Origin: Bacteroides sp. | GTDB taxonomy: Bacteria; Bacteroidota; Bacteroidia; Bacteroidales; Muribaculaceae | DNA: 64,000 nt | Direction of reading: 5' to 3' | Assembly: GCA_023666835.1 (NCBI GenBank) | Contig: JAMPBJ010000001.1 | Span: forward strand, 993,996-1,057,995 | Shown here: positions 1-64,000 of the stretch, in pieces | Layout of the letters: every line of letters begins with the position of its first letter | Position numbering within the stretch: the first letter of the stretch is position 1 | Made by a program: the position numbers and the translations under genes | Notes under the pieces: model-generated | Databases searched by the model: none | Seen by the model: the letters and a program-made list of their open reading frames with translations, nothing else | Told to the model about the DNA's origin: nothing

Positions 1-582
1 AAAGTAGTCATCGTGGCCGCCGAAAAGATGTCGTCGATGGTCAACTATAAAGACCGCACCACCTGCCCCCTCTTTGGCGATGGCGCAGCCGCCATGATGA
101 TCGAACCAACCGACGAACCTGTCGGAATCATCGACGCCGTGTTCCACGTCGACGGCGTAGGTCGCGACCACCTCATCATGCACGCCGGAGGTTCCGTAAT
201 GCCAACCACACACGAAACCGTCGACCGCGGCGACAACTTCCTCTTCCAGGACGGACGATTCGTCTACAAACACGCAGTCACCGACATGTACGAATCTACT
301 CTCGACATCTGCCGTCGCAACAACCTCACGATCGACGACGTCGACTACCTCATTCCCCACCAGGCCAACCTCCGCATCATCGAAGCCGTGGCCTCTCGCG
401 CAGGCATCAACCCCCAAAAGGTACTTGTCAACATCGAATACCGCGGCAACACATCCGCAGCCTCAATCCCCCTCTGCATCGACGAGAACAAAGACTGCCT
501 CAAAAAAGGCGACAAACTCATTCTCACAGCATTCGGCGCAGGATTCACCTGGGGCGCAATGTATGTCATCTGGGATCTCTGA
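1..582 (+). CDS. fabH: 3-oxoacyl-ACP synthase III (KAS III), 3' part only
   Basis: Catalyses the first condensation of type II fatty acid synthesis (acyl-CoA plus malonyl-ACP) in the cytoplasm. The frame is open from base 1, so the N-terminal half with the nucleophilic Cys lies outside the window. Visible are the family signatures DRTTCPLFGDGAAA, the catalytic-His motif HQANLRII and the Asn loop GNTSAASIP, ending in the typical FGAGFTWGA. The order fabH-era-der on one strand is common in Bacteroidales. It ends at TGA and is followed by a hairpin terminator. The identification is secure; the true start cannot be seen. Confidence 0.95.
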   Translation, partial: KVVIVAAEKMSSMVNYKDRTTCPLFGDGAAAMMIEPTDEPVGIIDAVFHVDGVGRDHLIMHAGGSVMPTTHETVDRGDNFLFQDGRFVYKHAVTDMYESTLDICRRNNLTIDDVDYLIPHQANLRIIEAVASRAGINPQKVLVNIEYRGNTSAASIPLCIDENKDCLKKGDKLILTAFGAGFTWGAMYVIWDL

Positions 583-616
583 TCCACAGACCCGCATTTT
601 CATAAAATTTTCACCG

Positions 617-647
617 AATAGCATCTTTTTGGGTGCTATTTGTGTTT
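617..647 (+). terminator. Rho-independent terminator after fabH
   Basis: A 9-bp stem (AATAGCATC with GGTGCTATT, one G-U pair) and a T-rich loop are followed by TGTGTTTT. A second GC-rich inverted repeat (about 654-681) followed by TTATTTTT lies just downstream and may be a backup terminator. Confidence 0.6.
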
Positions 648-712
648 TATAATATGAGTCGCGGCCGATACGGCCCGCTCATTATTTTTCCTGTAACCAA
701 TTTTCAACGACT

Positions 713-1603
713 ATGGATCAAAAACATAAAGCCGGATTCGTCAACATCGTTGGCAATCCAAACGTCGGAAAATCCACTCTCATGAACGACCTCGTGGGCG
801 AACGCGTCAGCATCATCACTTCAAAAGCGCAGACCACACGCCACCGCATCATGGGCATTGTCAACACCGACCAATACCAGATCGTATTCTCCGACACCCC
901 CGGAGTCCTTGCCCCAAAATACAAACTCCAGGAAAGTATGCTCGGATTCTCCGAAGGAGCACTCACCGATGCCGACATCCTCCTATATGTCACCGACGTG
1001 GTTGAAGACCCCACCAAAAACGCCGACTTCCTCGCCAAAGTGGCCAAAGAAACCATACCCGTCCTCCTGGTCATCAACAAAATCGACCTCGTCAAAAACC
1101 AGGCCGACCTGGAAGCCATCGTAGCCCGATGGAAAGAGCTCCTGCCCAACGCCGAAATATTCCCCACCTCGGCCAAAGAGCACTTCAACGTCACCAACCT
1201 CATGAACCGCATCGTAGAGCTCCTGCCCGAAAACGAACCATACTTCGGCAAAGACGCCCTCACCGACAAACCCGCACGATTCTTCGTCACCGAAATCATA
1301 CGTGAAAAAATCCTCCTCAACTACGACAAAGAAGTGCCTTACTCCACCGAAGTCATCGTCGAAAAATTCGAAGAAAAAGAAAACTCAATCCACATCATGG
1401 CCGTCATCTACGTCGAACGCGACTCCCAGAAAGGCATCATCATCGGCCGACAGGGCGCACGACTCAAAAAAGTCGGCACCGAAGCCCGAAAGGACATCGA
1501 AACATTCTTCGGCAAACGCGTTTACCTCGAACTCTTCGTCAAAGTTGAACCCAACTGGCGAAACCGCGAAAACAAACTCCGCGCCTTCGGCTACATCGAA
1601 TAA
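713..1603 (+). CDS. era: GTPase Era
   Basis: Essential GTPase that binds the 3' end of 16S rRNA and helps 30S maturation. The 296 aa match the usual length of about 300. The G domain shows G1 GNPNVGKST (residues 12-20), G3 DTPG and G4 NKID. The C-terminal KH domain shows [11 protein letters not shown] followed by the conserved [12 protein letters not shown] and NWR. It starts at ATG 713 and lies 50 bp before der, so the two ribosome-assembly GTPases are neighbours on one strand. Confidence 0.97.
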
Positions 1604-1619
1604 TCTCCCGATTTTTTAT

Positions 1620-1627
1620 TATCTTTG
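1620..1627 (+). promoter_or_regulatory. Bacteroidota -7 element (TATCTTTG) before der
   Basis: TATCTTTG matches the Bacteroidota -7 consensus TAnnTTTG and sits 26 bp before the der start, just after the era stop. No clear -33 TTTG was seen. Confidence 0.55.
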
Positions 1628-1653
1628 CAATCCGAACAATTCAACCATCCATC

Positions 1654-2973
1654 ATGGGACAACTCATAGCCATCGTCGGACGCCCTAACGTGGGCAAATC
1701 CACCCTATTCAACCGCCTCACCGAATCGCGCACCGCCATCGTCGACGAAACCGCCGGCACCACACGCGACCGCCAGTACGGCAAAGTACAGTGGGGCGGA
1801 CAGGAATTCTCAATCGTCGACACCGGCGGCTGGGTGGTCAACTCCGACGACATCTTCGAAGCCGAAATCAACAAACAAGTCCAACTGGCCATCGAGCAAG
1901 CCGACGAAATCCTCTTCGTCGTCGACGCCATGAACGGCGTCACCGACCTCGACGACCACGTAGCCGAAATCCTGCGCAAATCCCGCAAACCCGTCATCCT
2001 CGTCGCCAACAAAGTCGACTCCAACGAATGGCTCTACAACGTGCCCGAATTCTACGCCCTCGGCCTCGGCGACCCATACCCCGTATCTGCCATCAACGGC
2101 TACGGCACCGGCGACCTTCTCGACGAAGTCATCCGCAAGATGCCCGAAAAAGACGACACCGACACCGAGCAACTCGACGACATACCCAAATTCTGCATCG
2201 TCGGACGCCCCAACGCCGGAAAATCCTCAATCATCAACTCCTTCATCGGACAAGACCGCAACATCGTCACCGACATCGCCGGCACCACACGCGACTCCAT
2301 CTACACCCGATACAACAAATTCGGATTCGACTTCTACCTCGTCGACACCGCCGGCATACGCAAAAAGACCAAAGTCAACGAAGACATCGAATACTACTCC
2401 GTCATCCGTTCCATCCGAGCCATCGAAGCATCCGACGTCTGCATCCTCATGATCGACGCCACACGCGGCATCGAAGCACAGGACGTCAACATCTTCTCCC
2501 TCATCCAGCGCAACCGCAAAGGACTCGTCGTATGCGTCAACAAATGGGATCTCGTCGAAAACAAAACCGAAGCCGCAATCCGCCACTTCGAAAACACCAT
2601 CCGCGAACGCTTCGCACCCTTCACCGACTTCCCCATCATATTCGGATCGGCCCTGACCAAACAACGCATCTTCAAAGTGCTTGAAACAGCCGTCGACGTC
2701 TACAACAACCGCCAGCGCACCGTCCCCACCTCCCAGCTCAACACCGTCATGCGCGAAGCCATCGAAGCATACCCCCCGCCATCCAACAAAGGCAAATTTG
2801 TGAAAATCAAATATATCACCATGCTGAAAGGAGCGCAGATACCCACGTTTATCTTCTTCTGCAACCTCCCCCAGTGGGTCAAAGAACCCTACCGCCGATA
2901 TCTCGAAAACAAAATACGCGAAAACTGGGACTACTGCGGAACACCCATCAACGTCTACATGCGCGAAAAATAG
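1654..2973 (+). CDS. der: Ribosome-assembly GTPase Der (EngA)
   Basis: Tandem-GTPase protein for 50S subunit assembly. The 439 aa contain two complete G domains: GRPNVGKST near residue 9 with DTGGW, and GRPNAGKSS near residue 185 with DTAGIRKK and NKWD. A KH-like C-terminal domain follows. The duplicated G domain is diagnostic of Der. The start ATG 1654 directly precedes the first beta strand ([12 protein letters not shown]). It is followed by a strong hairpin terminator. Confidence 0.98.
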
Positions 2974-3004
2974 CACCGACATCGACCACTCAACAAAACA
3001 ACAC

Positions 3005-3045
3005 AAAGCGACAGTCGGATTGAGCAATCAGGCTGTCGCTTTTCT
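3005..3045 (+). terminator. Rho-independent terminator after der
   Basis: A 10-bp perfect stem (AAAGCGACAG with CTGTCGCTTT) encloses an 18-nt loop and runs into TTTTCTT. Confidence 0.75.
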
Positions 3046-3090
3046 TCCACCCGACACAATCATCTCATAATCCAAATTTCATCATCTGCC

Positions 3091-3381
3091 ATGTCACACG
3101 ATCTTATTCTCACCATCATCGGCTACGCAGCCGCCGTCTGCATGGTCTGCGGCTACCTCCCCCAGGCCATCTACACAATCCGCACACGCGACACCGACGG
3201 AATCGCCCTGCCCACATTCCTCCTCCTCGGAGCCGGAAGCATCCTCTTCGTAGCCCAAGGACTAATGCTTGACAACTGGCCCCTGGTCATCACCAATGCC
3301 ATCACCACCGTATCCTCCCTCATAGTCTTCGGCATCAAAATGCACAACGACTACGGCTCCGGCAAGAAACGCCCCAAATAA
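3091..3381 (+). CDS. SemiSWEET / PQ-loop small membrane protein
   Basis: A 96-aa protein with three predicted membrane helices and the PQ motif in GYLPQAIYTIRTR, the hallmark of SemiSWEET half-transporters, which dimerise to move sugars or other small solutes across the inner membrane. Length and single triple-helix bundle fit a SemiSWEET. The substrate cannot be read from the sequence. It ends with a basic cytoplasmic tail (GSGKKRPK). A MITE-like element begins at the last base of its stop codon. Confidence 0.8.
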   Translation: MSHDLILTIIGYAAAVCMVCGYLPQAIYTIRTRDTDGIALPTFLLLGAGSILFVAQGLMLDNWPLVITNAITTVSSLIVFGIKMHNDYGSGKKRPK

Positions 3382-3680
3382 GAGTGGGGCTAACAACAAA
3401 AGTTGAATTTAGGGTCCCGTATTTTGGAGGGCGTTTTGCTATGCCGTCGAAGGAGTGCACTCGATGTACATGACTGAAACAAAGAGCAAAAGACAACCAA
3501 AATACGGGAAACATAAGTAACTTTAATATAGATCACTCGATGCTACTTTCCCTCATCGTTAAGTCCCCATCTCATAAAACTTCAGGGTCGCAGGGGCAGC
3601 TCCGGATGAGATGGGGCCTAAGACAAAATTACTCAAAGATTGAACGTCCTAAATTTAATTTTTGTTATTAGTCACACTCT
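3381..3680 (+). mobile_element. MITE-like element, family A copy 1 (300 bp), carrying a nested 55-bp family B insertion
   Basis: The ends are imperfect terminal inverted repeats of about 33 bp: AGAGTG..CTAA.AACAAAA at the left, and its reverse complement ending CACTCT at the right. No ORF is inside. Within it lies a nested stem-loop: CCCGTATTTTGG (3416-3427) pairs perfectly with CCAAAATACGGG (3497-3508), and TTTTGCT (3434-3440) with AGCAAAA (3485-3491), around a GGAG-hairpin-GACTGA core (3452-3477). A 55-bp insert (3564-3618) with CCCCATCTCAT ends is flanked by TAAG on both sides. The same family, inverted and without this insert, recurs at 49150-49497. This element fills most of the 363-bp gap before the sialidase. 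Confidence 0.75.
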
Positions 3681-3682
3681 AA

Positions 3683-3714
3683 TTTGCAGATTGGGCCTCC
3701 ATCCATTATCTTTG
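3683..3714 (+). promoter_or_regulatory. Promoter of the sialidase gene (TTTG-N20-TATCTTTG)
   Basis: TTTG at 3683-3686 and TATCTTTG at 3707-3714 are separated by 20 bp, the preferred Bacteroidota spacing. The promoter starts 3 bp outside the MITE-like element and 30 bp before the ATG. Confidence 0.75.
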
Positions 3715-3744
3715 CAGATATTGAAACACCATCGCCCATAAGCC

Positions 3745-4890
3745 ATGAAACTTACCCGTTTACTCCTGGCAGCTCTGCTCGCCGTAGGCGCAACCGCCAC
3801 CGCTCAAAATGTCGGCTACTCCAACCCCGTCGACTCCACCTACCGCTCGCTCGTGTTCAACAAAGGCGACTTCGACTCGCAATACTATCGCATTCCCGCC
3901 CTGCTGACGCTCCCCGACGGCACAATCGTGGCCGTGGCCGACAAACGCATCAACTCACTGGCCGACCTGCCGGGCGACATCGACGTCGTTTGCCGTCGAT
4001 CAACCGACGGCGGTCGCACCTGGAGCGACTACATCACCGTGGCTGAGCACGACGACTTCGGCGGCTACGGCGACCCGGCCATCGTGCGCGACCGTCGCAC
4101 CGGCGACCTCCTGGTCATCTCCCTCAACGGCTGCGGCCTCTGGAGCGACCGTCCCGGCCACATCAGCGTGTCGCGATCAACCGACGGCGGGCTCTCATGG
4201 CAGGCCCCAGTCAACATCTCCCCCCAGATCCTTACCGACGATTCCACCGGCGTGCAGCCCATAAAATGCGTAGCAGCATTCGCAACATCAGGCCGCGCTC
4301 TGCAGCTCAAAAACGGTCGCATCATGTTTGTGCTCGTCACCCGCAAGCCCGGCGTCGAAGGATTCCCCTGCTATGCGATCTACAGCGACGACGGCGGCCG
4401 CAAGTGGAAAGTCTCTAAAACTCCCGCCATCCTCAACGGCGATGAATCAAAAATCGAGCAACTCCCCGACGGCACTCTCCTGATGAGCATCCGCAACCGC
4501 TTCAGCGGCAACCGCAAATTCTCCATTTCCAAGGACAATGGCGTCACCTGGACCGAACAGCCCATCGACTTCACCAACCTCCACGACGTGGCATGCAACG
4601 GCGACCTGCTCAACGTGAATTACAACGGCAAAAACTACCTGCTGCAATCGCTCCCCGCAGGCCCCTGGCGCGACAACATCACCATCTATGCCAGCGAAGA
4701 CGGCGGCCACACATGGCCCTACTCCCTGCGCGTCAGCCCCGGTCCCGGCGCATACTCAGCCATGACCCAACTCGCCGACGGATCAATCGGCATCATGACC
4801 GAAGAAGGTGTCCACAACGTCGACGCCCGCCATTCCCAAGGCTACCGCATCTGGTTCACCCGCATCCCCCTCGCCAACCTCCTGCCCTAA
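3745..4890 (+). CDS. Secreted exo-alpha-sialidase (GH33-like)
   Basis: Releases terminal sialic acid from host glycans. It starts with a signal peptide (MKLTRLLLAALLAVGATATA) and is 381 aa. Family marks are the arginine motif YRIP (residues 48-51) and five Asp boxes: STDGGRTW, STDGGLSW, SDDGGRKW, SKDNGVTW and SEDGGHTW. A glutamate (DESKIEQLPDG) and a tyrosine (GAYSAMTQL) occupy the expected catalytic positions. The protein has only the propeller, with no carbohydrate-binding module. It has its own promoter, and no SusC/SusD or nan genes flank it, so it acts as a solitary enzyme here. Periplasmic or outer-surface location is inferred. Confidence 0.93.
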   Translation: MKLTRLLLAALLAVGATATAQNVGYSNPVDSTYRSLVFNKGDFDSQYYRIPALLTLPDGTIVAVADKRINSLADLPGDIDVVCRRSTDGGRTWSDYITVAEHDDFGGYGDPAIVRDRRTGDLLVISLNGCGLWSDRPGHISVSRSTDGGLSWQAPVNISPQILTDDSTGVQPIKCVAAFATSGRALQLKNGRIMFVLVTRKPGVEGFPCYAIYSDDGGRKWKVSKTPAILNGDESKIEQLPDGTLLMSIRNRFSGNRKFSISKDNGVTWTEQPIDFTNLHDVACNGDLLNVNYNGKNYLLQSLPAGPWRDNITIYASEDGGHTWPYSLRVSPGPGAYSAMTQLADGSIGIMTEEGVHNVDARHSQGYRIWFTRIPLANLLP

Positions 4891-4933
4891 CCCACCAATC
4901 ATCACGCCATATAAATCTTATAAATCTTATAAC

Positions 4934-4971
4934 AAATGTCCTTGAACGGAATGTGCCGCTCAAGGACATTT
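4934..4971. terminator. Bidirectional terminator hairpin between convergent genes
   Basis: A 12-bp stem (AAATGTCCTTGA with its complement) and a 14-nt loop lie between the convergent sialidase gene and the minus-strand gene at 4995. It is preceded by short AT-rich repeats (ATAAATCTT). Confidence 0.7.
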
Positions 4972-4994
4972 AATTTCCTGCCGTCCGGCCGGCC

Positions 4995-5228
4995 CTATTT
5001 GCCGCCGAACATATTTCCTATCTTGCCTTTGATTTCTTCGAATACACTTTCCTTCACGCCATCGCCGTCGAGATCGCCTATCAGGCCGGCTCCTTTCACC
5101 TTCTCAATGATTTCGGTCATCGAAAACTTGCTCGTATCGATGCCTTTGAGATGTTCCGTCACTTTGGTCACATCAAATGAGTTGCCGAACTTCGAAGTCA
5201 GTTCACCAAGTATGTTCTGAATATCCAT
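4995..5228 (-). CDS. Small hypothetical protein with a DxDGDG motif
   Basis: A 77-aa acidic protein starting MDIQNILGELTSKF and ending KIGNMFGGK. I do not recognise a named family. The segment GDLDGDGVKES resembles a single calcium-binding EF-hand or dockerin-like loop. The rest looks amphipathic-helical, with no signal peptide. The start at 5228 is preferred over an upstream in-frame ATG (5381) because that longer form would run back over folA. It follows folA on the same strand by 68 bp and ends before the shared terminator. Confidence 0.6.
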   Translation of the reverse strand: MDIQNILGELTSKFGNSFDVTKVTEHLKGIDTSKFSMTEIIEKVKGAGLIGDLDGDGVKESVFEEIKGKIGNMFGGK

Positions 5229-5296
5229 AAAGCGGTTTGTTTGGTTAATAAATAAGAGATATTTCCTATAAAAAAACAAACAACCCGCGCCAAAAG

Positions 5297-5803
5297 TTAG
5301 ATCCGACGAAACTCCAAAAACCGATAAGGAGCCCCCGAACGCGGGTCCACAGCATAGTCCGATGCCTCGATCAGTTTCCACAGCGCCGGATCGATATCCG
5401 GAAAAAAGGTATCGGCGTCATCGACCATCGCGTCGACTTCGGTGATCAGCAGCCTGTCGGCCAACGGCATAGCCTGAGCATAGACCATGCCGCCACCTAT
5501 TATCATCGCTTCTTCAGTTCCGCCGTCGCGTGCCATAGCCAGCGCAGTTTCAATCGAAGGAGCCGTCTCCACACCCTCGGCATGCCAATCGGCCGAACGC
5601 GTCACCACGATGTTGCGTCGACCAGGCAGAGCGCCACCGGGCAGCGCCTCAAAAGTGCGACGCCCCATCACTATCGGTTTACCCATGGTCAGAGTCTTGA
5701 ACCGCTTGAAATCTGCGCTGATATGAAACGGCTGATCGCCGCCAACTCCAATGGCACCATTGCGCGCCACAATTGCTATTATGCTGACTTTCATTGTGAT
5801 CAT
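5297..5803 (-). CDS. folA: Dihydrofolate reductase
   Basis: Reduces dihydrofolate to tetrahydrofolate with NADPH, regenerating the cofactor oxidised by thymidylate synthase encoded just upstream. The 168 aa show the NADPH/substrate signatures [14 protein letters not shown], the catalytic acidic residue in [20 protein letters not shown], and [12 protein letters not shown]. The ATG at 5803 overlaps the thyA stop as ATGA. An internal ATG at 5794 (MKVSIIA) is the alternative start. Coupled translation of thyA-folA fits their shared pathway. Confidence 0.96.
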
Positions 5804-6594
5804 ACCGACACCTTGCCGGCTATGTGTGGATGCGGATCGTAGCCCTCGAGACTGAAATCCTCATATTTGAAGTCGAAAATGCTTTTCACGTCGGGGTTGA
5901 GCACCATGCGCGGAAGCTTTCGAGGCTCGCGCTCCAACTGCGTCTTCACCTGTTCGAAATGATTGTTATAGATGTGCGCATCGCCCAGTGTATGAATAAA
6001 TTCGCCCGGCTTCAGTCCGGTCACCTGCGCCATCATCAGCAGCAACAACGCATACGAAGCGATGTTGAACGGCACTCCCAGGAAGCAGTCGGCCGACCGC
6101 TGATAGAGCTGAAGACTGAGCCGACCGTCGGCCACATAAAACTGAAACAGAGCGTGACACGGAGGCAGATTCATATTGTCGATATCGGCCACGTTCCATG
6201 CGCTGACGATGATGCGGCGCGAGTTGGGATCGCGCTTTATGGTCTCCACAGCATTGCTGATCTGGTCGATGAAGCCGCCATCGTAGTCAGGCCACGAACG
6301 CCACTGATAGCCATACACATGGCCCAGATCACCATTTTCGTCGGCCCACTCGTTCCAGATCCTCACGCCGTTGTCCTGCAGATACTTCACATTGGTGTCG
6401 CCCTTGAGAAACCACAGCAGTTCGTAGATGATCGAACGCAGATGCAACTTCTTGGTGGTCAATACCGGGAAACCCTCGGCAAGGTCAAATCGCATCTGAT
6501 GGCCGAATATGCTGCGCGTGCCGGTGCCGGTGCGGTCACCCTTGTCGGTACCTTCCTCCATCACGCGTCGCAACAGGTCGAGATATTGTTTCAT
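5800..6594 (-). CDS. thyA: Thymidylate synthase
   Basis: Makes dTMP from dUMP using methylene-tetrahydrofolate. From ATG 6594 ([15 protein letters not shown]) it is 264 aa, the canonical ThyA length. The start at 6594 is therefore preferred over the longer in-frame ATG at 6630. The active-site Cys is in [12 protein letters not shown], and the substrate loops [17 protein letters not shown] and [12 protein letters not shown] are intact. It overlaps folA by 4 bp and starts 8 bp after the ferredoxin-like gene. Confidence 0.98.
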
Positions 6595-6602
6595 ATTATG
6601 TA

Positions 6603-7556
6603 TTATTTTGATTTTTTGTCGTTTGAGCACATTTTGTGCGATTGGTCGGCCGACGAGGCATCGACGGCCGTCTCCGTGCCGCGGGCGGCAGCCAGGCCTT
6701 TGATTTTCTGCATCAAGGGTTGCGAAAGGCGCTTGCGATCAATGGTATAGTGGATGGCTTCGTCGTGACAGGCGGTCAGGCAGTCGAAGCAGTTGATGCA
6801 CCGCGACCCGTCCACCACATGGTCGTCGAGGTCGATGCAATGACCCTTACAGGCATACTCGCAACGCCGGCATTGCGTGCACTTGTCCGTGTCGATCTGT
6901 ATCTGCCATATTGCGTAGCGGCTGATAAATCCGAGCAGCGTGCCGACGGGGCATATAGTATTGCACAGCGAACGTCCCGACTGATAGGCAATTACCACTA
7001 TCGACACTGCTAAAAATGTAGCCGTCATCGTAGTGGCCACGCTGACGTTGGCCACCCTTGAAGCCTCGGCAGGCGACGCACCCAGATCGCGAGCATGGTC
7101 TATGAGTATGTCGAAGAGCGGTTTCAGAAAGTCGTGGATCACGCGCATGAAGGCCGAGAACGGATCGAGTATACTGACCACAAGGACAACGCCGCCCACC
7201 ATGGCCAACGCCGTTATGGCCAGCATCGTGTAACGCAAGCCGTTGTTGGGGCCATTGTAGCGGTACACGCGTCGGCGTCCGCGTAGTGTCAACCGTCGAG
7301 CTCCGGCCGAGAGGTCCATCATCGTGCCCAGCGGACACACCGACGAGCAGTAGATGCGGCCAAACAGCAGCGTCAGCAGTATCCAGGCTGAAAACACTGT
7401 GACCGACATCAGAGACACAACCCAGCGCAACTGCACGTCGCACAGCCAGTCGAACAACAGCGGTATCTGCCAACTTGCGGTCACGAGCCCTAATGTCAGA
7501 ACCACGAAAGCCAACAGTGAAACTACTATACGTATGATTCTCAACAGCTTGTTCAT
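6603..7556 (-). CDS. Membrane-bound 4Fe-4S ferredoxin (NapH/MauN-like)
   Basis: A 317-aa membrane protein with about four or five helices, two cytoplasmic-loop cysteine motifs CSSVCPLG and CNTICPVG, and a C-terminal pair of 4Fe-4S motifs ([15 protein letters not shown] and [12 protein letters not shown]). This layout is typical of NapH/MauN/CcoG-type electron-transfer proteins, which pass electrons between the quinone pool and a partner. No partner reductase is encoded nearby, so the redox role is unknown. The start ATG 7556 overlaps the tadA stop as ATGA; the upstream extension of the frame is a shadow of tadA. Confidence 0.85.
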
Positions 7557-8008
7557 TTTCTTCGACGTGCAAAAAATTCTTTCATCAATGCTGCACACTC
7601 GTCGGCAAGCACACCGCCGGTCACCGTGGTGCGGGGATGGTAGGCATGGTCGGTATAGGTCGACACACCGCGCTTTTCGTCGGCGCATCCGTAGACCACA
7701 CGCCCTATCTGGCTCCACCCGATGGCTCCGCCGCACATCAGACACGGCTCCACGGTGACGTAGAGCGTGGCGTCGGGCAGATACTTGCCCCCCACGGTCT
7801 GTGCAGCGGCGGTGATGGACTGGATTTCGGCATGGGCCGTCACGTCGTTGAGCGTCTCGGTCAGGTTGTGGCCACGACCTATCACTCGCCCACCCGCCAC
7901 AATCACCGCTCCCACAGGCACTTCGCCCATCTCCGCAGCTCGGTAGGCCTCGAGGAGCGCCAGACGCATATATCGTTCGTCGTCGGTAGGTAGCTGCATT
8001 TCGTTCAT
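7553..8008 (-). CDS. tadA: tRNA adenosine(34) deaminase
   Basis: Converts A34 of tRNA-Arg(ACG) to inosine so that CGN codons can be read. The 151 aa show the cytidine-deaminase zinc site: HAE (with catalytic Glu) and the second motif TVEPCLMCGGAI (PCxxC). It is joined to its neighbours by ATGA overlaps at both ends, downstream of rnz, so two tRNA-maturation enzymes are translationally coupled. Confidence 0.93.
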   Translation of the reverse strand: MNEMQLPTDDERYMRLALLEAYRAAEMGEVPVGAVIVAGGRVIGRGHNLTETLNDVTAHAEIQSITAAAQTVGGKYLPDATLYVTVEPCLMCGGAIGWSQIGRVVYGCADEKRGVSTYTDHAYHPRTTVTGGVLADECAALMKEFFARRRK

Positions 8009-8916
8009 ATCTTTATCACCATGCCTTCGTTGGCGCCCACAACGGCTTCAAACACCCCGCGGGCTTCTTCGACGAGCACTTCATAGTCGGTATAACGTTT
8101 CGAATAGTGACCTATCACCAGTCGTCCCACTCCGGCTTCGCGGGCCACAGTGGCGGCATCCAAAGCGGTCGAGTGGCCACGTTCGCGTGCCAGCACGCCG
8201 ACATCGCTCAGATAGGTGGCCTCATGGTACAGCACATCAACACCTCTGACGGCTTCAACCACGCGCTGATCGTACATCGTGTCGGAGCAATAGGCATAGC
8301 TGCGGCTCGGGTCGGCGGGTGTGGTCAGCGCCTGGTTAGGTATCGTACGACCGTCGGGCGTCACATAGTCGGCCCCCTCCTTGATGTCACGCAGCAGTCT
8401 CACCGGTATCTGATGGAATTTCACCATGTCACCCCGCAAGTGTCGGGGCTTGGGCGTCTCGCGAAAGAGGAAGCCGTAGGCCGGTATGCGGTGGTAGAGA
8501 GGGAAGGCGTCGACGGTCAGCGACGGCGACTCGAACAGGCGGCCCCCCTTCCCGGTAATCGGTTCATAGACAATATCAAACGGCGACTGTCGGCAGAAAT
8601 AGTCAGTCACGCCTTTCATCACGGCCAGGCCGTCGGACGGCAGATGGATCACCACGCGTCCGGTGCGCTCATGCAGTCCGAGCGTCGAGAGCAGTCCGGG
8701 CAGGCCGAGGCAATGGTCGCCGTGCATGTGGCTGATGAATATGTGGTTGAGTCGCGAAAACTTCAGACTCATGCGGCGCATCATGCGCTGGGCGCCCTCG
8801 CCGCAATCGATCATGAACAGATTGTCGCGGAAATTGACCACCTGCGACGCCGGATTGTGCAGCGGTGTGGGCGATGCCGAGCCGCATCCGAGTATGTTTA
8901 CCTCAAATCTGTCCAT
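8005..8916 (-). CDS. rnz: Ribonuclease Z (tRNA 3'-processing)
   Basis: Metallo-beta-lactamase-fold endonuclease that trims tRNA 3' ends. The 303 aa from ATG 8916 (MDRFEVNILGCGSASP) fit the short RNase Z. The zinc motif HMHGDH, an aspartate (CSDTMYD), a histidine (LYHEATYL) and the terminal IGHYSKRY motif are present. It is relevant that the one tRNA in this window lacks an encoded CCA. The longer in-frame extension upstream is a shadow of the divergent gene. The promoter lies between 8938 and 8968. Confidence 0.95.
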   Translation of the reverse strand: MDRFEVNILGCGSASPTPLHNPASQVVNFRDNLFMIDCGEGAQRMMRRMSLKFSRLNHIFISHMHGDHCLGLPGLLSTLGLHERTGRVVIHLPSDGLAVMKGVTDYFCRQSPFDIVYEPITGKGGRLFESPSLTVDAFPLYHRIPAYGFLFRETPKPRHLRGDMVKFHQIPVRLLRDIKEGADYVTPDGRTIPNQALTTPADPSRSYAYCSDTMYDQRVVEAVRGVDVLYHEATYLSDVGVLARERGHSTALDAATVAREAGVGRLVIGHYSKRYTDYEVLVEEARGVFEAVVGANEGMVIKI

Positions 8917-8937
8917 AATTCTAACAGCATTAGACCA

Positions 8938-8968
8938 CAAAAATAATAAATATTGTCTATCTTTGCAA
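8938..8968 (-). promoter_or_regulatory. Promoter of the rnz-tadA operon
   Basis: On the minus strand TTG (8966-8968) and TATTTTTG (8938-8945) are 20 bp apart. The -33 overlaps the tail of the divergent -7 region, so the two promoters share about 30 bp of DNA. Confidence 0.6.
8958..8965 (+). promoter_or_regulatory. -7 element (TATCTTTG) of the DUF3822-rsmD operon
   Basis: TATCTTTG ends only 7 bp before the ATG at 8973, so the transcript should begin at or next to the start codon (leaderless or nearly so). Confidence 0.65.
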
Positions 8969-8972
8969 GCAA

Positions 8973-9815
8973 ATGGACTCAAGCAGGCTCGACAAAGATC
9001 TGATATCGCAACCCGAGTTGTGGCGACTCGTGCTGACGGTTGGCCGCGACGCCCTCGATGTGGCGCTGCTTCCCCCGCTTTCGCGCGAGGAAATGATCCT
9101 GTGTTCCTACCCCTATGGCTCGACCGATGCCGGCCTGCTTTCGGCCATCGAGGATATTGTCTACGACAATCCACTGCTGCTTAGCGACTTCAAGCGTATC
9201 GACTGCATAGTCGACTATGTACCGCAGGTGCTTCTTCCGGCGGCTCTACCCGACGAGGCCGTAGCCCCGGCTGTCGACATAGCCTCGGCTGCTGTAACCG
9301 ATGCCGACCTCTGCGAGCCGGAACTGTTTGACACGTCCGATCCGGAATGCCGTGTCGGTGTGCGACAGCTACGCAGCGTGCGCGACTTCCTAACCCGCAC
9401 CTTTTTCAACGTGCGCTTCGATTCGCGCATCGCCTCGCTCGTGCGCCACTTCAACTCGCTGGTCGACCTGCCCGAAGGCGTGCGCATGTTTGCCTTGACG
9501 CGCGGCAAGCAACTGACGCTCATTGCTTTACAAAACCACAGCGTCATACTGGCCAACACGTTTGAATTCCAATCGCCCGTCGATGCGGCGTTCTATATCC
9601 TCTCGGCGGTGCGCTCGCTCGACATCGACCCGGAGCATCTGATGCTGATGGTGTCGGCACCGGCCGACGCCTCCTCGCAGCCATCGATCGCCTCGACACT
9701 CGAGCGATTCTTCCCCCGCGTCGAGCCGATGCCATTTCCCACGCTGCGCTACCGGGCTTCGAAAGCCACGCTGCGCGCGCCACTCGAACTAATAATCCGT
9801 CCGCTATGCGAATAA
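8973..9815 (+). CDS. DUF3822 family protein
   Basis: A 280-aa cytoplasmic protein of unknown function. It belongs to a Bacteroidota-restricted family (DUF3822) typically encoded directly before rsmD, as here, where the two frames overlap by 10 bp. The fold hint is a duplicated actin/ASKHA-like arrangement of strands and helices, but no catalytic motif is apparent. The stable coupling to an rRNA methyltransferase suggests a role linked to RNA modification or to expression of RsmD; this is inference. The start ATG 8973 fits the promoter position. Confidence 0.8.
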   Translation: MDSSRLDKDLISQPELWRLVLTVGRDALDVALLPPLSREEMILCSYPYGSTDAGLLSAIEDIVYDNPLLLSDFKRIDCIVDYVPQVLLPAALPDEAVAPAVDIASAAVTDADLCEPELFDTSDPECRVGVRQLRSVRDFLTRTFFNVRFDSRIASLVRHFNSLVDLPEGVRMFALTRGKQLTLIALQNHSVILANTFEFQSPVDAAFYILSAVRSLDIDPEHLMLMVSAPADASSQPSIASTLERFFPRVEPMPFPTLRYRASKATLRAPLELIIRPLCE

Positions 9816-10357
9816 TCAGAGGCAAATACGGCAGGCGGCGCTTCGACGTGCCGGGCAACATCACCGCACGTCCCACCACCGACTTCGCCCGCGAAAACAT
9901 ATTCAACATCATCGAAAACACCATCGACATCGAAGGCTGCCGCGCCCTCGATCTGTTCGGCGGCACGGGCGCCATTTCGCTCGAACTGCTCTCGCGCGGA
10001 GCGGCCTCGGTGACTTGCGTCGAAAAGGCCTCTACGCAGTTTCGCTTCATAGCCAAAGTGGCTGAGCAGCTGGGCGAACGCAATCTGCGTCTGATCCGCG
10101 GCGACGTGTTCCGCTACCTCGCTTCGGCGCCCAAGGATTCGTTCGACTTCGTGTTTGCCGATCCGCCCTACGACATGGAACGCTTCGACGAGGTGCCGCG
10201 ACTGGTGCTCGAATCGGGCATACTGCGCCCGGGAGCGCTCTTCATCATCGAGCATTCGCGCGCCCGCGACTTCTCCTCGCTGCCCCATTTCCTCGACCAC
10301 CGCACCTACGGGTCGGTCAATTTTTCACTCTTCCTCATCCCCGACAATCATGACTGA
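9806..10357 (+). CDS. rsmD: 16S rRNA (guanine966-N2)-methyltransferase
   Basis: Methylates G966 of 16S rRNA using SAM. The 183 aa begin MRIIRGKYGRRRFDVP and include the family motif RPTTDFARENIFNII, the SAM-binding LDLFGGTGAISLE and the catalytic DPPY. It overlaps the DUF3822 gene upstream and the FtsB-like gene downstream (8 bp), so it sits in a compact operon. Confidence 0.95.
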   Translation: MRIIRGKYGRRRFDVPGNITARPTTDFARENIFNIIENTIDIEGCRALDLFGGTGAISLELLSRGAASVTCVEKASTQFRFIAKVAEQLGERNLRLIRGDVFRYLASAPKDSFDFVFADPPYDMERFDEVPRLVLESGILRPGALFIIEHSRARDFSSLPHFLDHRTYGSVNFSLFLIPDNHD

Positions 10358-10667
10358 CACCACGACACCACGACGCCGCACGTTCATGCAGTGGGCCCAC
10401 CGCTACCTGTTCAATTTCAGCCTGATAACCATCGTGGCCGTGCTGACCTACATACTCTTCTTCACTGACACTTCGGTGCAGACCACCTACTACTACGAGC
10501 GTCAGGCCGACGACATTCAGCGCGAGATTCGTCTCGAGCAAGACTCGCTCCAATACTACCGCGACCTCAACCGCCAGTTGGCCTCCGACCCATCGACCGT
10601 CGAGAAGGAAGCCCGCCAGAAATACCACATGCAGCGTCCCCACGAGGATGTCTACGTGATCCGTTAA
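10350..10667 (+). CDS. FtsB/DivIC-like septum formation initiator
   Basis: A 105-aa bitopic membrane protein with a short cytoplasmic N-terminus, one helix (about residues 23-41) and a periplasmic coiled coil rich in Asp/Glu/Gln/Arg, ending KYHMQRPHEDVYVI. This is the layout of FtsB/DivIC, which recruits septal peptidoglycan synthesis. The start ATG 10350 overlaps the rsmD end; the longer open frame upstream is an rsmD shadow. Confidence 0.85.
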   Translation: MTDTTTPRRRTFMQWAHRYLFNFSLITIVAVLTYILFFTDTSVQTTYYYERQADDIQREIRLEQDSLQYYRDLNRQLASDPSTVEKEARQKYHMQRPHEDVYVIR

Positions 10668-10704
10668 CCATCATTTGTCCAAACCCACACTCTTTCAGTC
10701 CAAT

Positions 10705-11097
10705 ATGAAACGCAACAAAAATCTTGACCACACGCTCTCGGCCTCACCATGGCTGTGGGTCATGAATCTCGGACTGCTGCTCATCGTCGTTGGCACGACA
10801 CTGCCGCTGTTCAACCCCGACAATTTCAGCTCCGACAATACGTTCCGCTACATCTACTCGGCCGGCGCTCTACTGGCGCTCGGAGGCCGCCTGGCCACTC
10901 CGCGCTATCGCGGCACCATCGTGCGCGTGATCCGTCTGTGCCGCATCGAGATCTGGAGCTGCATCGCCTTCTGTGTCGGCGCATTCTTCATGTGGTACAT
11001 GCCCGGCCAGAGCCGCGATTGGCTCGCCTTCACCCTGGCCGGCGGCGCTCTACAGCTCTTCACCTCCATCATGATACCCCGAGCCGTCCGCGGCTGA
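10705..11097 (+). CDS. Hypothetical four-helix membrane protein
   Basis: A 130-aa protein with four hydrophobic helices (PWLWVMNLGLLLIVVGTTLP and three more) and a basic N-terminus MKRNKNLDH. Small Bacteroidales membrane proteins of this type often follow the divIC gene; no function is known. ATG 10705 is preferred over a TTG at 10675. It probably shares a transcript with the genes from 8973. Confidence 0.75.
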   Translation: MKRNKNLDHTLSASPWLWVMNLGLLLIVVGTTLPLFNPDNFSSDNTFRYIYSAGALLALGGRLATPRYRGTIVRVIRLCRIEIWSCIAFCVGAFFMWYMPGQSRDWLAFTLAGGALQLFTSIMIPRAVRG

Positions 11098-11175
11098 TCC
11101 ATCACCACGCAAGCCAATCACCATCACATACTTACGTCCACCGACAACACAAACACACTTCGACCCGGGTCGACT

Positions 11176-12723
11176 TTGCGGTCGCCCAACCATGTCTACA
11201 CCATCCACTCCGTGCTCGGCACCGGTGGATTCGGCATCACTTACTCGGCCACTTTCTCCACAATGGTCGGCTCGCTGCCCGTCAAGGCCGTGGTGGCCAT
11301 CAAGGAGCATTTCATCTCGGCCGACTGTCTGCGCGACGGCACCACCAACGCCATCATCTATTCGCAGCCCTCGGCCCAGCGCGTCGAGCAGTCGCGCCGC
11401 GATTTTGCCGGTGAAGCCCGTCGACTTATGCAGGTAGGGCAGACCAACCCCAACATAGTGAAGGTGAGCGAAGTGTTCGACGCCAACAACACTTCCTACT
11501 ACGTGATGGAATATCTCGAAGGCGTGTCGCTCCACGACTATGTGCGCGAGCGCGGACGCCTCACCGAGCAGCAGACCCTCGATCTGATGATACCGGTGGT
11601 TCGTGCCGTGGCTTCGCTCCACGATCAGCGCATCACCCACCTCGACATCAAGCCGTCAAACATCATGATAGCCTCGACGGCCGACGGTCAGCCGCGCCCG
11701 GTACTCATCGATTTCGGTCTGTCGAAGCACTACAACTCCGACGGCTCAGCCACCTCGACCATCAACACCCAGGGCTACAGCGACGGCTACGCCCCGGTGG
11801 AACAATATGTAGGCATCAGCACCTTCTCGCCCGCCAGCGACGTCTACTCCCTGGCTGCCACCATGGTCTACTGCCTCTCGGGCCAACGTCCGCCCAAAGC
11901 CCTGGAGATGAACCCCGCAAGCCTCAACCGCGCCCTGCCCGCTGACATCAGCACCACCTTGCGCGACACCCTGACCAAAGCCCTAAAAATGGCAGCCAAC
12001 GACCGCCACTTCGACGCCGGCGCCCTCGCCAACCTCCTCCAATACGGCCACTCCGCCCAAACCACCCAAACCCAAGCCACCCCAACCACAACCCAAACTC
12101 CAACCCCAACCCAAATTACCCCAACCCAAACCATCCCACAAACTCCCATCACTCCCACTCCCCAACCTGAGTTTCAATCCACCACACCACTCACTTCAGA
12201 GCCTCAACCAACAAAAGCCATAAACATTTTAGAATCATCAGAATATTACGACAATTACAGTCCTGCTACTCAAAACGAGGACTTAGAATCGAAGAATAAA
12301 AAAAAGCCGTTCTCATATATAGTATATAACATATTACAATTTTTTGGATTAATCTTATTTATTTTCATAGGTTTAATTCTATTCCATTCGACTTTATTAG
12401 GAGGAGAAGAAGATGATGAATATTTTTGCTTCATGGAGCAAAGAAGTTATGGCTTATTATTTGCGGCAATCATGATCTTAATTGGTGGCCTAGGGAAACA
12501 TTTTTCAAGGTTCAAAAAAGTCAATAAAACTAAAACAAAAATAGATTTATTGGGAAGTACTTGTTTATGTTTAGCCTCTATTAATTTCTATTTTTGGGGA
12601 TATCAATTCCTATATTTCATGGATATGCCCTCAATTTTCTTTCTTCTTTCGCTTGTGGGAATAATACTTCTACTCATACCTGCGAGAAAATTTTCACGAG
12701 CACAGATCTTCCAACAATCGTAG
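11176..12723 (+). CDS. Ser/Thr protein kinase with Thr-Pro linker and AT-rich membrane tail
   Basis: The 515-aa product has a complete PknB-type kinase domain: glycine loop LGTGGFGITY (14-23), lysine in VVAIKEH (K43), helix-C Glu (E80), catalytic HLDIKPSN (155-162) and DFG (179-181). A repetitive Thr/Pro/Gln linker (about 293-340) leads to a C-terminal region with about four membrane helices. From about 12230 the DNA becomes clearly AT-rich with different codon use, unlike the kinase part, which suggests a recombinant tail. No ATG lies in frame before the kinase domain; TTG 11176 is the only common start, and homology-like sequence (LRPGSTLRSPNH) begins further upstream, so the start is uncertain. 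The substrate is unknown. Confidence 0.85.
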   Translation: MRSPNHVYTIHSVLGTGGFGITYSATFSTMVGSLPVKAVVAIKEHFISADCLRDGTTNAIIYSQPSAQRVEQSRRDFAGEARRLMQVGQTNPNIVKVSEVFDANNTSYYVMEYLEGVSLHDYVRERGRLTEQQTLDLMIPVVRAVASLHDQRITHLDIKPSNIMIASTADGQPRPVLIDFGLSKHYNSDGSATSTINTQGYSDGYAPVEQYVGISTFSPASDVYSLAATMVYCLSGQRPPKALEMNPASLNRALPADISTTLRDTLTKALKMAANDRHFDAGALANLLQYGHSAQTTQTQATPTTTQTPTPTQITPTQTIPQTPITPTPQPEFQSTTPLTSEPQPTKAINILESSEYYDNYSPATQNEDLESKNKKKPFSYIVYNILQFFGLILFIFIGLILFHSTLLGGEEDDEYFCFMEQRSYGLLFAAIMILIGGLGKHFSRFKKVNKTKTKIDLLGSTCLCLASINFYFWGYQFLYFMDMPSIFFLLSLVGIILLLIPARKFSRAQIFQQS

Positions 12724-12872
12724 TTTATTTTTAGCTGATTGGTAAAGACTAATCCACTTTTCATGTGGGACGAACCTTCCTATCCCTCCTATTGAGGCTC
12801 TATTTGAGGCGTTAGACGCGCTGTAATAAATAATATTAACAGTTGGATGGTGGTTAATTCTTTAAGAATTAT

Positions 12873-12880
12873 TAAATTTG
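12873..12880 (+). promoter_or_regulatory. -7 element (TAAATTTG) before coaX
   Basis: TAAATTTG lies 7 bp before the coaX ATG, which places the transcript start at about the start codon. No good -33 was found. Confidence 0.55.
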
Positions 12881-12887
12881 CGCCCAA

Positions 12888-13625
12888 ATGGCCTATTATA
12901 TAACCATCGATCAAGGCAACTCGGCGGCCAAACTGGCTTTGTGGCGCGACGAGACTCTCGAAAAGATACTCATCACGGAGCATCTGTCGGCCGACGTGAT
13001 CAGCCGTTGGCTGGAGGACCGTCGCTCGGTCGACGCCGCCATCTACTGCTCGGTGGCCTCGCGCGGCACCGACATCATGGCGATGCTCTCGTCGGTGGCC
13101 CACCGCTCGATGCGCCTTAGCTCCGACATGCCGCTTCCGATCAAGATCGACTACGGCACACCCGGCTCGCTCGGCGCCGACCGCATTGCGGCCGCCGTGG
13201 GCGCCCGCGCCATCATGCCCGACGTGCCGCTGCTGGTGGTCGACGCCGGCACGGCTGTGACCTACGACGCTGTCAGCGCTGACGGTCGATTCGAGGGAGG
13301 TAACATAGCCCCGGGCATGAACATGCGCGTCGAGGCTCTGCATCGCTTCACAGCCCGACTGCCACGCGTGCAGGTGCCCCGTGAACTGCCCACCGGCGCT
13401 TTCCTTGGCACCGACACTGCCTCGGCCATGATCCTTGGTGCCGTCTACGGCATAGTAGGAGCCATGTCGTACTACAAACAGCATCTTCCGTCCGACACCC
13501 GCGTGGTGATGACAGGCGGATGGGCCGGCGAACTGAGCCGCATCTGCGACTTCGATGTCACCGTCGAGCCCCATCTGGTCAGCATCGGACTCAACAGAAT
13601 ATTGATCTATAATGAAAATAATTAA
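12888..13625 (+). CDS. coaX: Type III pantothenate kinase
   Basis: First step of CoA biosynthesis: ATP-dependent phosphorylation of pantothenate. The 245 aa carry ASKHA-fold motifs: N-terminal DQGNSAAKLA (the DxGNT-like phosphate loop), GSLGADRIAA and VVDAGTAVTYDAV, all diagnostic of CoaX. It overlaps the following outer-membrane protein gene by 14 bp, so the pair is co-translated. Confidence 0.96.
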   Translation: MAYYITIDQGNSAAKLALWRDETLEKILITEHLSADVISRWLEDRRSVDAAIYCSVASRGTDIMAMLSSVAHRSMRLSSDMPLPIKIDYGTPGSLGADRIAAAVGARAIMPDVPLLVVDAGTAVTYDAVSADGRFEGGNIAPGMNMRVEALHRFTARLPRVQVPRELPTGAFLGTDTASAMILGAVYGIVGAMSYYKQHLPSDTRVVMTGGWAGELSRICDFDVTVEPHLVSIGLNRILIYNENN

Positions 13626-14868
13626 CCGACTTTCAGCACTTGCAGTGGCCCTGCTGACGCTGGCTTCGACAGCCACGGCTCAGGTCAACTCTCCCTATTC
13701 AAAATTCGGCTACGGCCTGCTCAACGACAACGCCACCGCCACCCAGCGTCAGATGGGCGGCATCGGCTACGGTATGAACTCCGGCCGCCAGATCAACGTG
13801 ATGAACCCGGCATCGTATGCCATGTGCGACACGCTGACCTTCCTGTTCGACATGGGAGTCAGCTTCACCACCGTCAAGCAGAGCGAGGCTTCCTCGGGCG
13901 ACCTCGGCTACGCCAAGTCGACCGAATATGGCGGCGGCCTTGACTACATCACCATGCAGGTGCCCATAGGCCGCTACATGGGAGCCAGCATCGGCATCGT
14001 GCCCTTCACTTCGGTGGGCTATGCATTCGGCACCGAGATAGCCAACGGCACCAACTCGCGCCAGGGCTCGGGCGGATTGAACCAGCTCTATCTGGGCTAT
14101 GCCGGACGCCTGTTCAAGGGCTTCAGCATCGGCGCCAATGTCAGCTATCTGTTTGGCACGACGGTCAACGACGTGTTTGTCAACACCGACGCCGGCTCGT
14201 CGTCGCTGTTCGAGCAAGTGGTGCAGGTTCGCGACTGGCGCGTGCAGTTCGGTGCTCAATACACGCTCAACCTCAACGCCAACAACCGCCTGACGGCCGG
14301 CTTGGTCTACACTCCGGGCAAGACGCTGCTGGGCAAAGCCTGGGTGACAAAATATGACGTCAACGCCGATGAAGCTCCCGACACACTGGAGACCGGCTCG
14401 CTGAAAAACCGCGCCTCGCTGCCCGAAACATGGGGCGCAGGTCTCACCTACCGCTGGGGTAACCGCCTGATGGTGGGCGTGGACTACACATATCAGCCGT
14501 GGTCGAAGGTGAAAACACTGGAGATGAAAGACTTCGAGGGCACCCGCTTCGCCGATCGCTGGCAAGTGGCCCTGGGCGGTGAATACACCCACGCCCAGCG
14601 CGGCAACTACCTGGCCCGCACCACCTATCGCGCCGGCGCGTTCTACAACCGCGACTACATGATGGTGGGCAACAACCACGTGCGCGAATACGGCATCTCG
14701 TTCGGTTTCGGACTTCCGGCCCTGTCATCGAAGACGGTGATCAACCTCGGCTTTGAATACCGCCACCGCCAGGCCACGCCCAACCCGCTGCTCAAGGAAA
14801 GCTACTTCAATATCCGCCTGGGTATCAACTTCAACGAACTTTGGTTCTTCCAGAACAAGATCAAATAA
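13612..14868 (+). CDS. Outer-membrane beta-barrel protein (FadL/OmpP1-like)
   Basis: A 418-aa exported protein with a signal peptide cut after STATA-Q. The N-terminal segment NSPYSKFGYGLLND and the NPASYA motif are common in Bacteroidota barrel proteins distantly related to FadL/OmpP1. Alternating amphipathic strands continue to a C-terminal aromatic region (GINFNELWFFQNKIK). Position between coaX and lptC suggests an envelope-biogenesis gene set; the cargo is unknown. Confidence 0.75.
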   Translation: MKIINRLSALAVALLTLASTATAQVNSPYSKFGYGLLNDNATATQRQMGGIGYGMNSGRQINVMNPASYAMCDTLTFLFDMGVSFTTVKQSEASSGDLGYAKSTEYGGGLDYITMQVPIGRYMGASIGIVPFTSVGYAFGTEIANGTNSRQGSGGLNQLYLGYAGRLFKGFSIGANVSYLFGTTVNDVFVNTDAGSSSLFEQVVQVRDWRVQFGAQYTLNLNANNRLTAGLVYTPGKTLLGKAWVTKYDVNADEAPDTLETGSLKNRASLPETWGAGLTYRWGNRLMVGVDYTYQPWSKVKTLEMKDFEGTRFADRWQVALGGEYTHAQRGNYLARTTYRAGAFYNRDYMMVGNNHVREYGISFGFGLPALSSKTVINLGFEYRHRQATPNPLLKESYFNIRLGINFNELWFFQNKIK

Positions 14869-14921
14869 GAACAGTGAGCTCCACCGACGATCCTTCATTG
14901 CGGCGCCGACCTGCGGCGCTT

Positions 14922-15731
14922 ATGCGGCTGATACCTGCTCTGCTGGCGGCGGCTGCAGTGCTCGGCATGCCCCTCGCCGGCTGCGAGGACGAGCACAAGG
15001 AGATCGTGCACGGAAACCCTAACCCGGAGACAACTCCGACGATGACCACCACCGACGTGGAGACACTCATCTCCGACTCGGGAGTGGTGCGCTACAAGAT
15101 CACCACGCCCCTGTGGTATATGTACGACGAAGCCGCCGAGCCACGGTGGACCTTCCCCGAGGGTGTGCATCTGGAGAAATTCGACCTCAAACTCAAGCCC
15201 GAGGCCTATGTGGAGTGCGACTCGGCCATCTTCTGGCGCGACAAGCAGTTGTGGCGACTCGACGGCTATGTCAACATACGCAATCTGGCCGGCGAGAAAT
15301 TTCTGACCAACCAGCTCTACTGGGATCAGCGCCAGCAGAAGGTGTACAGCGACTCGTTTATCCACATCGAGCGCGCCGGTAAAATCATTGAAGGCTATGG
15401 ATTTGAGTCAAACGAGCAGATGACGCGCTACCACGTGCTCCGCGTGGCCGCCATCTTCCCGGCCGACAAATTCACCCAACCCGTCAGCCGCCCCGACTCG
15501 GCGATGCCCGCTCCGGAAAAGAGCAACGTCGCCCCGCCGCCCGGCACTTTGGATCCGCGCCATCCCCACGTGGTGGTGTCGGGCAAAGTCGACGATTCCA
15601 AGATCAAGAAAACGGCTGTGCGTGAGTCTGGTGGCACCCTTCGCCCCGGCACACCGACAAAGATTGAGCGGCCCAGACCCGGCACTCAGAAACCACCGCA
15701 AAAACCCTCTGCCTCACCCTTCCAACGATAA
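14922..15731 (+). CDS. lptC: LPS export protein LptC (lipoprotein form)
   Basis: LptC links the LptB2FG transporter in the inner membrane to periplasmic LptA for LPS transport. The 269 aa from ATG 14922 have a lipoprotein signal with lipobox LAGC. The LptC core follows (DVETLISDSGVVRYKITTP, FPEGVHLEKFD, a beta-jellyroll region ending YGFESNEQM). The C-terminal 70 residues are a Pro-rich, probably disordered tail (PAPEKSNVAPPPGTL) longer than in E. coli. GTG or TTG starts further upstream are possible but would hide the signal peptide. Confidence 0.85.
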   Translation: MRLIPALLAAAAVLGMPLAGCEDEHKEIVHGNPNPETTPTMTTTDVETLISDSGVVRYKITTPLWYMYDEAAEPRWTFPEGVHLEKFDLKLKPEAYVECDSAIFWRDKQLWRLDGYVNIRNLAGEKFLTNQLYWDQRQQKVYSDSFIHIERAGKIIEGYGFESNEQMTRYHVLRVAAIFPADKFTQPVSRPDSAMPAPEKSNVAPPPGTLDPRHPHVVVSGKVDDSKIKKTAVRESGGTLRPGTPTKIERPRPGTQKPPQKPSASPFQR

Positions 15732-15755
15732 ACACCCCCCCGAACCGACACGACT

Positions 15756-17039
15756 ATGGAAATAGCCACCTGGATCATAATAGCAGTAGTATCGCTCATA
15801 TTTTCAGCGCTCTTTTCGGGCACCGAGATAGCCTATGTGTCGAGCGACCGCGTGCGCGTGGAGCTCGACGTCAACTCATCCGGGCTGATGAGCCGCATCA
15901 TCAACCTCTTTTTCCGCGACGAAGACCTGTTCATCTCCACCATCCTTGTGGGCAACAACGTGATGCTCGTGATCTACGGTATGGGGGCGGCCTTTCTGAT
16001 CGAGGAGGTGTGGCTTGCGCAATATCATCTCAACCAAGCACTTCTGCTGGTGATCTCGACATTGATCTCCACCGGAGTGATACTGCTCATCGGTGAGTTT
16101 CTGCCCAAAACGGTGTTTCGCATCAACCCCTACACATCGCTGAAAATATTTGCAATACCGATCGCAATATTCTACATAGCGCTGCTGCCGGTGTCGCTTT
16201 TCACTTCGTGGCTGTCGAAGATGCTGATGCGTCTGTGCGGCATCAAGACCGCTTCGACGAGCATGGGCATGCTGTCGGTGGGCGAGCTCAACCAGTATCT
16301 GGAGAGCAACATCGACGAGATCAACCCCGACAAAGCACCTGTGGAAAACGAGGTGAAGATATTTCACAATGCCCTCGACTTCTCCAATACCCACCTGCGC
16401 GACTGCATGTTGCCACGCAATGAGATAGTGGCCGTCAACATGGCCACGGCCACCCGACAGGATCTGGTGGATCTATTCACCGAGTCGGGCCGCTCGAAGA
16501 TCGTGGTCTACGCCGACGACATCGACAATGTGATGGGCTACATCCACGTCAGCGAACTATTTGATCCCGAATCAGACTGGCACGAACATCTCAAGCCGGT
16601 GATATTCGCTCCTGAATCACTGTTGGCCAACAAGTTGATGCGCCGACTGCTGAGCGAAAAGCGATCGATGGCCATCGTGGTCGACGAATTTGGCGGCACA
16701 GCCGGACTGGTCACCCTCGAGGATCTGGTGGAAGAGATATTCGGCGACATCCGCGACGAGCATGATACATCCGACGAGCTCGTGCGCAAGGTGGACGACG
16801 ACGTGTATGAATGTTCGGGACGCGTCGAGATCGAGACATTGCGCGAAGTGTACCATATCGACATTCCCGAAGACGATGACTATCAGACGCTTGCCGGCTA
16901 CATCCTGGTCAACACCGGAGAGATACCCTCGGAAGGAGAAGTGATCGAGCTCGGCAGCCACCGCTTCGAGATATTGCGCCGCGCCGCCACCCGCCTGGAG
17001 CTGATCCGCATCTCGCCGGTCACCCCGGCCGAAGTTTAG
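15756..17039 (+). CDS. CNNM/CBS-domain membrane protein (GldE/CorB-like)
   Basis: A 427-aa protein with an N-terminal CNNM transmembrane domain (FSALFSGTEIAYVSSDRVR, GEFLPKTVFRINP), a CBS pair (with MLPRNEIVAVN and FGGTAGLVTLEDLVEEIFGDI) and a C-terminal CorC/HlyC domain. The family includes putative Mg2+ exporters and, in Bacteroidota, GldE. Following lptC, a GldE-like assignment is plausible, but gliding genes are not visible here. The ion-transport role is inferred. Confidence 0.88.
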   Translation: MEIATWIIIAVVSLIFSALFSGTEIAYVSSDRVRVELDVNSSGLMSRIINLFFRDEDLFISTILVGNNVMLVIYGMGAAFLIEEVWLAQYHLNQALLLVISTLISTGVILLIGEFLPKTVFRINPYTSLKIFAIPIAIFYIALLPVSLFTSWLSKMLMRLCGIKTASTSMGMLSVGELNQYLESNIDEINPDKAPVENEVKIFHNALDFSNTHLRDCMLPRNEIVAVNMATATRQDLVDLFTESGRSKIVVYADDIDNVMGYIHVSELFDPESDWHEHLKPVIFAPESLLANKLMRRLLSEKRSMAIVVDEFGGTAGLVTLEDLVEEIFGDIRDEHDTSDELVRKVDDDVYECSGRVEIETLREVYHIDIPEDDDYQTLAGYILVNTGEIPSEGEVIELGSHRFEILRRAATRLELIRISPVTPAEV

Positions 17040-17114
17040 CGGAGGCTTTGAGCCGGATTGGGAATTATGGGATTTATGGGAAGATTGGGAGGAAGCGCAG
17101 AATTTAACGAATTA

Positions 17115-17146
17115 TTTGGATATGGTGAGGGTTATCCTTATATTTG
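17115..17146 (+). promoter_or_regulatory. Promoter of tRNA-Arg (TTTG-N20-TATATTTG)
   Basis: TTTG at 17115-17118 and TATATTTG at 17139-17146 have the consensus 20-bp spacing and lie 38 bp before the tRNA. Confidence 0.75.
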
Positions 17147-17184
17147 CATAGATTTCCGGGCGGAATGCTGACCGGGAATAGTAA

Positions 17185-17256
17185 GCCCCGGTAGTTCAAC
17201 GGATAGAATAGAAGTTTCCTAAACTTTAGATAGCAGTTCGATTCTGCTCCGGGGTA
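17185..17256 (+). tRNA. tRNA-Arg (anticodon CCT)
   Basis: A full cloverleaf can be drawn by hand: acceptor GCCCCGG with CCGGGGT, D stem GTTC/GAAT, anticodon stem GAAGT/ACTTT with loop TTCCTAA (anticodon CCT), and T arm AGCAG-TTCGATT-CTGCT. The CCA end is not encoded. It reads AGG codons. Confidence 0.93.
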
Positions 17257-17289
17257 CGAAACTAACTGACAACCAATCACAACCTGACC

Positions 17290-18657
17290 ATGAATCAAGT
17301 GAAAGCAGCAGACACAGCCAAACGCCGATCACCACTGGCGTGGGTGCCTTCGGTGTATTTTGCCATGGGTCTGCCATTTATCGTGCTCAACCTTGTGGCC
17401 GTCATCATGTTTGACGACCTGGGCATCGGCAAAGAACAGATAGCATTCTGGACGTCGCTTCTGACGCTTCCCTACACTCTGAAATTCATATGGAGTCCGC
17501 TCCTGGAGATCTACTGGACCAAGCGCAACTTTGTGGTGTGCACGCAGCTCATATCGGGTTTCTGCTTTGCACTGATAGCCTTTCTGCTTCCGATACCCAA
17601 CTTCTTCATCTACACGATCATCATTATGGCCATCGTGGCTTTGTCGGGTGCCACGCACGACATCGCCACCGACGGAGTGTATCTGACAACTCTCGACAAG
17701 AAGACACAATCGGTCTACATCGGCTGGCAGGGTGCTTTCTACAATCTGGCCAAAGTGCTGGCCAACGGCGGTCTGGTATATCTGGCCGGCATGCTGATCA
17801 CCCATTTCAAGGCCACAAATCCTGAAAAGGCGCCCTTCTATGCATGGATGATCATCATGGGCATCATCGGCGTACTGCTCATCGGCCTTGCGATCTATCA
17901 CTACTTCATGCTTCCGGCCACCCCCAAGAGTGGCAAAGACGTGAAGGGATTCAAGGAGGCGATGAACGAGATGGGCAACGTGCTGCTCGACTTCTTCAAG
18001 AAGAGATACATTGTTCTCTACATATTATTCATCGTGTGCTACCGCCTGACCGAAGGCTTCGCCATGAAGATGGTTCCACTGTTTCTGAAAGCATCGGCAG
18101 CCGACGGCGGTCTGGCGATGACCAACGAGCAGATCGGTCTGGTCTACGGCACATTCGGCACGATAGCTTTCATCATCGGTTCGATTTTGGGCGGCTACTA
18201 CATAGCCCACTTTGGGCTGAAGCGAGTGCTGTTCTCGCTGGTGGCCATATTCAACGTGCCGTTTGTGATCTACTTCGTTTTCTCGGCCATGCAGCCGAGC
18301 AACATCTACGTGATCGGCTCCGGCCTGGTACTGGAATATTTCTGCTACGGATTCGGTTTCGTGGGACTTACGATGTTTATGATGCAACAGGTTGCACCGG
18401 GCAAACATTCGATGGCCCACTACGCGTTTGCATCGGCCATCATGAATCTGGGAGTGATGCTTCCGGGCATGATTTCGGGCTGGGTGTGCGAGAAACTTGG
18501 CTATGAGATGTTCTTCCTCGTTGCGCTTGTGATGGCCGTTCCGGCATTCCTGATCGCATGGTTCATACCGTTTAGCCACAGCGATAAGGAGGAGGATGCT
18601 GAGGACGAGGCCCTTGACTCGGAGGTGGAAGCCGAAGAGGACACTGAGACCTTGTAG
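17290..18657 (+). CDS. MFS transporter, probable mannoside permease
   Basis: A 455-aa twelve-helix major facilitator protein with an acidic cytoplasmic tail ([20 protein letters not shown]). The N-terminus [17 protein letters not shown] resembles AmpG/GPH-like MFS proteins of Bacteroidota. It is followed after 65 bp by a GH130 phosphorylase. Such MFS-GH130 pairs in Bacteroides import beta-mannosyl disaccharides for cytoplasmic phosphorolysis, so that is the likely substrate (inference from context). Confidence 0.85.
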
Positions 18658-18722
18658 GAGAGCCATTTGGACTTGATAAAATAGAAACAACACATATACT
18701 TAAAAACATAAGACAACAAACT

Positions 18723-19730
18723 ATGAGCAAACTCGAAATCAAGGGCAAACCGCTGCCCGATATGCCATGGGAAGACCGTCCGGAAGGATGCAAGGAAGTG
18801 GTATGGCGCTACTCAAAGAATCCGGTGATACCGCGCGATCTTCTCCCGACGTCGAACTCTATATTCAACTCAGCCGTAGTGCCCTTCAAGAAAGGGGAAT
18901 ACAACTATGCCGGGGTGTTTCGCTGCGACGACACCAACCGCCGCATGCGCATCCATGTAGGCTTCTCGGTCGACGGCCTGAAGTGGGACATCTCTGAGGA
19001 TGACATTCGCCTTGAAGGTGCTGATGCCGAGGTGGCCGAATGGGTCTACGGCTATGATCCCCGCGTGGCTGAGATCGACGGCAAGTACTACGTGACCTGG
19101 TGCAACGGCTACCACGGACCCACAATCGGAGCAGCGTGGACAACGGATTTCGAGACGTTCCACCAGCTCGAAAATGCCTTCCTACCCTACAACCGCAACG
19201 GCGTGATGTTCCCGCGCAAGATCAACGGCAACTTCGCCATGCTGTCGCGTCCGAGCGACACGGGCCACACACCGTTTGGCGATATTTTCTACAGCGAATC
19301 GCCCGACATGGAGTTCTGGGGTCGTCATCGCCACGTGATGTCGCCGGCACCGTTTGAACTCAGTGCATGGCAGTGCATGAAGATCGGTGCGGGTCCGATA
19401 CCCATCGAGACTTCGGAGGGTTGGCTGTTGATCTACCACGGCGTGCTTCGCTCGTGCAATGGCTATGTCTATGCCTTCGGTTCGGCACTTCTCGATCTCG
19501 AGCAGCCCTGGAAGGTGATAGCCCGTTCGGGACCATACATGATCTCGCCGCGCGAGATCTACGAGCTGACCGGCGACGTGCCCAACGTGTGCTTCCCGTG
19601 CGCATCGCTCCACGATCCCGAAACAGGCCGCATAGCCATCTACTATGGCTGCGCCGACACTGTGACCGGTCTGGCCTTCGGCTATATTCCCGAAATCGTG
19701 GAATGGACCAAGAAGAACTCTATCATCTGA
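18723..19730 (+). CDS. GH130 beta-mannoside phosphorylase
   Basis: Phosphorolyses beta-1,4-mannosides to mannose-1-phosphate. The 335 aa fit the family, with the five-bladed propeller signatures [30 protein letters not shown] (candidate catalytic Asp in YDPR) and [17 protein letters not shown]. The protein lacks a signal peptide, consistent with cytoplasmic action after MFS uptake. Whether it prefers mannosyl-glucose or mannobiose cannot be told by eye. It ends with a strong terminator. Confidence 0.93.
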
Positions 19731-19753
19731 TCCGGAGCGAGATATGATATCGG

Positions 19754-19787
19754 GCAGTCGCCGCTTTTGCGGCGGCTGCTTTTTTTG
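19754..19787 (+). terminator. Rho-independent terminator after the GH130 gene
   Basis: An 11-bp stem GCAGTCGCCGC / GCGGCGGCTGC with a TTTT loop (one G-T pair) is followed by a run of eight T. Confidence 0.92.
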
Positions 19788-19806
19788 TGGGGGGAGTTAG
19801 GGATTG

Positions 19807-19847
19807 GTCGGACTTGTCGGACTTGTCGGACTTGTCGGACTTATCGG
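19807..19847. repeat. Tandem 9-bp repeat GTCGGACTT
   Basis: Four perfect copies of GTCGGACTT (19807-19842) are followed by a partial ATCGG. It lies between convergent genes. Three diverged copies of the same unit lie after mutS at 46110. Confidence 0.85.
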
Positions 19848-19861
19848 GGGATTGGGGGGGG

Positions 19862-21076
19862 TTATTCGAGGCCGAATTCTTTTATTTTGCGGTAGAGGGT
19901 TCGCTCGGAGATGTTTAGTTCGCGGGCGGTGGCTTTGCGGCGGCCGCCGTTTTTCTCGAGGGAGCGGCGGATGGTTTCGCGCTCGGTTTCTTCGAGTGTG
20001 GGCACTTGATCGGAGCTGAAGTCGTCGTCGGTCAAGCGTGGAGTCAGGTCGATGATCTTGGAGGGGAAGTCGGCCATACGCACTAATGAGCGCGGCATGT
20101 CGGCGTCATGGTCAGGGCGGTCGGCTACCGGAGTGGAGTGTTGCGAACGCAGATCGTCGATTTCACGCTGCAGGCGGAAAATCATATTGAAGAGCACGTC
20201 GCGTTCCTGATCATAGGAATGTGAAGCCTGACGCGGAGCGATAGTAGGGGCATAGACCATGGGATGATCGGGGAGATATTCGCGGAGAGTCATCGATGTG
20301 ATCTCTTCGCCGGCGTGGAAGAGGGCGAGCTGCTCGACAACGTTTTTCAGCTGACGTACGTTGCCCGGCCAGCGGTAGTGGAGGAGATCGCCGCGCACCT
20401 CATCAGAAAACGAGATGGCCGGCATGGAGTAGCGCTCCGAGAAGTCGCAAGCAAACTTGCGGGCCAGCAGCATGATGTCGGCACCGCGGTCGCGCAGCGG
20501 CGGCACATGGATCTGCACCGTCGACAGGCGATAGTAGAGATCTTCGCGAAAACGCCCTGCTTCCACAGCCTCGAGCATATTGACATTTGTGGCTGCCACC
20601 ACGCGGATATTGGTACGCTGCACGGTCGATGAACCAACCTTCAGAAACTCACCGCTTTCCAACACACGAAGCAAACGAGCCTGAGTGGTGAGCGGCAGTT
20701 CGGCCACCTCATCGAGGAAAATTGTGCCTCCGTCGGCCTCCTCAAAATAACCTTTTCGGGTGGCCACAGCGCCTGTGAACGCGCCCTTTTCGTGGCCGAA
20801 GAGCTCCGAATCGATGGTACCTTCGGGAATGGCGCCGCAGTTGACGGCGATATAGCGAGCATGTTTACGCGGGCTGTAGGCGTGGATGATCTGCGGGAAA
20901 AACTCCTTGCCAGTGCCACTTTCGCCGGTGACAAGCACCGACAGATCGATGGGAGCCACCTGGATGGCGCGTCCTACGGCAGCCACCAAAGCCGGAGCCG
21001 AACCCACGATGCCGAAGCGGCTTTTAGCCTGCTGCACTTCGGCTGAAATATCCATGGAACTCAACGACTGTCTCAT
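19862..21076 (-). CDS. Sigma54-type AAA+ transcriptional activator
   Basis: The 404-aa protein has a central sigma54-interaction domain: Walker A GESGTGKE, the sigma54-contact loop GAFTGA, Walker [13 protein letters not shown], and an arginine-finger region [11 protein letters not shown]-terminal Fis-type helix-turn-helix follows ([25 protein letters not shown]). There is no receiver or sensor domain, only about 30 N-terminal residues, so activity must be controlled otherwise. The start overlaps the ansA stop as ATGA. No -24/-12 promoter was recognised in the window. Confidence 0.92.
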
Positions 21077-22125
21077 AGCGTCACCTCCCTGTTGCGAGTC
21101 AATTCGCCGCGGAGCGATGTGGTCAGGCGGCGCTTCACCTCTTCGGCCGGTAGCCCGAGACCGAAGAGAAGCATCATTTTTGTGAGTGCAGCTTCGGTGG
21201 TCATATCATAGCCCGACACGACACCAGCGGCCCATAGATGTTCGCCGGCAGCATATCGGCGCATGACGCTGCCGTTGACGCATTGCGTGACGTTCATCAC
21301 CACGATGCCACGACGCACAGCCTCGGTGATCTCCTTTACGAACCATCCAGCCGTGGGGCCATTGCCGGCACCGTAGGTCTTGAGCACCACGCCCTTGATG
21401 CCCGGAGTGTTGAGCTGGTGGCGCAGAGTCGAGGCGTTGAGACCCGGGAAGAGATCAATGATGATCACGCCCGTGTCGAACGAATAATTGACCGTCAGCG
21501 GCCGCGTCGCCCGATCCTTGTGTCGCAGCAGCGCCTCCTCGTGGAAATTGATACCCAGGCCGATTTTGGCCAGCTCGGGATAGTTGTGGCTCTTGAAAGC
21601 ATTGAAATTGTCGGCACTGCGCTTGGTGGCGCGGTTGCCACGCCAGAGATAGTTTTCAAAAAGAATGGCCACTTCCTGCACCATCGGCTCACCGGCCGCA
21701 TTGCGGGCAGCCGCGATCTGGAGCGCCGTGATCAGGTTTTCTTCACCGTCGGTTCGAACCTCACCGATAGGCAGTTGCGATCCGGTGATGATGATCGGCT
21801 TCTCCATATTCTCGAGCATGAACGACAGAGCCGAGGCCGTATAGGCCATGGTGTCGGTGCCGTGGAGCACCACGAAACCATCGTAGCGGTCGTAGTTGTC
21901 GGCAATGGCGCGGGCCATGTCGATCCAATAGGCCGGATTCATGTCGCTCGAATCGATGGGAGGATCGAACGAAATATTGTCGATCGCGTAGTTGAGCTTG
22001 CTGATCTTGGGCACATTGTCGATAAGGTTGGTGAAATCGAAGGGCACCAGCGACTTGGTCGCCGGGTCTTCGATCATACCGATCGTGCCGCCGGTGTAGA
22101 CTATCAATATTCGGGGTTGAGACAT
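21073..22125 (-). CDS. ansA: Type I L-asparaginase
   Basis: Hydrolyses L-asparagine to aspartate and ammonia. The 350 aa begin with the catalytic-Thr motif VYTGGTIGMIE and contain the second Thr motif LHGTDTMAYTASAL, with GSQLP as expected. No signal peptide is present, so the enzyme is cytoplasmic (type I). It precedes the sigma54-type activator with a 4-bp ATGA overlap; coupling to a nitrogen-type regulator is suggestive. Confidence 0.95.
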   Translation of the reverse strand: MSQPRILIVYTGGTIGMIEDPATKSLVPFDFTNLIDNVPKISKLNYAIDNISFDPPIDSSDMNPAYWIDMARAIADNYDRYDGFVVLHGTDTMAYTASALSFMLENMEKPIIITGSQLPIGEVRTDGEENLITALQIAAARNAAGEPMVQEVAILFENYLWRGNRATKRSADNFNAFKSHNYPELAKIGLGINFHEEALLRHKDRATRPLTVNYSFDTGVIIIDLFPGLNASTLRHQLNTPGIKGVVLKTYGAGNGPTAGWFVKEITEAVRRGIVVMNVTQCVNGSVMRRYAAGEHLWAAGVVSGYDMTTEAALTKMMLLFGLGLPAEEVKRRLTTSLRGELTRNREVTL

Positions 22126-22178
22126 GGCTTTTTAGGGTGGGAGGATTGTGAGTGGTGGAAGTTATGGGAGGGTTGGGA

Positions 22179-24221
22179 TCACTTCACCTGGGCACCGGGG
22201 GTCACGGGAGCTGTCGGTCCGATGACCACGAGCGAGCCGTCGGCATTTTCGGCCGAAAGGATCATGCCCTGCGACTCAATGCCCTTGAGCTTGCGCGGCG
22301 GCAGGTTGGCGATGAAGCACACCTGTTTGCCGACGAGATCCTCAGGCTTGTAGTACTTGGCAATGCCCGACACGATGGTGCGCTTCTCCAGACCATCGTC
22401 GATGAGAAACTTCAGCAGCTTGTCGGCCTTGGGCACCTTGACACATTCAATCACCGTGCCCACACGCAAGTCGGCTTTCATGAAAGTGTCGAAATCGACG
22501 TCGGGCGCCTGTGGCTGAGCCTTCCAGCTGTTGACCTTGTTCTGCTCCTTGATGTCGGCAAGACGCTTAAGCTGAGCGTTAACAGCCTCATCGTCGATCT
22601 TCTCAAACAGCAGTTCGGGCTTGTTGAGACGATGACCGGCCGGCAGCAGATCGGTGCGACCCAGATCGGCCCATCTCAACTCGCTCATGCCCAGCATGGC
22701 AGCGAGTTTGTCGGACATGAACGGCAGGAACGGCTCGAAAGCGATGGCAATGTTGGCGCAAAGCTGCAGAGCCGAGTTGAGGATCGTGGCCACTCGCTCC
22801 ATGTCGGTTTTGGCCAGCTTCCATGGCTCGGTTTCCTGGAGATATTTGTTGCCGTTGCGGGCCAGCTCCATGGCATCTTTCACAGCCTCGCGGAAATGGA
22901 AATTGTCAAGATTCTGCTCCAGCTGAGCCTTGATGCGAGCCATGTCGGCAAGCATGTCGGCATCGACCGGCTGAAGCTCGCCGGCAGTCGGAACAACGCC
23001 ATCGAAATACTTCTGCGTCAGCACCATGGCGCGGTTGACAAAGTTGCCGAGGATAGCCACCAATTCATTATTGTTGCGAGCCTGGAATTCGCTCCAGGTG
23101 AAATCGTTGTCGCGTGTTTCGGGGGCATTGGCCGTCAACACATAGCGGAGAACGTCCTGCTTGCCGGGGAAGTCGGCCAGATATTCGTGAAGCCACACCG
23201 CCCAGTTGCGCGAAGTTGATATCTTGTCGCCCTCGAGGTTGAGAAACTCGTTGGCCGGCACATTGTCGGGCAGTTGGAAACCATCGCCATAGGCCATCAA
23301 CATGGCCGGGAACACGATGCAGTGGAACACAATGTTGTCCTTGCCGATGAAATTGATTATGCGCGTTTCGGGATCCTTCCAGTATTTCTCCCACGAATCG
23401 GGCAGCAGCTCCTTAGTGTTGGAGATATAGCCGATAGGAGCGTCGAACCATACGTAGAGCACCTTACCCTCGGCTCCTTCAACCGGCACGGGCACACCCC
23501 AATTGAGGTCGCGGCTGACGGCGCGCGGCTGCAAGCCAAGGTCGAGCCACGACTTGCACTGGCCGTAGACGTTGGGTCGCCATTCCTTGTGGTCATCGAG
23601 TATCCACTTGCGCAGATCGGCTTCATATCGGTTGAGCGGCAGATACCAGTGAGAGGTCTCCTTCATGGTCACCGGCGCGGAAGTCAGTGCCGAATGAGGA
23701 TCGATCAGGTCGGTGGCGTTGAGCGTTGCGCCGCATGCCTCGCACTGGTCGCCATAGGCACGATCGGAGCCGCAGTGCGGACATGTGCCAACCACATAGC
23801 GGTCGGCCAGGAACTCGCCTGCCTGCTCGTCGTAGGGCTGGAGCGACGTCTGCTGCTCGAAGCGTCCGTCGTCGTAGAGCTTGCGGAAGAAGTCGCTTGC
23901 AGTGCGGCGATGAAGCGGGGAAGTGGTGCGTGAATATATGTCGAACGATATTCCGAGCTCCTGCATCGAATCCTTGATGATCGTATGATAGCGGTCGACG
24001 ATGTCCTGCGGAGTGACACCCTCCTTGCGAGCCTTGATGGTGATGGGCACCCCATGCTCGTCGCTACCGCCTATCATGATCACGTCCTCGCCCTTCAGAC
24101 GCATATAGCGTGCATAGATATCAGCGGGGACATAGACTCCGGCCAGATGGCCGATATGGACCGGGCCGTTGGCATACGGCAACGCGGTGGTGATCAGAGT
24201 ACGTTTGAATTTCTTTTCCAT
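22179..24221 (-). CDS. metG: Methionyl-tRNA synthetase
   Basis: Charges tRNA-Met. The 680 aa have the class I HIGH motif in [13 protein letters not shown], a zinc knuckle with paired CxxC (CPHC, CEAC), the KMSKS-like loop GDKISTSRN, and a C-terminal tRNA-binding OB domain ([17 protein letters not shown]). This is the long, dimeric MetG type. The start ATG 24221 fits the upstream minus-strand promoter. Confidence 0.98.
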
Positions 24222-24260
24222 AAAAAATTATCGAAATTGGATAAAATGTCTAACAAAACG

Positions 24261-24292
24261 CAAAAATACAAAAAAAGCGCGTGATGCGCAAA
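24261..24292 (-). promoter_or_regulatory. Promoter of metG (TTTG-N20-TATTTTTG)
   Basis: On the minus strand, TTTG (24289-24292) precedes TATTTTTG (24261-24268) by 20 bp, 39 bp before the ATG. A further TATCTTTG overlaps the -33 region (24289-24296) and could be a second upstream promoter. Confidence 0.6.
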
Positions 24293-24417
24293 GATAATAT
24301 GGAATCAGGCCGATTGAGCCTAAAATTGCAAAAAATGCAGGGGCTTATATACGATTTATATGATTTAATGACAGAGCTTTTTTTGCTATTTTGGGATCAA
24401 ACCGCACCGGCCTACAG

Positions 24418-24425
24418 TAACTTTG
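24418..24425 (+). promoter_or_regulatory. -7 element (TAACTTTG) of the orphan-terminase operon
   Basis: TAACTTTG lies 18 bp before the ATG at 24444. A TTTG at 24390-24393 is 24 bp upstream, slightly wider than ideal. Confidence 0.5.
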
Positions 24426-24443
24426 TGGCCAAAATTGCTGATT

Positions 24444-26936
24444 ATGAAAAACACACAAAAACTAACCCCGGTCGACATCGGCGAGATCAACACTGACGAA
24501 CCGGTGACCCACTGCCACAACCTGATGGCCAAACATATTGACGGGCGCGATGTGCTGACCGTCGCACCGCCCATAGTGTCGCTCGGCCAGGGCCGGCGAG
24601 TGCCATTGGCCACGATGTATGACACATCAGGCCACCCCCACATTCTCTTCCATCGCCTCTCGGACCCCGCCGCCCTATTGGTGGAGTGCGACGCAACGAC
24701 CGAACTCGAGTACGCCACCGGGCTGACGGTGCACTGCGCCGTGGCCCGTCGCAACGGATTCATTGCAATGACCGACCGCGGCCCGCTGCAGATCAACCGC
24801 GACGACGAAGGGCGCTGGAGCGTGACATCGACCATCGCCCTTACACACGACCTGCTGCTCGAGCCACAACCCGCCGGAGAGCTCAGCGCCTCCACTACTC
24901 CGCTGACCCTCACCGGAGTGACCTTCGACCGCACCAACCCCGACATTGGATCAACGTCGCTCACCGCGCTAGGTAGGGAACTCTCCTCGGTCTACCGCAT
25001 GATAAGCGAAACGGCTCGTTCGGCCGGACTCTGGTTTCAGCCCACGCTGATGCGTTATCATCTGACCGACAGCAGCGGCGAGCGCATCTACTCGTCGATG
25101 CCTATGCTCATGAGCCGGGGCGGACGCCAGCTGTGCAACGAGATCTCAGTCGACGTCACAAAACCTGACACCGACAAACTGTCAGTGCCTTCTATCACCC
25201 TGCAGGCCGAGGCCTACAGACTGCACCTGCACATCAGCGAGGAGGCGGCCCGGCAATTGACTGCCGCCGGCGTGCGCTCCATCGAGCTGACAGCCATGCC
25301 CCAACTCCATCCGCTCGATGCATCGCAACTCCCCGCATGGCGACTGGTGCGCTCTACCGGCGACTCCCCGGTGCTGACCCTGACTCTGCCCGGGGCCACC
25401 GATCATTTCAGTTCGCACGACGCCATGGCAGCCCGCAGTCTGCATCGACTGAGCCTGATGATGGACAGCGAAGAACGCATCGTCAGCATCATAGAAATGC
25501 CATCGACAGGCAGCGAGCTGTCCGTGGCACGCACCGACATGACCGACTGCGACAGCGAGATCCGTCAGACCGACCGACTGCTGGCACAGCCGATTGCAAC
25601 TGCTGCCGATGCCGCCGACTACTCCGCCACCCTTATGCGACAGACATCGAAGCCCAACAGCTTCACGGCCCGCGCCGTAGAAGCCAACGGCGAAGTGGTG
25701 GCCTGGGCCGACATCACTCCACTACCCACAACGACGGTCAACATAGCCGAACTTTGCAGCGGATTCAGCGACATGCCCTTCGAAGGCGCACTGACCGTAG
25801 GACTCGCCGACGGCTCCACGACATGCTTGGCCATATCGGGCGACCGCACACCCTCGGAGTGGGCACCCCTGGTCAGTTGGCCCGATCCACAGGCCACCTC
25901 TCTGACCATCGACCTGCTCAGCGCCGACAACCGCCGGCTGCGAGGCAGCGTCAATCTGACCGCAGCCGACGACCGGTCGGCCGCCTGCCGTATCGACCCG
26001 AAACTGGCATCTACACCCTTCACCCCAACCAACGAGCTTTTGCCTCAACCTCAAACCATCGCCAACTCCTCCGCCCGGCGAGCAGGAGCAGTGATGGCAT
26101 GCCGGCTGACGTCGCCGCTGACACCGCTGGCGGCCGTAGAGTGCAGCCATTCGCCCATCGTCGGCCTGTTGGCGGCCGTGCGATCACAGTCGACATGGGA
26201 CTTTTCGCGCTGCCACCTCTACGCCCTGTCGGCCGACGCCATCCACGCCGTTGCCGTCAACGCCTCGCGCCGCTCGATGTCGGCCACAATGATCGATCCC
26301 CGGGGCATCGACCGCCCTACGGCCGCATGCCGGTGCGACGACTGCATCATGGCATTGCACCGCGGACGCCTGCTGAGGATAGCGGCCTCGCGTGTCACAG
26401 CCCACGACATTCCCCTCCCGACTGAAGGCGCATACACCGACGTGGCATGGGACGACACGCTGCAACGCCTGTGGATGCGCGACTCGCAGGGCAATCTGTG
26501 CATTTACGACACACAGCAAGGCTGCATGGCCACACTGTCGTCGCCGGCCGACATCATGCAGCTTCGCACCGAGGACCACACCGTGTGGCTGACTGACAGC
26601 GACGAACTCTACCGCATGGACCTCAAAGCCACCGTTGCGACAACGCCTGTGCGGTGGACTGTCGTGCTGACGCCTCAGCCCGGCAGGCGCCTGGCCAGAG
26701 TGACCGCCAGAATATCGGCATCGAGGTTCGACGGATACCTCTCCGTGGAGGCTTCCGATTCGACCATCACTGCCCTACCCCCGCGTCGCCTCATGCGCCT
26801 GCGTTTTGCCGGAAGATGCTCAAGGCCCATAGCCGTGGCCGTCGACGCCCCGCACAGGGCGTTTCTGACGCTGACCGTCACCGGCAACGCATCGGCCGAT
26901 TTCAGTATTCACTCGATTGATCTACAGTACACATGA
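24444..26936 (+). CDS. Unknown 830-aa protein coupled to an orphan terminase
   Basis: I do not recognise a family. The start at ATG 24444 (MKNTQKLTPVDIGEIN) has no signal peptide or membrane helix, so the protein is probably cytoplasmic. It is beta-rich throughout, with many short Thr/Ser/Asp-rich strands. The part around residues 660-740 (TDVAWDDTLQRLWMRDSQG, LCIYDTQQGCMATL, VWLTDSDELYRMDL) resembles blades of a beta-propeller, and CRCDDC occurs near residue 635. Its stop overlaps the terminase start as ATGA, so the two proteins are made together. Base composition is like the surrounding genome. A virion-structural origin or a nucleoprotein role are both possible. Confidence 0.75.
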   Translation: MKNTQKLTPVDIGEINTDEPVTHCHNLMAKHIDGRDVLTVAPPIVSLGQGRRVPLATMYDTSGHPHILFHRLSDPAALLVECDATTELEYATGLTVHCAVARRNGFIAMTDRGPLQINRDDEGRWSVTSTIALTHDLLLEPQPAGELSASTTPLTLTGVTFDRTNPDIGSTSLTALGRELSSVYRMISETARSAGLWFQPTLMRYHLTDSSGERIYSSMPMLMSRGGRQLCNEISVDVTKPDTDKLSVPSITLQAEAYRLHLHISEEAARQLTAAGVRSIELTAMPQLHPLDASQLPAWRLVRSTGDSPVLTLTLPGATDHFSSHDAMAARSLHRLSLMMDSEERIVSIIEMPSTGSELSVARTDMTDCDSEIRQTDRLLAQPIATAADAADYSATLMRQTSKPNSFTARAVEANGEVVAWADITPLPTTTVNIAELCSGFSDMPFEGALTVGLADGSTTCLAISGDRTPSEWAPLVSWPDPQATSLTIDLLSADNRRLRGSVNLTAADDRSAACRIDPKLASTPFTPTNELLPQPQTIANSSARRAGAVMACRLTSPLTPLAAVECSHSPIVGLLAAVRSQSTWDFSRCHLYALSADAIHAVAVNASRRSMSATMIDPRGIDRPTAACRCDDCIMALHRGRLLRIAASRVTAHDIPLPTEGAYTDVAWDDTLQRLWMRDSQGNLCIYDTQQGCMATLSSPADIMQLRTEDHTVWLTDSDELYRMDLKATVATTPVRWTVVLTPQPGRRLARVTARISASRFDGYLSVEASDSTITALPPRRLMRLRFAGRCSRPIAVAVDAPHRAFLTLTVTGNASADFSIHSIDLQYT

Positions 26937-28828
26937 CTCTAGAAGAACTACTTGACGAAAACCGTCGGCGCAACGAGAAGTGGAACGTGGCGCCCTACGA
27001 TCCCATCGTGGGAAATCCCGCCGACGAAGGGCGAAAGGAAGTGTATGTGCCGGTGATTGATGCCCGGCGCCGCCTCCCTCTCGACATGCTTGCCGACCCC
27101 GAGTATGCGGCCATCGACTCGGTGGAAGCATACCGCAATCTGCGCATGTGCCACGACTTTGAATACTGGGCGGCGATGTGCGTCACCATACGCCACAAGG
27201 TGTCGGGACGGCTGGTGCCGTTTGTGCTCAACGCGCCCCAGCGCCGTGCCCTGGCTCTACTCGAAGAGGACCGCCGCGCCGGCAATCCGCTGCGCATGAT
27301 CATGCTCAAGGCCCGTCAGTGGGGCGGCTCGACGGTGGTACAGATCTATTTCGCATGGATCCAGATCATACACCGCCGCAACTGGAACTCGCTGATATGC
27401 GCCCATCTGAAGGACACGGCATGTGCCATACGCGCTATGTACGACCGCCTGGTCAACTGCTACCCTCCCGAGCTGTGGCAGGAAGATGAGGCACCGCGGC
27501 TTAAAGTGTGGCAGCGATCGCAAAACAGCCATGAGATAGCCGGACGCGGATCGACGGTCACCATCTCGTCGTCGTGCGGCCAGGACTCGTCGCGCGGCCT
27601 CGACTATGCCATGGTCCACATGAGCGAGGTGGCTTACTGGTATGCCACCGACCGCCGCAACCCGATGGACTTCGCCCGCGCCATCTGCGGCTCGGTGCCA
27701 CTCGAGCCCTATTCGGCCATCGTGATGGAGAGCACGGCCAACGGCGTGGGCAACTTCTTCCACACCCAGTGGCTCAAGGCCGAGCGCGGCGAGACATCCT
27801 ACCGGCCCATCTTCGTGCCATGGTATGAAATTGAGATCTACCGCAAGGAGTGCCCCGATCCGATGAAGCTGTTCGAATCGCTGACTCCCTACGAACGCGA
27901 CCTGTGGGACAACGGTCTGACGCTGGAGATGCTGCAGTGGTACCATACGAAGCGCAAGGAGTTTCCGTCGGATCAGGCGATGTTTGCCGAATACCCCACC
28001 ACGGCACAGGAAGCATTCGAAAACAGCGGCCGCAACGTGTTTGACAGCCAGTCGATAGAGTCGGTGCGCAAAAACTGCTGCGATCCGCTCGATCTGAGCC
28101 GTGCGTCGGTGCCTGCGTCGGCCTCGCAGCTGCTCGACAGCCCGGCCGGCGACGGCGTGCTGAAGGTGTGGCGCCTGCCCGAGGAGCTGTCGGAGAAGTC
28201 GCGCTATGTGGCGGTGGTCGACGTCGGTGCCCGCTGGATTTTCGGCGACTGGTCGGTGATCACGGTGTTCGACCGACGCCCGTCCGACGATCCCGAAGCC
28301 GAGGCCGAGGTGGTGGCGCAATGGCGAGGACACTGCGACCACGACCTGCTGGCAAACTATGCCGAGACAGTGGCTCGCGCCTATGCCAACGCCCTGCTGG
28401 TGGTGGAAAGCAATTCGCTCGAATCGTCGTCGGATCCCCACACTCAATACATACTCGAAGAGCTCCACAACCGCTACCGCAACATGTATGTGCGCTCCTA
28501 CCGCGATTCGTCGGGCAAGACACTTCGCGACTCACGCGTGGGATTCCACACCAACCGCGCCACGAAGGCGGCCGCCATCACCAACATGATCTCGGCCGTG
28601 CGCCGCGCCACGTTCATCGAACGCGACCACAGCGCATGCGACGAAATGGCCACCTACGAGTTGCTCGACTCCGGCGGATATGCCGCGCGCACGGGCTATC
28701 ACGACGACATGCTCATCACCCGCGCCATAGGCCTCTACATCATCAACCATCTGCTCGGCCCCAAATCGGACACACCGCGGCAAAGCTCTCTCGACGACTT
28801 CTTCGGCCGATACAATAATATGCGCTGA
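26933..28828 (+). CDS. Phage-type terminase large subunit (orphan)
   Basis: The 631 aa have the architecture of a DNA-packaging motor. The N-terminal ATPase has Walker A MLKARQWGGST (residues 124-134), Walker B-like VHMSEVAYW (E232) and coupling motif ESTANGVGNFF (266-276). The C-terminal RuvC-like nuclease has VAVVDVGARWIFGDW (D430, D439), VVESNS (E492) and YHDDM (D591/D592). The joining motif EYPTTAQEAFENSG is also typical. All catalytic positions look intact and the frame is unbroken. No small subunit, portal, capsid, tail, lysis or integrase gene is nearby, so it is not part of a recognisable prophage. It is translationally coupled to the 830-aa protein upstream. A retained cellular or defence function is inferred. 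Confidence 0.88.
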   Translation: MTLEELLDENRRRNEKWNVAPYDPIVGNPADEGRKEVYVPVIDARRRLPLDMLADPEYAAIDSVEAYRNLRMCHDFEYWAAMCVTIRHKVSGRLVPFVLNAPQRRALALLEEDRRAGNPLRMIMLKARQWGGSTVVQIYFAWIQIIHRRNWNSLICAHLKDTACAIRAMYDRLVNCYPPELWQEDEAPRLKVWQRSQNSHEIAGRGSTVTISSSCGQDSSRGLDYAMVHMSEVAYWYATDRRNPMDFARAICGSVPLEPYSAIVMESTANGVGNFFHTQWLKAERGETSYRPIFVPWYEIEIYRKECPDPMKLFESLTPYERDLWDNGLTLEMLQWYHTKRKEFPSDQAMFAEYPTTAQEAFENSGRNVFDSQSIESVRKNCCDPLDLSRASVPASASQLLDSPAGDGVLKVWRLPEELSEKSRYVAVVDVGARWIFGDWSVITVFDRRPSDDPEAEAEVVAQWRGHCDHDLLANYAETVARAYANALLVVESNSLESSSDPHTQYILEELHNRYRNMYVRSYRDSSGKTLRDSRVGFHTNRATKAAAITNMISAVRRATFIERDHSACDEMATYELLDSGGYAARTGYHDDMLITRAIGLYIINHLLGPKSDTPRQSSLDDFFGRYNNMR

Positions 28829-28877
28829 ACCACGTTATAATATGAGACTCTTTCCACACTTCGAAGAGCCGGATCAA

Positions 28878-30293
28878 ATGAAACATATGAAAACACTATA
28901 CCGTATATTCCCTATACTCGTGTCGCTCCTCGTCGCATCGGCCACCGTTGGCTGCATCGAGGACGGCATCTCGACCTCGCCGGCCGACCAGCCCGAATTC
29001 AGCACCGACACGCTAAGCTTCGGCGAGCAGTTCAGCGGCGAGATGACCATCACCCGTCATCTGATGGTCTACAATCGCCACGACAAGGTGATGCAAATCA
29101 GCGATATACATCTCGAAGGCTCGGCCGGAGGAACGTTCTATCTCAACGTCGACGGTCAGTCGGGCCAACGCTTCTCCAACATCGAAGTGCGCCCCAACGA
29201 CTCGATCTACGTGCTCGTGTCGGGCCGCTTCAAGGATGTGGGCAACTTCCACGAGCCGGTTATGGTGACCGACCGCATCATGTTTGTGACCAACGGCGTC
29301 AGCCGTTCGGTGGTGCTCAACGCAGAGAGCTTCGATGTGGAGACTCTTGCCGACCCGGTAATCGACACTGACACACGCTGGGACAACGATCGGCCTCGCC
29401 GCATCACCGGCACGCTGACCATCGCCCCCGGAGCCACGCTGACCATCGGCGAGGGCACCACGCTCTATTTCCACGACAAGGCGCGCATTGAGGTCGGCGG
29501 CACACTGGTCAGCGAGGGCACGGCTCAAAATCCGGTGGCCATGCGCGGAGACCGCCTGGGCAGCGTGGTGGGCGACATCTCGTTCGACCTCATGGCCAGC
29601 CAGTGGCAGGGCATCGACATTCTGCCGCAATCGACCGGCAACCGGTTGCAGTATACCGAAATACGCAACACCGTCAGCGGCGTCACCATGGACCACGCCG
29701 ATCTTGAACTGACCAACTGCCGCCTGCGCAATTCGGCCGGCAACGTGCTGCTGAGCCGTTTCTCGACGCTTCGCGCCGTGGGCTGTGAGTTTGCCGAATC
29801 GGCTTCTTCGCCCCTGGTGATCCACGGCGGCGAGGCCACGCTGAGCTACTGCACCTTCTCCAACTACTATCTGTTTGCGGCCATCACCGGGCCGCTGATC
29901 ACGCTGAACCACGCCGACGCCGATCATGCCGACGCCGACAATCCCGACGAACCGTGGGCCAAAGTTACCGTCGATAATTCGATACTCTACGGAACGTCGT
30001 CCGACCTCAACCTACGCAGCCTCGACGGCACCGACGTGTATCTGACCGGCTGCCTGCTGCGAAGCAACGGCACCGACGACGACCACTTCATCGGCTGCAT
30101 GTGGGGCGCCGACCCGCTGTTCTACACCGTGCGCGCCGACTATCTGTTCGACTACCGCCTGCAGCCCGAATCGCCCGCACTCGGAGCCTCCACGCCCTCG
30201 GCAGCCGCCCTCGCGCCGCCATCCACCGACTTCTACGGCACATCGCGCCCTACGCCGGCCGCCATCGGAGCCTACGAACAGCGCCCCGAATAA
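28878..30293 (+). CDS. Lipoprotein with right-handed parallel beta-helix
   Basis: A 471-aa lipoprotein whose signal (MKTLYRIFPILVSLLVASA) ends in lipobox TVGC. An N-terminal Ig-like region (residues about 35-160) is followed by a beta-helix: repeated strands from TGTLTIAPGATLTIGEGTTLYF through VSGVTMDHADLELTNCRLR to STDFYGTSRP. Such proteins are surface-exposed adhesins or polysaccharide binders in Bacteroidales. A short DADHADADN repeat links coils near residue 350. ATG 28887 is an alternative start. It follows the terminase gene by 49 bp without an evident promoter, so it may share its transcript. Confidence 0.8.
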   Translation: MKHMKTLYRIFPILVSLLVASATVGCIEDGISTSPADQPEFSTDTLSFGEQFSGEMTITRHLMVYNRHDKVMQISDIHLEGSAGGTFYLNVDGQSGQRFSNIEVRPNDSIYVLVSGRFKDVGNFHEPVMVTDRIMFVTNGVSRSVVLNAESFDVETLADPVIDTDTRWDNDRPRRITGTLTIAPGATLTIGEGTTLYFHDKARIEVGGTLVSEGTAQNPVAMRGDRLGSVVGDISFDLMASQWQGIDILPQSTGNRLQYTEIRNTVSGVTMDHADLELTNCRLRNSAGNVLLSRFSTLRAVGCEFAESASSPLVIHGGEATLSYCTFSNYYLFAAITGPLITLNHADADHADADNPDEPWAKVTVDNSILYGTSSDLNLRSLDGTDVYLTGCLLRSNGTDDDHFIGCMWGADPLFYTVRADYLFDYRLQPESPALGASTPSAAALAPPSTDFYGTSRPTPAAIGAYEQRPE

Positions 30294-30330
30294 AATACGC
30301 CCTCACATATCATTACACATCACTCAAGCA

Positions 30331-31878
30331 ATGTTTCTCAGCGAATTAAGCCTCAGTCATTCCAACATCACCCGGTCATGTTCGGGCACGCCGCTGCACC
30401 TCTACATAACCCGACGGGGCCGCATAAACGCTGACGAGGCCATCTCCCTGATGATCCCCGTCATCAAGGCCATAGGTTTTCTCCACTCACACCGGATCAC
30501 CCACTTCGACATCATGCCCTACTCCATCACCGTCGACGGGGACACTCCGATGCTCATCGACACGGGAAACCTGACGCGTCACGATCCTTCGGGCAAACCA
30601 CTGGGAACATTGCCCGTGAAGACCACCTACGGTTTCTCCCCCATCGAACAGGATCAACCGATCTCGCACTTCTCCCCACAGGTCGATGTCTATGCCCTTG
30701 CGGCCACCATCTGCTATTGTCTGTCGGGCAAAACTCCGCCCGATGCCACCACTATGGCCCGCACAAACCTGGCACACATTCTCCCGTCCGACACTCCGGG
30801 CCGATTGATAAAAATACTGTCGCGCGCCATGGCGCCCAATCCCACCGACCGCTTTGCCGATGCCAACCGGTTGCTTGAAGCGATATGCGACTCCTCCGAC
30901 TCAGTTCCTCCCATTATCGTGCCCGTTCCGCCTTTCACGGCACAAGACCGCCATGCGACCCGGAGTACCGACAGCAGTGAAATCCCGTCGAATCAGTGGT
31001 CGTCTTCATCTGCCAATCAAAAGGTTGAGTTTAACGGCACTATGCCTGGCAGAGAAAACGATCAGCCTATACAGGAAAGTCATATCGCAGGCGACTACGA
31101 CCGGGCGCCCGGCAGCACTATTCATCATGGGCAGCATGATGGATCGAATGACCGACTACAGAACCATAACATGAAGGGTAGTCAACAACGCGGCGGCATC
31201 GGTTGTCAGGAACCCACATCAAGGCGCCGCAACACATACACAGCCAACTGCACACCTGTCGACAATTGCATACAGCCAGGCTCGTCGATATCGACATTCA
31301 AAGCTGTGGTTATAGTTTTAACCGGCTGCCTTTTAAGTCTCGGTGTATTCTTCGGATACCGCATACTTCGCTACGGATCCATCTCCAATTTTATACCTGC
31401 CACCGAACCAACCGAACTGACCGACCCTGCCGAATTGACCGACCCTGCTATTGCCGCCAATGACGACATCGTGGCTTCCATCGGATTCAATCCCGTCGAT
31501 GAACTGGTGCGAATTTCACACATCACAAACGAAAAAATTCGCAATGCAAAAATGCTTATCAATGTGCAGAACGCTTATATCAATCAAAAGACACTGATGA
31601 AGAAATTCAACAATCCGGAATGTAGTGGATATGTGCTTTCTGACTACGACAAACAGCGCATCTACAACGTGATGAACGAATCGCTCGAGGCACAATACGT
31701 GGCTTGCATGGCCGTTGTTATGGCCGGTCAGGACGCATCAGGATTTGTCATGGCCGAAAACGAGTATGAAAAGCAGACGCTTCGCGATCTGTTGCACGAG
31801 GAAGTGTATGGCTGCACCACATTCGGGGAGGTCAGGTCGGCCCTGACAAAGGCCATTTCCCGATCCGGACTCAATTAG
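30331..31878 (+). CDS. Membrane-anchored pseudokinase lacking the N-lobe
   Basis: The 515-aa product aligns with the C-lobe of the kinase encoded at 11176: LMIPVIKAIGFLHSHRITH here against LMIPVVRAVASLHDQRITH there, then VYALAATICYCLSGKTPP against VYSLAATMVYCLSGQRPP. The whole glycine loop, Lys and helix-C Glu are absent. The catalytic loop is HFDIMPYSI (Lys to Met, Asn to Ser) and DFG is DTG, so phosphotransfer is very unlikely. After the kinase part come a disordered Ser/His/Asn-rich stretch, one membrane helix (about 323-345), an acidic TELTDPAELTDPA repeat and a helical C-terminal domain with no match known to me. It may be a scaffold or a degraded paralogue; the open frame argues for retention. 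Confidence 0.8.
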   Translation: MFLSELSLSHSNITRSCSGTPLHLYITRRGRINADEAISLMIPVIKAIGFLHSHRITHFDIMPYSITVDGDTPMLIDTGNLTRHDPSGKPLGTLPVKTTYGFSPIEQDQPISHFSPQVDVYALAATICYCLSGKTPPDATTMARTNLAHILPSDTPGRLIKILSRAMAPNPTDRFADANRLLEAICDSSDSVPPIIVPVPPFTAQDRHATRSTDSSEIPSNQWSSSSANQKVEFNGTMPGRENDQPIQESHIAGDYDRAPGSTIHHGQHDGSNDRLQNHNMKGSQQRGGIGCQEPTSRRRNTYTANCTPVDNCIQPGSSISTFKAVVIVLTGCLLSLGVFFGYRILRYGSISNFIPATEPTELTDPAELTDPAIAANDDIVASIGFNPVDELVRISHITNEKIRNAKMLINVQNAYINQKTLMKKFNNPECSGYVLSDYDKQRIYNVMNESLEAQYVACMAVVMAGQDASGFVMAENEYEKQTLRDLLHEEVYGCTTFGEVRSALTKAISRSGLN

Positions 31879-31913
31879 ACTACAATAATATAACCAACCA
31901 AATAACCGACATC

Positions 31914-33002
31914 ATGGATTCACTTCAGAAAATCGTGGAAGAATTTGCCATCCGCGGCAACGTCAGCCAAATCAAGCCTCTGGGCAACGGTCTGATCAAC
32001 GACACCTACATCGTGCGCACCGAGGGCGATACACCCGACTACGTGCTCCAACGCATCAACCACCATATATTCACCGACGTCGATGCCTTGCAGCGCAACA
32101 TTCTCGCCGTCACTTCCCACATTCGCCGCAAACTCCAACAGGCCGGTGCCGACGACATCGACCGCCGCGTGCTGACATTCATCCCGCTGAAATCCAATGA
32201 TGCCGTCACCTACTACTTCGACGGCGAAAACTACTGGCGCGTGATGCTCTTCATCCCCGACGCCGACACTTTTGAAGCCGTCACTCCCGAATATGCCCGC
32301 TTTGCCGGCAAAGCATTCGGCGAGTTCCAGTCGATGCTCGTCGACATCCCCGACACGCTGACCGAAACCATTCCCGACTTCCACAACATGGAATTTCGCC
32401 TTCAGCAACTGCGCGAAGCCATCGATGCCGACGCCGCCGGACGGCTCGCCTCGGTGCGCGACATTGCCGACGATCTGCTGCGCCGCGCCGACGAAATGAC
32501 CAAAGCCGAACGCCTCCACCGCGAAGGCCTGCTGCCCAAGCGCATCTGCCACTGCGACACGAAGGTCAACAACATGATGTTTGACCGCGAGGGCCGCGTG
32601 CTCTGTGTCATCGACCTCGACACCGTAATGCCCTCTTATGTGTTCAGCGACTACGGCGACTTCCTGCGTACCGGAGCCAACACCGGAGCAGAGGACGATC
32701 CCGATCTGAGCCGCGTCAGCTTCAACATGGACATATTCCGCGCATTCACCGAAGGCTATCTCGCCGGTGCCGGCCAATTCCTGACCGAAATCGAAATCGA
32801 GAATCTCCCCTACGCCGCCGCCCTGTTCCCCTACATGCAGGCCGTCAGATTCTTTGCCGACTATCTCAACGGCGACACATACTATAAAACGAACTATCCC
32901 GACCACAATCTGGTGCGCACACGGGCACAGATCAAACTTCTCGAAAGCGTCGAAGAAGCCATGCCGCAGATGAAAGAGTTCATTGCACAATGCCGCAAAT
33001 AG
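31914..33002 (+). CDS. NahK-like sugar 1-kinase / APH-fold phosphotransferase
   Basis: The 362 aa match the size of N-acetylhexosamine 1-kinase (NahK). The N-lobe has PLGNGLINDTYIV, the catalytic loop is HCDTKVNNMMFD and the metal site is VIDLDTVMPSYVFSDYGD, all as in NahK and choline/aminoglycoside-kinase-fold enzymes. It probably phosphorylates an N-acetylhexosamine freed from host glycans, which would fit the sialidase elsewhere in the window; the substrate is not proven. It is monocistronic by context. Confidence 0.85.
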   Translation: MDSLQKIVEEFAIRGNVSQIKPLGNGLINDTYIVRTEGDTPDYVLQRINHHIFTDVDALQRNILAVTSHIRRKLQQAGADDIDRRVLTFIPLKSNDAVTYYFDGENYWRVMLFIPDADTFEAVTPEYARFAGKAFGEFQSMLVDIPDTLTETIPDFHNMEFRLQQLREAIDADAAGRLASVRDIADDLLRRADEMTKAERLHREGLLPKRICHCDTKVNNMMFDREGRVLCVIDLDTVMPSYVFSDYGDFLRTGANTGAEDDPDLSRVSFNMDIFRAFTEGYLAGAGQFLTEIEIENLPYAAALFPYMQAVRFFADYLNGDTYYKTNYPDHNLVRTRAQIKLLESVEEAMPQMKEFIAQCRK

Positions 33003-33066
33003 TCCGCAAATAGACTTTTCAAGCCAAAAAATCATGCTTGATGGTCTTAATTAAAAAAGAAAATTG

Positions 33067-33074
33067 TATATTTG
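33067..33074 (+). promoter_or_regulatory. -7 element (TATATTTG) of secDF
   Basis: A perfect TAnnTTTG followed by CAGG, 58 bp before the secDF ATG. The -33 is not clear. Confidence 0.6.
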
Positions 33075-33132
33075 CAGGCTGAAACTGCGAAATCTAAATC
33101 ATTAATAACCCTATATCATCTATTAACTCACA

Positions 33133-35994
33133 ATGCAAAAAGGAAAATTAGGAAGCGTTGTTGCCGGAATTCTGGCCATCTTCTTGGTTTTGATTTGCTT
33201 CTTCTACCTCTCGTTCACCTACGTGTCTAACCACCACGAGGACAAGGCAGTGGCATATGCAATGACCAAGTCGGGCGATAAAAATCAGAGTTCCCAGAAG
33301 TATCGCGACGCCTACAAATTCTATTTCGACTCGATCGCCAACAAGCCCGTATGGCTCGGCTACACACAGAAAGAAGCTCAGAAACTGAGCATCGGCCTCG
33401 GCCTCGACCTCAAGGGCGGTATGAACGTCACTCTCCAGCTTTCGATCTCCGACATTCTCAAATCGATCGCCGGCGAAAACGCCAACGCCACTCTCGACCG
33501 CGTCATCGCCAACACCGACTCGGTGGTAGCCCAAACCAAATCCAACGACTATGTCGGCACATTCGTGGCCGAATCGCAGAAGATCAACCCCAAGATGGAT
33601 CTCGCTGTGATGTTCCGCGAAGTCATCAAAGCGGGCGCAAACCAGGGCGAAATCGAAACGACCCTTAAACAGGAAGTGAAAGACCGCGTCAACAGCTCGG
33701 CCAACGTGCTGCGTCAGCGTATCGACCAGTTCGGCGTCGTTGCTCCCAACATCCAGGAGCTCGAAAAAGACGGCCAGATCCTGCTCGAACTTCCCGGCGT
33801 CACCGACCACGAACGCATGGAAGAACTTCTCAAAGCTTCTGCCAACCTCGAATTCTTCACCGAACAACCGGTTGAAAACTATATGTCGGAACTCCGCGCC
33901 TTCGACTCCGAACTCAAGCAGCGCGACGGCAAAGGCTTCTTCGAACATTTCACCGACTACTATCCTCAGGGCATGGTAGTGGGTCGTGCCACCAAAGCCG
34001 AAATGGCCGTGATCGACTCTTTGCTACAGGAAGCCCAGAACGACCGCAAGTTCTACGATCTCCGCTTCGCCTGGGGCGTGAAACCCACCGCTGATCCCCG
34101 CGGCGACCTCTTCGAGCTCTACTCGATGAAGACCGACGGCGGCGAAGCAATCCTCAGCGGCGACGTTGTCAAGGAAGCCCACATGGACTTCGACAAACAG
34201 GCCGGCGGCACCTACGTGTCAATGGACATGAACACCGAAGCTGCCAACCGCTGGGCAAGCATCACCGGCCAGAACGTTGGCAAACGCATCGCCATCGTGC
34301 TCGACAACCGCGTATACTCGGCTCCGACCGTCAACGACAAGATCTCGGGCGGACGCTCGCAGATCACCGGCAACTTCACCCCCGACGAAGGCAAGGACCT
34401 TGCCAACGTGCTCAAATCGGGTAAAATGGCCGGCGAAATCAACATCATCAGCTCCACCAAAATAGGTCCGTCGCTCGGCCAGCAGGCCATCCACGACGGT
34501 ATGTGGTCGTTTGTCATCGCCCTCATCCTGCTGATGATCTTTATGTGTGCCTTCTACGGCATCATCCCCGGTCTGATCGCCAACCTCGGTTTGATCTTCA
34601 ACATCTTCTTCACATTCGGTATCCTCGCCTCGTTCCAGGCAGTCTTGACCCTCTCGGGTATCGCCGGTATCGTGCTGGCACTCGGTATGGCCGTTGACGC
34701 CAACGTGCTCATCTTCGAACGCACCAAAGAGGAACTCCGCGCCGGCAAGAACCTGCGCAACGCCGTGGCCGATGGCTACAGCAACGCATTCTCTGCCATC
34801 TTCGACTCCAACCTGACCTCGATCATCACCGGCGTCATCCTTCTCATGTTCGGCACCGGACCCATCAAAGGCTTCGCCACCACGCTCATCATCGGTATTG
34901 TCTGCTCGTTCTTCACCGCAGTCTACTTGACCCGTCTGGTGTTCATCGCCTTCGACAACACCAAAGCATTCCGCCGCCTCACCTTCTCGACCACACTGTC
35001 GAAGAAGATGTTCACCAACACCCACATCGACTTCCTGGGCAAACGAAAAGTGTCCTTCGGCGTAGTCATCGCACTGGTGGTTGTGTTCATCGGCTCGCTT
35101 TGCCTCCGCGGCCTCTCATCCGGTATTGACTTCTCCGGCGGCCGCAACTACGTGATCCAGTTCAATCAGGCTGTCAGCACCACCGACATCGCCGATCAGC
35201 TCGCTTCGTCGTTCGACGGCAATAAACCTACCGTCATCAACATCGACGACCCCACAAAGATCCGCGTGTCCACCAACTACATGATCGATGAAGAAAAAGC
35301 CAACGTCGACTCTATCATCACCGCTCGCATGTATGCTGCCTTCCAGAATATCAAAGGCAACGACGGCAAATCGCTCATCGCAGGCATGACAGCCGACCAG
35401 TTCGCCGCATCCGACGAATCGACCGGCATCATCAGCTCGCAGAAAGTAGGCCCGACTGTGGCCAACGACATGCGCACCGACGCCTACATTGCCGTAGGTC
35501 TTTCGCTGCTGGCCATGTTCCTCTACATCCTCATCCGCTTCCGCAACATCGCCTTCTCGTTCGGCGCTCTTGCAGCGGTGGCCTTCACAGCATTCTCCAT
35601 CGTCGGCTTCTACTCGATATTCTACGGCGCATTCCCCTTCGCCATGGAAATCGACCAGTCGTTCATCGCCGCCATCCTGACCGTGATCGGTTACCAGATC
35701 AACGACACAGTGGTTGTGTTCGACCGCGTTCGTGAAAATGTCAACCTCTTCCCGAAACAGGACTTCGGCGTCACCATCAACCAGTCGCTGAACTCAACCC
35801 TCAGCCGTACGGTGATGACCTCGGCATCCACACTCCTGGTGCTCCTCTGCATCTTCATCCTCGGTGGCGACGCCATCCGCTCGTTCACCTTCGCCATGAT
35901 CTTCGGTGTGGTTATCGGTACTTGCGCCTCGATCTTCGTAGCAGCTCCCACTGCCTATCTGATCAACCGACGCAACATCAAAAAAGCCGCATAA
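33133..35994 (+). CDS. secDF: Fused SecD-SecF protein translocase subunit
   Basis: Uses the proton gradient to pull exported proteins through SecYEG. The 953 aa are a SecD-SecF fusion, usual in Bacteroidota. The SecD half has LGLDLKGGMNVTLQLSISD, a large periplasmic P1 domain and the AxGMAVDANVLIFERTKEE membrane signature. The SecF half starts about residue 630 with FLGKRKVSFG, has SGIDFSGGRNYVIQF and ends with GYQINDTVVVFDRVRENV. Twelve membrane helices are expected. It has its own promoter and a strong terminator. Confidence 0.97.
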   Translation: MQKGKLGSVVAGILAIFLVLICFFYLSFTYVSNHHEDKAVAYAMTKSGDKNQSSQKYRDAYKFYFDSIANKPVWLGYTQKEAQKLSIGLGLDLKGGMNVTLQLSISDILKSIAGENANATLDRVIANTDSVVAQTKSNDYVGTFVAESQKINPKMDLAVMFREVIKAGANQGEIETTLKQEVKDRVNSSANVLRQRIDQFGVVAPNIQELEKDGQILLELPGVTDHERMEELLKASANLEFFTEQPVENYMSELRAFDSELKQRDGKGFFEHFTDYYPQGMVVGRATKAEMAVIDSLLQEAQNDRKFYDLRFAWGVKPTADPRGDLFELYSMKTDGGEAILSGDVVKEAHMDFDKQAGGTYVSMDMNTEAANRWASITGQNVGKRIAIVLDNRVYSAPTVNDKISGGRSQITGNFTPDEGKDLANVLKSGKMAGEINIISSTKIGPSLGQQAIHDGMWSFVIALILLMIFMCAFYGIIPGLIANLGLIFNIFFTFGILASFQAVLTLSGIAGIVLALGMAVDANVLIFERTKEELRAGKNLRNAVADGYSNAFSAIFDSNLTSIITGVILLMFGTGPIKGFATTLIIGIVCSFFTAVYLTRLVFIAFDNTKAFRRLTFSTTLSKKMFTNTHIDFLGKRKVSFGVVIALVVVFIGSLCLRGLSSGIDFSGGRNYVIQFNQAVSTTDIADQLASSFDGNKPTVINIDDPTKIRVSTNYMIDEEKANVDSIITARMYAAFQNIKGNDGKSLIAGMTADQFAASDESTGIISSQKVGPTVANDMRTDAYIAVGLSLLAMFLYILIRFRNIAFSFGALAAVAFTAFSIVGFYSIFYGAFPFAMEIDQSFIAAILTVIGYQINDTVVVFDRVRENVNLFPKQDFGVTINQSLNSTLSRTVMTSASTLLVLLCIFILGGDAIRSFTFAMIFGVVIGTCASIFVAAPTAYLINRRNIKKAA

Positions 35995-36026
35995 AAAGCG
36001 TAAGCTATAACAAACCTGCATAACCC

Positions 36027-36063
36027 AACGGGGGCGCACCAAACACCGGTGCGCCCCCGTTTT
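36027..36063 (+). terminator. Rho-independent terminator after secDF
   Basis: A 14-bp perfect GC-rich stem (AACGGGGGCGCACC with its complement) and a 7-nt loop are followed by TTTT. Confidence 0.9.
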
Positions 36064-36108
36064 CCATCATTAACCCGACATGGATGATTTTGACATATCA
36101 AGTCAAAA

Positions 36109-36139
36109 TTTGTAGAATCGGCTAAAAGATGTATATTTG
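36109..36139 (+). promoter_or_regulatory. Promoter (TTTG-N19-TATATTTG) of the secreted-protein cluster
   Basis: TTTG (36109-36112) and TATATTTG (36132-36139) have near-ideal spacing, 58 bp before the ATG at 36198. This argues that the broken frame downstream is still transcribed. Confidence 0.75.
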
Positions 36140-36197
36140 TGATCTAAGCCAATCATTTAACATAACACATCCACTCCCAAGGATCCATTCCAATACT

Positions 36198-36962
36198 ATG
36201 ACACGACTGTTCATCGCATTTTTACTTCTTTTTGCAACATCTGCTGAAGCCGCAGTTAAGCTACCTTTCAGCAAACAACAAACAAAAATACCTTTCGTAA
36301 CGAGTCGTGAATTTGAGGATCATTATGAAATAACAAGTGTCAAATACGTCTCGCCCGAAAAACCGGGAATAGAACAACCGGGAGTCCCTCGATATAGGAT
36401 CAGAATCACATTCATGCCAACCCATGAAAAATATATCATGTCGATGTATGACGATAGGCTAACAAATAACTACTTCTCGGTTTGGTTCATCACAATGGAC
36501 AATGGGGCATATGCATTAGGTAGCTGGAAAATGAAAGCCAAAAATCTCACAAGTGAAGGATATACAATGGATATGGTCATCACCAAACAACAGTTGTTGG
36601 GAGTAGAAAAAATAAAGGGATTGTTGTTTTTACTGAATTCAGAAGACGACCATTACAGTCTGGCGCCATTAGATGGGAAAGAGGCAACTGAAGATACATA
36701 TAATATCACACTGAAAGACATTAATAAACTATCAACTAGACCAGGAACATTAAAATTAGGAGAAAATTTAAGATACTTTACTATACCATGCATTATGGAT
36801 AGCCTTTTTCTATCGCAATGGCATCTTGTGGATTTCAAAATAGTTAGTAATGACAAACAAAAATCTTATTTTGCTACAGGCCGAAAAGAACCAACCTTCG
36901 GTACACTGAACTCAATGATGTGTAAAATGGATATTGCACAGAAAGAGGATTTCTCAAGGTGA
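36198..36962 (+). CDS. Secreted protein of unknown function, 5' part of an interrupted frame
   Basis: 254 aa from ATG 36198, with signal peptide MTRLFIAFLLLFATSAEAA. No family is recognised. The mature part is beta-rich (KYIMSMYDDRLTNNYFSVWF). It stops at TGA 36960-36962, but the same frame continues open for 13 codons to the next ATG and on to 38420, so this is probably the N-terminal third of a single 740-residue protein. The DNA is AT-rich compared with the neighbouring secDF. Confidence 0.6.
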   Translation: MTRLFIAFLLLFATSAEAAVKLPFSKQQTKIPFVTSREFEDHYEITSVKYVSPEKPGIEQPGVPRYRIRITFMPTHEKYIMSMYDDRLTNNYFSVWFITMDNGAYALGSWKMKAKNLTSEGYTMDMVITKQQLLGVEKIKGLLFLLNSEDDHYSLAPLDGKEATEDTYNITLKDINKLSTRPGTLKLGENLRYFTIPCIMDSLFLSQWHLVDFKIVSNDKQKSYFATGRKEPTFGTLNSMMCKMDIAQKEDFSR

Positions 36963-37001
36963 TCAACATCTGATTTTCTGGATAATGGTTTTTTATTCCA
37001 C

Positions 37002-38420
37002 ATGTTTTTGATTGATGACAATGGCGGACATCTAATAGGCACACTAACAATGAATCGAAACTATCCAAACTGTATAGAACACGTGAGAACAATCAACGAC
37101 AGAGTATTGAGTCTCAATATCTATCCACCATTTGTTGATGGTAACACAATATACTCCGTGAGAGGTATGGTTATAGCGCAAGACATAGTTGCGGGGTCCC
37201 GTCTTGTGAAGATGATTAGCGATGGTAAACTTGATTTCTATCCCGAATGGTATGATCCTAACGATCTAATCAAACCTTATAAGGGATTACAAAATCCAAC
37301 GGAGTTCGAAAAACATGGCGGATACTTTATATCGGACATATCACCTGACATACTAACCGAAAAATCAGAAATAAGATGGACAGAAACATATCCGCCAACA
37401 ATGAGTGATAATGATAAATATCAATCGTCGAATACTACGGATTCAGGAGTAAGTAGTGATTTTGACTCGCCTGACCTAACTGATTTCGATGGCACAAGTC
37501 CAATAAGAGTCAATGTGGATCTCGATACGTTAGCAAATACTACTTCTGAAACAGATATGATCAGGCGATACATAAGAAAACCATCATATCCTGGAGGGAA
37601 GGATTCACTTCAGAGCTACATTAACCAAAATATAGTCCCATTGTTTGGCGCCCCTCAATTAGAATTAGAAGACTCTATAAGAATTATTTTAGATATCAGT
37701 AAAAGCGGATGTATTTTGTCTGCAAAGTTGGAGAAAGAATATGGCTCCTATATCGATAGTATGATAATATCGTCATTGGTATCGATGCCACGCTGGAATC
37801 CCGGAGGCGTCGTTACTATAAATAAGAAAACATCAGAGCGCCATTTTGAGCCTCGACAAATGACGACATATATCGACCTTATATTCCACAATATTGAATC
37901 CGAAAAAAAAATTGAAGAGGCAACACCTGTGCCCTTAGTATTTCCTCTTGAGACTAACGGTCATAAGTTACCAATGATAAGCGACATGTGTAATGACTGG
38001 AGAGTGGAAGATGTCATCATCAGTCCCTCAACAGAACGTATATCCGCACCGACAATCAACGAGTGTAATATACTAATAACAATACATTTGTCTGACAAGT
38101 TTATAATAGACATCTATAACGATTCAGACTATTCCCATACAAAGAATTTGTTAATAGGATGCTATGATGGTAACCGGATTTATACACTCGCTACGATAAA
38201 CATTGACAAGGAGACGCTACTTCAATATATAGAGCAGGCAAAAAGATCGGACGACGGGCATACAGCCATGATTTCTATTAGCAGTCCTTATAAATTTGGA
38301 AAAGAGATCAAACGCATGGATGGAGTACTGGTCGCCGACAATCCAATATCATTTATAGATTTGAACTCAAAACTCAATACCGGGGAAATAAATTTCATAC
38401 AACAGCAATCATCAAAATAA
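37002..38420 (+). CDS. 3' part of the interrupted secreted protein, with TonB-C-like domain
   Basis: 472 aa in the same frame as the preceding gene, separated only by one TGA and 13 sense codons. It has no signal peptide of its own, which supports its being a fragment. Residues about 190-265 (RKPSYPGGKDSLQSYINQN, DISKSGCILSAKLE, MPRWNPG) resemble the TonB C-terminal domain. The remainder is unrecognised. If the stop is real and not read through, this half is a non-exported remnant. Composition is AT-rich. Confidence 0.6.
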   Translation: MFLIDDNGGHLIGTLTMNRNYPNCIEHVRTINDRVLSLNIYPPFVDGNTIYSVRGMVIAQDIVAGSRLVKMISDGKLDFYPEWYDPNDLIKPYKGLQNPTEFEKHGGYFISDISPDILTEKSEIRWTETYPPTMSDNDKYQSSNTTDSGVSSDFDSPDLTDFDGTSPIRVNVDLDTLANTTSETDMIRRYIRKPSYPGGKDSLQSYINQNIVPLFGAPQLELEDSIRIILDISKSGCILSAKLEKEYGSYIDSMIISSLVSMPRWNPGGVVTINKKTSERHFEPRQMTTYIDLIFHNIESEKKIEEATPVPLVFPLETNGHKLPMISDMCNDWRVEDVIISPSTERISAPTINECNILITIHLSDKFIIDIYNDSDYSHTKNLLIGCYDGNRIYTLATINIDKETLLQYIEQAKRSDDGHTAMISISSPYKFGKEIKRMDGVLVADNPISFIDLNSKLNTGEINFIQQQSSK

Positions 38421-38426
38421 AAAATC

Positions 38427-39101
38427 ATGAAACTACACAGCGTCCTCTGCATTGCATGCGGATTATTGACAACATTTACAGCATCTGCGCTCAAACCTTC
38501 GGAGATGAACGACTATGCCTGCTGTCAACTCAAAGGCAAGGTAAAAACCGTGAGAACAAAATCTAAACAATATAATCAGGACAATACTTCGACATTCGAT
38601 GCATCAGGTCGGCTGATCTCAGTCCGCGACAACAACGATCCGAGCGATAGTAGAAAGTACATCTATACTTCGGCCACAAGATATAGCATAAAATATCAAA
38701 ACTCGAAACATAGCGAGAAAATGGCCATCAAATATACAGCTCTTTCGCGAACGGACAGAACTATCAACAACGTTGAATCACTGCCGGAGATGACCTATAC
38801 TTTCAACAAATTCGGACAATTGATAGAATATAAATATCAAAGTCCGGAATTTTATGTCTTCACTTTAACATATAACTATGAAAAACCAACCGACATAGTT
38901 CCATCCTCACAAATGGAAAGCGGTGGTGAAGGTGGTGAAGGGTTTGATGGGGGTGTTGCCTATACCTATGACGAATTTGATTCTCACGGTAATTGGACCA
39001 AACGTACATGCAAAAGCATATCTGTGTCATGGGAGGACACGTATGTGACGGATACGGAAAGTGTAGAGTGGGTTGAGACTCGAACAATCACTTACTATTA
39101 A
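38427..39101 (+). CDS. Secreted hypothetical protein with YD/RHS-like strands
   Basis: 224 aa with signal peptide (MKLHSVLCIACGLLTTFTASA). The body has short repeats such as TFDASGRLISVRDN, TYTFNKFGQLIEYKY and AYTYDEFDSHGNWTKR, reminiscent of YD/RHS-type beta-hairpins seen in many Bacteroidales exported proteins. It starts 6 bp after the preceding frame, so it shares that transcript. Function unknown. AT-rich like its neighbours. Confidence 0.65.
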   Translation: MKLHSVLCIACGLLTTFTASALKPSEMNDYACCQLKGKVKTVRTKSKQYNQDNTSTFDASGRLISVRDNNDPSDSRKYIYTSATRYSIKYQNSKHSEKMAIKYTALSRTDRTINNVESLPEMTYTFNKFGQLIEYKYQSPEFYVFTLTYNYEKPTDIVPSSQMESGGEGGEGFDGGVAYTYDEFDSHGNWTKRTCKSISVSWEDTYVTDTESVEWVETRTITYY

Positions 39102-39145
39102 GCAATTTAAAATCATACCGAATTAGTTAAATTGGGGATATTTGT

Positions 39146-39153
39146 TAACTTTG
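39146..39153 (+). promoter_or_regulatory. -7 element (TAACTTTG) four bases before an ATG
   Basis: TAACTTTG is followed by CGGT and the ATG at 39158, so transcription should start at the A of the ATG: a probable leaderless mRNA. Confidence 0.6.
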
Positions 39154-39157
39154 CGGT

Positions 39158-40252
39158 ATGGAAAAGAATTGCTGCGGGCAGGGGCGGTTGGCTTCGCTCG
39201 ATATTTTGAGGGGTTTTGACCTGTTTTTGCTTCTTTGGCTTCAGCCGGTGTTGCTGAGCGTCAGCGGTGTGTGGAGCGCTCCGTGGTTCGACACGGTGAT
39301 GCACCAGTTGGACCATGAGGTGTGGGAGGGCCTGCGCTGCTGGGACTTGGTGATGCCTCTCTTCCTGTTTATGACCGGGGCGGCGATGCCGTTTTCGTTT
39401 GCCAAGCGCCTTGCAGATGCCGGCTCAAAGCGTCGCCTCTATGGCCATATTGCGAGGCGCGTGATCATTCTGTTTGTGCTTGGCATGATCGTGCAAGGCA
39501 ATCTGCTGGCACTCGATGTCGATCGGCTGCAGATCTACAACAATACGCTTCAGGCCATCGCGGCTGGCTATCTGATAGCGTCGGTCATTCTGATCACATG
39601 CCGATCAGTAGTATGGCAATGCGTGGCTACGGTGACGCTAATGGCCGTGTATTCTTTGCCGATGGCGCTGTGGGGCGACTGGAGTGTCGACGGCAACTTT
39701 GCCGCGATGGTCGATCGCGTGGTGATAGGCCGCTGGCGCGGCGATCTGACCTACACCTGGGTGTGGAGCTCGCTGACGTTCGGCGCAACGGTGATGATGG
39801 GAGCAATGGCCGGCGAACTGATGCGCAACAAGCATAACCTCACCCGCCGACGTGTGGCAGCTCTGCTGACGCTGGCCGGAGTGGTGCTTATAGTGGCCGG
39901 CGAAGTGACTGCGGCGCTTGGTGAACCTGTGATCAAGCGACTGTGGACATCGTCGATGACGCTCGTGTCGGGCGGATTGTGCACACTTTTGATGGCCTTC
40001 ACCTACTGGCTGGTTGACATCTGCGGTGTGCACCGCGGACTGGACTGGCTGAAGATCTACGGCATGAATGCCATCACGGCCTACTGTCTGGGCGAGGTGG
40101 TCAATTTCCGCAGTATAGTGGAGTCGCTCTCCTACGGTCTCGAACCGATGATGGGCCCATGGTACAGCATATGGCTGACAGCCGGCAACTTCACCATCCT
40201 GCTTCTGCTGCTCGCGGCCATGTACCGCCACCGCATCTTCCTCAAAATCTAA
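39158..40252 (+). CDS. DUF5009 / HGSNAT-like membrane acyltransferase
   Basis: 364 aa with about ten membrane helices. The N-terminal motif RLASLDILRGFDLFLLL, the loop WDLVMPLFLFMTGAAMPFS and the late motif YGMNAITAYCLGE are marks of the heparan-alpha-glucosaminide N-acetyltransferase-like family (DUF5009/DUF1624). These proteins move acetyl groups onto amino sugars across the membrane. The acceptor is unknown. Confidence 0.85.
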   Translation: MEKNCCGQGRLASLDILRGFDLFLLLWLQPVLLSVSGVWSAPWFDTVMHQLDHEVWEGLRCWDLVMPLFLFMTGAAMPFSFAKRLADAGSKRRLYGHIARRVIILFVLGMIVQGNLLALDVDRLQIYNNTLQAIAAGYLIASVILITCRSVVWQCVATVTLMAVYSLPMALWGDWSVDGNFAAMVDRVVIGRWRGDLTYTWVWSSLTFGATVMMGAMAGELMRNKHNLTRRRVAALLTLAGVVLIVAGEVTAALGEPVIKRLWTSSMTLVSGGLCTLLMAFTYWLVDICGVHRGLDWLKIYGMNAITAYCLGEVVNFRSIVESLSYGLEPMMGPWYSIWLTAGNFTILLLLLAAMYRHRIFLKI

Positions 40253-40371
40253 GCGGCACTGCAAAAATAGCACCACCCAGGCCCCTCCGATCCCAAAATA
40301 GCAAAAAATGCACTGTGTGGCCCGATAAAATCCAGTCGTATAATGAGCGGCCTCTAACGGCACACTATTTT

Positions 40372-40739
40372 AGACCCCATCTCATAAAATTTTTATGTCT
40401 TAGGGGCGGTTTTGGGCTAGTGATTTTCGCAAGTTAAGGATGGAGCAATGCTGGCATTGCGACTGACGAGACTTGGCGAAAATAACCGGCTAAAACCGGA
40501 ATGCCAATAATTATAAAACTTTTTATGAGATACTCGGGTTTCGGTTAAATGATAGTGATTAATGTTAAAGATCTCTTTGTAAGGTGACTTATGTAGAAAA
40601 GGTACTTGTCTCTCGCATCCTTGGGCTATTTTCGTCCTTTGGCTCAGTCACATAGCTCGCTATACTCCTAAGCCTGCAGGCCAAAAATATCTCCAAGGCT
40701 GCGACCACTAAGCCATAAAAATTTTATGCGATGGGGTCT
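40372..40739 (+). mobile_element. MITE-like element, family B (368 bp)
   Basis: Terminal inverted repeats of 26 bp with one mismatch: AGACCCCATCTCATAAAA at the left and its complement at the right. TATTT occurs at both flanks (40366-40370 and 40740-40744), a possible target duplication with a 1-bp offset. Inside are two opposed GGAG-hairpin-GACTGA cores (40442-40466 and 40644-40668), each within a larger imperfect stem. No coding sequence is seen. The element occupies most of the 490-bp gap between the DUF5009 gene and the small membrane-protein gene, ending at that gene's stop codon. Confidence 0.7.
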
Positions 40740-40742
40740 TAT

Positions 40743-41123
40743 TTAGCGAAATATGGTCGTTATTAGCACTGGCACAAAAACACTCAATACAGAGAGGGCT
40801 GAAAAGCCTATTCCACATGCCCCAATCCATTTCTTCCCTCCATTGTTGGATGCTTTAATCAAACCGAGAATAGACAATACTAATCCCGCAATACCCAACG
40901 GTATCCCGACCAAAAAGAACAACATCAAAAACGAAGTCGCTCCATTTGAATTGTAAGTGTAGCTATTTTTTATTAGTATAACAACAATGAATAAAGTAAT
41001 CCATAACAACACAAGCACGAACAATGAGAGACCGAATCCAAGCCAAGATATTGTATCCGATTGTCTGCCTTCCAAAACATTTGGTTGATTGTAATTATTA
41101 TAGCCGGGAATTGGTGGAACCAT
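40743..41123 (-). CDS. Small two- to three-helix membrane protein (DUF4190-like)
   Basis: A 126-aa protein with a Pro/Asn/Tyr-rich N-terminus (MVPPIPGYNNYNQPNV) and hydrophobic segments separated by a turn with IPLGIAGLVLSILGLIKA, typical of DUF4190-type membrane proteins. ATG 41123 is preferred; the frame could begin seven codons earlier at TTG 41144. AT-rich codon use. Its stop codon abuts the MITE-like element. Function unknown. Confidence 0.6.
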   Translation of the reverse strand: MVPPIPGYNNYNQPNVLEGRQSDTISWLGFGLSLFVLVLLWITLFIVVILIKNSYTYNSNGATSFLMLFFLVGIPLGIAGLVLSILGLIKASNNGGKKWIGACGIGFSALSVLSVFVPVLITTIFR

Positions 41124-41323
41124 ATCAATATTATTTTTAGGCAAATCTATGTATTCTTATTCTTTCTCACAAATATTTAGGAACGAGATTTGCTGAGAAC
41201 CATCGCATGACGACCGGCAATAATTACCAGGTGAAATGTTTGTGAATCAATAGCATCGTAAATCGGCGTCCCAGCGGACGCGCTTGAGATGGTAATTTCA
41301 AGAAGAGTGCTGAGCAATGGGAG

Positions 41324-41343
41324 TGTCGGCGTCCCCGCCGACA
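41324..41343. repeat. REP-like palindrome within a non-coding 285-bp gap
   Basis: TGTCGGCG-TCCC-CGCCGACA is a perfect 8-bp stem with a 4-nt loop. A degenerate relative (TCGGCGTCCCAGCGGACG) lies about 70 bp upstream, and TTACCA/TGGTAA half-sites flank the first. The gap 41145-41429 otherwise shows no gene. Confidence 0.5.
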
Positions 41344-41429
41344 CACGGACACTATCGGCAGCGTCATCATATCAAGACAAATACGCATAGCGTATATTCC
41401 GATGAGTATCGATGGGGAAGTTGATGCTT

Positions 41430-42521
41430 CTACTGAGCGCCAGGCAATATTACACTACAACCGCTATGTACTTTATTTAATGTTTCTGCAAGCGCTTCTA
41501 CTATGTCTTTGAACTGATTGATGGTTTTGAGTTGACCTAATGTCAGCCCTTTTATATTTAGCCCACAATCTACACAAAACGTATTATCTTTCTGATTTTT
41601 ATGTCCATTAGGACATATATATAACTCCTCTTCTTTTTTGGAGAATAATCCACTTTGTGTAGTCAACCTGGTGGATCCTTTATCGGGTAAAGATTCAAGC
41701 AGACACAATATTTCTCTCATTTTTTCAAGATCACGCTTGGTGTAAAATGATTTATGGCTTTTTAAAAGGTTAATGGCTACAGAAACATTGCCATTCTTGA
41801 TCAATTCAATTATGAAATCAGGGTCAAAAAGATTGTATTTTATGATTAGTGATTCTACAACAGTAGGTTGATCATATATGAAGGGCAATAAATACTCACC
41901 TAACATATTTGAACTTATACGAGACAGGAACTCTTCATATCTCTCACAAAACTTTTCTTTATATGCCAGAAAATCAAAATCTTTGCTTTTATCAGCCTGT
42001 AGAGTAAAATATTCCTTCGTCAATTCAGGCAACAATTCCTCAAGATTAAGCGTATATATATTTTCCCAACTCTTATCTTTAAGTGGCTTATTATTTGCCA
42101 TTTGACGACGATAAGCATTTATCAAATAGGTTCTACGCAAATCGGAAAATGACGTCTGCTCCAGCTCCTGTGCTTGATTGGATATAGGTTTTGTGATGAC
42201 ACAAGCGGTTCCTGTAGCAGTCACCATAAACATTTGTTTTCCTTTGCCGCTGATTTCGTTGAACTGCAACTTATAGTCAATAATTGCATTAGCCCCCAAT
42301 TTAATCGCTTTGTTCTTCATGTCCTGACAAACCTGATCAGTTAGAGTGTCGAGTTTGGATTGATAAGTATCCGAGTTACCTCCTATAATATCAGTAATTG
42401 AAGCAGCGAAATCTGCAAAAAAGTTCACACCAAGTACAACATTTGCTGTCAATGGGCATATATAGCGTTGAATTTCGATGTTGGATAATATCGGTGCAGT
42501 GGTAATGAAAATGTTTGCCAT
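41430..42521 (-). CDS. UPF0145 (YbjQ) domain protein with C-terminal zinc ribbon
   Basis: 363 aa from ATG 42521. The first 110 residues match the YbjQ/UPF0145 fold (TTAPILSNIEIQRYI, GVNFFADFAASITDIIGG, KNKAIKLGANAIIDYKLQF), a pentameric beta-rich domain of unknown role. A long helical middle region (about 130-310) is followed by a zinc ribbon (CPNGHK-10-CVDCGLN) and a short helix. No export signal. It lies 10 bp after the M15 peptidase gene on the same strand but is far more AT-rich, suggesting recent acquisition. The upstream in-frame extension is a peptidase shadow. Confidence 0.75.
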   Translation of the reverse strand: MANIFITTAPILSNIEIQRYICPLTANVVLGVNFFADFAASITDIIGGNSDTYQSKLDTLTDQVCQDMKNKAIKLGANAIIDYKLQFNEISGKGKQMFMVTATGTACVITKPISNQAQELEQTSFSDLRRTYLINAYRRQMANNKPLKDKSWENIYTLNLEELLPELTKEYFTLQADKSKDFDFLAYKEKFCERYEEFLSRISSNMLGEYLLPFIYDQPTVVESLIIKYNLFDPDFIIELIKNGNVSVAINLLKSHKSFYTKRDLEKMREILCLLESLPDKGSTRLTTQSGLFSKKEEELYICPNGHKNQKDNTFCVDCGLNIKGLTLGQLKTINQFKDIVEALAETLNKVHSGCSVILPGAQ

Positions 42522-42531
42522 ATACGAGGAA

Positions 42532-43263
42532 TTAAGGTTTTTGGAAGTGTTGGTAATCTTTGGAGTGGCGCCAGTTGCCGCCCCAGGTGAAACCGTGGGA
42601 GCGGAAGAGGAGGCAGGCGGGGTCGGATGCGGTGATCTTGAAGGGGATGTCGGTGCGGGAGCGGTCGGCATAGGGCACGCCCTTGCTCGGGCGGACGTCG
42701 GAGGCTCGCACATAGGGATTGTAGAGCGGGTTGATGTCTATGGCCATGCCGCGGGCGTGGCGCGAGAGGGTCTTACGGCCGGGCACACGGCGATAATTGA
42801 AGCACGAGGTATTGTTATGGGTCATGGATAGTTCGTCGTCGCCTCCGTATTCATCGATCAGCACCATACGCTCGATGGGATATTGCTTGAGGAAGAGAGC
42901 GCGGAATATGTCGAGGAGGTCGTCGGCAATGGCTTTGTTGCACACCATCTCGCCTATTCGAACCGAACCGTGGCCATCGTAGTGAGGAACAAAGAGATAG
43001 CAGAGGTCGGAGCGGCGAATTGGACAGTCGGACGGATAGGAGTTGTCCTTCATTCGGGCAAAAGTGGCGTCGGCTATCGGTTGGCGCAGGAAGAGCGAGA
43101 GAAACTGATCCGGATCGAAGTCACTCGAAGAAGTGTCAATACAGTAGTCAGGCACCTGACCGGTCTGAGTGAGAGAAGCAGGCACACGCGGCGATGCGCC
43201 AAAGCACATGACGCTGCAAAGCGCAACAAAAACCGATATGAGAATGACACGACGCACGATCAT
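42532..43263 (-). CDS. Secreted M15-family peptidase (DD/LD-carboxypeptidase-like)
   Basis: 243 aa with signal peptide (MIVRRVILISVFVALCSVMCFG). The zinc site is SRHARGMAIDIN (HxxGxAxD) with the late WGGNWRHSKDYQHF (the third ligand His), as in M15 peptidoglycan peptidases. It likely trims cell-wall cross-links in the periplasm. The start codon lies 4 bp from its -7 element. Confidence 0.88.
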   Translation of the reverse strand: MIVRRVILISVFVALCSVMCFGASPRVPASLTQTGQVPDYCIDTSSSDFDPDQFLSLFLRQPIADATFARMKDNSYPSDCPIRRSDLCYLFVPHYDGHGSVRIGEMVCNKAIADDLLDIFRALFLKQYPIERMVLIDEYGGDDELSMTHNNTSCFNYRRVPGRKTLSRHARGMAIDINPLYNPYVRASDVRPSKGVPYADRSRTDIPFKITASDPACLLFRSHGFTWGGNWRHSKDYQHFQKP

Positions 43264-43267
43264 GCAG

Positions 43268-43275
43268 CAAAGATA
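43268..43275 (-). promoter_or_regulatory. -7 element (TATCTTTG) four bases before the peptidase ATG
   Basis: On the minus strand TATCTTTG is followed by CTGC and then the ATG at 43263, the same spacing as at 39146. This implies a leaderless transcript. Confidence 0.65.
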
Positions 43276-43478
43276 GCGAATTTTGTTAGAATATTATACA
43301 GGTGTAACGGACGCGTGACGGCGGGGACGACGAGGCTCCTACCGGTCGCTGCCTGTTTTGAAATTGATTTGATTTGGATCTGTTTTTTGAGGGTGCAGAT
43401 GGGGATTTGGTGTTGTTGGATTATTTTGCTAATTTTACCTTTTGAAATTTTGAAACAGAACTAATCCACTTTTGTACG

Positions 43479-46103
43479 ATGGCTAAGAAGGTTGTGGAGA
43501 CGCCGCTGATGAAGCAATATTTCGAGATGAAGCAGAAACATCCCGATGCTGTGTTGCTGTTCAGGGTTGGCGATTTCTACGAGACTTTTTCCGACGATGC
43601 GATCACGGCATCGGAAATTCTGGGCATCACGCTGACGCGACGTGCCAATGGCGCTGCGAGCTCGGTGGAGTTGGCCGGATTTCCGCACCATGCTCTCGAC
43701 ACTTATCTTCCGAAACTGATCCGTGCGGGAAAGCGAGTGGCCATCTGCGAGCAGCTTGAAGATCCGAAGCTGACGAAGAAGCTCGTCAAGCGCGGCATCA
43801 CGGAACTGGTAACTCCCGGTGTCAGTCTGAGCGACAACATCCTGGAGAACCGCCGCAATAACTTCCTGGCGGCCGTGGCCATCGGCGACAAGCAATGGGG
43901 CGTGGCGTTTCTTGACATCTCTACGGGCGAATTTCTGACCGGAGAAGGGAGTGCCGAATATGTGGAGAAACTGCTGGCGAAGTTCGGGCCGAAGGAGGTG
44001 CTGATAGAGCGCGGCCGGCGCAAGGACTTCAACGAGCATGTGACCACGACATATCTGACCTTTGAACTTGAAGACTGGGTGTGGACCGAGCCTACAGGCC
44101 GCGAGCGTCTGATGAAGCAGTTTCAGACCGGCTCACTCAAGGGCTACGGCATCGACCGGATGACCGGCGCCGTGATTGCCTCGGGAGCGATACTCCACTA
44201 TCTGGATCTGACCAACCACACGCAGACTGGCCACATAGCCGGCCTGTCGCGCATCGACGAGGAGCAGTACGTGCGCCTCGACAGTTTCACTATCCGCAAT
44301 CTGGAGCTGGTGGAGGCGATGGCATCGGACGGCAAGAGTCTGCTCGACGTGATAGACCGCACGGTGACACCGATGGGCGCGCGAATGCTTCGCCGCTGGG
44401 TGCTGTTTCCGCTGAAGGATGTGGCCACGATCAACAGCCGCCTCGATGTGGTGGAGGAGATGATGCGCCGTAACGAGCTGCGCGAGCAGTGCGAGAGCGA
44501 TCTGACCCGCATCGGCGACCTGGAGCGATTGATTGGAAAGGTGGCCGTGGGGCGTGTGAGTCCGCGCGAACTGGTGCAACTGCGCCATGCGCTTAGCGTG
44601 ATCGGGCCGCTGAAGGCCGAACTCGAGCGGTCGGACAATACGATGCTGCATGCCATAGGCGAACAACTGAATCCGTGCGATGGAATTCGCGACCGCATAA
44701 CGCGCGAGATTGTCAACGACCCGCCGGCTGCGCTGAACCGTGGCGACGTGATAGGCAACGGCGTGGATGCCGAGCTCGACGAACTGCGCCACATAGCCCG
44801 CTCGGGCAAGGAGGTGCTGATGCAGATCCAGACCCGCGAGAGCTCTCAAACGGGCATCACGAGTCTGAAGATCGGCTACAACAACGTGTTTGGCTACTAT
44901 ATAGAGGTGACCAACACCCACCGCGACAAGGTGCCACAGGAGTGGATCAGGAAGCAGACGCTGGTCAACGCCGAGCGCTATATCACTCCCGAACTCAAGG
45001 AGTATGAAGAAAAGATACTCGGGGCACAGGAAAAGATAGCCGCCATCGAGGCGCGACTCTACGCCGAGCTGGTGGCAGCCGTGGGCGAATACATCCAGGC
45101 TATACAGCTCGACGCGCTGCTGATAGCTCGACTCGACTGCCTGCTGTCGCTTACAAAAGCTGCGATGGCCAACCATTATTGCCGCCCAACGGTCGACGAC
45201 AGTCTGACCCTGAAGATCACCGAGGGGCGCCACCCCGTGATCGAGCGCGAACTCCCTGTGGGCGAGCGATATATCACCAATAGCGTGGAACTGTCGAACG
45301 ACGGCACACAGATTATGATGATTACCGGTCCGAACATGTCGGGCAAATCGGCCTTGCTCCGCCAGACGGCGCTGACCGTGCTGATGGCCCAGATAGGCAG
45401 CTTTGTGGCGGCCGATAATGCTCATATCGGAATTGTGGACAAGATATTTACGCGCGTCGGCGCGAGCGACAACATATCGCACGGCGAGTCGACCTTCATG
45501 GTGGAGATGACCGAGGCCGCGTCGATACTCAATAACCTGAGCCAACGATCATTGGTGCTGTTCGACGAGCTCGGCCGCGGCACGTCGACCTACGATGGCA
45601 TCTCGATAGCCTGGGCCATCGTGGAGCATATCCACGAGCATCCGTCGGCACGAGCCAAGACGCTGTTTGCCACCCACTACCATGAGCTCAACGAGATGGA
45701 GAAAAGCTACCGCCGCATCGTGAACTACAACGTTTCGGTCAAGGAGATCGACGGCAAAGTGGTGTTTCTGCGCAAACTGGTCAAAGGTGGCAGCGAGCAC
45801 AGCTTCGGTATCCACGTGGCCAAACTGGCTGGCATGCCTGCAGCGATCGTCAAGAGAGCGGATGCGGTGCTCAGCGACCTGGAAAAGAGCCATCGCAGCG
45901 GGGCGGATAACGTAGGCGCTGCGGTGACTGCGCAACCGGCTGCAGAAGATGGTGTGCAGCTGTCGTTTTTCCAACTCGACGATCCGGTGCTCAGCCAGAT
46001 ACGCGACGAGATTCTCAACACCGACATCAACAATCTGACACCTATGGCGGCCCTCAACAAACTCAACGATATCAAGAGCATCCTGACCGGGAAAAGTAGT
46101 TAG
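43479..46103 (+). CDS. mutS: DNA mismatch repair protein MutS
   Basis: Recognises mismatches and starts repair. The 874 aa contain the mismatch-reading motif VGDFYETF near the N-terminus, the connector and lever domains, the ATPase Walker [13 protein letters not shown] (about residue 618), the Walker B segment [16 protein letters not shown] and the HxH loop ATHYHEL. It is intact. Short diverged 9-bp repeats follow the stop. Confidence 0.98.
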
Positions 46104-46109
46104 GAATTG

Positions 46110-46136
46110 GTCGGACTTGTCGGACCTGTCTGACTT
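46110..46136. repeat. Diverged 9-bp tandem repeat (GTCGGACTT-like)
   Basis: GTCGGACTT, GTCGGACCT and GTCTGACTT in tandem, 6 bp after the mutS stop. It is the same unit as at 19807, again between convergent genes. Confidence 0.75.
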
Positions 46137-46243
46137 ATTTTTGGAGGCCGGGGTGGATTTAACCCCCCACGCTTTTGGCGTGAGGGGCTATGGGCAATCG
46201 GGATTTGTTATTTTTTTATGACTTATAGGTCGTAGGCGGGGGA

Positions 46244-47116
46244 TCAGTTGAGCTGGAGGGTGATGTTGTCGATGGCCATGTAGGCGGGGGTACTGAGACC
46301 CCAGGCGCCGGTGTCGGATCCGGAGAAGTTGAACTTCAGTTTGTTGACGCGGCCAAGCGATGAAAGATCCAAGACGTGCCATGTGTCAGCGATTTCGACC
46401 GGAGCTACAGAGTTGCGATAGTCGCATATGTATTTCTCTACGGTGCCGGTGGTGTTGCCTGTAGCATCGTAGCCGGTGACGGTCATCTTAAACCAGCCGT
46501 TGACTTCCTTGAGCGTCTTGCCGGGATCGTTGCCGAAGGCATTGCCCTGGGTAACTGTGCCATATAGATACGACGTGGGGCAGTACATGAGGCTAAGCAC
46601 GGTGTATTCGCGACGCGAGCTGAAGTTGAGGCTGGCCGCGGTTTTGTAAGTGGCGTTGTCGTAGCCGTTGATGATGAGGAAGTGGTTGGTGCCTTCAGCG
46701 CCTGCGCCGCGGTTGGTGCCGTCGGCAGAGTTGACGTTGTAGACCGAGCACTGGTTGTCGTAGGTCATCCACCAGCCGGCTGCCTGACCCTGCGCGTCGG
46801 AGCGATAGTTCCAGTTGGAGAGCACGGCGCCACCATTCCAAAAATCGATCGAACCGGTTGTGGCATCGGGGTTGATGCCGAATTCGAGATACACGCCCGA
46901 TTCAACTTCCTCGGTGCCTTTGATGAACTTAGTGCCTTCGTAGGAGGCGTAGAGGTTGGCGCCATAGGATGTGGGGCCGGCCACAACGGCACGAGTGTTT
47001 TCAAACGAGAGGACGCGGCGGTTGACGGTTGATTCTTCAGGGTCGTCGGAGCAAGCGCACAGTGTGGCAATCGACAGGGCTGCCACCAGGGTTTTCAGAT
47101 AATAATTGGTTTTCAT
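46244..47116 (-). CDS. DUF4465 lipoprotein
   Basis: 290 aa from MKTNYYLK with lipobox ATLCAC. The body matches the DUF4465 pattern: YLEFGINPDATTGSIDFWNGGAVLSNWNYRS split by short loops, HFLIINGYDN, and the C-terminal SGSDTGAWGLSTPAYMAIDN. Proteins of this family are surface lipoproteins, some linked to cobalamin capture in Bacteroides, but no btu genes are here. ATG 47128 is an alternative start. Confidence 0.82.
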   Translation of the reverse strand: MKTNYYLKTLVAALSIATLCACSDDPEESTVNRRVLSFENTRAVVAGPTSYGANLYASYEGTKFIKGTEEVESGVYLEFGINPDATTGSIDFWNGGAVLSNWNYRSDAQGQAAGWWMTYDNQCSVYNVNSADGTNRGAGAEGTNHFLIINGYDNATYKTAASLNFSSRREYTVLSLMYCPTSYLYGTVTQGNAFGNDPGKTLKEVNGWFKMTVTGYDATGNTTGTVEKYICDYRNSVAPVEIADTWHVLDLSSLGRVNKLKFNFSGSDTGAWGLSTPAYMAIDNITLQLN

Positions 47117-47139
47117 AAATCTTTCCATTTTTTCTATGT

Positions 47140-47147
47140 GCAAAGAT
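47140..47147 (-). promoter_or_regulatory. -7 element (TATCTTTG) of the DUF4465 gene
   Basis: A minus-strand TATCTTTG lies 24 bp before the ATG at 47116 (12 bp before 47128). Upstream, 47154-47195 holds short AT-rich repeats (GATTTATAT) with TATACGAT/ATCGTATA ends. Confidence 0.6.
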
Positions 47148-47219
47148 AGTGATTTTATACGATTTATATGATTTATATGTCTTATATATCGTATAGAACA
47201 TGATTGGGTTGGAAACAAA

Positions 47220-47244
47220 CAGGCCGCCCGGAGTGGGCGGCCTG
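47220..47244 (-). terminator. Terminator of the rubrerythrin gene
   Basis: A 10-bp perfect stem CAGGCCGCCC/GGGCGGCCTG with a 5-nt loop. On the minus strand it runs into TTTGTTT. Confidence 0.75.
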
Positions 47245-47272
47245 AGGATGGTTTATAGATAAATTGTGGGGG

Positions 47273-47860
47273 TTAGTCTTCATCGAGGGCGATGTAGTGC
47301 TGGTAGGGGTGATCGCATGCAGGGCATACTTGCGGGGGCGTGGTGCCTTCGTAGATGTAGCCGCAAACGAGGCATTGCCATTTGATGGGTTTGTCGCGTT
47401 TCCATACGGTGCCGTCCTGCACTTGTTTGAGGTAGCGCATGAAGCGGTCGTGGTGTTCTTTTTCGATGGAGGCGATGGCGCGGAAGTGGGAGGCAATTTC
47501 GGTGAAGCCTTCACGATCGGCCACTTCGGCGAAGCTGATGTACATGTCGACACCTTCTTCGATCTCTTCGCGGGCGGCGATGGCGAGGTTTTCGGCAGTG
47601 GTGCCGATGACGCCTGCGTCGACAGCCAGAGGCACGGTCAGCGATCCGCCTTCAAGATATTTGAAATAGATTTTGGCATGGCGCAATTCGTTGGCAGCTG
47701 TGTCGTTGAACACTTTTTCGATGGGGAAATAGTTTTCCTTGTGGGCCTGAGTGGCGTAGAAAGTGTAACGGGAATATGCTGCAGACTCAGCCATGTAAGC
47801 TTCCACCAGATTTTTTTCGGTCTCGGTGCCCTTGATACTTTTTTTAGTTGTAGTAGCCAT
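47273..47860 (-). CDS. rbr: Rubrerythrin
   Basis: Peroxide-reducing non-haem di-iron protein of anaerobes. The 195 aa have the ferritin-like four-helix part with iron ligands in EKNLVEAYMAESAAYSRY, NELRHA and IEKEHHDRF, and a C-terminal rubredoxin (CLVCGYIYEG and CPACDH). ATG 47860 gives the usual N-terminus. It protects this presumed anaerobe against H2O2. Confidence 0.97.
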   Translation of the reverse strand: MATTTKKSIKGTETEKNLVEAYMAESAAYSRYTFYATQAHKENYFPIEKVFNDTAANELRHAKIYFKYLEGGSLTVPLAVDAGVIGTTAENLAIAAREEIEEGVDMYISFAEVADREGFTEIASHFRAIASIEKEHHDRFMRYLKQVQDGTVWKRDKPIKWQCLVCGYIYEGTTPPQVCPACDHPYQHYIALDED

Positions 47861-47952
47861 TGTAATACTGTGTTTAGAGTTATGGCGGGCCACTATGACC
47901 CACTGCATAAACTAGAACAAACGCAGTAAGAAAATGGTTCAGCGATACACGC

Positions 47953-49143
47953 TTATTTCAGACGGGCGAGAGCGTCGGCGATGCGCTGCATGGCGCAGTA
48001 GATATTATCGTCGGAGGTGGCGTAGGAAAGGCGAATGTAGCCCGGCAGGCAGAAAGCAGCACCGTCGACGGTGGCCACGTGGGCGACGTCGAGCAGATAC
48101 ATAGCCAGATCAGAAGCGTCGCGGATCACGCGCTCGCCGTCGGATTTACCGAAGAAATGGCTAACCTCGGGGAAGAGATAGAAGGCGCCTTCGGGCACAT
48201 TGACCTTGAGGCCTTCGATATTGCGTGCAAGATCGACGATCAGGTCGCGACGGCGACGGAAAGCGGCGGCCATCTCAGCCACACACTCCTGCGAACCGAG
48301 ATAGGCAGCTTCGGCGGCCTTCTGGGCTATCGACGAGGCTCCTGATGTGTACTGTCCCTGGAGCTTGGTGCAAGCCTTGGCTATTTCCACCGGTCCGGCC
48401 ATGAAACCGATGCGCCAACCGGTCATGGCGTAGGCTTTAGAGACGCCGTTGACGATGATGACACGGCCTTGGAGTTCGGGGAAGGCAGACATGGAAGTGT
48501 AGCTGCCTGTGTAGTTGATGTGCTGATAGATCTCATCGGAGAGCACCACCACGTCGGGCCAATCGCGGAGCACATCGACCAGAGCCTGAAGTTCGTCACG
48601 GGAATAGACGGCACCGGTGGGGTTGGATGGCGAGCACAGAAGCACCAGACGTGTGCGGGGCGTGAGAGCTGCTAAGAGCTGCTCGGGAGTGATCTTGAAA
48701 TTCTGCTCGATGGTGGCAGGCACGGTGACGCTGACGCCTTCAGCGAGCTTGACCATCTCGACATAGCTGACCCATGCAGGCGTGGGGATCACCACCTCAT
48801 CGCCGGGATTGATCACGCTGAGAATCACATTGCAAAGAGCCTGCTTGGCACCGCCCGACACAACGATCTGCGATGGATCGAAATCGACACCGTCGGTGTC
48901 CTTGAGATTTTGGCAGATAGCCTTGCGCAACGACATGAAACCCGGCACGGGAGAATAGAACGAATAGTTTTCGTCGATGGCTCTTTTGGCAGCCTCCTTG
49001 ATGTGGTCGGGGGTATGGAAATCGGGTTCGCCGACCGAGAGGTTGATGACGTCGACTCCCTGAGCCTTCAGTTCGGCGCTGCGCTGCGACATGGCGAGCG
49101 TCTGCGAAACGGCAAGTGCGCGGTTGCGTTCTGATATCTGCAT
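47953..49143 (-). CDS. aspC: Class I PLP aminotransferase (aspartate aminotransferase type)
   Basis: 396 aa with the PLP lysine in VNGVSKAYAMTGWRIGF, the SxGEPDF motif near residue 37, NPTGAVYSRDEL and RLSYA. It probably interconverts aspartate and oxaloacetate. A family A MITE-like element starts 6 bp upstream of its ATG, so the promoter must be inside or beyond that element. A longer leader carrying the hairpin is possible. Confidence 0.92.
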   Translation of the reverse strand: MQISERNRALAVSQTLAMSQRSAELKAQGVDVINLSVGEPDFHTPDHIKEAAKRAIDENYSFYSPVPGFMSLRKAICQNLKDTDGVDFDPSQIVVSGGAKQALCNVILSVINPGDEVVIPTPAWVSYVEMVKLAEGVSVTVPATIEQNFKITPEQLLAALTPRTRLVLLCSPSNPTGAVYSRDELQALVDVLRDWPDVVVLSDEIYQHINYTGSYTSMSAFPELQGRVIIVNGVSKAYAMTGWRIGFMAGPVEIAKACTKLQGQYTSGASSIAQKAAEAAYLGSQECVAEMAAAFRRRRDLIVDLARNIEGLKVNVPEGAFYLFPEVSHFFGKSDGERVIRDASDLAMYLLDVAHVATVDGAAFCLPGYIRLSYATSDDNIYCAMQRIADALARLK

Positions 49144-49149
49144 AGTGTA

Positions 49150-49497
49150 AGAGTGTGTCTAATAACAAAATTTAAATTTAGGGCGGTCAATCTTTGAGTA
49201 ATTTTGTCTTAACGATGAGGGAATATGGCCGCAGCCACTTGACCGAAGAATTAAGGCAAAAGTGCCAAAGAGCGGCCGATCTAAGGTATTTTTGCTAATT
49301 GACATTATTTAGTTTGGTTAGAAGTTTCATTATATAATCGAGTGGTCTATTTTGAAGTTGCTTTTGTCTCCCGTCTTTTGGGCATCTTTTGCTCTTTGTC
49401 TCAGTCGTGTACATCAAGTACACTCCTTCAACGGCAAAGCAAAATATCCGCCAAAATACGGGACCCTAAATTTAACTTTTGTTGTTAGACACACTCT
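49150..49497 (-). mobile_element. MITE-like element, family A copy 2 (348 bp)
   Basis: Terminal inverted repeats of about 34 bp with two mismatches (AGAGTGTGTCTAA.AACAAAA). It is in the opposite orientation to the copy at 3381-3680 and shares its ends, the CCCGT.TTTTGG/CCAAAA.ACGGG stem and the GGAG-hairpin-GACTGA core (49401-49426). Relative to copy 1 it has about 105 extra bases in the middle and lacks the 55-bp insert at the site TAAG. It makes up most of the 403-bp gap between aspC and pdxB; the remainder (49498-49546) shows nothing clear. No coding capacity seen. Confidence 0.75.
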
Positions 49498-49546
49498 AAG
49501 TGTTATATTTTTTACAAAGGTACTCGATCGGGGGATTATATCCAAA

Positions 49547-50548
49547 TCAAAGTTCCTCGCGGAGGTGGTAGGAGTTGCGTAGATCTTCGAAAGCCGCGGG
49601 ATTGCGGCGAAGCATGCGCGTGTCGGTCAGCGGATTGTAGGAGCGGCGAATGTCATCGACCGAGACTGACTCAGGCGCCGTCATGGGGATGGAGGGATCG
49701 ATGACCGGAGCATCGAAGCCGAACCGGGCGGCAACAGCATTGACAGCCATCTGCGATGCGCGGATTTTGCCCTGGCGCGAATAGCCGGCTATGTGGGGCG
49801 TGGCGATGTCGGCCAGCGACAGCAGAGGCAGCGAGATGTCCGGTTCACCCTCCCAGCAGTCGATTGCCACGGCACCGACGCTGTCGGCGGCGATGGCCGA
49901 AAGCAATGCTTGTGTGTCGACAATCGGTCCACGAGCCGAATTGATGATCATGGGGCGGCGGCGCAACAAAGCGAAGAAGTCGGCCGAGGCAAGATGTCGG
50001 GTTGCATAGCGGCCCGAGCAAGTAAATGGAGTGTGGAACGTGATGATGTCGGCCTCACGAGCCACAGTGTCGAGATCGACAAAAGCCTCCGGACCCTCGA
50101 CGCGGGCCCGCGGCGGGTCGCAGAGAAGCACCCGCATACCCAGAGCCGAAGCCCAGCGGGCGACGATGGAGCCGACATGACCCACACCGACAACGCCGAG
50201 AGTAAGATCTGACAGATCGGAGCGATCAAGACAGGTCAGGATCGACGCCATGACATATTGAGCCACAGCCGGAGCGTTGCAGCCCGGAGCGTTGACAACC
50301 TCGATGCCTGCGCTGCGGCAGTAGTCAAGGTCAACATGGTCGAGACCGATCGTAGCCGAAGCGATGAGCTTCACGCGCGACCCTTCAAGCAGAGAGGCGT
50401 CGCAGCGCGTGCGGGTGCGGGTGATCAGAGCGTCGGCATCAGCTACAGCTTCCGGTGTGGTTTGTTCGGGAGTGAGATAGACCACCTCCGCCATGGGCTC
50501 GAGAAGTCCGCGGATGAAGGGGATGTTGGCTTCGACGATTACTTTCAT
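49547..50548 (-). CDS. pdxB: Erythronate-4-phosphate dehydrogenase
   Basis: NAD-dependent step of the DXP-independent branch of PLP synthesis. The 333 aa have a 2-hydroxyacid dehydrogenase core: VVGVGHVGSIVARWA (NAD site), NSARGPIVDTQALL and the catalytic His in TPHIAGYSRQGK. The C-terminal extension (about residues 270-330) is typical of PdxB. Its ATG overlaps the preceding gene's stop as ATGA. Confidence 0.92.
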   Translation of the reverse strand: MKVIVEANIPFIRGLLEPMAEVVYLTPEQTTPEAVADADALITRTRTRCDASLLEGSRVKLIASATIGLDHVDLDYCRSAGIEVVNAPGCNAPAVAQYVMASILTCLDRSDLSDLTLGVVGVGHVGSIVARWASALGMRVLLCDPPRARVEGPEAFVDLDTVAREADIITFHTPFTCSGRYATRHLASADFFALLRRRPMIINSARGPIVDTQALLSAIAADSVGAVAIDCWEGEPDISLPLLSLADIATPHIAGYSRQGKIRASQMAVNAVAARFGFDAPVIDPSIPMTAPESVSVDDIRRSYNPLTDTRMLRRNPAAFEDLRNSYHLREEL

Positions 50549-51534
50549 ATGACAACATTGTAGAAGTAGACCACAAGGGCCAGAAGTATGACGGCAAGGA
50601 TGACCAGGTAGGGGCGACGGTGGCTATCGATCTGCGCGTAGAGAGTGGTCTGCATGGCAGTGAACGCAGCCAACAGCGGCAAGTAGGTCATAGCATGGCC
50701 GAAGTCGACGATGGTCATCACGGCAGTCCAGAGAGTAAGAAGAGCGAGGATGCCGTTGAATGCGCGGGTGCGTGCGTTGAGGCCGAACACCCTGACGAGA
50801 TTATAAAGCATCGGAGCCACGGCCATCACTACCGTGCCAAAAATGGCTATGAGCTGCGGAGTGGAATAGAGAGCAAACGTGGATACCGACAACAGAGAAG
50901 GCAAGGGGAGCCTAAGGCTCTCGAGCGACACTATGCCGAAGCCGAGCAGAATCCAGAACGGGGTGATCACACCGAGCAACGCGGCTATGAGCGAGCGCAG
51001 ATTGAAGCAGCGCATCTGGGCGCAGCCGATCATCATTGGGGGAATGAAAGCTGCAAAAGCGAACGACAGCGGGGAACCGGCACTCAGTAGGGTGAAGACG
51101 AGGAATACACGTCGCGTAGCGCCCGGACGATTGTAGGTGGTGTACATGATCATCAGGCAGAGCAGCAGCGTGGGCAGCATCAGCAGACCGTAGCCGGCAG
51201 TGCCGAGAGCTCCGGGTATGGCGGTGGCAAGCATCACGAACAGCCCAATGTAGATGGGCGACGACGTTCGGAGAATGTCGAACGTGCGGTTGGTCAGCGA
51301 GATGATGCCTATGGAGAAGAGCAGCGCGATGGCCGCAACGATCATCGAAGAGAGTGTGGAGCCGAACACGAATTCCGAAAGTCCGGCGACGGCACCCGAC
51401 GGAATCACAGCCGCCGGTGCTACAAACGAAGCGGCGGATACAAAGAACAGGCAGCCGACCACCGTCAGAATCAGCGCGACGGCGGGGCTTTGAAGCAATT
51501 CGTTGAGATGTTGTTCGGCAGGTCTCAAAGTCAA
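50545..51534 (-). CDS. Hypothetical polytopic membrane protein
   Basis: 329 aa with about nine or ten hydrophobic helices and little else; no family recognised with confidence. The motif PPMMIGCAQMRCFNLRSLIAA lies in a cytoplasmic loop in helix-rich Bacteroidales proteins of this kind. The start appears to be TTG at 51534, which overlaps the purD stop as TTGA; the first ATG in frame would remove two helices. The protein is wedged between purD and pdxB with 4-bp overlaps on both sides, so it is co-translated with them. Confidence 0.7.
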   Translation of the reverse strand: MTLRPAEQHLNELLQSPAVALILTVVGCLFFVSAASFVAPAAVIPSGAVAGLSEFVFGSTLSSMIVAAIALLFSIGIISLTNRTFDILRTSSPIYIGLFVMLATAIPGALGTAGYGLLMLPTLLLCLMIMYTTYNRPGATRRVFLVFTLLSAGSPLSFAFAAFIPPMMIGCAQMRCFNLRSLIAALLGVITPFWILLGFGIVSLESLRLPLPSLLSVSTFALYSTPQLIAIFGTVVMAVAPMLYNLVRVFGLNARTRAFNGILALLTLWTAVMTIVDFGHAMTYLPLLAAFTAMQTTLYAQIDSHRRPYLVILAVILLALVVYFYNVVI

Positions 51535-52838
51535 TTCTTAGATTGTGTCTTATTTTCGGCCAAAGCCATAAGATCGCGGCCTATGTCGCGGCGGAAATAT
51601 TTGCCGTCGAAGTCGATGGCAGCAACGGTGGCGTAGGACTTACCGAGTGCCTCTTCGATGGTGTCGCCGAGCGAACTTGCGGCGAGCACACGTCCACCGG
51701 AAGTGAGCACTTCGCCATTAGCATCGCGACGCGTTCCGGCATGGAATATGATCGATTGGGAAGGCTTGTCGAGACCCGAAATGAGTTTGCCCTTTTCGTA
51801 ACTACCGGGATAGCCGCCGCTTACCATCATTACGGTAGTGGCCGCGCGGGGCGAAATAGCCAGAGGCATATCGCCGAGCGAACCTTCGGCGGCAGCCTTC
51901 ATCAGAGCGAGCAGGTCGCTGTCGATGCGGAGCATGACGGCTTCGGTTTCGGGGTCGCCCATGCGCACGTTGTATTCGATGACTTTCGGCTCACCGTCGA
52001 CATTGATGAGTCCGAGGAAGATGAAGCCGCGATAGAGGATACCGTCGGAGATGAGACCTTCGACCGTGGGGCGGATGATGCGTTTCTCGACCTTGGCCAT
52101 CCAGGCTTCGTCGGCGAATGCCACGGGGCTTACGGCGCCCATGCCACCGGTGTTGAGACCGGTGTCGCCTTCGCCGATGCGCTTATAGTCTTTGGCCACG
52201 GGGAGGATGCGGTAGCCACCGGTGCCGTCAGTGAGCACAAACACCGAGCACTCGATGCCGCTAAGAAACTCTTCGACAACAACTGTGGCCGATGATTGGC
52301 CGAACATGCCGTCGAGCATTTGGCGCAGAGCCTGCTGAGCCTCAGCGAGATCGTCGATGATGAGTACACCCTTTCCGGCAGCGAGGCCATCGGCCTTGAG
52401 CACGTAGGGTGGCTGGAGGGTGGCGAGGAAACGGCATCCCTCGTCGGCTGTTTCGGCCGTGAAAGAGCGGTAGGCCGCTGTCGGAATTCCGTGGGCGGTC
52501 ATGAACTGCTTGGCAAAATCCTTAGAGCCTTCGAGGAGTGCTCCGGCCTTTGTCGGACCGACCACGAGCAGATCAGGCATTGCAGAGGCGAAATGATCGA
52601 CAATGCCGGCCACGAGCGGATCCTCGTTGCCGACCACGATCATGTCGATAGCATTGGCCTTGACAAATTCGCCGACGGCGTCGAAATCGAGGGGCGACAA
52701 GGAGTCGACGTTGGTTCCGTAGGCCGATGTGCCACCATTGCCCGGAGCTATGAACAGATGTGACAGCAGCGGGCTTTGGTGTATTTTCCAGGCGAGGGCC
52801 GATTCGCGGCCGCCTGATCCGAGAAGTAGTACGTTCAT
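51531..52838 (-). CDS. purD: Phosphoribosylamine-glycine ligase (GAR synthetase)
   Basis: Second step of de novo purine synthesis. 435 aa from ATG 52838 with N-terminal MNVLLLGSGGRESALAWKI, the ATP-grasp loop PPYVLKADGLAAGKGV, metal site GLINVDGEPKVIEYNVRMGD and the C-terminal region TSGGRVLAASSLG. The longer in-frame extension upstream is a pgi shadow. Confidence 0.97.
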   Translation of the reverse strand: MNVLLLGSGGRESALAWKIHQSPLLSHLFIAPGNGGTSAYGTNVDSLSPLDFDAVGEFVKANAIDMIVVGNEDPLVAGIVDHFASAMPDLLVVGPTKAGALLEGSKDFAKQFMTAHGIPTAAYRSFTAETADEGCRFLATLQPPYVLKADGLAAGKGVLIIDDLAEAQQALRQMLDGMFGQSSATVVVEEFLSGIECSVFVLTDGTGGYRILPVAKDYKRIGEGDTGLNTGGMGAVSPVAFADEAWMAKVEKRIIRPTVEGLISDGILYRGFIFLGLINVDGEPKVIEYNVRMGDPETEAVMLRIDSDLLALMKAAAEGSLGDMPLAISPRAATTVMMVSGGYPGSYEKGKLISGLDKPSQSIIFHAGTRRDANGEVLTSGGRVLAASSLGDTIEEALGKSYATVAAIDFDGKYFRRDIGRDLMALAENKTQSKN

Positions 52839-52887
52839 GTGCAAAATGTGGATAATGGTTGGGTGGATCGTGGATAGTTGGGAAGAA

Positions 52888-54228
52888 TCAGAGGCGAGCT
52901 TTGATCTTGGCCGTTTCGGCTTCGTAGCCGGGCTTTTCGAGCAGGGCAAACATGTTGCGCTTGTAGTCCTCGACGCCGGGCTGGTTGAAGGGATTGACGC
53001 CGAGCATATAGCCAGAGATGCCGCAAGCCTTTTCGAAGAAGTAGATGAGCTGGCCGAGATAGAACTCCGACAAGGCCGGGATGGTGATGCGTAGATTGGG
53101 CACACCGCCGTCGATGTGGGCGATGCGGGTGCCGAGTTCGGCCATTTTGTTGACCTGGTCGACGCGCTTGCCGGCTATATAGTTGAGACCGTCGAGGTTA
53201 TCGTTGTCGGTGGGGATGAGCACTTCGTGGGCCGGAGCGTCGACGGAGAGGACAGTTTCAAAGATGGTGCGCTCGCCGTCCTGAATCCACTGGCCCATGG
53301 AGTGCAGGTCGGTGGAATTGTCGACAGCAGCCGGGAAGATACCCTTGCCATCTTTGCCTTCGCTTTCGCCATAGAGTTGTTTCCACCATTCGGCGAAATA
53401 GTGAAGTTTGGGGTTGTAATTGACGAGGATTTCAATCTTTTTGCCTGCGCGATAGAGGGCATTGCGGGTTGCGGCGTAGAGAAGCGCCATATTGTCGGCG
53501 TAGGTGGTGCCGACGGTGGCCTTTTCCATCTGAGCGGCGCCTTGGAGGAGTGCCTGAATGTCGTAGCCTGCCACGGCGATGGGCAACAGGCCTACAGGAG
53601 TGAGCACTGAGAAACGGCCGCCAACGTTGTCGGCGATGACAAAAGTCTTGTAGCCCTCGGTGGTGGCGAGCTGACGGAGAGCACCGCGGTGCTCGTCGGT
53701 GATGGCCACGATGCGGCGCGAGGCCTTTTCCTTGCCCTGCTGGTTTTCGAGCATCTCGCGGAGGAGACGGAAAGCGATGGCGGGTTCGGTGGTTGTGCCC
53801 GATTTTGATATGACGATGATGCCGAAGCGTTTGCCGTCGAGATGGCGCATCAGTTCGAAGAGATAGTCCTCACCGATGTTCTGGCCGGCGAAGATGACCT
53901 TGGGAGCGCCGGTGGCGGGGCGGTAGGCAGCGAAGCTGTCGCTGAGAGCTTCGATGACGGCTTTGGCTCCGAGATATGAACCGCCGATGCCGATACACAC
54001 CACGATTTCACACTCATTGCGCAACTGGGCAGCAGTAGCGTTGATGTCGGCGATCAGTTCAGGATTAACGGTGGAGGGAAGATTGACCCATCCGAGGAAG
54101 TCGTTGCCGGCGCCTGTGCCGTTGTCGACTTTGAAGAGTCCGTCGACAGCTTCGGGGAGAAGCGCGTCGACTGTGTTTTGTGATATACCGAGGAGTGCGT
54201 CGTTGATATTCAGTTGGATAGTGCTCAT
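52888..54228 (-). CDS. pgi: Glucose-6-phosphate isomerase
   Basis: Glycolysis/gluconeogenesis enzyme interconverting glucose-6-P and fructose-6-P. The 446 aa (short bacterial type) contain [30 protein letters not shown], the catalytic glutamate region [11 protein letters not shown] and the C-terminal Lys region [16 protein letters not shown] 54228 ([14 protein letters not shown]) is the start; the open frame further upstream is a gpsA shadow. Confidence 0.97.
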
Positions 54229-54269
54229 TGCAGTTGAATCTAAAAAATGATTATGAGGAAAGTATCGAA

Positions 54270-55265
54270 TCAAATAAAAGTCTCCGACATGGCCTGGATG
54301 GCCTTTGACGGGCGATAGTTGCGATAAAGGATATCGTACATACCTGAGAGGATGGGCATGTCGACGCCGTAGGTGGCGTTGATCTCGTGGATGCATTTGG
54401 TGCCGTAGTAGCCTTCGGCAATCTGCTCCATCTCCATTTTGGCGCGCTTGACGGGAAGTCCGCGGCCTATCATGGAACCGAAATTGTGGTTGCGACTGAA
54501 GCGCGAGTAGGAAGTAACGAGCAGGTCGCCGAGGTAGACCGAGTCGCAGATTTGGCGGGGTCGTGGGCTGACGTTGTCGATGAAGCGTTCCATTTCGCGG
54601 ATGGCGTTGCACACGAGCATGGCCTGGAAGTTGTCGCCCGATTTGAGGCCGTGGACAATGCCGGCGGCTATGGAGTAGACGTTTTTGAGCACGGCGGCAT
54701 ATTCGATGCCGGTGACGTCGGACGAGGTGATGGTTTTCAGAGCCTTTCCGGAGAGTACCTTTGCGAACTCTTCAGCGTGGAATATGTCGTTGCAGCCCAC
54801 GGTCAGATAGCTCTGACGGCCGAGCGCCACCTCTTCGGCATGGCAGGGACCGCCGATGACGAGCATGCGGTCGTTGTCGACGCCGTAGTGCTGAACCATA
54901 TATTCGGAGATGATCTGGTTTTCATCGGGCACAATGCCCTTTACGGCCGACACCACGAATTTGGAGCTGATGTCGGTGGTGAGCTTTTCGAGATGGCTTT
55001 TGAAATAGGGCGAGGGCATGACGAGCAGGAGCGTGTCGGCTCGGCTGCACACGTAGTTGATGTCGCTTGAGAACTCAATGCGCTGGATGTCGAATTCGAC
55101 ATCGCTCAAGTAGGCAGGGTTGTGACGCAGACGTTTGAAATCTTCGATTCGGTCGTCGCGCCGCATGTACCAAAGTATGTTTTCGCAGTTGTCGAGCAGG
55201 AGTTTGGCAAGAGCTGTAGCCCAGCTGCCTCCTCCCATGACTGCTATTGTTCCGGGGAAATTCAT
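54270..55265 (-). CDS. gpsA: Glycerol-3-phosphate dehydrogenase (NAD(P)+)
   Basis: Makes sn-glycerol-3-phosphate for phospholipids. 331 aa with the Rossmann motif [15 protein letters not shown], the catalytic lysine in [22 protein letters not shown] and the second conserved Lys in [15 protein letters not shown]. It sits between lysS and pgi with 41-52-bp gaps, in one probable operon. Confidence 0.96.
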
Positions 55266-55317
55266 AACATGATAGAAACGTTGATGAATGTGTTAAGGTT
55301 CAACCTCGTGGGGCAAT

Positions 55318-57090
55318 TCATTCAGCCTCTGCAGCGTCGGCGGCAGGTGTGGCGGCTTTTGCAGCTTCGATCCATTGCTTCACCTGATCGACGGCGGGAT
55401 TTGTGAGCTCGAGTTTGAACTTCTTGTTGAGGCCGCAGAGATCCTGCTGGAGCTTGCCGGCGGAAGCTGTGGCAGCAAGGGCAGCGACAGTGAGTACGCC
55501 GAGTTTGTGGAGCGGGGCAACCCATTCTTCGGGCACACCGACGGTGGCAAACGTTTTGGCGTTGTCGCGGGCACGAGTCTTTTCGGGACGCATCTGGGGG
55601 AAGAAGAGCACCTCCTGGATGGTGGTCTGACCGGTCATGAGCATTACGAGGCGGTCCATGCCGATGCCCATACCGGAGGTGGGGGGCATGCCGTATTCGA
55701 GGGCTCGGATGAAGTCGGCGTCGATGATCATGGCTTCGTCGTCGCCTTTTTCGCCGAGGCGCATCTGCTCAACGAAGCGTTCGTACTGGTCGATGGGGTC
55801 GTTGAGCTCAGAGTAGGCGTTGGCCAGCTCTTTGCCGTTGACCATAAGCTCGAATCGTTCGGTCAGATCTGGGTTGTTGCGGTGGCGCTTGGTCAGCGGC
55901 GACATTTCGATGGGGTAGTCGATGATGAATGTGGGCTGGATGTAGTTGCCTTCGCACTTTTCGCCGAAAATTTCGTCGATGAGTTTGCCTTTGCCCAATG
56001 AGGGGTCAACTTCGATGTCGAGTTGGCGGCACACGTCGCGGAGCTGGTCTTCGTCCATGCCTGTGATGTCGATGCCGGTGTGTTCCTTGATGGCGTCTAT
56101 CATGGTGACGCGTCGGAACGGAGCCTTGAAAGAGATGACATTGTCGCCGACCTTGACATCGGTTGTGCCGTTGACGTCGAGACAGATCTGCTCGAGCATG
56201 CGTTCGGTGAAGTCCATCATCCAGTTGTAGTCCTTATAGGCCACATATATTTCCATGCATGTGAACTCCGGATTGTGGGTGCGGTCCATGCCTTCGTTGC
56301 GGAAGTTTTTGGAGAACTCATACACACCGTCGAAGCCACCGACTATGAGGCGCTTGAGGTAGAGCTCATCGGCGATGCGGAGATAGAGGGGGATGTTGAG
56401 CGCGTTGTGGTGAGTGATGAAGGGGCGTGCGGAAGCTCCGCCGGGAATGGACTGGAGGATGGGAGTCTCGACTTCCATGTAGCCGGCTTCGTTGAAGAAT
56501 CGGCGCATGGAGTTGTAGACCTTTGTGCGCTTGATGAAGATTTCCTTGACGCCGTCGTTGACCACCAGATCGACATAGCGGCGGCGGTAGCGGAGCTCGG
56601 GATCGTCGAAAGCATCGTAGGTCACACCGTCCTTGACTTTGACGATGGGGAGCGGGCGGAGCGATTTGCCCAGCACGGTGAGCGACTCAGCGTGGATTGT
56701 GATCTCGCCCATCTGGGTGCGGAACACATAGCCGGTGATTCCAACGAAGTCGCCGATGTCGAGCAGTTTTTTCCAAACCACATTGTAGAGGTCCTTGTAG
56801 TCGCCGGGGCAGAGGTCGTCGCGGCTGATGTAGACCTGAATGCGTCCGTCGGCGTCCTGAAGTTCGAGGAAAGAGGCTTTTCCCATGATGCGTCGGCTCA
56901 TGATACGTCCGGCCACCGACACTTCGCGACGGGGAGCGTCGTCGGAAAACGAAGCTTTGATTTCGGCGGTGTGTGCGTTGACTGGAAATTCGGCTGCGGG
57001 ATAAGGCTCAATGCCGAGGCGTCGCATCTCGTCGAGCGACCCGCGACGTATGATTTCTTGTTCGCTGAGTTCAAGGATATTTGTTGCCAT
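55318..57090 (-). CDS. lysS: Lysyl-tRNA synthetase (class II)
   Basis: 590 aa, longer than E. coli LysS (505). N-terminal anticodon-binding OB domain ([16 protein letters not shown]), class II motif 2 ([15 protein letters not shown]) and motif 3 ([11 protein letters not shown]) are complete. A C-terminal extension of about 70 residues ([13 protein letters not shown], then an Ala/Glu tail) is common in Bacteroidota LysS and has no known role. It is the first gene of the lysS-gpsA-pgi-purD-51534-pdxB operon. Confidence 0.97.
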
Positions 57091-57137
57091 ATTGAATGTG
57101 GTTGATTGATATTCTGAAGGGTTATAGTAATTTCACG

Positions 57138-57168
57138 CAAATTTAACAAAAAATCGCAATTTATACAA
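57138..57168 (-). promoter_or_regulatory. Promoter of the lysS operon (TTG-N20-TAAATTTG)
   Basis: On the minus strand TTG (57166-57168) and TAAATTTG (57138-57145) are 20 bp apart, 48 bp before the lysS ATG. Confidence 0.65.
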
Positions 57169-57424
57169 TCTGCAGGGGTGAATCGCGCTATTTCGAGAAC
57201 GATTACGCCGGACACAGGGGTAAATAATTTATGTGATTTATAAATTTTATAAGACGTATATTTCGTATATTGTGATTTCTAAATCTTTTTCGTATATGCC
57301 GGGTAGAGGGGAACGGGAGCGGCTGTAATGAAAAAAACCGAGGGGGTATTCAACTTTCCGGGCTGATGGTTGTTGTTTTTATAGACAACAAAAATATCTC
57401 TTAATCACTTAAACAGTTATAATT
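57169..57424. other. Non-coding divergent intergenic region between lysS and frc
   Basis: Contains short AT-rich near-repeats of about 9-10 bp (57225-57275: GATTTATA, AATTTTATA, GACGTATA, TTCGTATA). On the plus strand no TAnnTTTG element was found before frc, so its promoter may be atypical or activator-dependent. Confidence 0.4.
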
Positions 57425-58753
57425 ATGAATACTGCCCCTCTTCAAGGACTGAAAGTAGTGGACTTCACCGAGGTCCAGTCAGGCCCTTCATGTACACAAA
57501 TGCTTGCATGGCTTGGTGCCGACGTGATCAAAATCGAACGTCCGGGCGTGGGCGATGCTACCCGTAAGGAACTCCAGTTCGACCCCAATCTGCCAAGCTA
57601 TTATTATCTGCAACTCAACTCCGACAAAAAGTCGCTGACACTTAATGCCAAGACCCCCGACGGCAAGGCCATCCTGACCAAGCTGATCCAGGAATGCGAT
57701 ATTTTTGTAGAGAACCTCCACCCGGGAGCAATGGATAAACTGGGATTTTCGTGGGAAGCAGTGCATGCGCTGAATCCGCGTTGTATCTACGGTACGATCA
57801 AAGGTTTCCCGGAATCTTCAAAATATAAAGACCTTAAGGCCTACGAACCTGTGGCACAGGTGACTGCAGGCGCAGCATCGACCACCGGTTTCTTCTCCGG
57901 TCCCGACGACATCCCGACTCAGAGTGGTGCAGCTTTGGGCGACTCCAATACCGGTATGCACTTGTTGATCGGTCTGCTTGCAGCGGTGGTTCAGCGTGAA
58001 AAGACCGGCGAGGGCGTCTACGTCTATCAGTCGATGCACAATGCATGTCTTAACCTCTGCCGTATCAAGACCCGTGACCAGTTGACCCTCGACAAGATCG
58101 GTTATCTGACCCAGTTCCCGCAGTATCCCAACGGCAAATTCGGCGATTGCGTACCACGTGCCGGCAACATCGAAGGCGGCGGCGTGCTTGGCTGGACCTA
58201 CAAATGTAAACCGGCCGGTGGTTATGACTCCGAAGTCGATGCCAACAACTACGTATACATCATACTTCAGCGTGGCGCCAAAGACTTTGAGCTCGCTTGC
58301 AAGGCCATGGGCTTCGAGGATTGGCTGACCAACCCCGACTTCAACACGGCCGACGCCCGCGACCGCCACAAAGACGCCATCTATCAGCGTATTGGCCAGT
58401 GGACCGCCGACAAGACCAAATATGAAGTGACCACAATTCTGGGTGCAGCCGGTGTGCCTGTAGGACCCGTTTTGTCGACCAAAGAAATCATGACCGACGA
58501 ATCGCTCTACGACGGCAACACACTCGTGCGTATCAACCAGGGTGGCGAGATCGGCGAATTCGTAACCGTAGGCTGTCCGTTCACCATGTCGAACTATCAG
58601 CCGACCTACGGACCTGCTCCTGCACTTGGCGAGAACACAACCGAAGTGCTTACCGCACTTGGTTACACTCCCGACCAGATCAAGGAATTTGCAGCCAACG
58701 GCACAACCGAACCTCTGCCCAAACCCGCAGCAGCTCCGGCAGCAGCCAAATAA
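57425..58753 (+). CDS. frc: Formyl-CoA:oxalate CoA-transferase (CaiB/BaiF family III)
   Basis: Moves CoA from formyl-CoA to oxalate, giving oxalyl-CoA for the decarboxylase encoded next. 442 aa with the family N-terminus LQGLKVVDFTEVQSGPSCTQM, KIERPGVGDATR and the catalytic Asp in GAALGDSNTGMHLLIGLLAA. The C-terminus has an Ala/Pro tail. The pairing with oxc makes the oxalate assignment firm. The gene starts 335 bp from divergent lysS. Confidence 0.93.
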   Translation: MNTAPLQGLKVVDFTEVQSGPSCTQMLAWLGADVIKIERPGVGDATRKELQFDPNLPSYYYLQLNSDKKSLTLNAKTPDGKAILTKLIQECDIFVENLHPGAMDKLGFSWEAVHALNPRCIYGTIKGFPESSKYKDLKAYEPVAQVTAGAASTTGFFSGPDDIPTQSGAALGDSNTGMHLLIGLLAAVVQREKTGEGVYVYQSMHNACLNLCRIKTRDQLTLDKIGYLTQFPQYPNGKFGDCVPRAGNIEGGGVLGWTYKCKPAGGYDSEVDANNYVYIILQRGAKDFELACKAMGFEDWLTNPDFNTADARDRHKDAIYQRIGQWTADKTKYEVTTILGAAGVPVGPVLSTKEIMTDESLYDGNTLVRINQGGEIGEFVTVGCPFTMSNYQPTYGPAPALGENTTEVLTALGYTPDQIKEFAANGTTEPLPKPAAAPAAAK

Positions 58754-58833
58754 ACACGCCCCCGTCACTTTCCCTTTACAACCAAAATCAAGTTATATAT
58801 ATAATAGTAAGAGTGCTGTGAATGAGTGATAAT

Positions 58834-58887
58834 AAGAGACCGCGGGCTTGCCGACGGCAGGTCGCCGAAGGCAAGCTTCGGTCTCTT
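58834..58887 (+). promoter_or_regulatory. Large hairpin between frc and oxc (possible attenuator or processing site)
   Basis: Outer 9-bp stem AAGAGACCG/CGGTCTCTT and inner 7-bp stem GCTTGCC/GGCAAGC enclose a GC-rich loop. It ends in TTTAT, 45 bp before the oxc ATG. Such a structure can partly stop transcription or set relative mRNA stability. It could also be a fixed terminator with a separate oxc promoter downstream, though none is visible. Confidence 0.6.
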
Positions 58888-58932
58888 TATCAAAAAGCCA
58901 TTCAACGACCACTCTTCCAAATCACTACAATT

Positions 58933-60681
58933 ATGAGCACTAACAAAACAACCAACAATGGCACCAACGCGGCAGCTCCGCAGTTTCCGCAGCAGGTGAC
59001 CGGAATGTACATCCTCGCTGAATCACTGAGGCGACTGGGACTGATGGATGTCTACGGGCTGATCGGTATACCCGTTACCGAGGTGGCCTATGCCATGCAG
59101 AAAGTGGGCATGAACTACTATGGATTCCGTTTCGAACAGCAGGCCGGTATGGCTGCCGCGACCCACGGCTTTCTGACCGGACAGCCGGGCGTGCTTCTGA
59201 CAGTGTCGTCGCTGGGATTTCTCAACGGCCTGACTGCCACGATCAACGCCACTGTCAACTGCTATCCTATGATACAGATTTCGGGTGCATCGGATCCGCA
59301 GATGGTGGATATGGATATGGGCACGTATGAACAGCTCGATCAGCTGAATGCAGCCCGTCCGTATGTAAAGGCAGCCTATCGATGCAGTCATGCCAAAGAT
59401 ATACCCCGCGCCGTGGCACGTGCCTATCGTGCAGCCGTCAGCGGACGTCCCGGTGGTGTCTACATCGACATGACCACACCGGCACTTGCCGAAATCATGG
59501 ATGCCGCCGATGCTGAAAAGCTGTATTACACTCCCGTCGACGTGTACAGCAAAGTGGCTCCCAATGCCGAATCCGTGAAGCTCGCCGCCGAAACCATCGC
59601 AGCAGCCAAGAAGCCGGCCATCCTGATCGGCAAAGGCGCCGCACAGGCCAAGGCCGAGGATCTGATCAAAGAGCTTTCGGACACTTACAAGATACCGTAT
59701 CTGGCCATGTCGATGGCCAAGGGCGTGCTCCCCGATGCCGCTCCGCTGAGTGCACTTTCGTGCCGTTCGACCATTATGGAACAGGCCGATGTGGTGATCG
59801 TGGTAGGCGCACGCATCAACTGGATGCTTTCGTTTGGCCACGGCAAGTGGAACCCCAACGTGAAATTCGTGCAGCTCGACGTAGAGCCGCGTGAGATCGA
59901 CCGCAATGTGCCCGTCTACGCACCGGTTGTGGGCGACATGAACCTTTCGCTCCGCGCCATCCTCGATCAGCTCAAAGGCCTCACCTACTCGCCCGATCCG
60001 ACATGGGTCAGCTCACTGCAGGCCGAAAGTGCTGCCAAGAACGCCAAGTTTGCCGCCCGCTTGAAAGCCGCAGCCGACACCGTGCCGATGACACACTGGA
60101 CAGCACTTGCCGCTATCAAACCGATACTCGAATCCAACCCCGAAGTGATCCTCGTGAACGAAGGCGCCAATACGCTCGACGACACCCGCGACACCGTCGA
60201 CATGTCGCTTCCTCGCCACCGCGTGGACTGCGCATCGTGGTCGATCATGGGCATGGGCATCGGTTCGACGATCGGTGCAGCCGTAGCTACCGGCAAGACC
60301 GTAGTGGCCATCGAAGGCGACTCGGCATTCGGGTTCTCCGGCATGGATGTGGCAACCATTTGCCGCTACAAACTGCCATGTGTTGTTGTAGTGTTCAACA
60401 ACGGTGGTATCTATAACGGCGTAGGTGTGGATCCCAGCGGCAAAAACGCGCCCGCTCCCACCACCCTCGACATCAATGCACGCTACGACAAAGTGGGCGA
60501 AGCATTCGGCGCTACACCTTACTACGTGACTACCCCGCAGGAACTGACCGACGCGCTGACCAAAGCCATCGCGGCCAAAGAGCCTGCCGTGATCGACGTG
60601 CAGCTTGCCGCCGATTCGGGCAAAGAGAGCGGTCATATCGGCTACCTCAACCCCACACCACTGATTGAATATACTGTCTGA
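58933..60681 (+). CDS. oxc: Oxalyl-CoA decarboxylase
   Basis: ThDP enzyme releasing CO2 from oxalyl-CoA to give formyl-CoA, closing the cycle with Frc. 582 aa from ATG 58933 with the catalytic Glu region FRFEQQAGMAAATHG, GASDPQMVDMDMGTYEQLDQ and the ThDP-binding segment EGDSAFGFSGMDVATICRY followed by FNNGGIYNGV. An in-frame ATG at 58822 would translate through the hairpin and is rejected. Together with frc it can turn oxalate into formate and CO2. Confidence 0.96.
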   Translation: MSTNKTTNNGTNAAAPQFPQQVTGMYILAESLRRLGLMDVYGLIGIPVTEVAYAMQKVGMNYYGFRFEQQAGMAAATHGFLTGQPGVLLTVSSLGFLNGLTATINATVNCYPMIQISGASDPQMVDMDMGTYEQLDQLNAARPYVKAAYRCSHAKDIPRAVARAYRAAVSGRPGGVYIDMTTPALAEIMDAADAEKLYYTPVDVYSKVAPNAESVKLAAETIAAAKKPAILIGKGAAQAKAEDLIKELSDTYKIPYLAMSMAKGVLPDAAPLSALSCRSTIMEQADVVIVVGARINWMLSFGHGKWNPNVKFVQLDVEPREIDRNVPVYAPVVGDMNLSLRAILDQLKGLTYSPDPTWVSSLQAESAAKNAKFAARLKAAADTVPMTHWTALAAIKPILESNPEVILVNEGANTLDDTRDTVDMSLPRHRVDCASWSIMGMGIGSTIGAAVATGKTVVAIEGDSAFGFSGMDVATICRYKLPCVVVVFNNGGIYNGVGVDPSGKNAPAPTTLDINARYDKVGEAFGATPYYVTTPQELTDALTKAIAAKEPAVIDVQLAADSGKESGHIGYLNPTPLIEYTV

Positions 60682-60770
60682 TACCTTGACACACGTTAGG
60701 AATCATTCCAATATCCCGTGACGGGGCGGCGGTCTCCCACATCCACACCACCATCCGCCGACCCAACATC

Positions 60771-60806
60771 AGAACCTGTGCCGATTGTGGCACAGGTTCT
60801 TTTTTT
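60771..60806 (+). terminator. Rho-independent terminator after oxc
   Basis: A 12-bp perfect stem AGAACCTGTGCC/GGCACAGGTTCT with a 6-nt loop, followed by eight T. Confidence 0.93.
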
Positions 60807-60839
60807 GCGCCAAACGAACAAATGTTGGAATTTTTGAAT

Positions 60840-60847
60840 TATATTTG
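60840..60847 (+). promoter_or_regulatory. -7 element (TATATTTG) of the lipoprotein gene at 60905
   Basis: TATATTTG followed by CAG, 57 bp before the ATG and 34 bp after the oxc terminator, so the gene is transcribed separately. Confidence 0.6.
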
Positions 60848-60904
60848 CAGTCAGCGCAAGCGATTCCGCAACTATTTCAAAACAACATAAAACCTCGAAC
60901 GACG

Positions 60905-61744
60905 ATGAAACTATCTATTTTGGCAACCGCCTGTGTGGCCACACTTGCAGTAGCAAGCTGCTCGAGCCACGACGACGCCGCCCTTGCCCTCGGGCAGAAA
61001 GTGGCAGGATATGTGCAGAACAATGCCGTGGATTCACTCAAAGCGGTGTATCCCACAGCCGATTTCGACTCGTTGGCCTTCGTGCTCCAGATCGACACCT
61101 ACGACGTAAAACTCGACAACACAAAGACTGGCGACACCATACGCGTGAACCTTGGCGACCGCGCCTGGATCGACGTGCTCCCCGACCAGAGCGGAGAGCT
61201 CAAAGTGGTGGCCTCGAAGGGCCTTGCCGCCTATCCCGACTATCTGGCCACATTGGCCACAGAGAGCGGCTTGATCGACGAGAACACCCCCGACCTTGAG
61301 AAGAGCCGGCTGATGGCCGACAAAGAATATTTTGCATATCTCGACACACTCGGCGCCAACAGCTACACCGAATTCATCACCTTCAGTTTCAATCCCGACA
61401 AAAAATCGTGGAAGACAAATGCCGCCGGTGAAATGACCGAACTGATCCAGAGCGTCAAGGTGACCAACAACAGCCATTTGACGCTGGCTCCTGAAGACTA
61501 CGTGATTGAATACGCGATGAAAACGTTCGGATCGGCCGATCCAGAAAAATTCAACTTCACCGGCACTCTTGGCGGCGTGGCTCTCGAACCGGGTCAGACA
61601 GCCGAAGTGACCATCGAAGAAAAAGGCTATGTTGAACTTGCAGCAGTGAAATTCTCGCCCAAGATTTCGCTCAACAAATACATGGCAGGCCACGGCTTCA
61701 AGCCCAAAGGCAACGAATACGAGCAGTATAAGGCCGGCAAGTAA
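60905..61744 (+). CDS. Lipoprotein of unknown function
   Basis: 279 aa from ATG 60905 with signal peptide and lipobox VASC (MKLSILATACVATLAVASC). The mature protein is acidic and beta-rich (AWIDVLPDQSGELKVVASKG, AEVTIEEKGYVELAAVKF); no family recognised. The open frame before 60905 runs through the terminator and is not coding. A palindromic terminator follows. Confidence 0.72.
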   Translation: MKLSILATACVATLAVASCSSHDDAALALGQKVAGYVQNNAVDSLKAVYPTADFDSLAFVLQIDTYDVKLDNTKTGDTIRVNLGDRAWIDVLPDQSGELKVVASKGLAAYPDYLATLATESGLIDENTPDLEKSRLMADKEYFAYLDTLGANSYTEFITFSFNPDKKSWKTNAAGEMTELIQSVKVTNNSHLTLAPEDYVIEYAMKTFGSADPEKFNFTGTLGGVALEPGQTAEVTIEEKGYVELAAVKFSPKISLNKYMAGHGFKPKGNEYEQYKAGK

Positions 61745-61766
61745 AGCGGGACTCCTAAAACTACAA

Positions 61767-61813
61767 ATACGACTTATAAGTGATATAAATTTCATAAAAC
61801 TTATAAGTCGTAT
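61767..61813. terminator. AT-rich palindrome between convergent genes (bidirectional terminator)
   Basis: A 15-bp perfect stem (ATACGACTTATAAGT with its complement) and a 17-nt loop are followed by ATTTTTG. It separates the lipoprotein gene from the minus-strand methyltransferase gene. Confidence 0.65.
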
Positions 61814-61845
61814 ATTTTTGTATATGTCGTAAGGGATGAGGGGGA

Positions 61846-63294
61846 TCAGGATTTTTTCCATCCGCGACGCGGACGTATCAGCGGCTTGTCGGACGGGGGA
61901 AGACTCGGAGCTTTGCCGGTGACCATCTTCAGGGCGTGCTCGTTGCGGTGGCGTGCAAGGATGTTTTCGACTTCCGACTGCTCTTGCTGCTGCTCTTCGG
62001 GGCGTGCTTTCCAGCCGGAGCGGCGGGGAGCATCCTTCTTGTCGAATTTGTCGAAGCGAGCCGGCCGGCCCGATTTGCCCTGACCCGGATTCTTGCGTTG
62101 AGGACGGGCGTCGCCGTGGTGGATGGCGCCTCCGTTGCTGCGGAAAGTTTTGTAGTCGCCTTCGAAGATGACGTATTCGCGGAGCTCACATTCGAGGGCG
62201 CCGTTGTAGATGGGCATGCGGAACGAGGGGCTGAGACCAATGCGGCGGAAGTATTCCTCGCGATAGCCGATGATCCATGCGTGATAGCCCGTGAACACAT
62301 GTTTGAGCTTCGTACCTATGAGAGAGTAGAGGCCGTCCATGTCGTCGCTGCCGATGCGTTCGCCATAAGGAGGGTTGGTGACGAGCACACCGCCGGCGGG
62401 AGCCTCCTCCCATTTTGAGAGCGGTTTGACCTGCAGATCGATGTATTTTCCTACGCCGGCATTCTTGATGTTTTCAGTGGCTATTGCTACAGCCTTGGGC
62501 GACATATCTGCGCCGAGGATAGGCTGGGTGAGGGCGCGTTCGCCCGATTCATCATTGTATATTTCGTCGAAAAGGGCAGCGTCGAAGTCGGGCCACGCTT
62601 CAAATGCGAAGCGGCGGCGGTAGACACCGGGATTGATGCCGGCACCGATCAGTGCAGCCTCGATAAGAAAAGTGCCCGACCCACACATCGGATCGACAAA
62701 GGGGCAGTCGCCGCGCCATCCGCTCTTGAGGATGATGCCGGCGGCAAGCACTTCGTTGATGGGAGCTTCTGTCTGCGCCACACGATAGCCTCGCTTGTGG
62801 AGCGATTCGCCCGATGAGTCAAGCGACACGGTGACGTTTTCGCCGTTGATGTGGACATTGATAAGCACGTCGGCATCCTGAAGGCGCACACGCGGACGGC
62901 TTTCGGGACCGAAACGGTCTTTGAACCAGTCTACGATACCATCCTTGACGCGGTAGGTGACGTAGCGCGAATGGGTAAATTCGTCGGAGTTGGCCACGGT
63001 GTCGATGGCAAACGTCTTGTCGAGGGAGATCACCGTGTTCCAGTCGAATTCCTTGATCATGGAATATAGCTGATCGGGATCGGATGCCTTGAACTTGTAG
63101 ATTGGTTTGAGGATGCGCAGAGCCGTGCGGCAGCAGAAGTTGGCTTTGTAAAGCATTGCCAGATCGCCGGTGAACGACACCATGCGTCGTCCGGGTTCAA
63201 CATTTTTTGCTCCGAGTCCTCGAAGCTCCTCTGCCAGTACATCTTCCAGACCCTGGAAGGTTTTGGCCACCATTTCAAACTCATTCGTGTTCAT
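61846..63294 (-). CDS. THUMP-domain 23S rRNA methyltransferase (RlmL-type)
   Basis: 482 aa. N-terminal THUMP domain (VAKTFQGLEDVLAEELRGLGA, RVRLQDADVLINVHI), then a SAM methyltransferase with DPMCGSGTFLIEAALI and the catalytic TNPPYGERI. This matches the N-terminal half of E. coli RlmL (m2G2445 of 23S rRNA). The RlmK half is absent; instead there is a basic, low-complexity tail (PQRKNPGQGKSGRPARF) likely to bind RNA. A minus-strand TAACTTTG lies 24 bp upstream. Confidence 0.9.
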   Translation of the reverse strand: MNTNEFEMVAKTFQGLEDVLAEELRGLGAKNVEPGRRMVSFTGDLAMLYKANFCCRTALRILKPIYKFKASDPDQLYSMIKEFDWNTVISLDKTFAIDTVANSDEFTHSRYVTYRVKDGIVDWFKDRFGPESRPRVRLQDADVLINVHINGENVTVSLDSSGESLHKRGYRVAQTEAPINEVLAAGIILKSGWRGDCPFVDPMCGSGTFLIEAALIGAGINPGVYRRRFAFEAWPDFDAALFDEIYNDESGERALTQPILGADMSPKAVAIATENIKNAGVGKYIDLQVKPLSKWEEAPAGGVLVTNPPYGERIGSDDMDGLYSLIGTKLKHVFTGYHAWIIGYREEYFRRIGLSPSFRMPIYNGALECELREYVIFEGDYKTFRSNGGAIHHGDARPQRKNPGQGKSGRPARFDKFDKKDAPRRSGWKARPEEQQQEQSEVENILARHRNEHALKMVTGKAPSLPPSDKPLIRPRRGWKKS

Positions 63295-63317
63295 AGAATC
63301 TCTCTCTGATTTGGGTG

Positions 63318-63325
63318 CAAAGTTA
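63318..63325 (-). promoter_or_regulatory. -7 element (TAACTTTG) of the THUMP methyltransferase
   Basis: On the minus strand TAACTTTG lies 23 bp before the ATG at 63294. The -33 is unclear. Confidence 0.5.
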
Positions 63326-63379
63326 CATCATTAGTCCCAATAAATCATCTCCCGGGGCTGATTTTTTCGATAATATGAC

Positions 63380-63387
63380 TATATTTG
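63380..63387 (+). promoter_or_regulatory. -7 element (TATATTTG) of the DUF5715 gene
   Basis: TATATTTG followed by CAATTG, 22 bp before the ATG at 63410. Confidence 0.55.
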
Positions 63388-63409
63388 CAATTGATTCATC
63401 ACAGACACA

Positions 63410-64000
63410 ATGAGATTTCCACTCTACATATTTCTATTGCTGCTTGCACTGACCACGTCATGCAGTCACAACGGCTCGGCCGATGCCGGCGAGCAAGAGC
63501 GCAGAGCGATCACGCTCGACGACATCGAACTGGATATAGACTCGACTGAAGGATTCGACAATCCGCTCAGCGAATTGCCCGAACCTACGGTGTCGATGCG
63601 CACCCGCAATATTGGCAATCTGGCCAAACTGTTCAACGACAGCAACTACGTGCACTGGGCCGACGCCGAGAAACTCGGCTTTGCGCCTCTGACCGACACA
63701 CGTTCGCACTGGAAGCTCGACGGGCGGTCGCTGGAGAAGGTGGTGCCATGCAAGGATTTTTATGTTGAACCCCTCACCTATTCACAGCCATATCTCGTGC
63801 CGCGTGCGGCCGCGATGCTTCATGAGATCGGCCGCCGCTTCAACGACAGCCTCGAGGTTCGCGGCGGCGGGGAATACCGCATAAAGGTGACAAGCGTGTT
63901 GCGCACACCCGAAAACGTGGCCCGGCTGCGCCGACGCAACCGCAATGCCATCGACTCGTCGGTGCATCAGCTGGGCACGACGTTCGACATCAGCTGGGCA
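63410..64000 (+). CDS. DUF5715 lipoprotein, 5' part (runs off the window)
   Basis: 197 codons are open from ATG 63410 to the last base, so the 3' end lies outside. The signal MRFPLYIFLLLLALTTSC carries a lipobox (LTTSC). The mature part has an acidic linker and the DUF5715 core (YLVPRAAAMLHEIGRRFND, then VTSVLRTPENVARLRRRN and HQLGTTFDIS), which resembles peptidoglycan-peptidase-like proteins of Bacteroidota (an M15/DUF882-like fold is suspected). Function unproven. Confidence 0.75.
   Translation, partial: MRFPLYIFLLLLALTTSCSHNGSADAGEQERRAITLDDIELDIDSTEGFDNPLSELPEPTVSMRTRNIGNLAKLFNDSNYVHWADAEKLGFAPLTDTRSHWKLDGRSLEKVVPCKDFYVEPLTYSQPYLVPRAAAMLHEIGRRFNDSLEVRGGGEYRIKVTSVLRTPENVARLRRRNRNAIDSSVHQLGTTFDISWA

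Follow-up and report, generated by a model that had tools for sequence, protein, structure and literature searches.

Gene transfer agents (GTAs) are tamed viruses that are able to carry bacterial DNA between cells. They shape gene flow in the Alphaproteobacteria, and have recently been reported for gut Bacillota. The Muribaculaceae are major, dominant bacteria of the mouse gut. In the portion of PMC9662315 drawn upon here, a GTA is defined by six criteria: its particles are caudovirion-like, its genes are endogenized, often across loci, it is inherited mostly vertically and co-diversifies with its host, the particle is too small for the gene set, the packaged DNA is mostly random host DNA, and this is delivered to cells. 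The genes of RcGTA are found at five loci (PMC9662315, same portion). FpGTA of the gut bacterium Faecalibacterium (Bacillota) is probably podovirus-like. Its genes, which include those for terminase, portal, scaffold and capsid, lie in two operons, which in one strain are separated by about 125 kb, and its particles, their proteome and 8.4-8.9 kb of packaged DNA have been demonstrated (PMC12946183, as excerpted). In the same excerpt 23 of 25 events of GTA-like packaging in the gut are assigned to families of Bacillota, Bacteroides is named for lateral transduction only, and Muribaculaceae are not mentioned. No description of a GTA in the Bacteroidota was found in searches of the open-licence literature, and a report elsewhere is possible.

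We have studied two adjacent genes, U830 and TerL, that lie within a stretch of 64,000 nucleotides of a Muribaculaceae genome (the window). From the sequences we consider it likely, with a probability of about three in four, that they belong to a podovirus-like GTA whose genes are dispersed and mostly inherited vertically. This reading is built on four observations: the parts are homologous to those of phages, they lie scattered among host genes, they tend to be present or absent together, and they are conserved. The particle set is kept in the chromosomes of most sampled Muribaculaceae and in the genomes of several other Bacteroidales families. The features of the locus in the window are as follows.

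24390..24425, plus strand: promoter-like TTTG-24-TAACTTTG ahead of U830; weak, by eye
24444..26936, plus strand: U830, predicted particle protein of 830 aa; fast-evolving, and homologous by profile to gp34 of Bacteroides phage BKO1-TP3
26933..26936, plus strand: ATGA, where the stop of U830 overlaps the start of TerL; from the sequence
26933..28828, plus strand: TerL, large terminase with ATPase and RNase-H-type nuclease, 631 aa; phrog_2 and T4 gp17 profile
27308..27334, plus strand: Walker A region of TerL, residues 126-134 (KARQWGGST); alignment of relatives
27626..27628, plus strand: E232 of TerL, the catalytic glutamate by the Walker B strand; invariant in relatives
28220..28708, plus strand: nuclease domain of TerL (D430, D439, E492, D591, D592); residues invariant, T4 gp17 alignment

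The ATGA overlap of the two genes, to which the first-pass annotation had drawn attention, is confirmed in the sequence, and makes U830 and TerL a predicted single unit of transcription and translation. The Bacteroidota promoter that it placed ahead of U830 is reduced to a promoter-like sequence. The elements are TTTG at 24390 and TAACTTTG at 24418, noted by eye, and their spacing of 24 falls outside the scanned range of 17-23, within which there were six matches in the window and none ahead of U830. The composition is less host-like than had been claimed, with GC of 0.616 and 0.631 for the pair compared with 0.548 for the window, although the next downstream gene also has 0.616. The pair is flanked on one side by metG (22179-24221, minus strand, named by eye) and beyond TerL by a gene (28842-30293) in which a domain search found a choice-of-anchor Q domain. 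Further along is a kinase-like gene (30331-31878) whose Pfam match begins at profile position 79 of 263, the N-terminal lobe being apparently missing. A search of the window with the proteins of phage loci gave matches to TerL and U830, together with a translation-GTPase match at 1654-2973, and none for portal, capsid, scaffold or the small head genes. The earlier view of a host-resident TerL outside any prophage in this genome holds.

TerL matches the phrog_2 terminase large subunit (E 5e-15) and the structures of T4 gp17, with 4.5e-6 as a single sequence and 8e-15 as a profile, where the alignment spans the C-terminal part of TerL. Searches of Pfam and PADLOC gave no match, and an NCBIfam match was far under its cut-off. 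The nearest phages are the Bacteroides phages BKO1-TP3, BS-TP4 and BF1-TP2, at 38% identity. The Walker A sequence has the form KARQxGxST, with the lysine first, which is usual in phage terminases. Twelve residues (K126, R128, Q129, G131, S133, T134, E232, D430, D439, E492, D591 and D592) are invariant in 35/35 aligned TerL relatives and again in 39/39 members of a second, overlapping set, in which G132 is present in 38. Thus the ATPase and nuclease residues named at the outset are real, and the terminase is intact. A family of genes of 410-460 aa (cluster c4) is found closely 3′ of TerL in seven loci (L038, L039, L044, L045, L046, L048 and L054).

The U830 protein of the window gave no match by single-sequence tblastn against phage records, no confirmed match in IMG/VR, and no Pfam family or solved-structure family. 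Its sole PHROG match is phrog_32516, which carries no name, and a match to concanavalin A with E 0.007 was taken as chance. A profile of 19 Muribaculaceae-type rows (A1) was compared with three phage or prophage relatives using hhalign, giving 99.4%, E 1e-21 over 657 columns; in the control for this profile against the phage gp34 group, five column shuffles gave at most 0.1%. The U830 relative of genome G231 matches phages BKO1-TP3, BS-TP4 and BF1-TP2 and one further record. U830 is probably a structural protein of the tail or neck. Because of its size, its place and an N-terminal motif, which we take to point that way, we would guess at the tail nozzle. With hhalign U830 failed to match single T7 gp12 and P22 gp10, but the portal and capsid controls (P22 gp1, T7 gp8 and P22 gp5) were missed too, so that this comparison carries no weight either way.

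The genome carries a second locus (L126, C3:214000-233900), on the minus strand of the same contig. Portal and capsid lie at C3:223.4-226.7 kb, compared with C3:1018.4-1022.8 kb for TerL and U830, so that the two loci are about 791 kb apart. Its genes are given in their order, with L126 coordinates.

12768-13112, minus strand: scaffold remnant, 114 aa; profile match to scaffolds of other families
11463-12740, minus strand: SU10-type major capsid; PF17236, 5e-50
10882-11466, minus strand: e4, head gene of 194 aa; profile match to phage genes
9440-10885, minus strand: P22-type portal; PF16510, 2e-15, and phrog_156, 2e-34
8961-9362, minus strand: e11, 133 aa; e11 profile, 1e-13
8492-8920, minus strand: e7, a small gene

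Four-base overlaps join capsid to e4 and e4 to portal. The run is followed by a biotin-ligase-type gene, and the Pfam families of the proteins tested near it are DHDPS, biotin ligase and Laminin_G_3. Within the genes examined there is no integrase beside the phage genes at either of the genome's two loci, and neither has the layout of a prophage, with integrase, repressor and replication genes by the structural genes.

The smaller genes of this run were also compared with phages. The e4 protein matches a near-capsid gene of 200-225 aa in seven phage or prophage loci that are not in its profile (E 4e-18 to 5e-7), while the match to L066, which is in the profile, is circular. It has no solved-structure match. 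The e11 protein matches a small gene before TerL in L058, L059, L060 and L064, and one beside TerL in L076; this place beside TerL in prophages leads us to guess that e11 is the small terminase. The 114-aa scaffold remnant corresponds to just the C-terminus of the scaffold of about 255 aa of other families (88%, E 3e-6; shuffles at most 0.4%). The latter are clear homologues of phage scaffolds (100%, E 8e-47), and a direct comparison of the Muribaculaceae remnant with phage scaffolds gave no match (2.8%). Taken together, the parts would amount to a complete packaging head, comprising scaffold remnant, capsid, portal, motor, a neck-type protein and a gp34-type structural protein.

The pair search across genomes that had been proposed as a check was run, and shows the pair to be retained in many other genomes. 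TerL relatives were found in 35 of 61 relatives, and in 31 of 34 within the same genus. TerL occurs at 36 loci of named genomes, with U830 directly upstream in 22. The pair is also carried (L045) by Duncaniella muris DSM 103720, a harmless strain in culture. Profile searches of 149 sampled Muribaculaceae genomes detected U830 in 134, TerL in 136, portal in 140 and capsid in 138, with U830 and TerL each present in 29 of the 30 sampled genera. By a hand tally from the four profile-search tables, all four genes are present in 121 genomes and none in three (G102, G137 and G195, of completeness 87, 62 and 83); at least one of the four is absent in 28. TerL and U830 can both be present yet separated, by 726 kb in G064 and on different contigs in G091 and G101. 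Genomes G062 and G156, each 99% complete, keep portal and capsid with no match to TerL or U830, and these are apparent partial losses. Lineage prophages living in the same hosts add to the gene counts. In 9 of the 136 TerL-positive genomes of the family the TerL is of prophage type alone, among the matches listed, and the type counts in both the family and the order draws rest on places among such matches.

In a draw of 198 genomes across the order, U830 and capsid match exactly the same 14. TerL matches these 14 together with a weak match in G334, and portal the same 14 with a partial match in G363. The 14 comprise three Muribaculaceae, ten members of six other families, and G055, where the set is a prophage with an integrase. 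In 12 of these genomes the four genes lie dispersed, on four separate contigs in the case of G057. Compact sets are seen in G078 and in the prophage of G055, and G306 has a second set that is compact. The compact sets of G306 (L076, on C32) and G055 (L066, on C81) have relatives of U830 type, portal, TerL and capsid, and are likely to be true prophages of the ancestral lineage in the same order. In a draw of 395 genomes across the phylum, the genome of the window was the sole one with a TerL match, apart from one that was weak and fragmentary.

The surroundings of the genes can be compared between genomes. The same gene order after TerL is found in L022, L024, L025, L051 and the window, and portal or U830 lies beside suf-type genes and infB in L070, L071, L073 and L078 (names by eye). 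In G078 and G149 the whole set, including U830 and TerL, is in one cluster, flanked in G078 by an AcrB-OEP-acyltransferase run on one side and a HipA-type pair on the other. The first-pass annotation had held that capsid or portal genes of a degraded prophage beside the pair in close relatives would count against it. Such genes are indeed beside the pair in these two genomes, and the stand-alone reading falls; a degraded prophage they are not, as the genes are intact and family-wide. In other families U830 is back to back with a P22-type portal of 620-710 aa (PF16510 1e-35, phrog_156 8e-70), and G098 has an SU10-type capsid (PF17236 2e-48) between the two. The extracted Muribaculaceae portals are about 430-530 aa, compared with 620-720 aa in the other families, and on this comparison of sequences the shorter form is a shared shortening. 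In G259 (L243) a phage-like protein of tail or adsorption type follows capsid and gp46. A gp57-like gene of 190-208 aa lies by a gene of 864-937 aa near TerL in L068 (11403-13994) and on a TerL-match contig in L241 (8287-11097); the larger gene has no Pfam or PHROG match, and may encode an internal or ejection protein.

Selection on the four genes was examined by the Nei-Gojobori method. Finite values of dN/dS were 0.07-0.26 for TerL (8 of 10 pairs), 0.19-0.50 for U830 (9 of 10), 0.08-0.32 for portal (4 of 8) and 0.06-0.30 for capsid (5 of 8), with dS mostly >1 and near or beyond saturation in most pairs. Wherever dN/dS was finite it was <1, for all four genes. Gene trees were calculated for 27 of 32 genomes, leaving out four without an rpoB match and G005, where portal and capsid are missing among the called ORFs though profile searches found both. 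Of 24 splits, TerL has 12 in common with the rpoB tree, U830 10, portal 14 and capsid nine, compared with at most four in 1000 label shuffles. Strongly supported splits that clash with strong rpoB splits number 5 of 17 for TerL, 6 of 16 for U830, 2 of 13 for portal and 4 of 12 for capsid. Distances for capsid and rpoB show no significant correlation (r 0.16, a value reached in 148 of 1000 permutations), and the same is true of U830 and capsid. TerL of G155 and G179 (L146 and L147) is 97% identical with dS 0.21, whereas U830, portal and capsid of this pair have dS values of about 2 or at saturation, which suggests exchange of the TerL locus between these species. We read the descent of the four genes as mostly vertical, with some exchange.

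How might such a set work? The capsid protein would assemble on the truncated scaffold, with the portal forming one vertex at which TerL docks. TerL would then cut chromosomal DNA and pump pieces in until the head is full, after which the e4 protein and U830 would seal the neck and make up a short tail. Lysed cells would release the particles, and the pieces of host DNA would be delivered to kin. Both the packaging of host DNA and its delivery by the particle are what we infer from the genes. Since the two loci are further apart than one head should be able to span, the set would be unable to package itself whole and spread in that way, and most of the DNA in any particle would come from elsewhere in the chromosome. 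Two of the six published features of GTAs (PMC9662315, in the portion drawn upon here) are found in the gene evidence. The proteins are caudoviricete-derived as judged by similarity (PF16510 portal, PF17236 capsid, phrog_2 TerL, and homologues of phage gp34, gp45 and gp48), and the genes are endogenized across multiple loci, both in this genome and in the 12 dispersed sets of the order draw.

The same genomic evidence would also fit a domesticated particle that packages host DNA or forms a shell for a purpose other than gene transfer, such as destruction of self DNA, killing of rivals, acting as a phage decoy, or serving as a helper hijacked by satellites. No lysis gene and no receptor-binding protein was identified in the genome of the window, and the portal of the Muribaculaceae is shortened, both of which accord with a particle of this kind. 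However, the joint retention of motor, portal, capsid and scaffold, with nuclease and ATPase both intact, speaks for DNA packaging, and a gene for a protein of tail or adsorption type lies beside the capsid gene in G259. We regard a purpose other than transfer as unlikely, though it is the most serious of the alternatives.

Could the genes be the functionless remnant of one old prophage, or the result of repeated infection by related prophages? Related intact prophages do exist in the order (L066 with its integrase, in G055) and in phage records, some family genomes have a prophage-type TerL alone among the matches listed, and some gene trees conflict with rpoB. Against this, the genes are full-length, under purifying selection and spread over nearly all the sampled genera, and they are scattered singly yet present together, with similar host neighbours recurring. 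Decay of a prophage was judged unlikely on the values of dN/dS and the invariant catalytic residues, and we find a remnant of either origin quite improbable. The weakest reading, and one that we reject as highly improbable, is the first-pass proposal of a cellular system of U830 and TerL alone for anti-phage defence or DNA translocation, which would make the other phage genes coincidental: U830 is often directly upstream of TerL (22 of 36 loci) and the pair has its own locus here, but both proteins have homologues in the same phages, portal and capsid co-occur with the pair in the same 14 of 198 genomes and lie with e4, the scaffold remnant and two small genes at the distant locus of this same genome, all the genes cluster together in G078 and G149, and there is no sign of defence, PADLOC-DB giving 0 defence families for three proteins.

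Returning to the GTA, we think it rather more probable than otherwise that it is functional and the first in the Bacteroidota, and that it arose by domestication of a temperate, podovirus-like phage of Bacteroides type ahead of the Muribaculaceae radiation, perhaps in a common ancestor of several Bacteroidales families. It would now be one of the standing routes of gene exchange in a dominant family of the mouse gut, its genes lying alone or in short runs between housekeeping genes. If this is true, the family-wide set in the Muribaculaceae is a new and independent event of GTA domestication, and gene exchange at the level of strains becomes testable in culturable members of the family. The scattering would be a case of a virus taken apart and retained by its host. 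It would also follow that a terminase, portal or capsid gene found in a genome of this kind is no proof of a prophage.

The nearest phage relatives found are BKO1-TP3 and its kin among the temperate Bacteroides phages. BKO1-TP3 has homologues of TerL (gp51), U830 (gp34), portal (gp54), capsid (gp47), scaffold (gp48, full length in other families) and e4 (gp45). By its annotation it also has integrase, repressor, replication genes, endolysin and two very large genes in a single genome of 65 kb, whereas the cellular set is scattered and shows none of those extra genes at its loci, as far as these were examined. The lineage prophages (L066 in G055, L053 in Odoribacter laneus, and L057-L061 from IMG/VR) share the same families of TerL, capsid, scaffold and e4, and L066 has in addition the U830 type and an integrase; they differ in being compact, with a TerL of about 670-710 aa that is 38-41% identical to that of the window. 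GTAs of the RcGTA type, which are formal viriforms of the Alphaproteobacteria, are alike in having phage-derived head and packaging genes fixed in their hosts at several loci and inherited mostly vertically. In contrast, the host here belongs to the Bacteroidota, the capsid is of SU10 type, the portal of P22 type, and TerL is nearest to those of temperate Bacteroides phages, the two systems being compared by description. The likeness of the Muribaculaceae set to FpGTA is likewise one of description; the set is known from its genes, whereas for FpGTA the particles themselves have been demonstrated.
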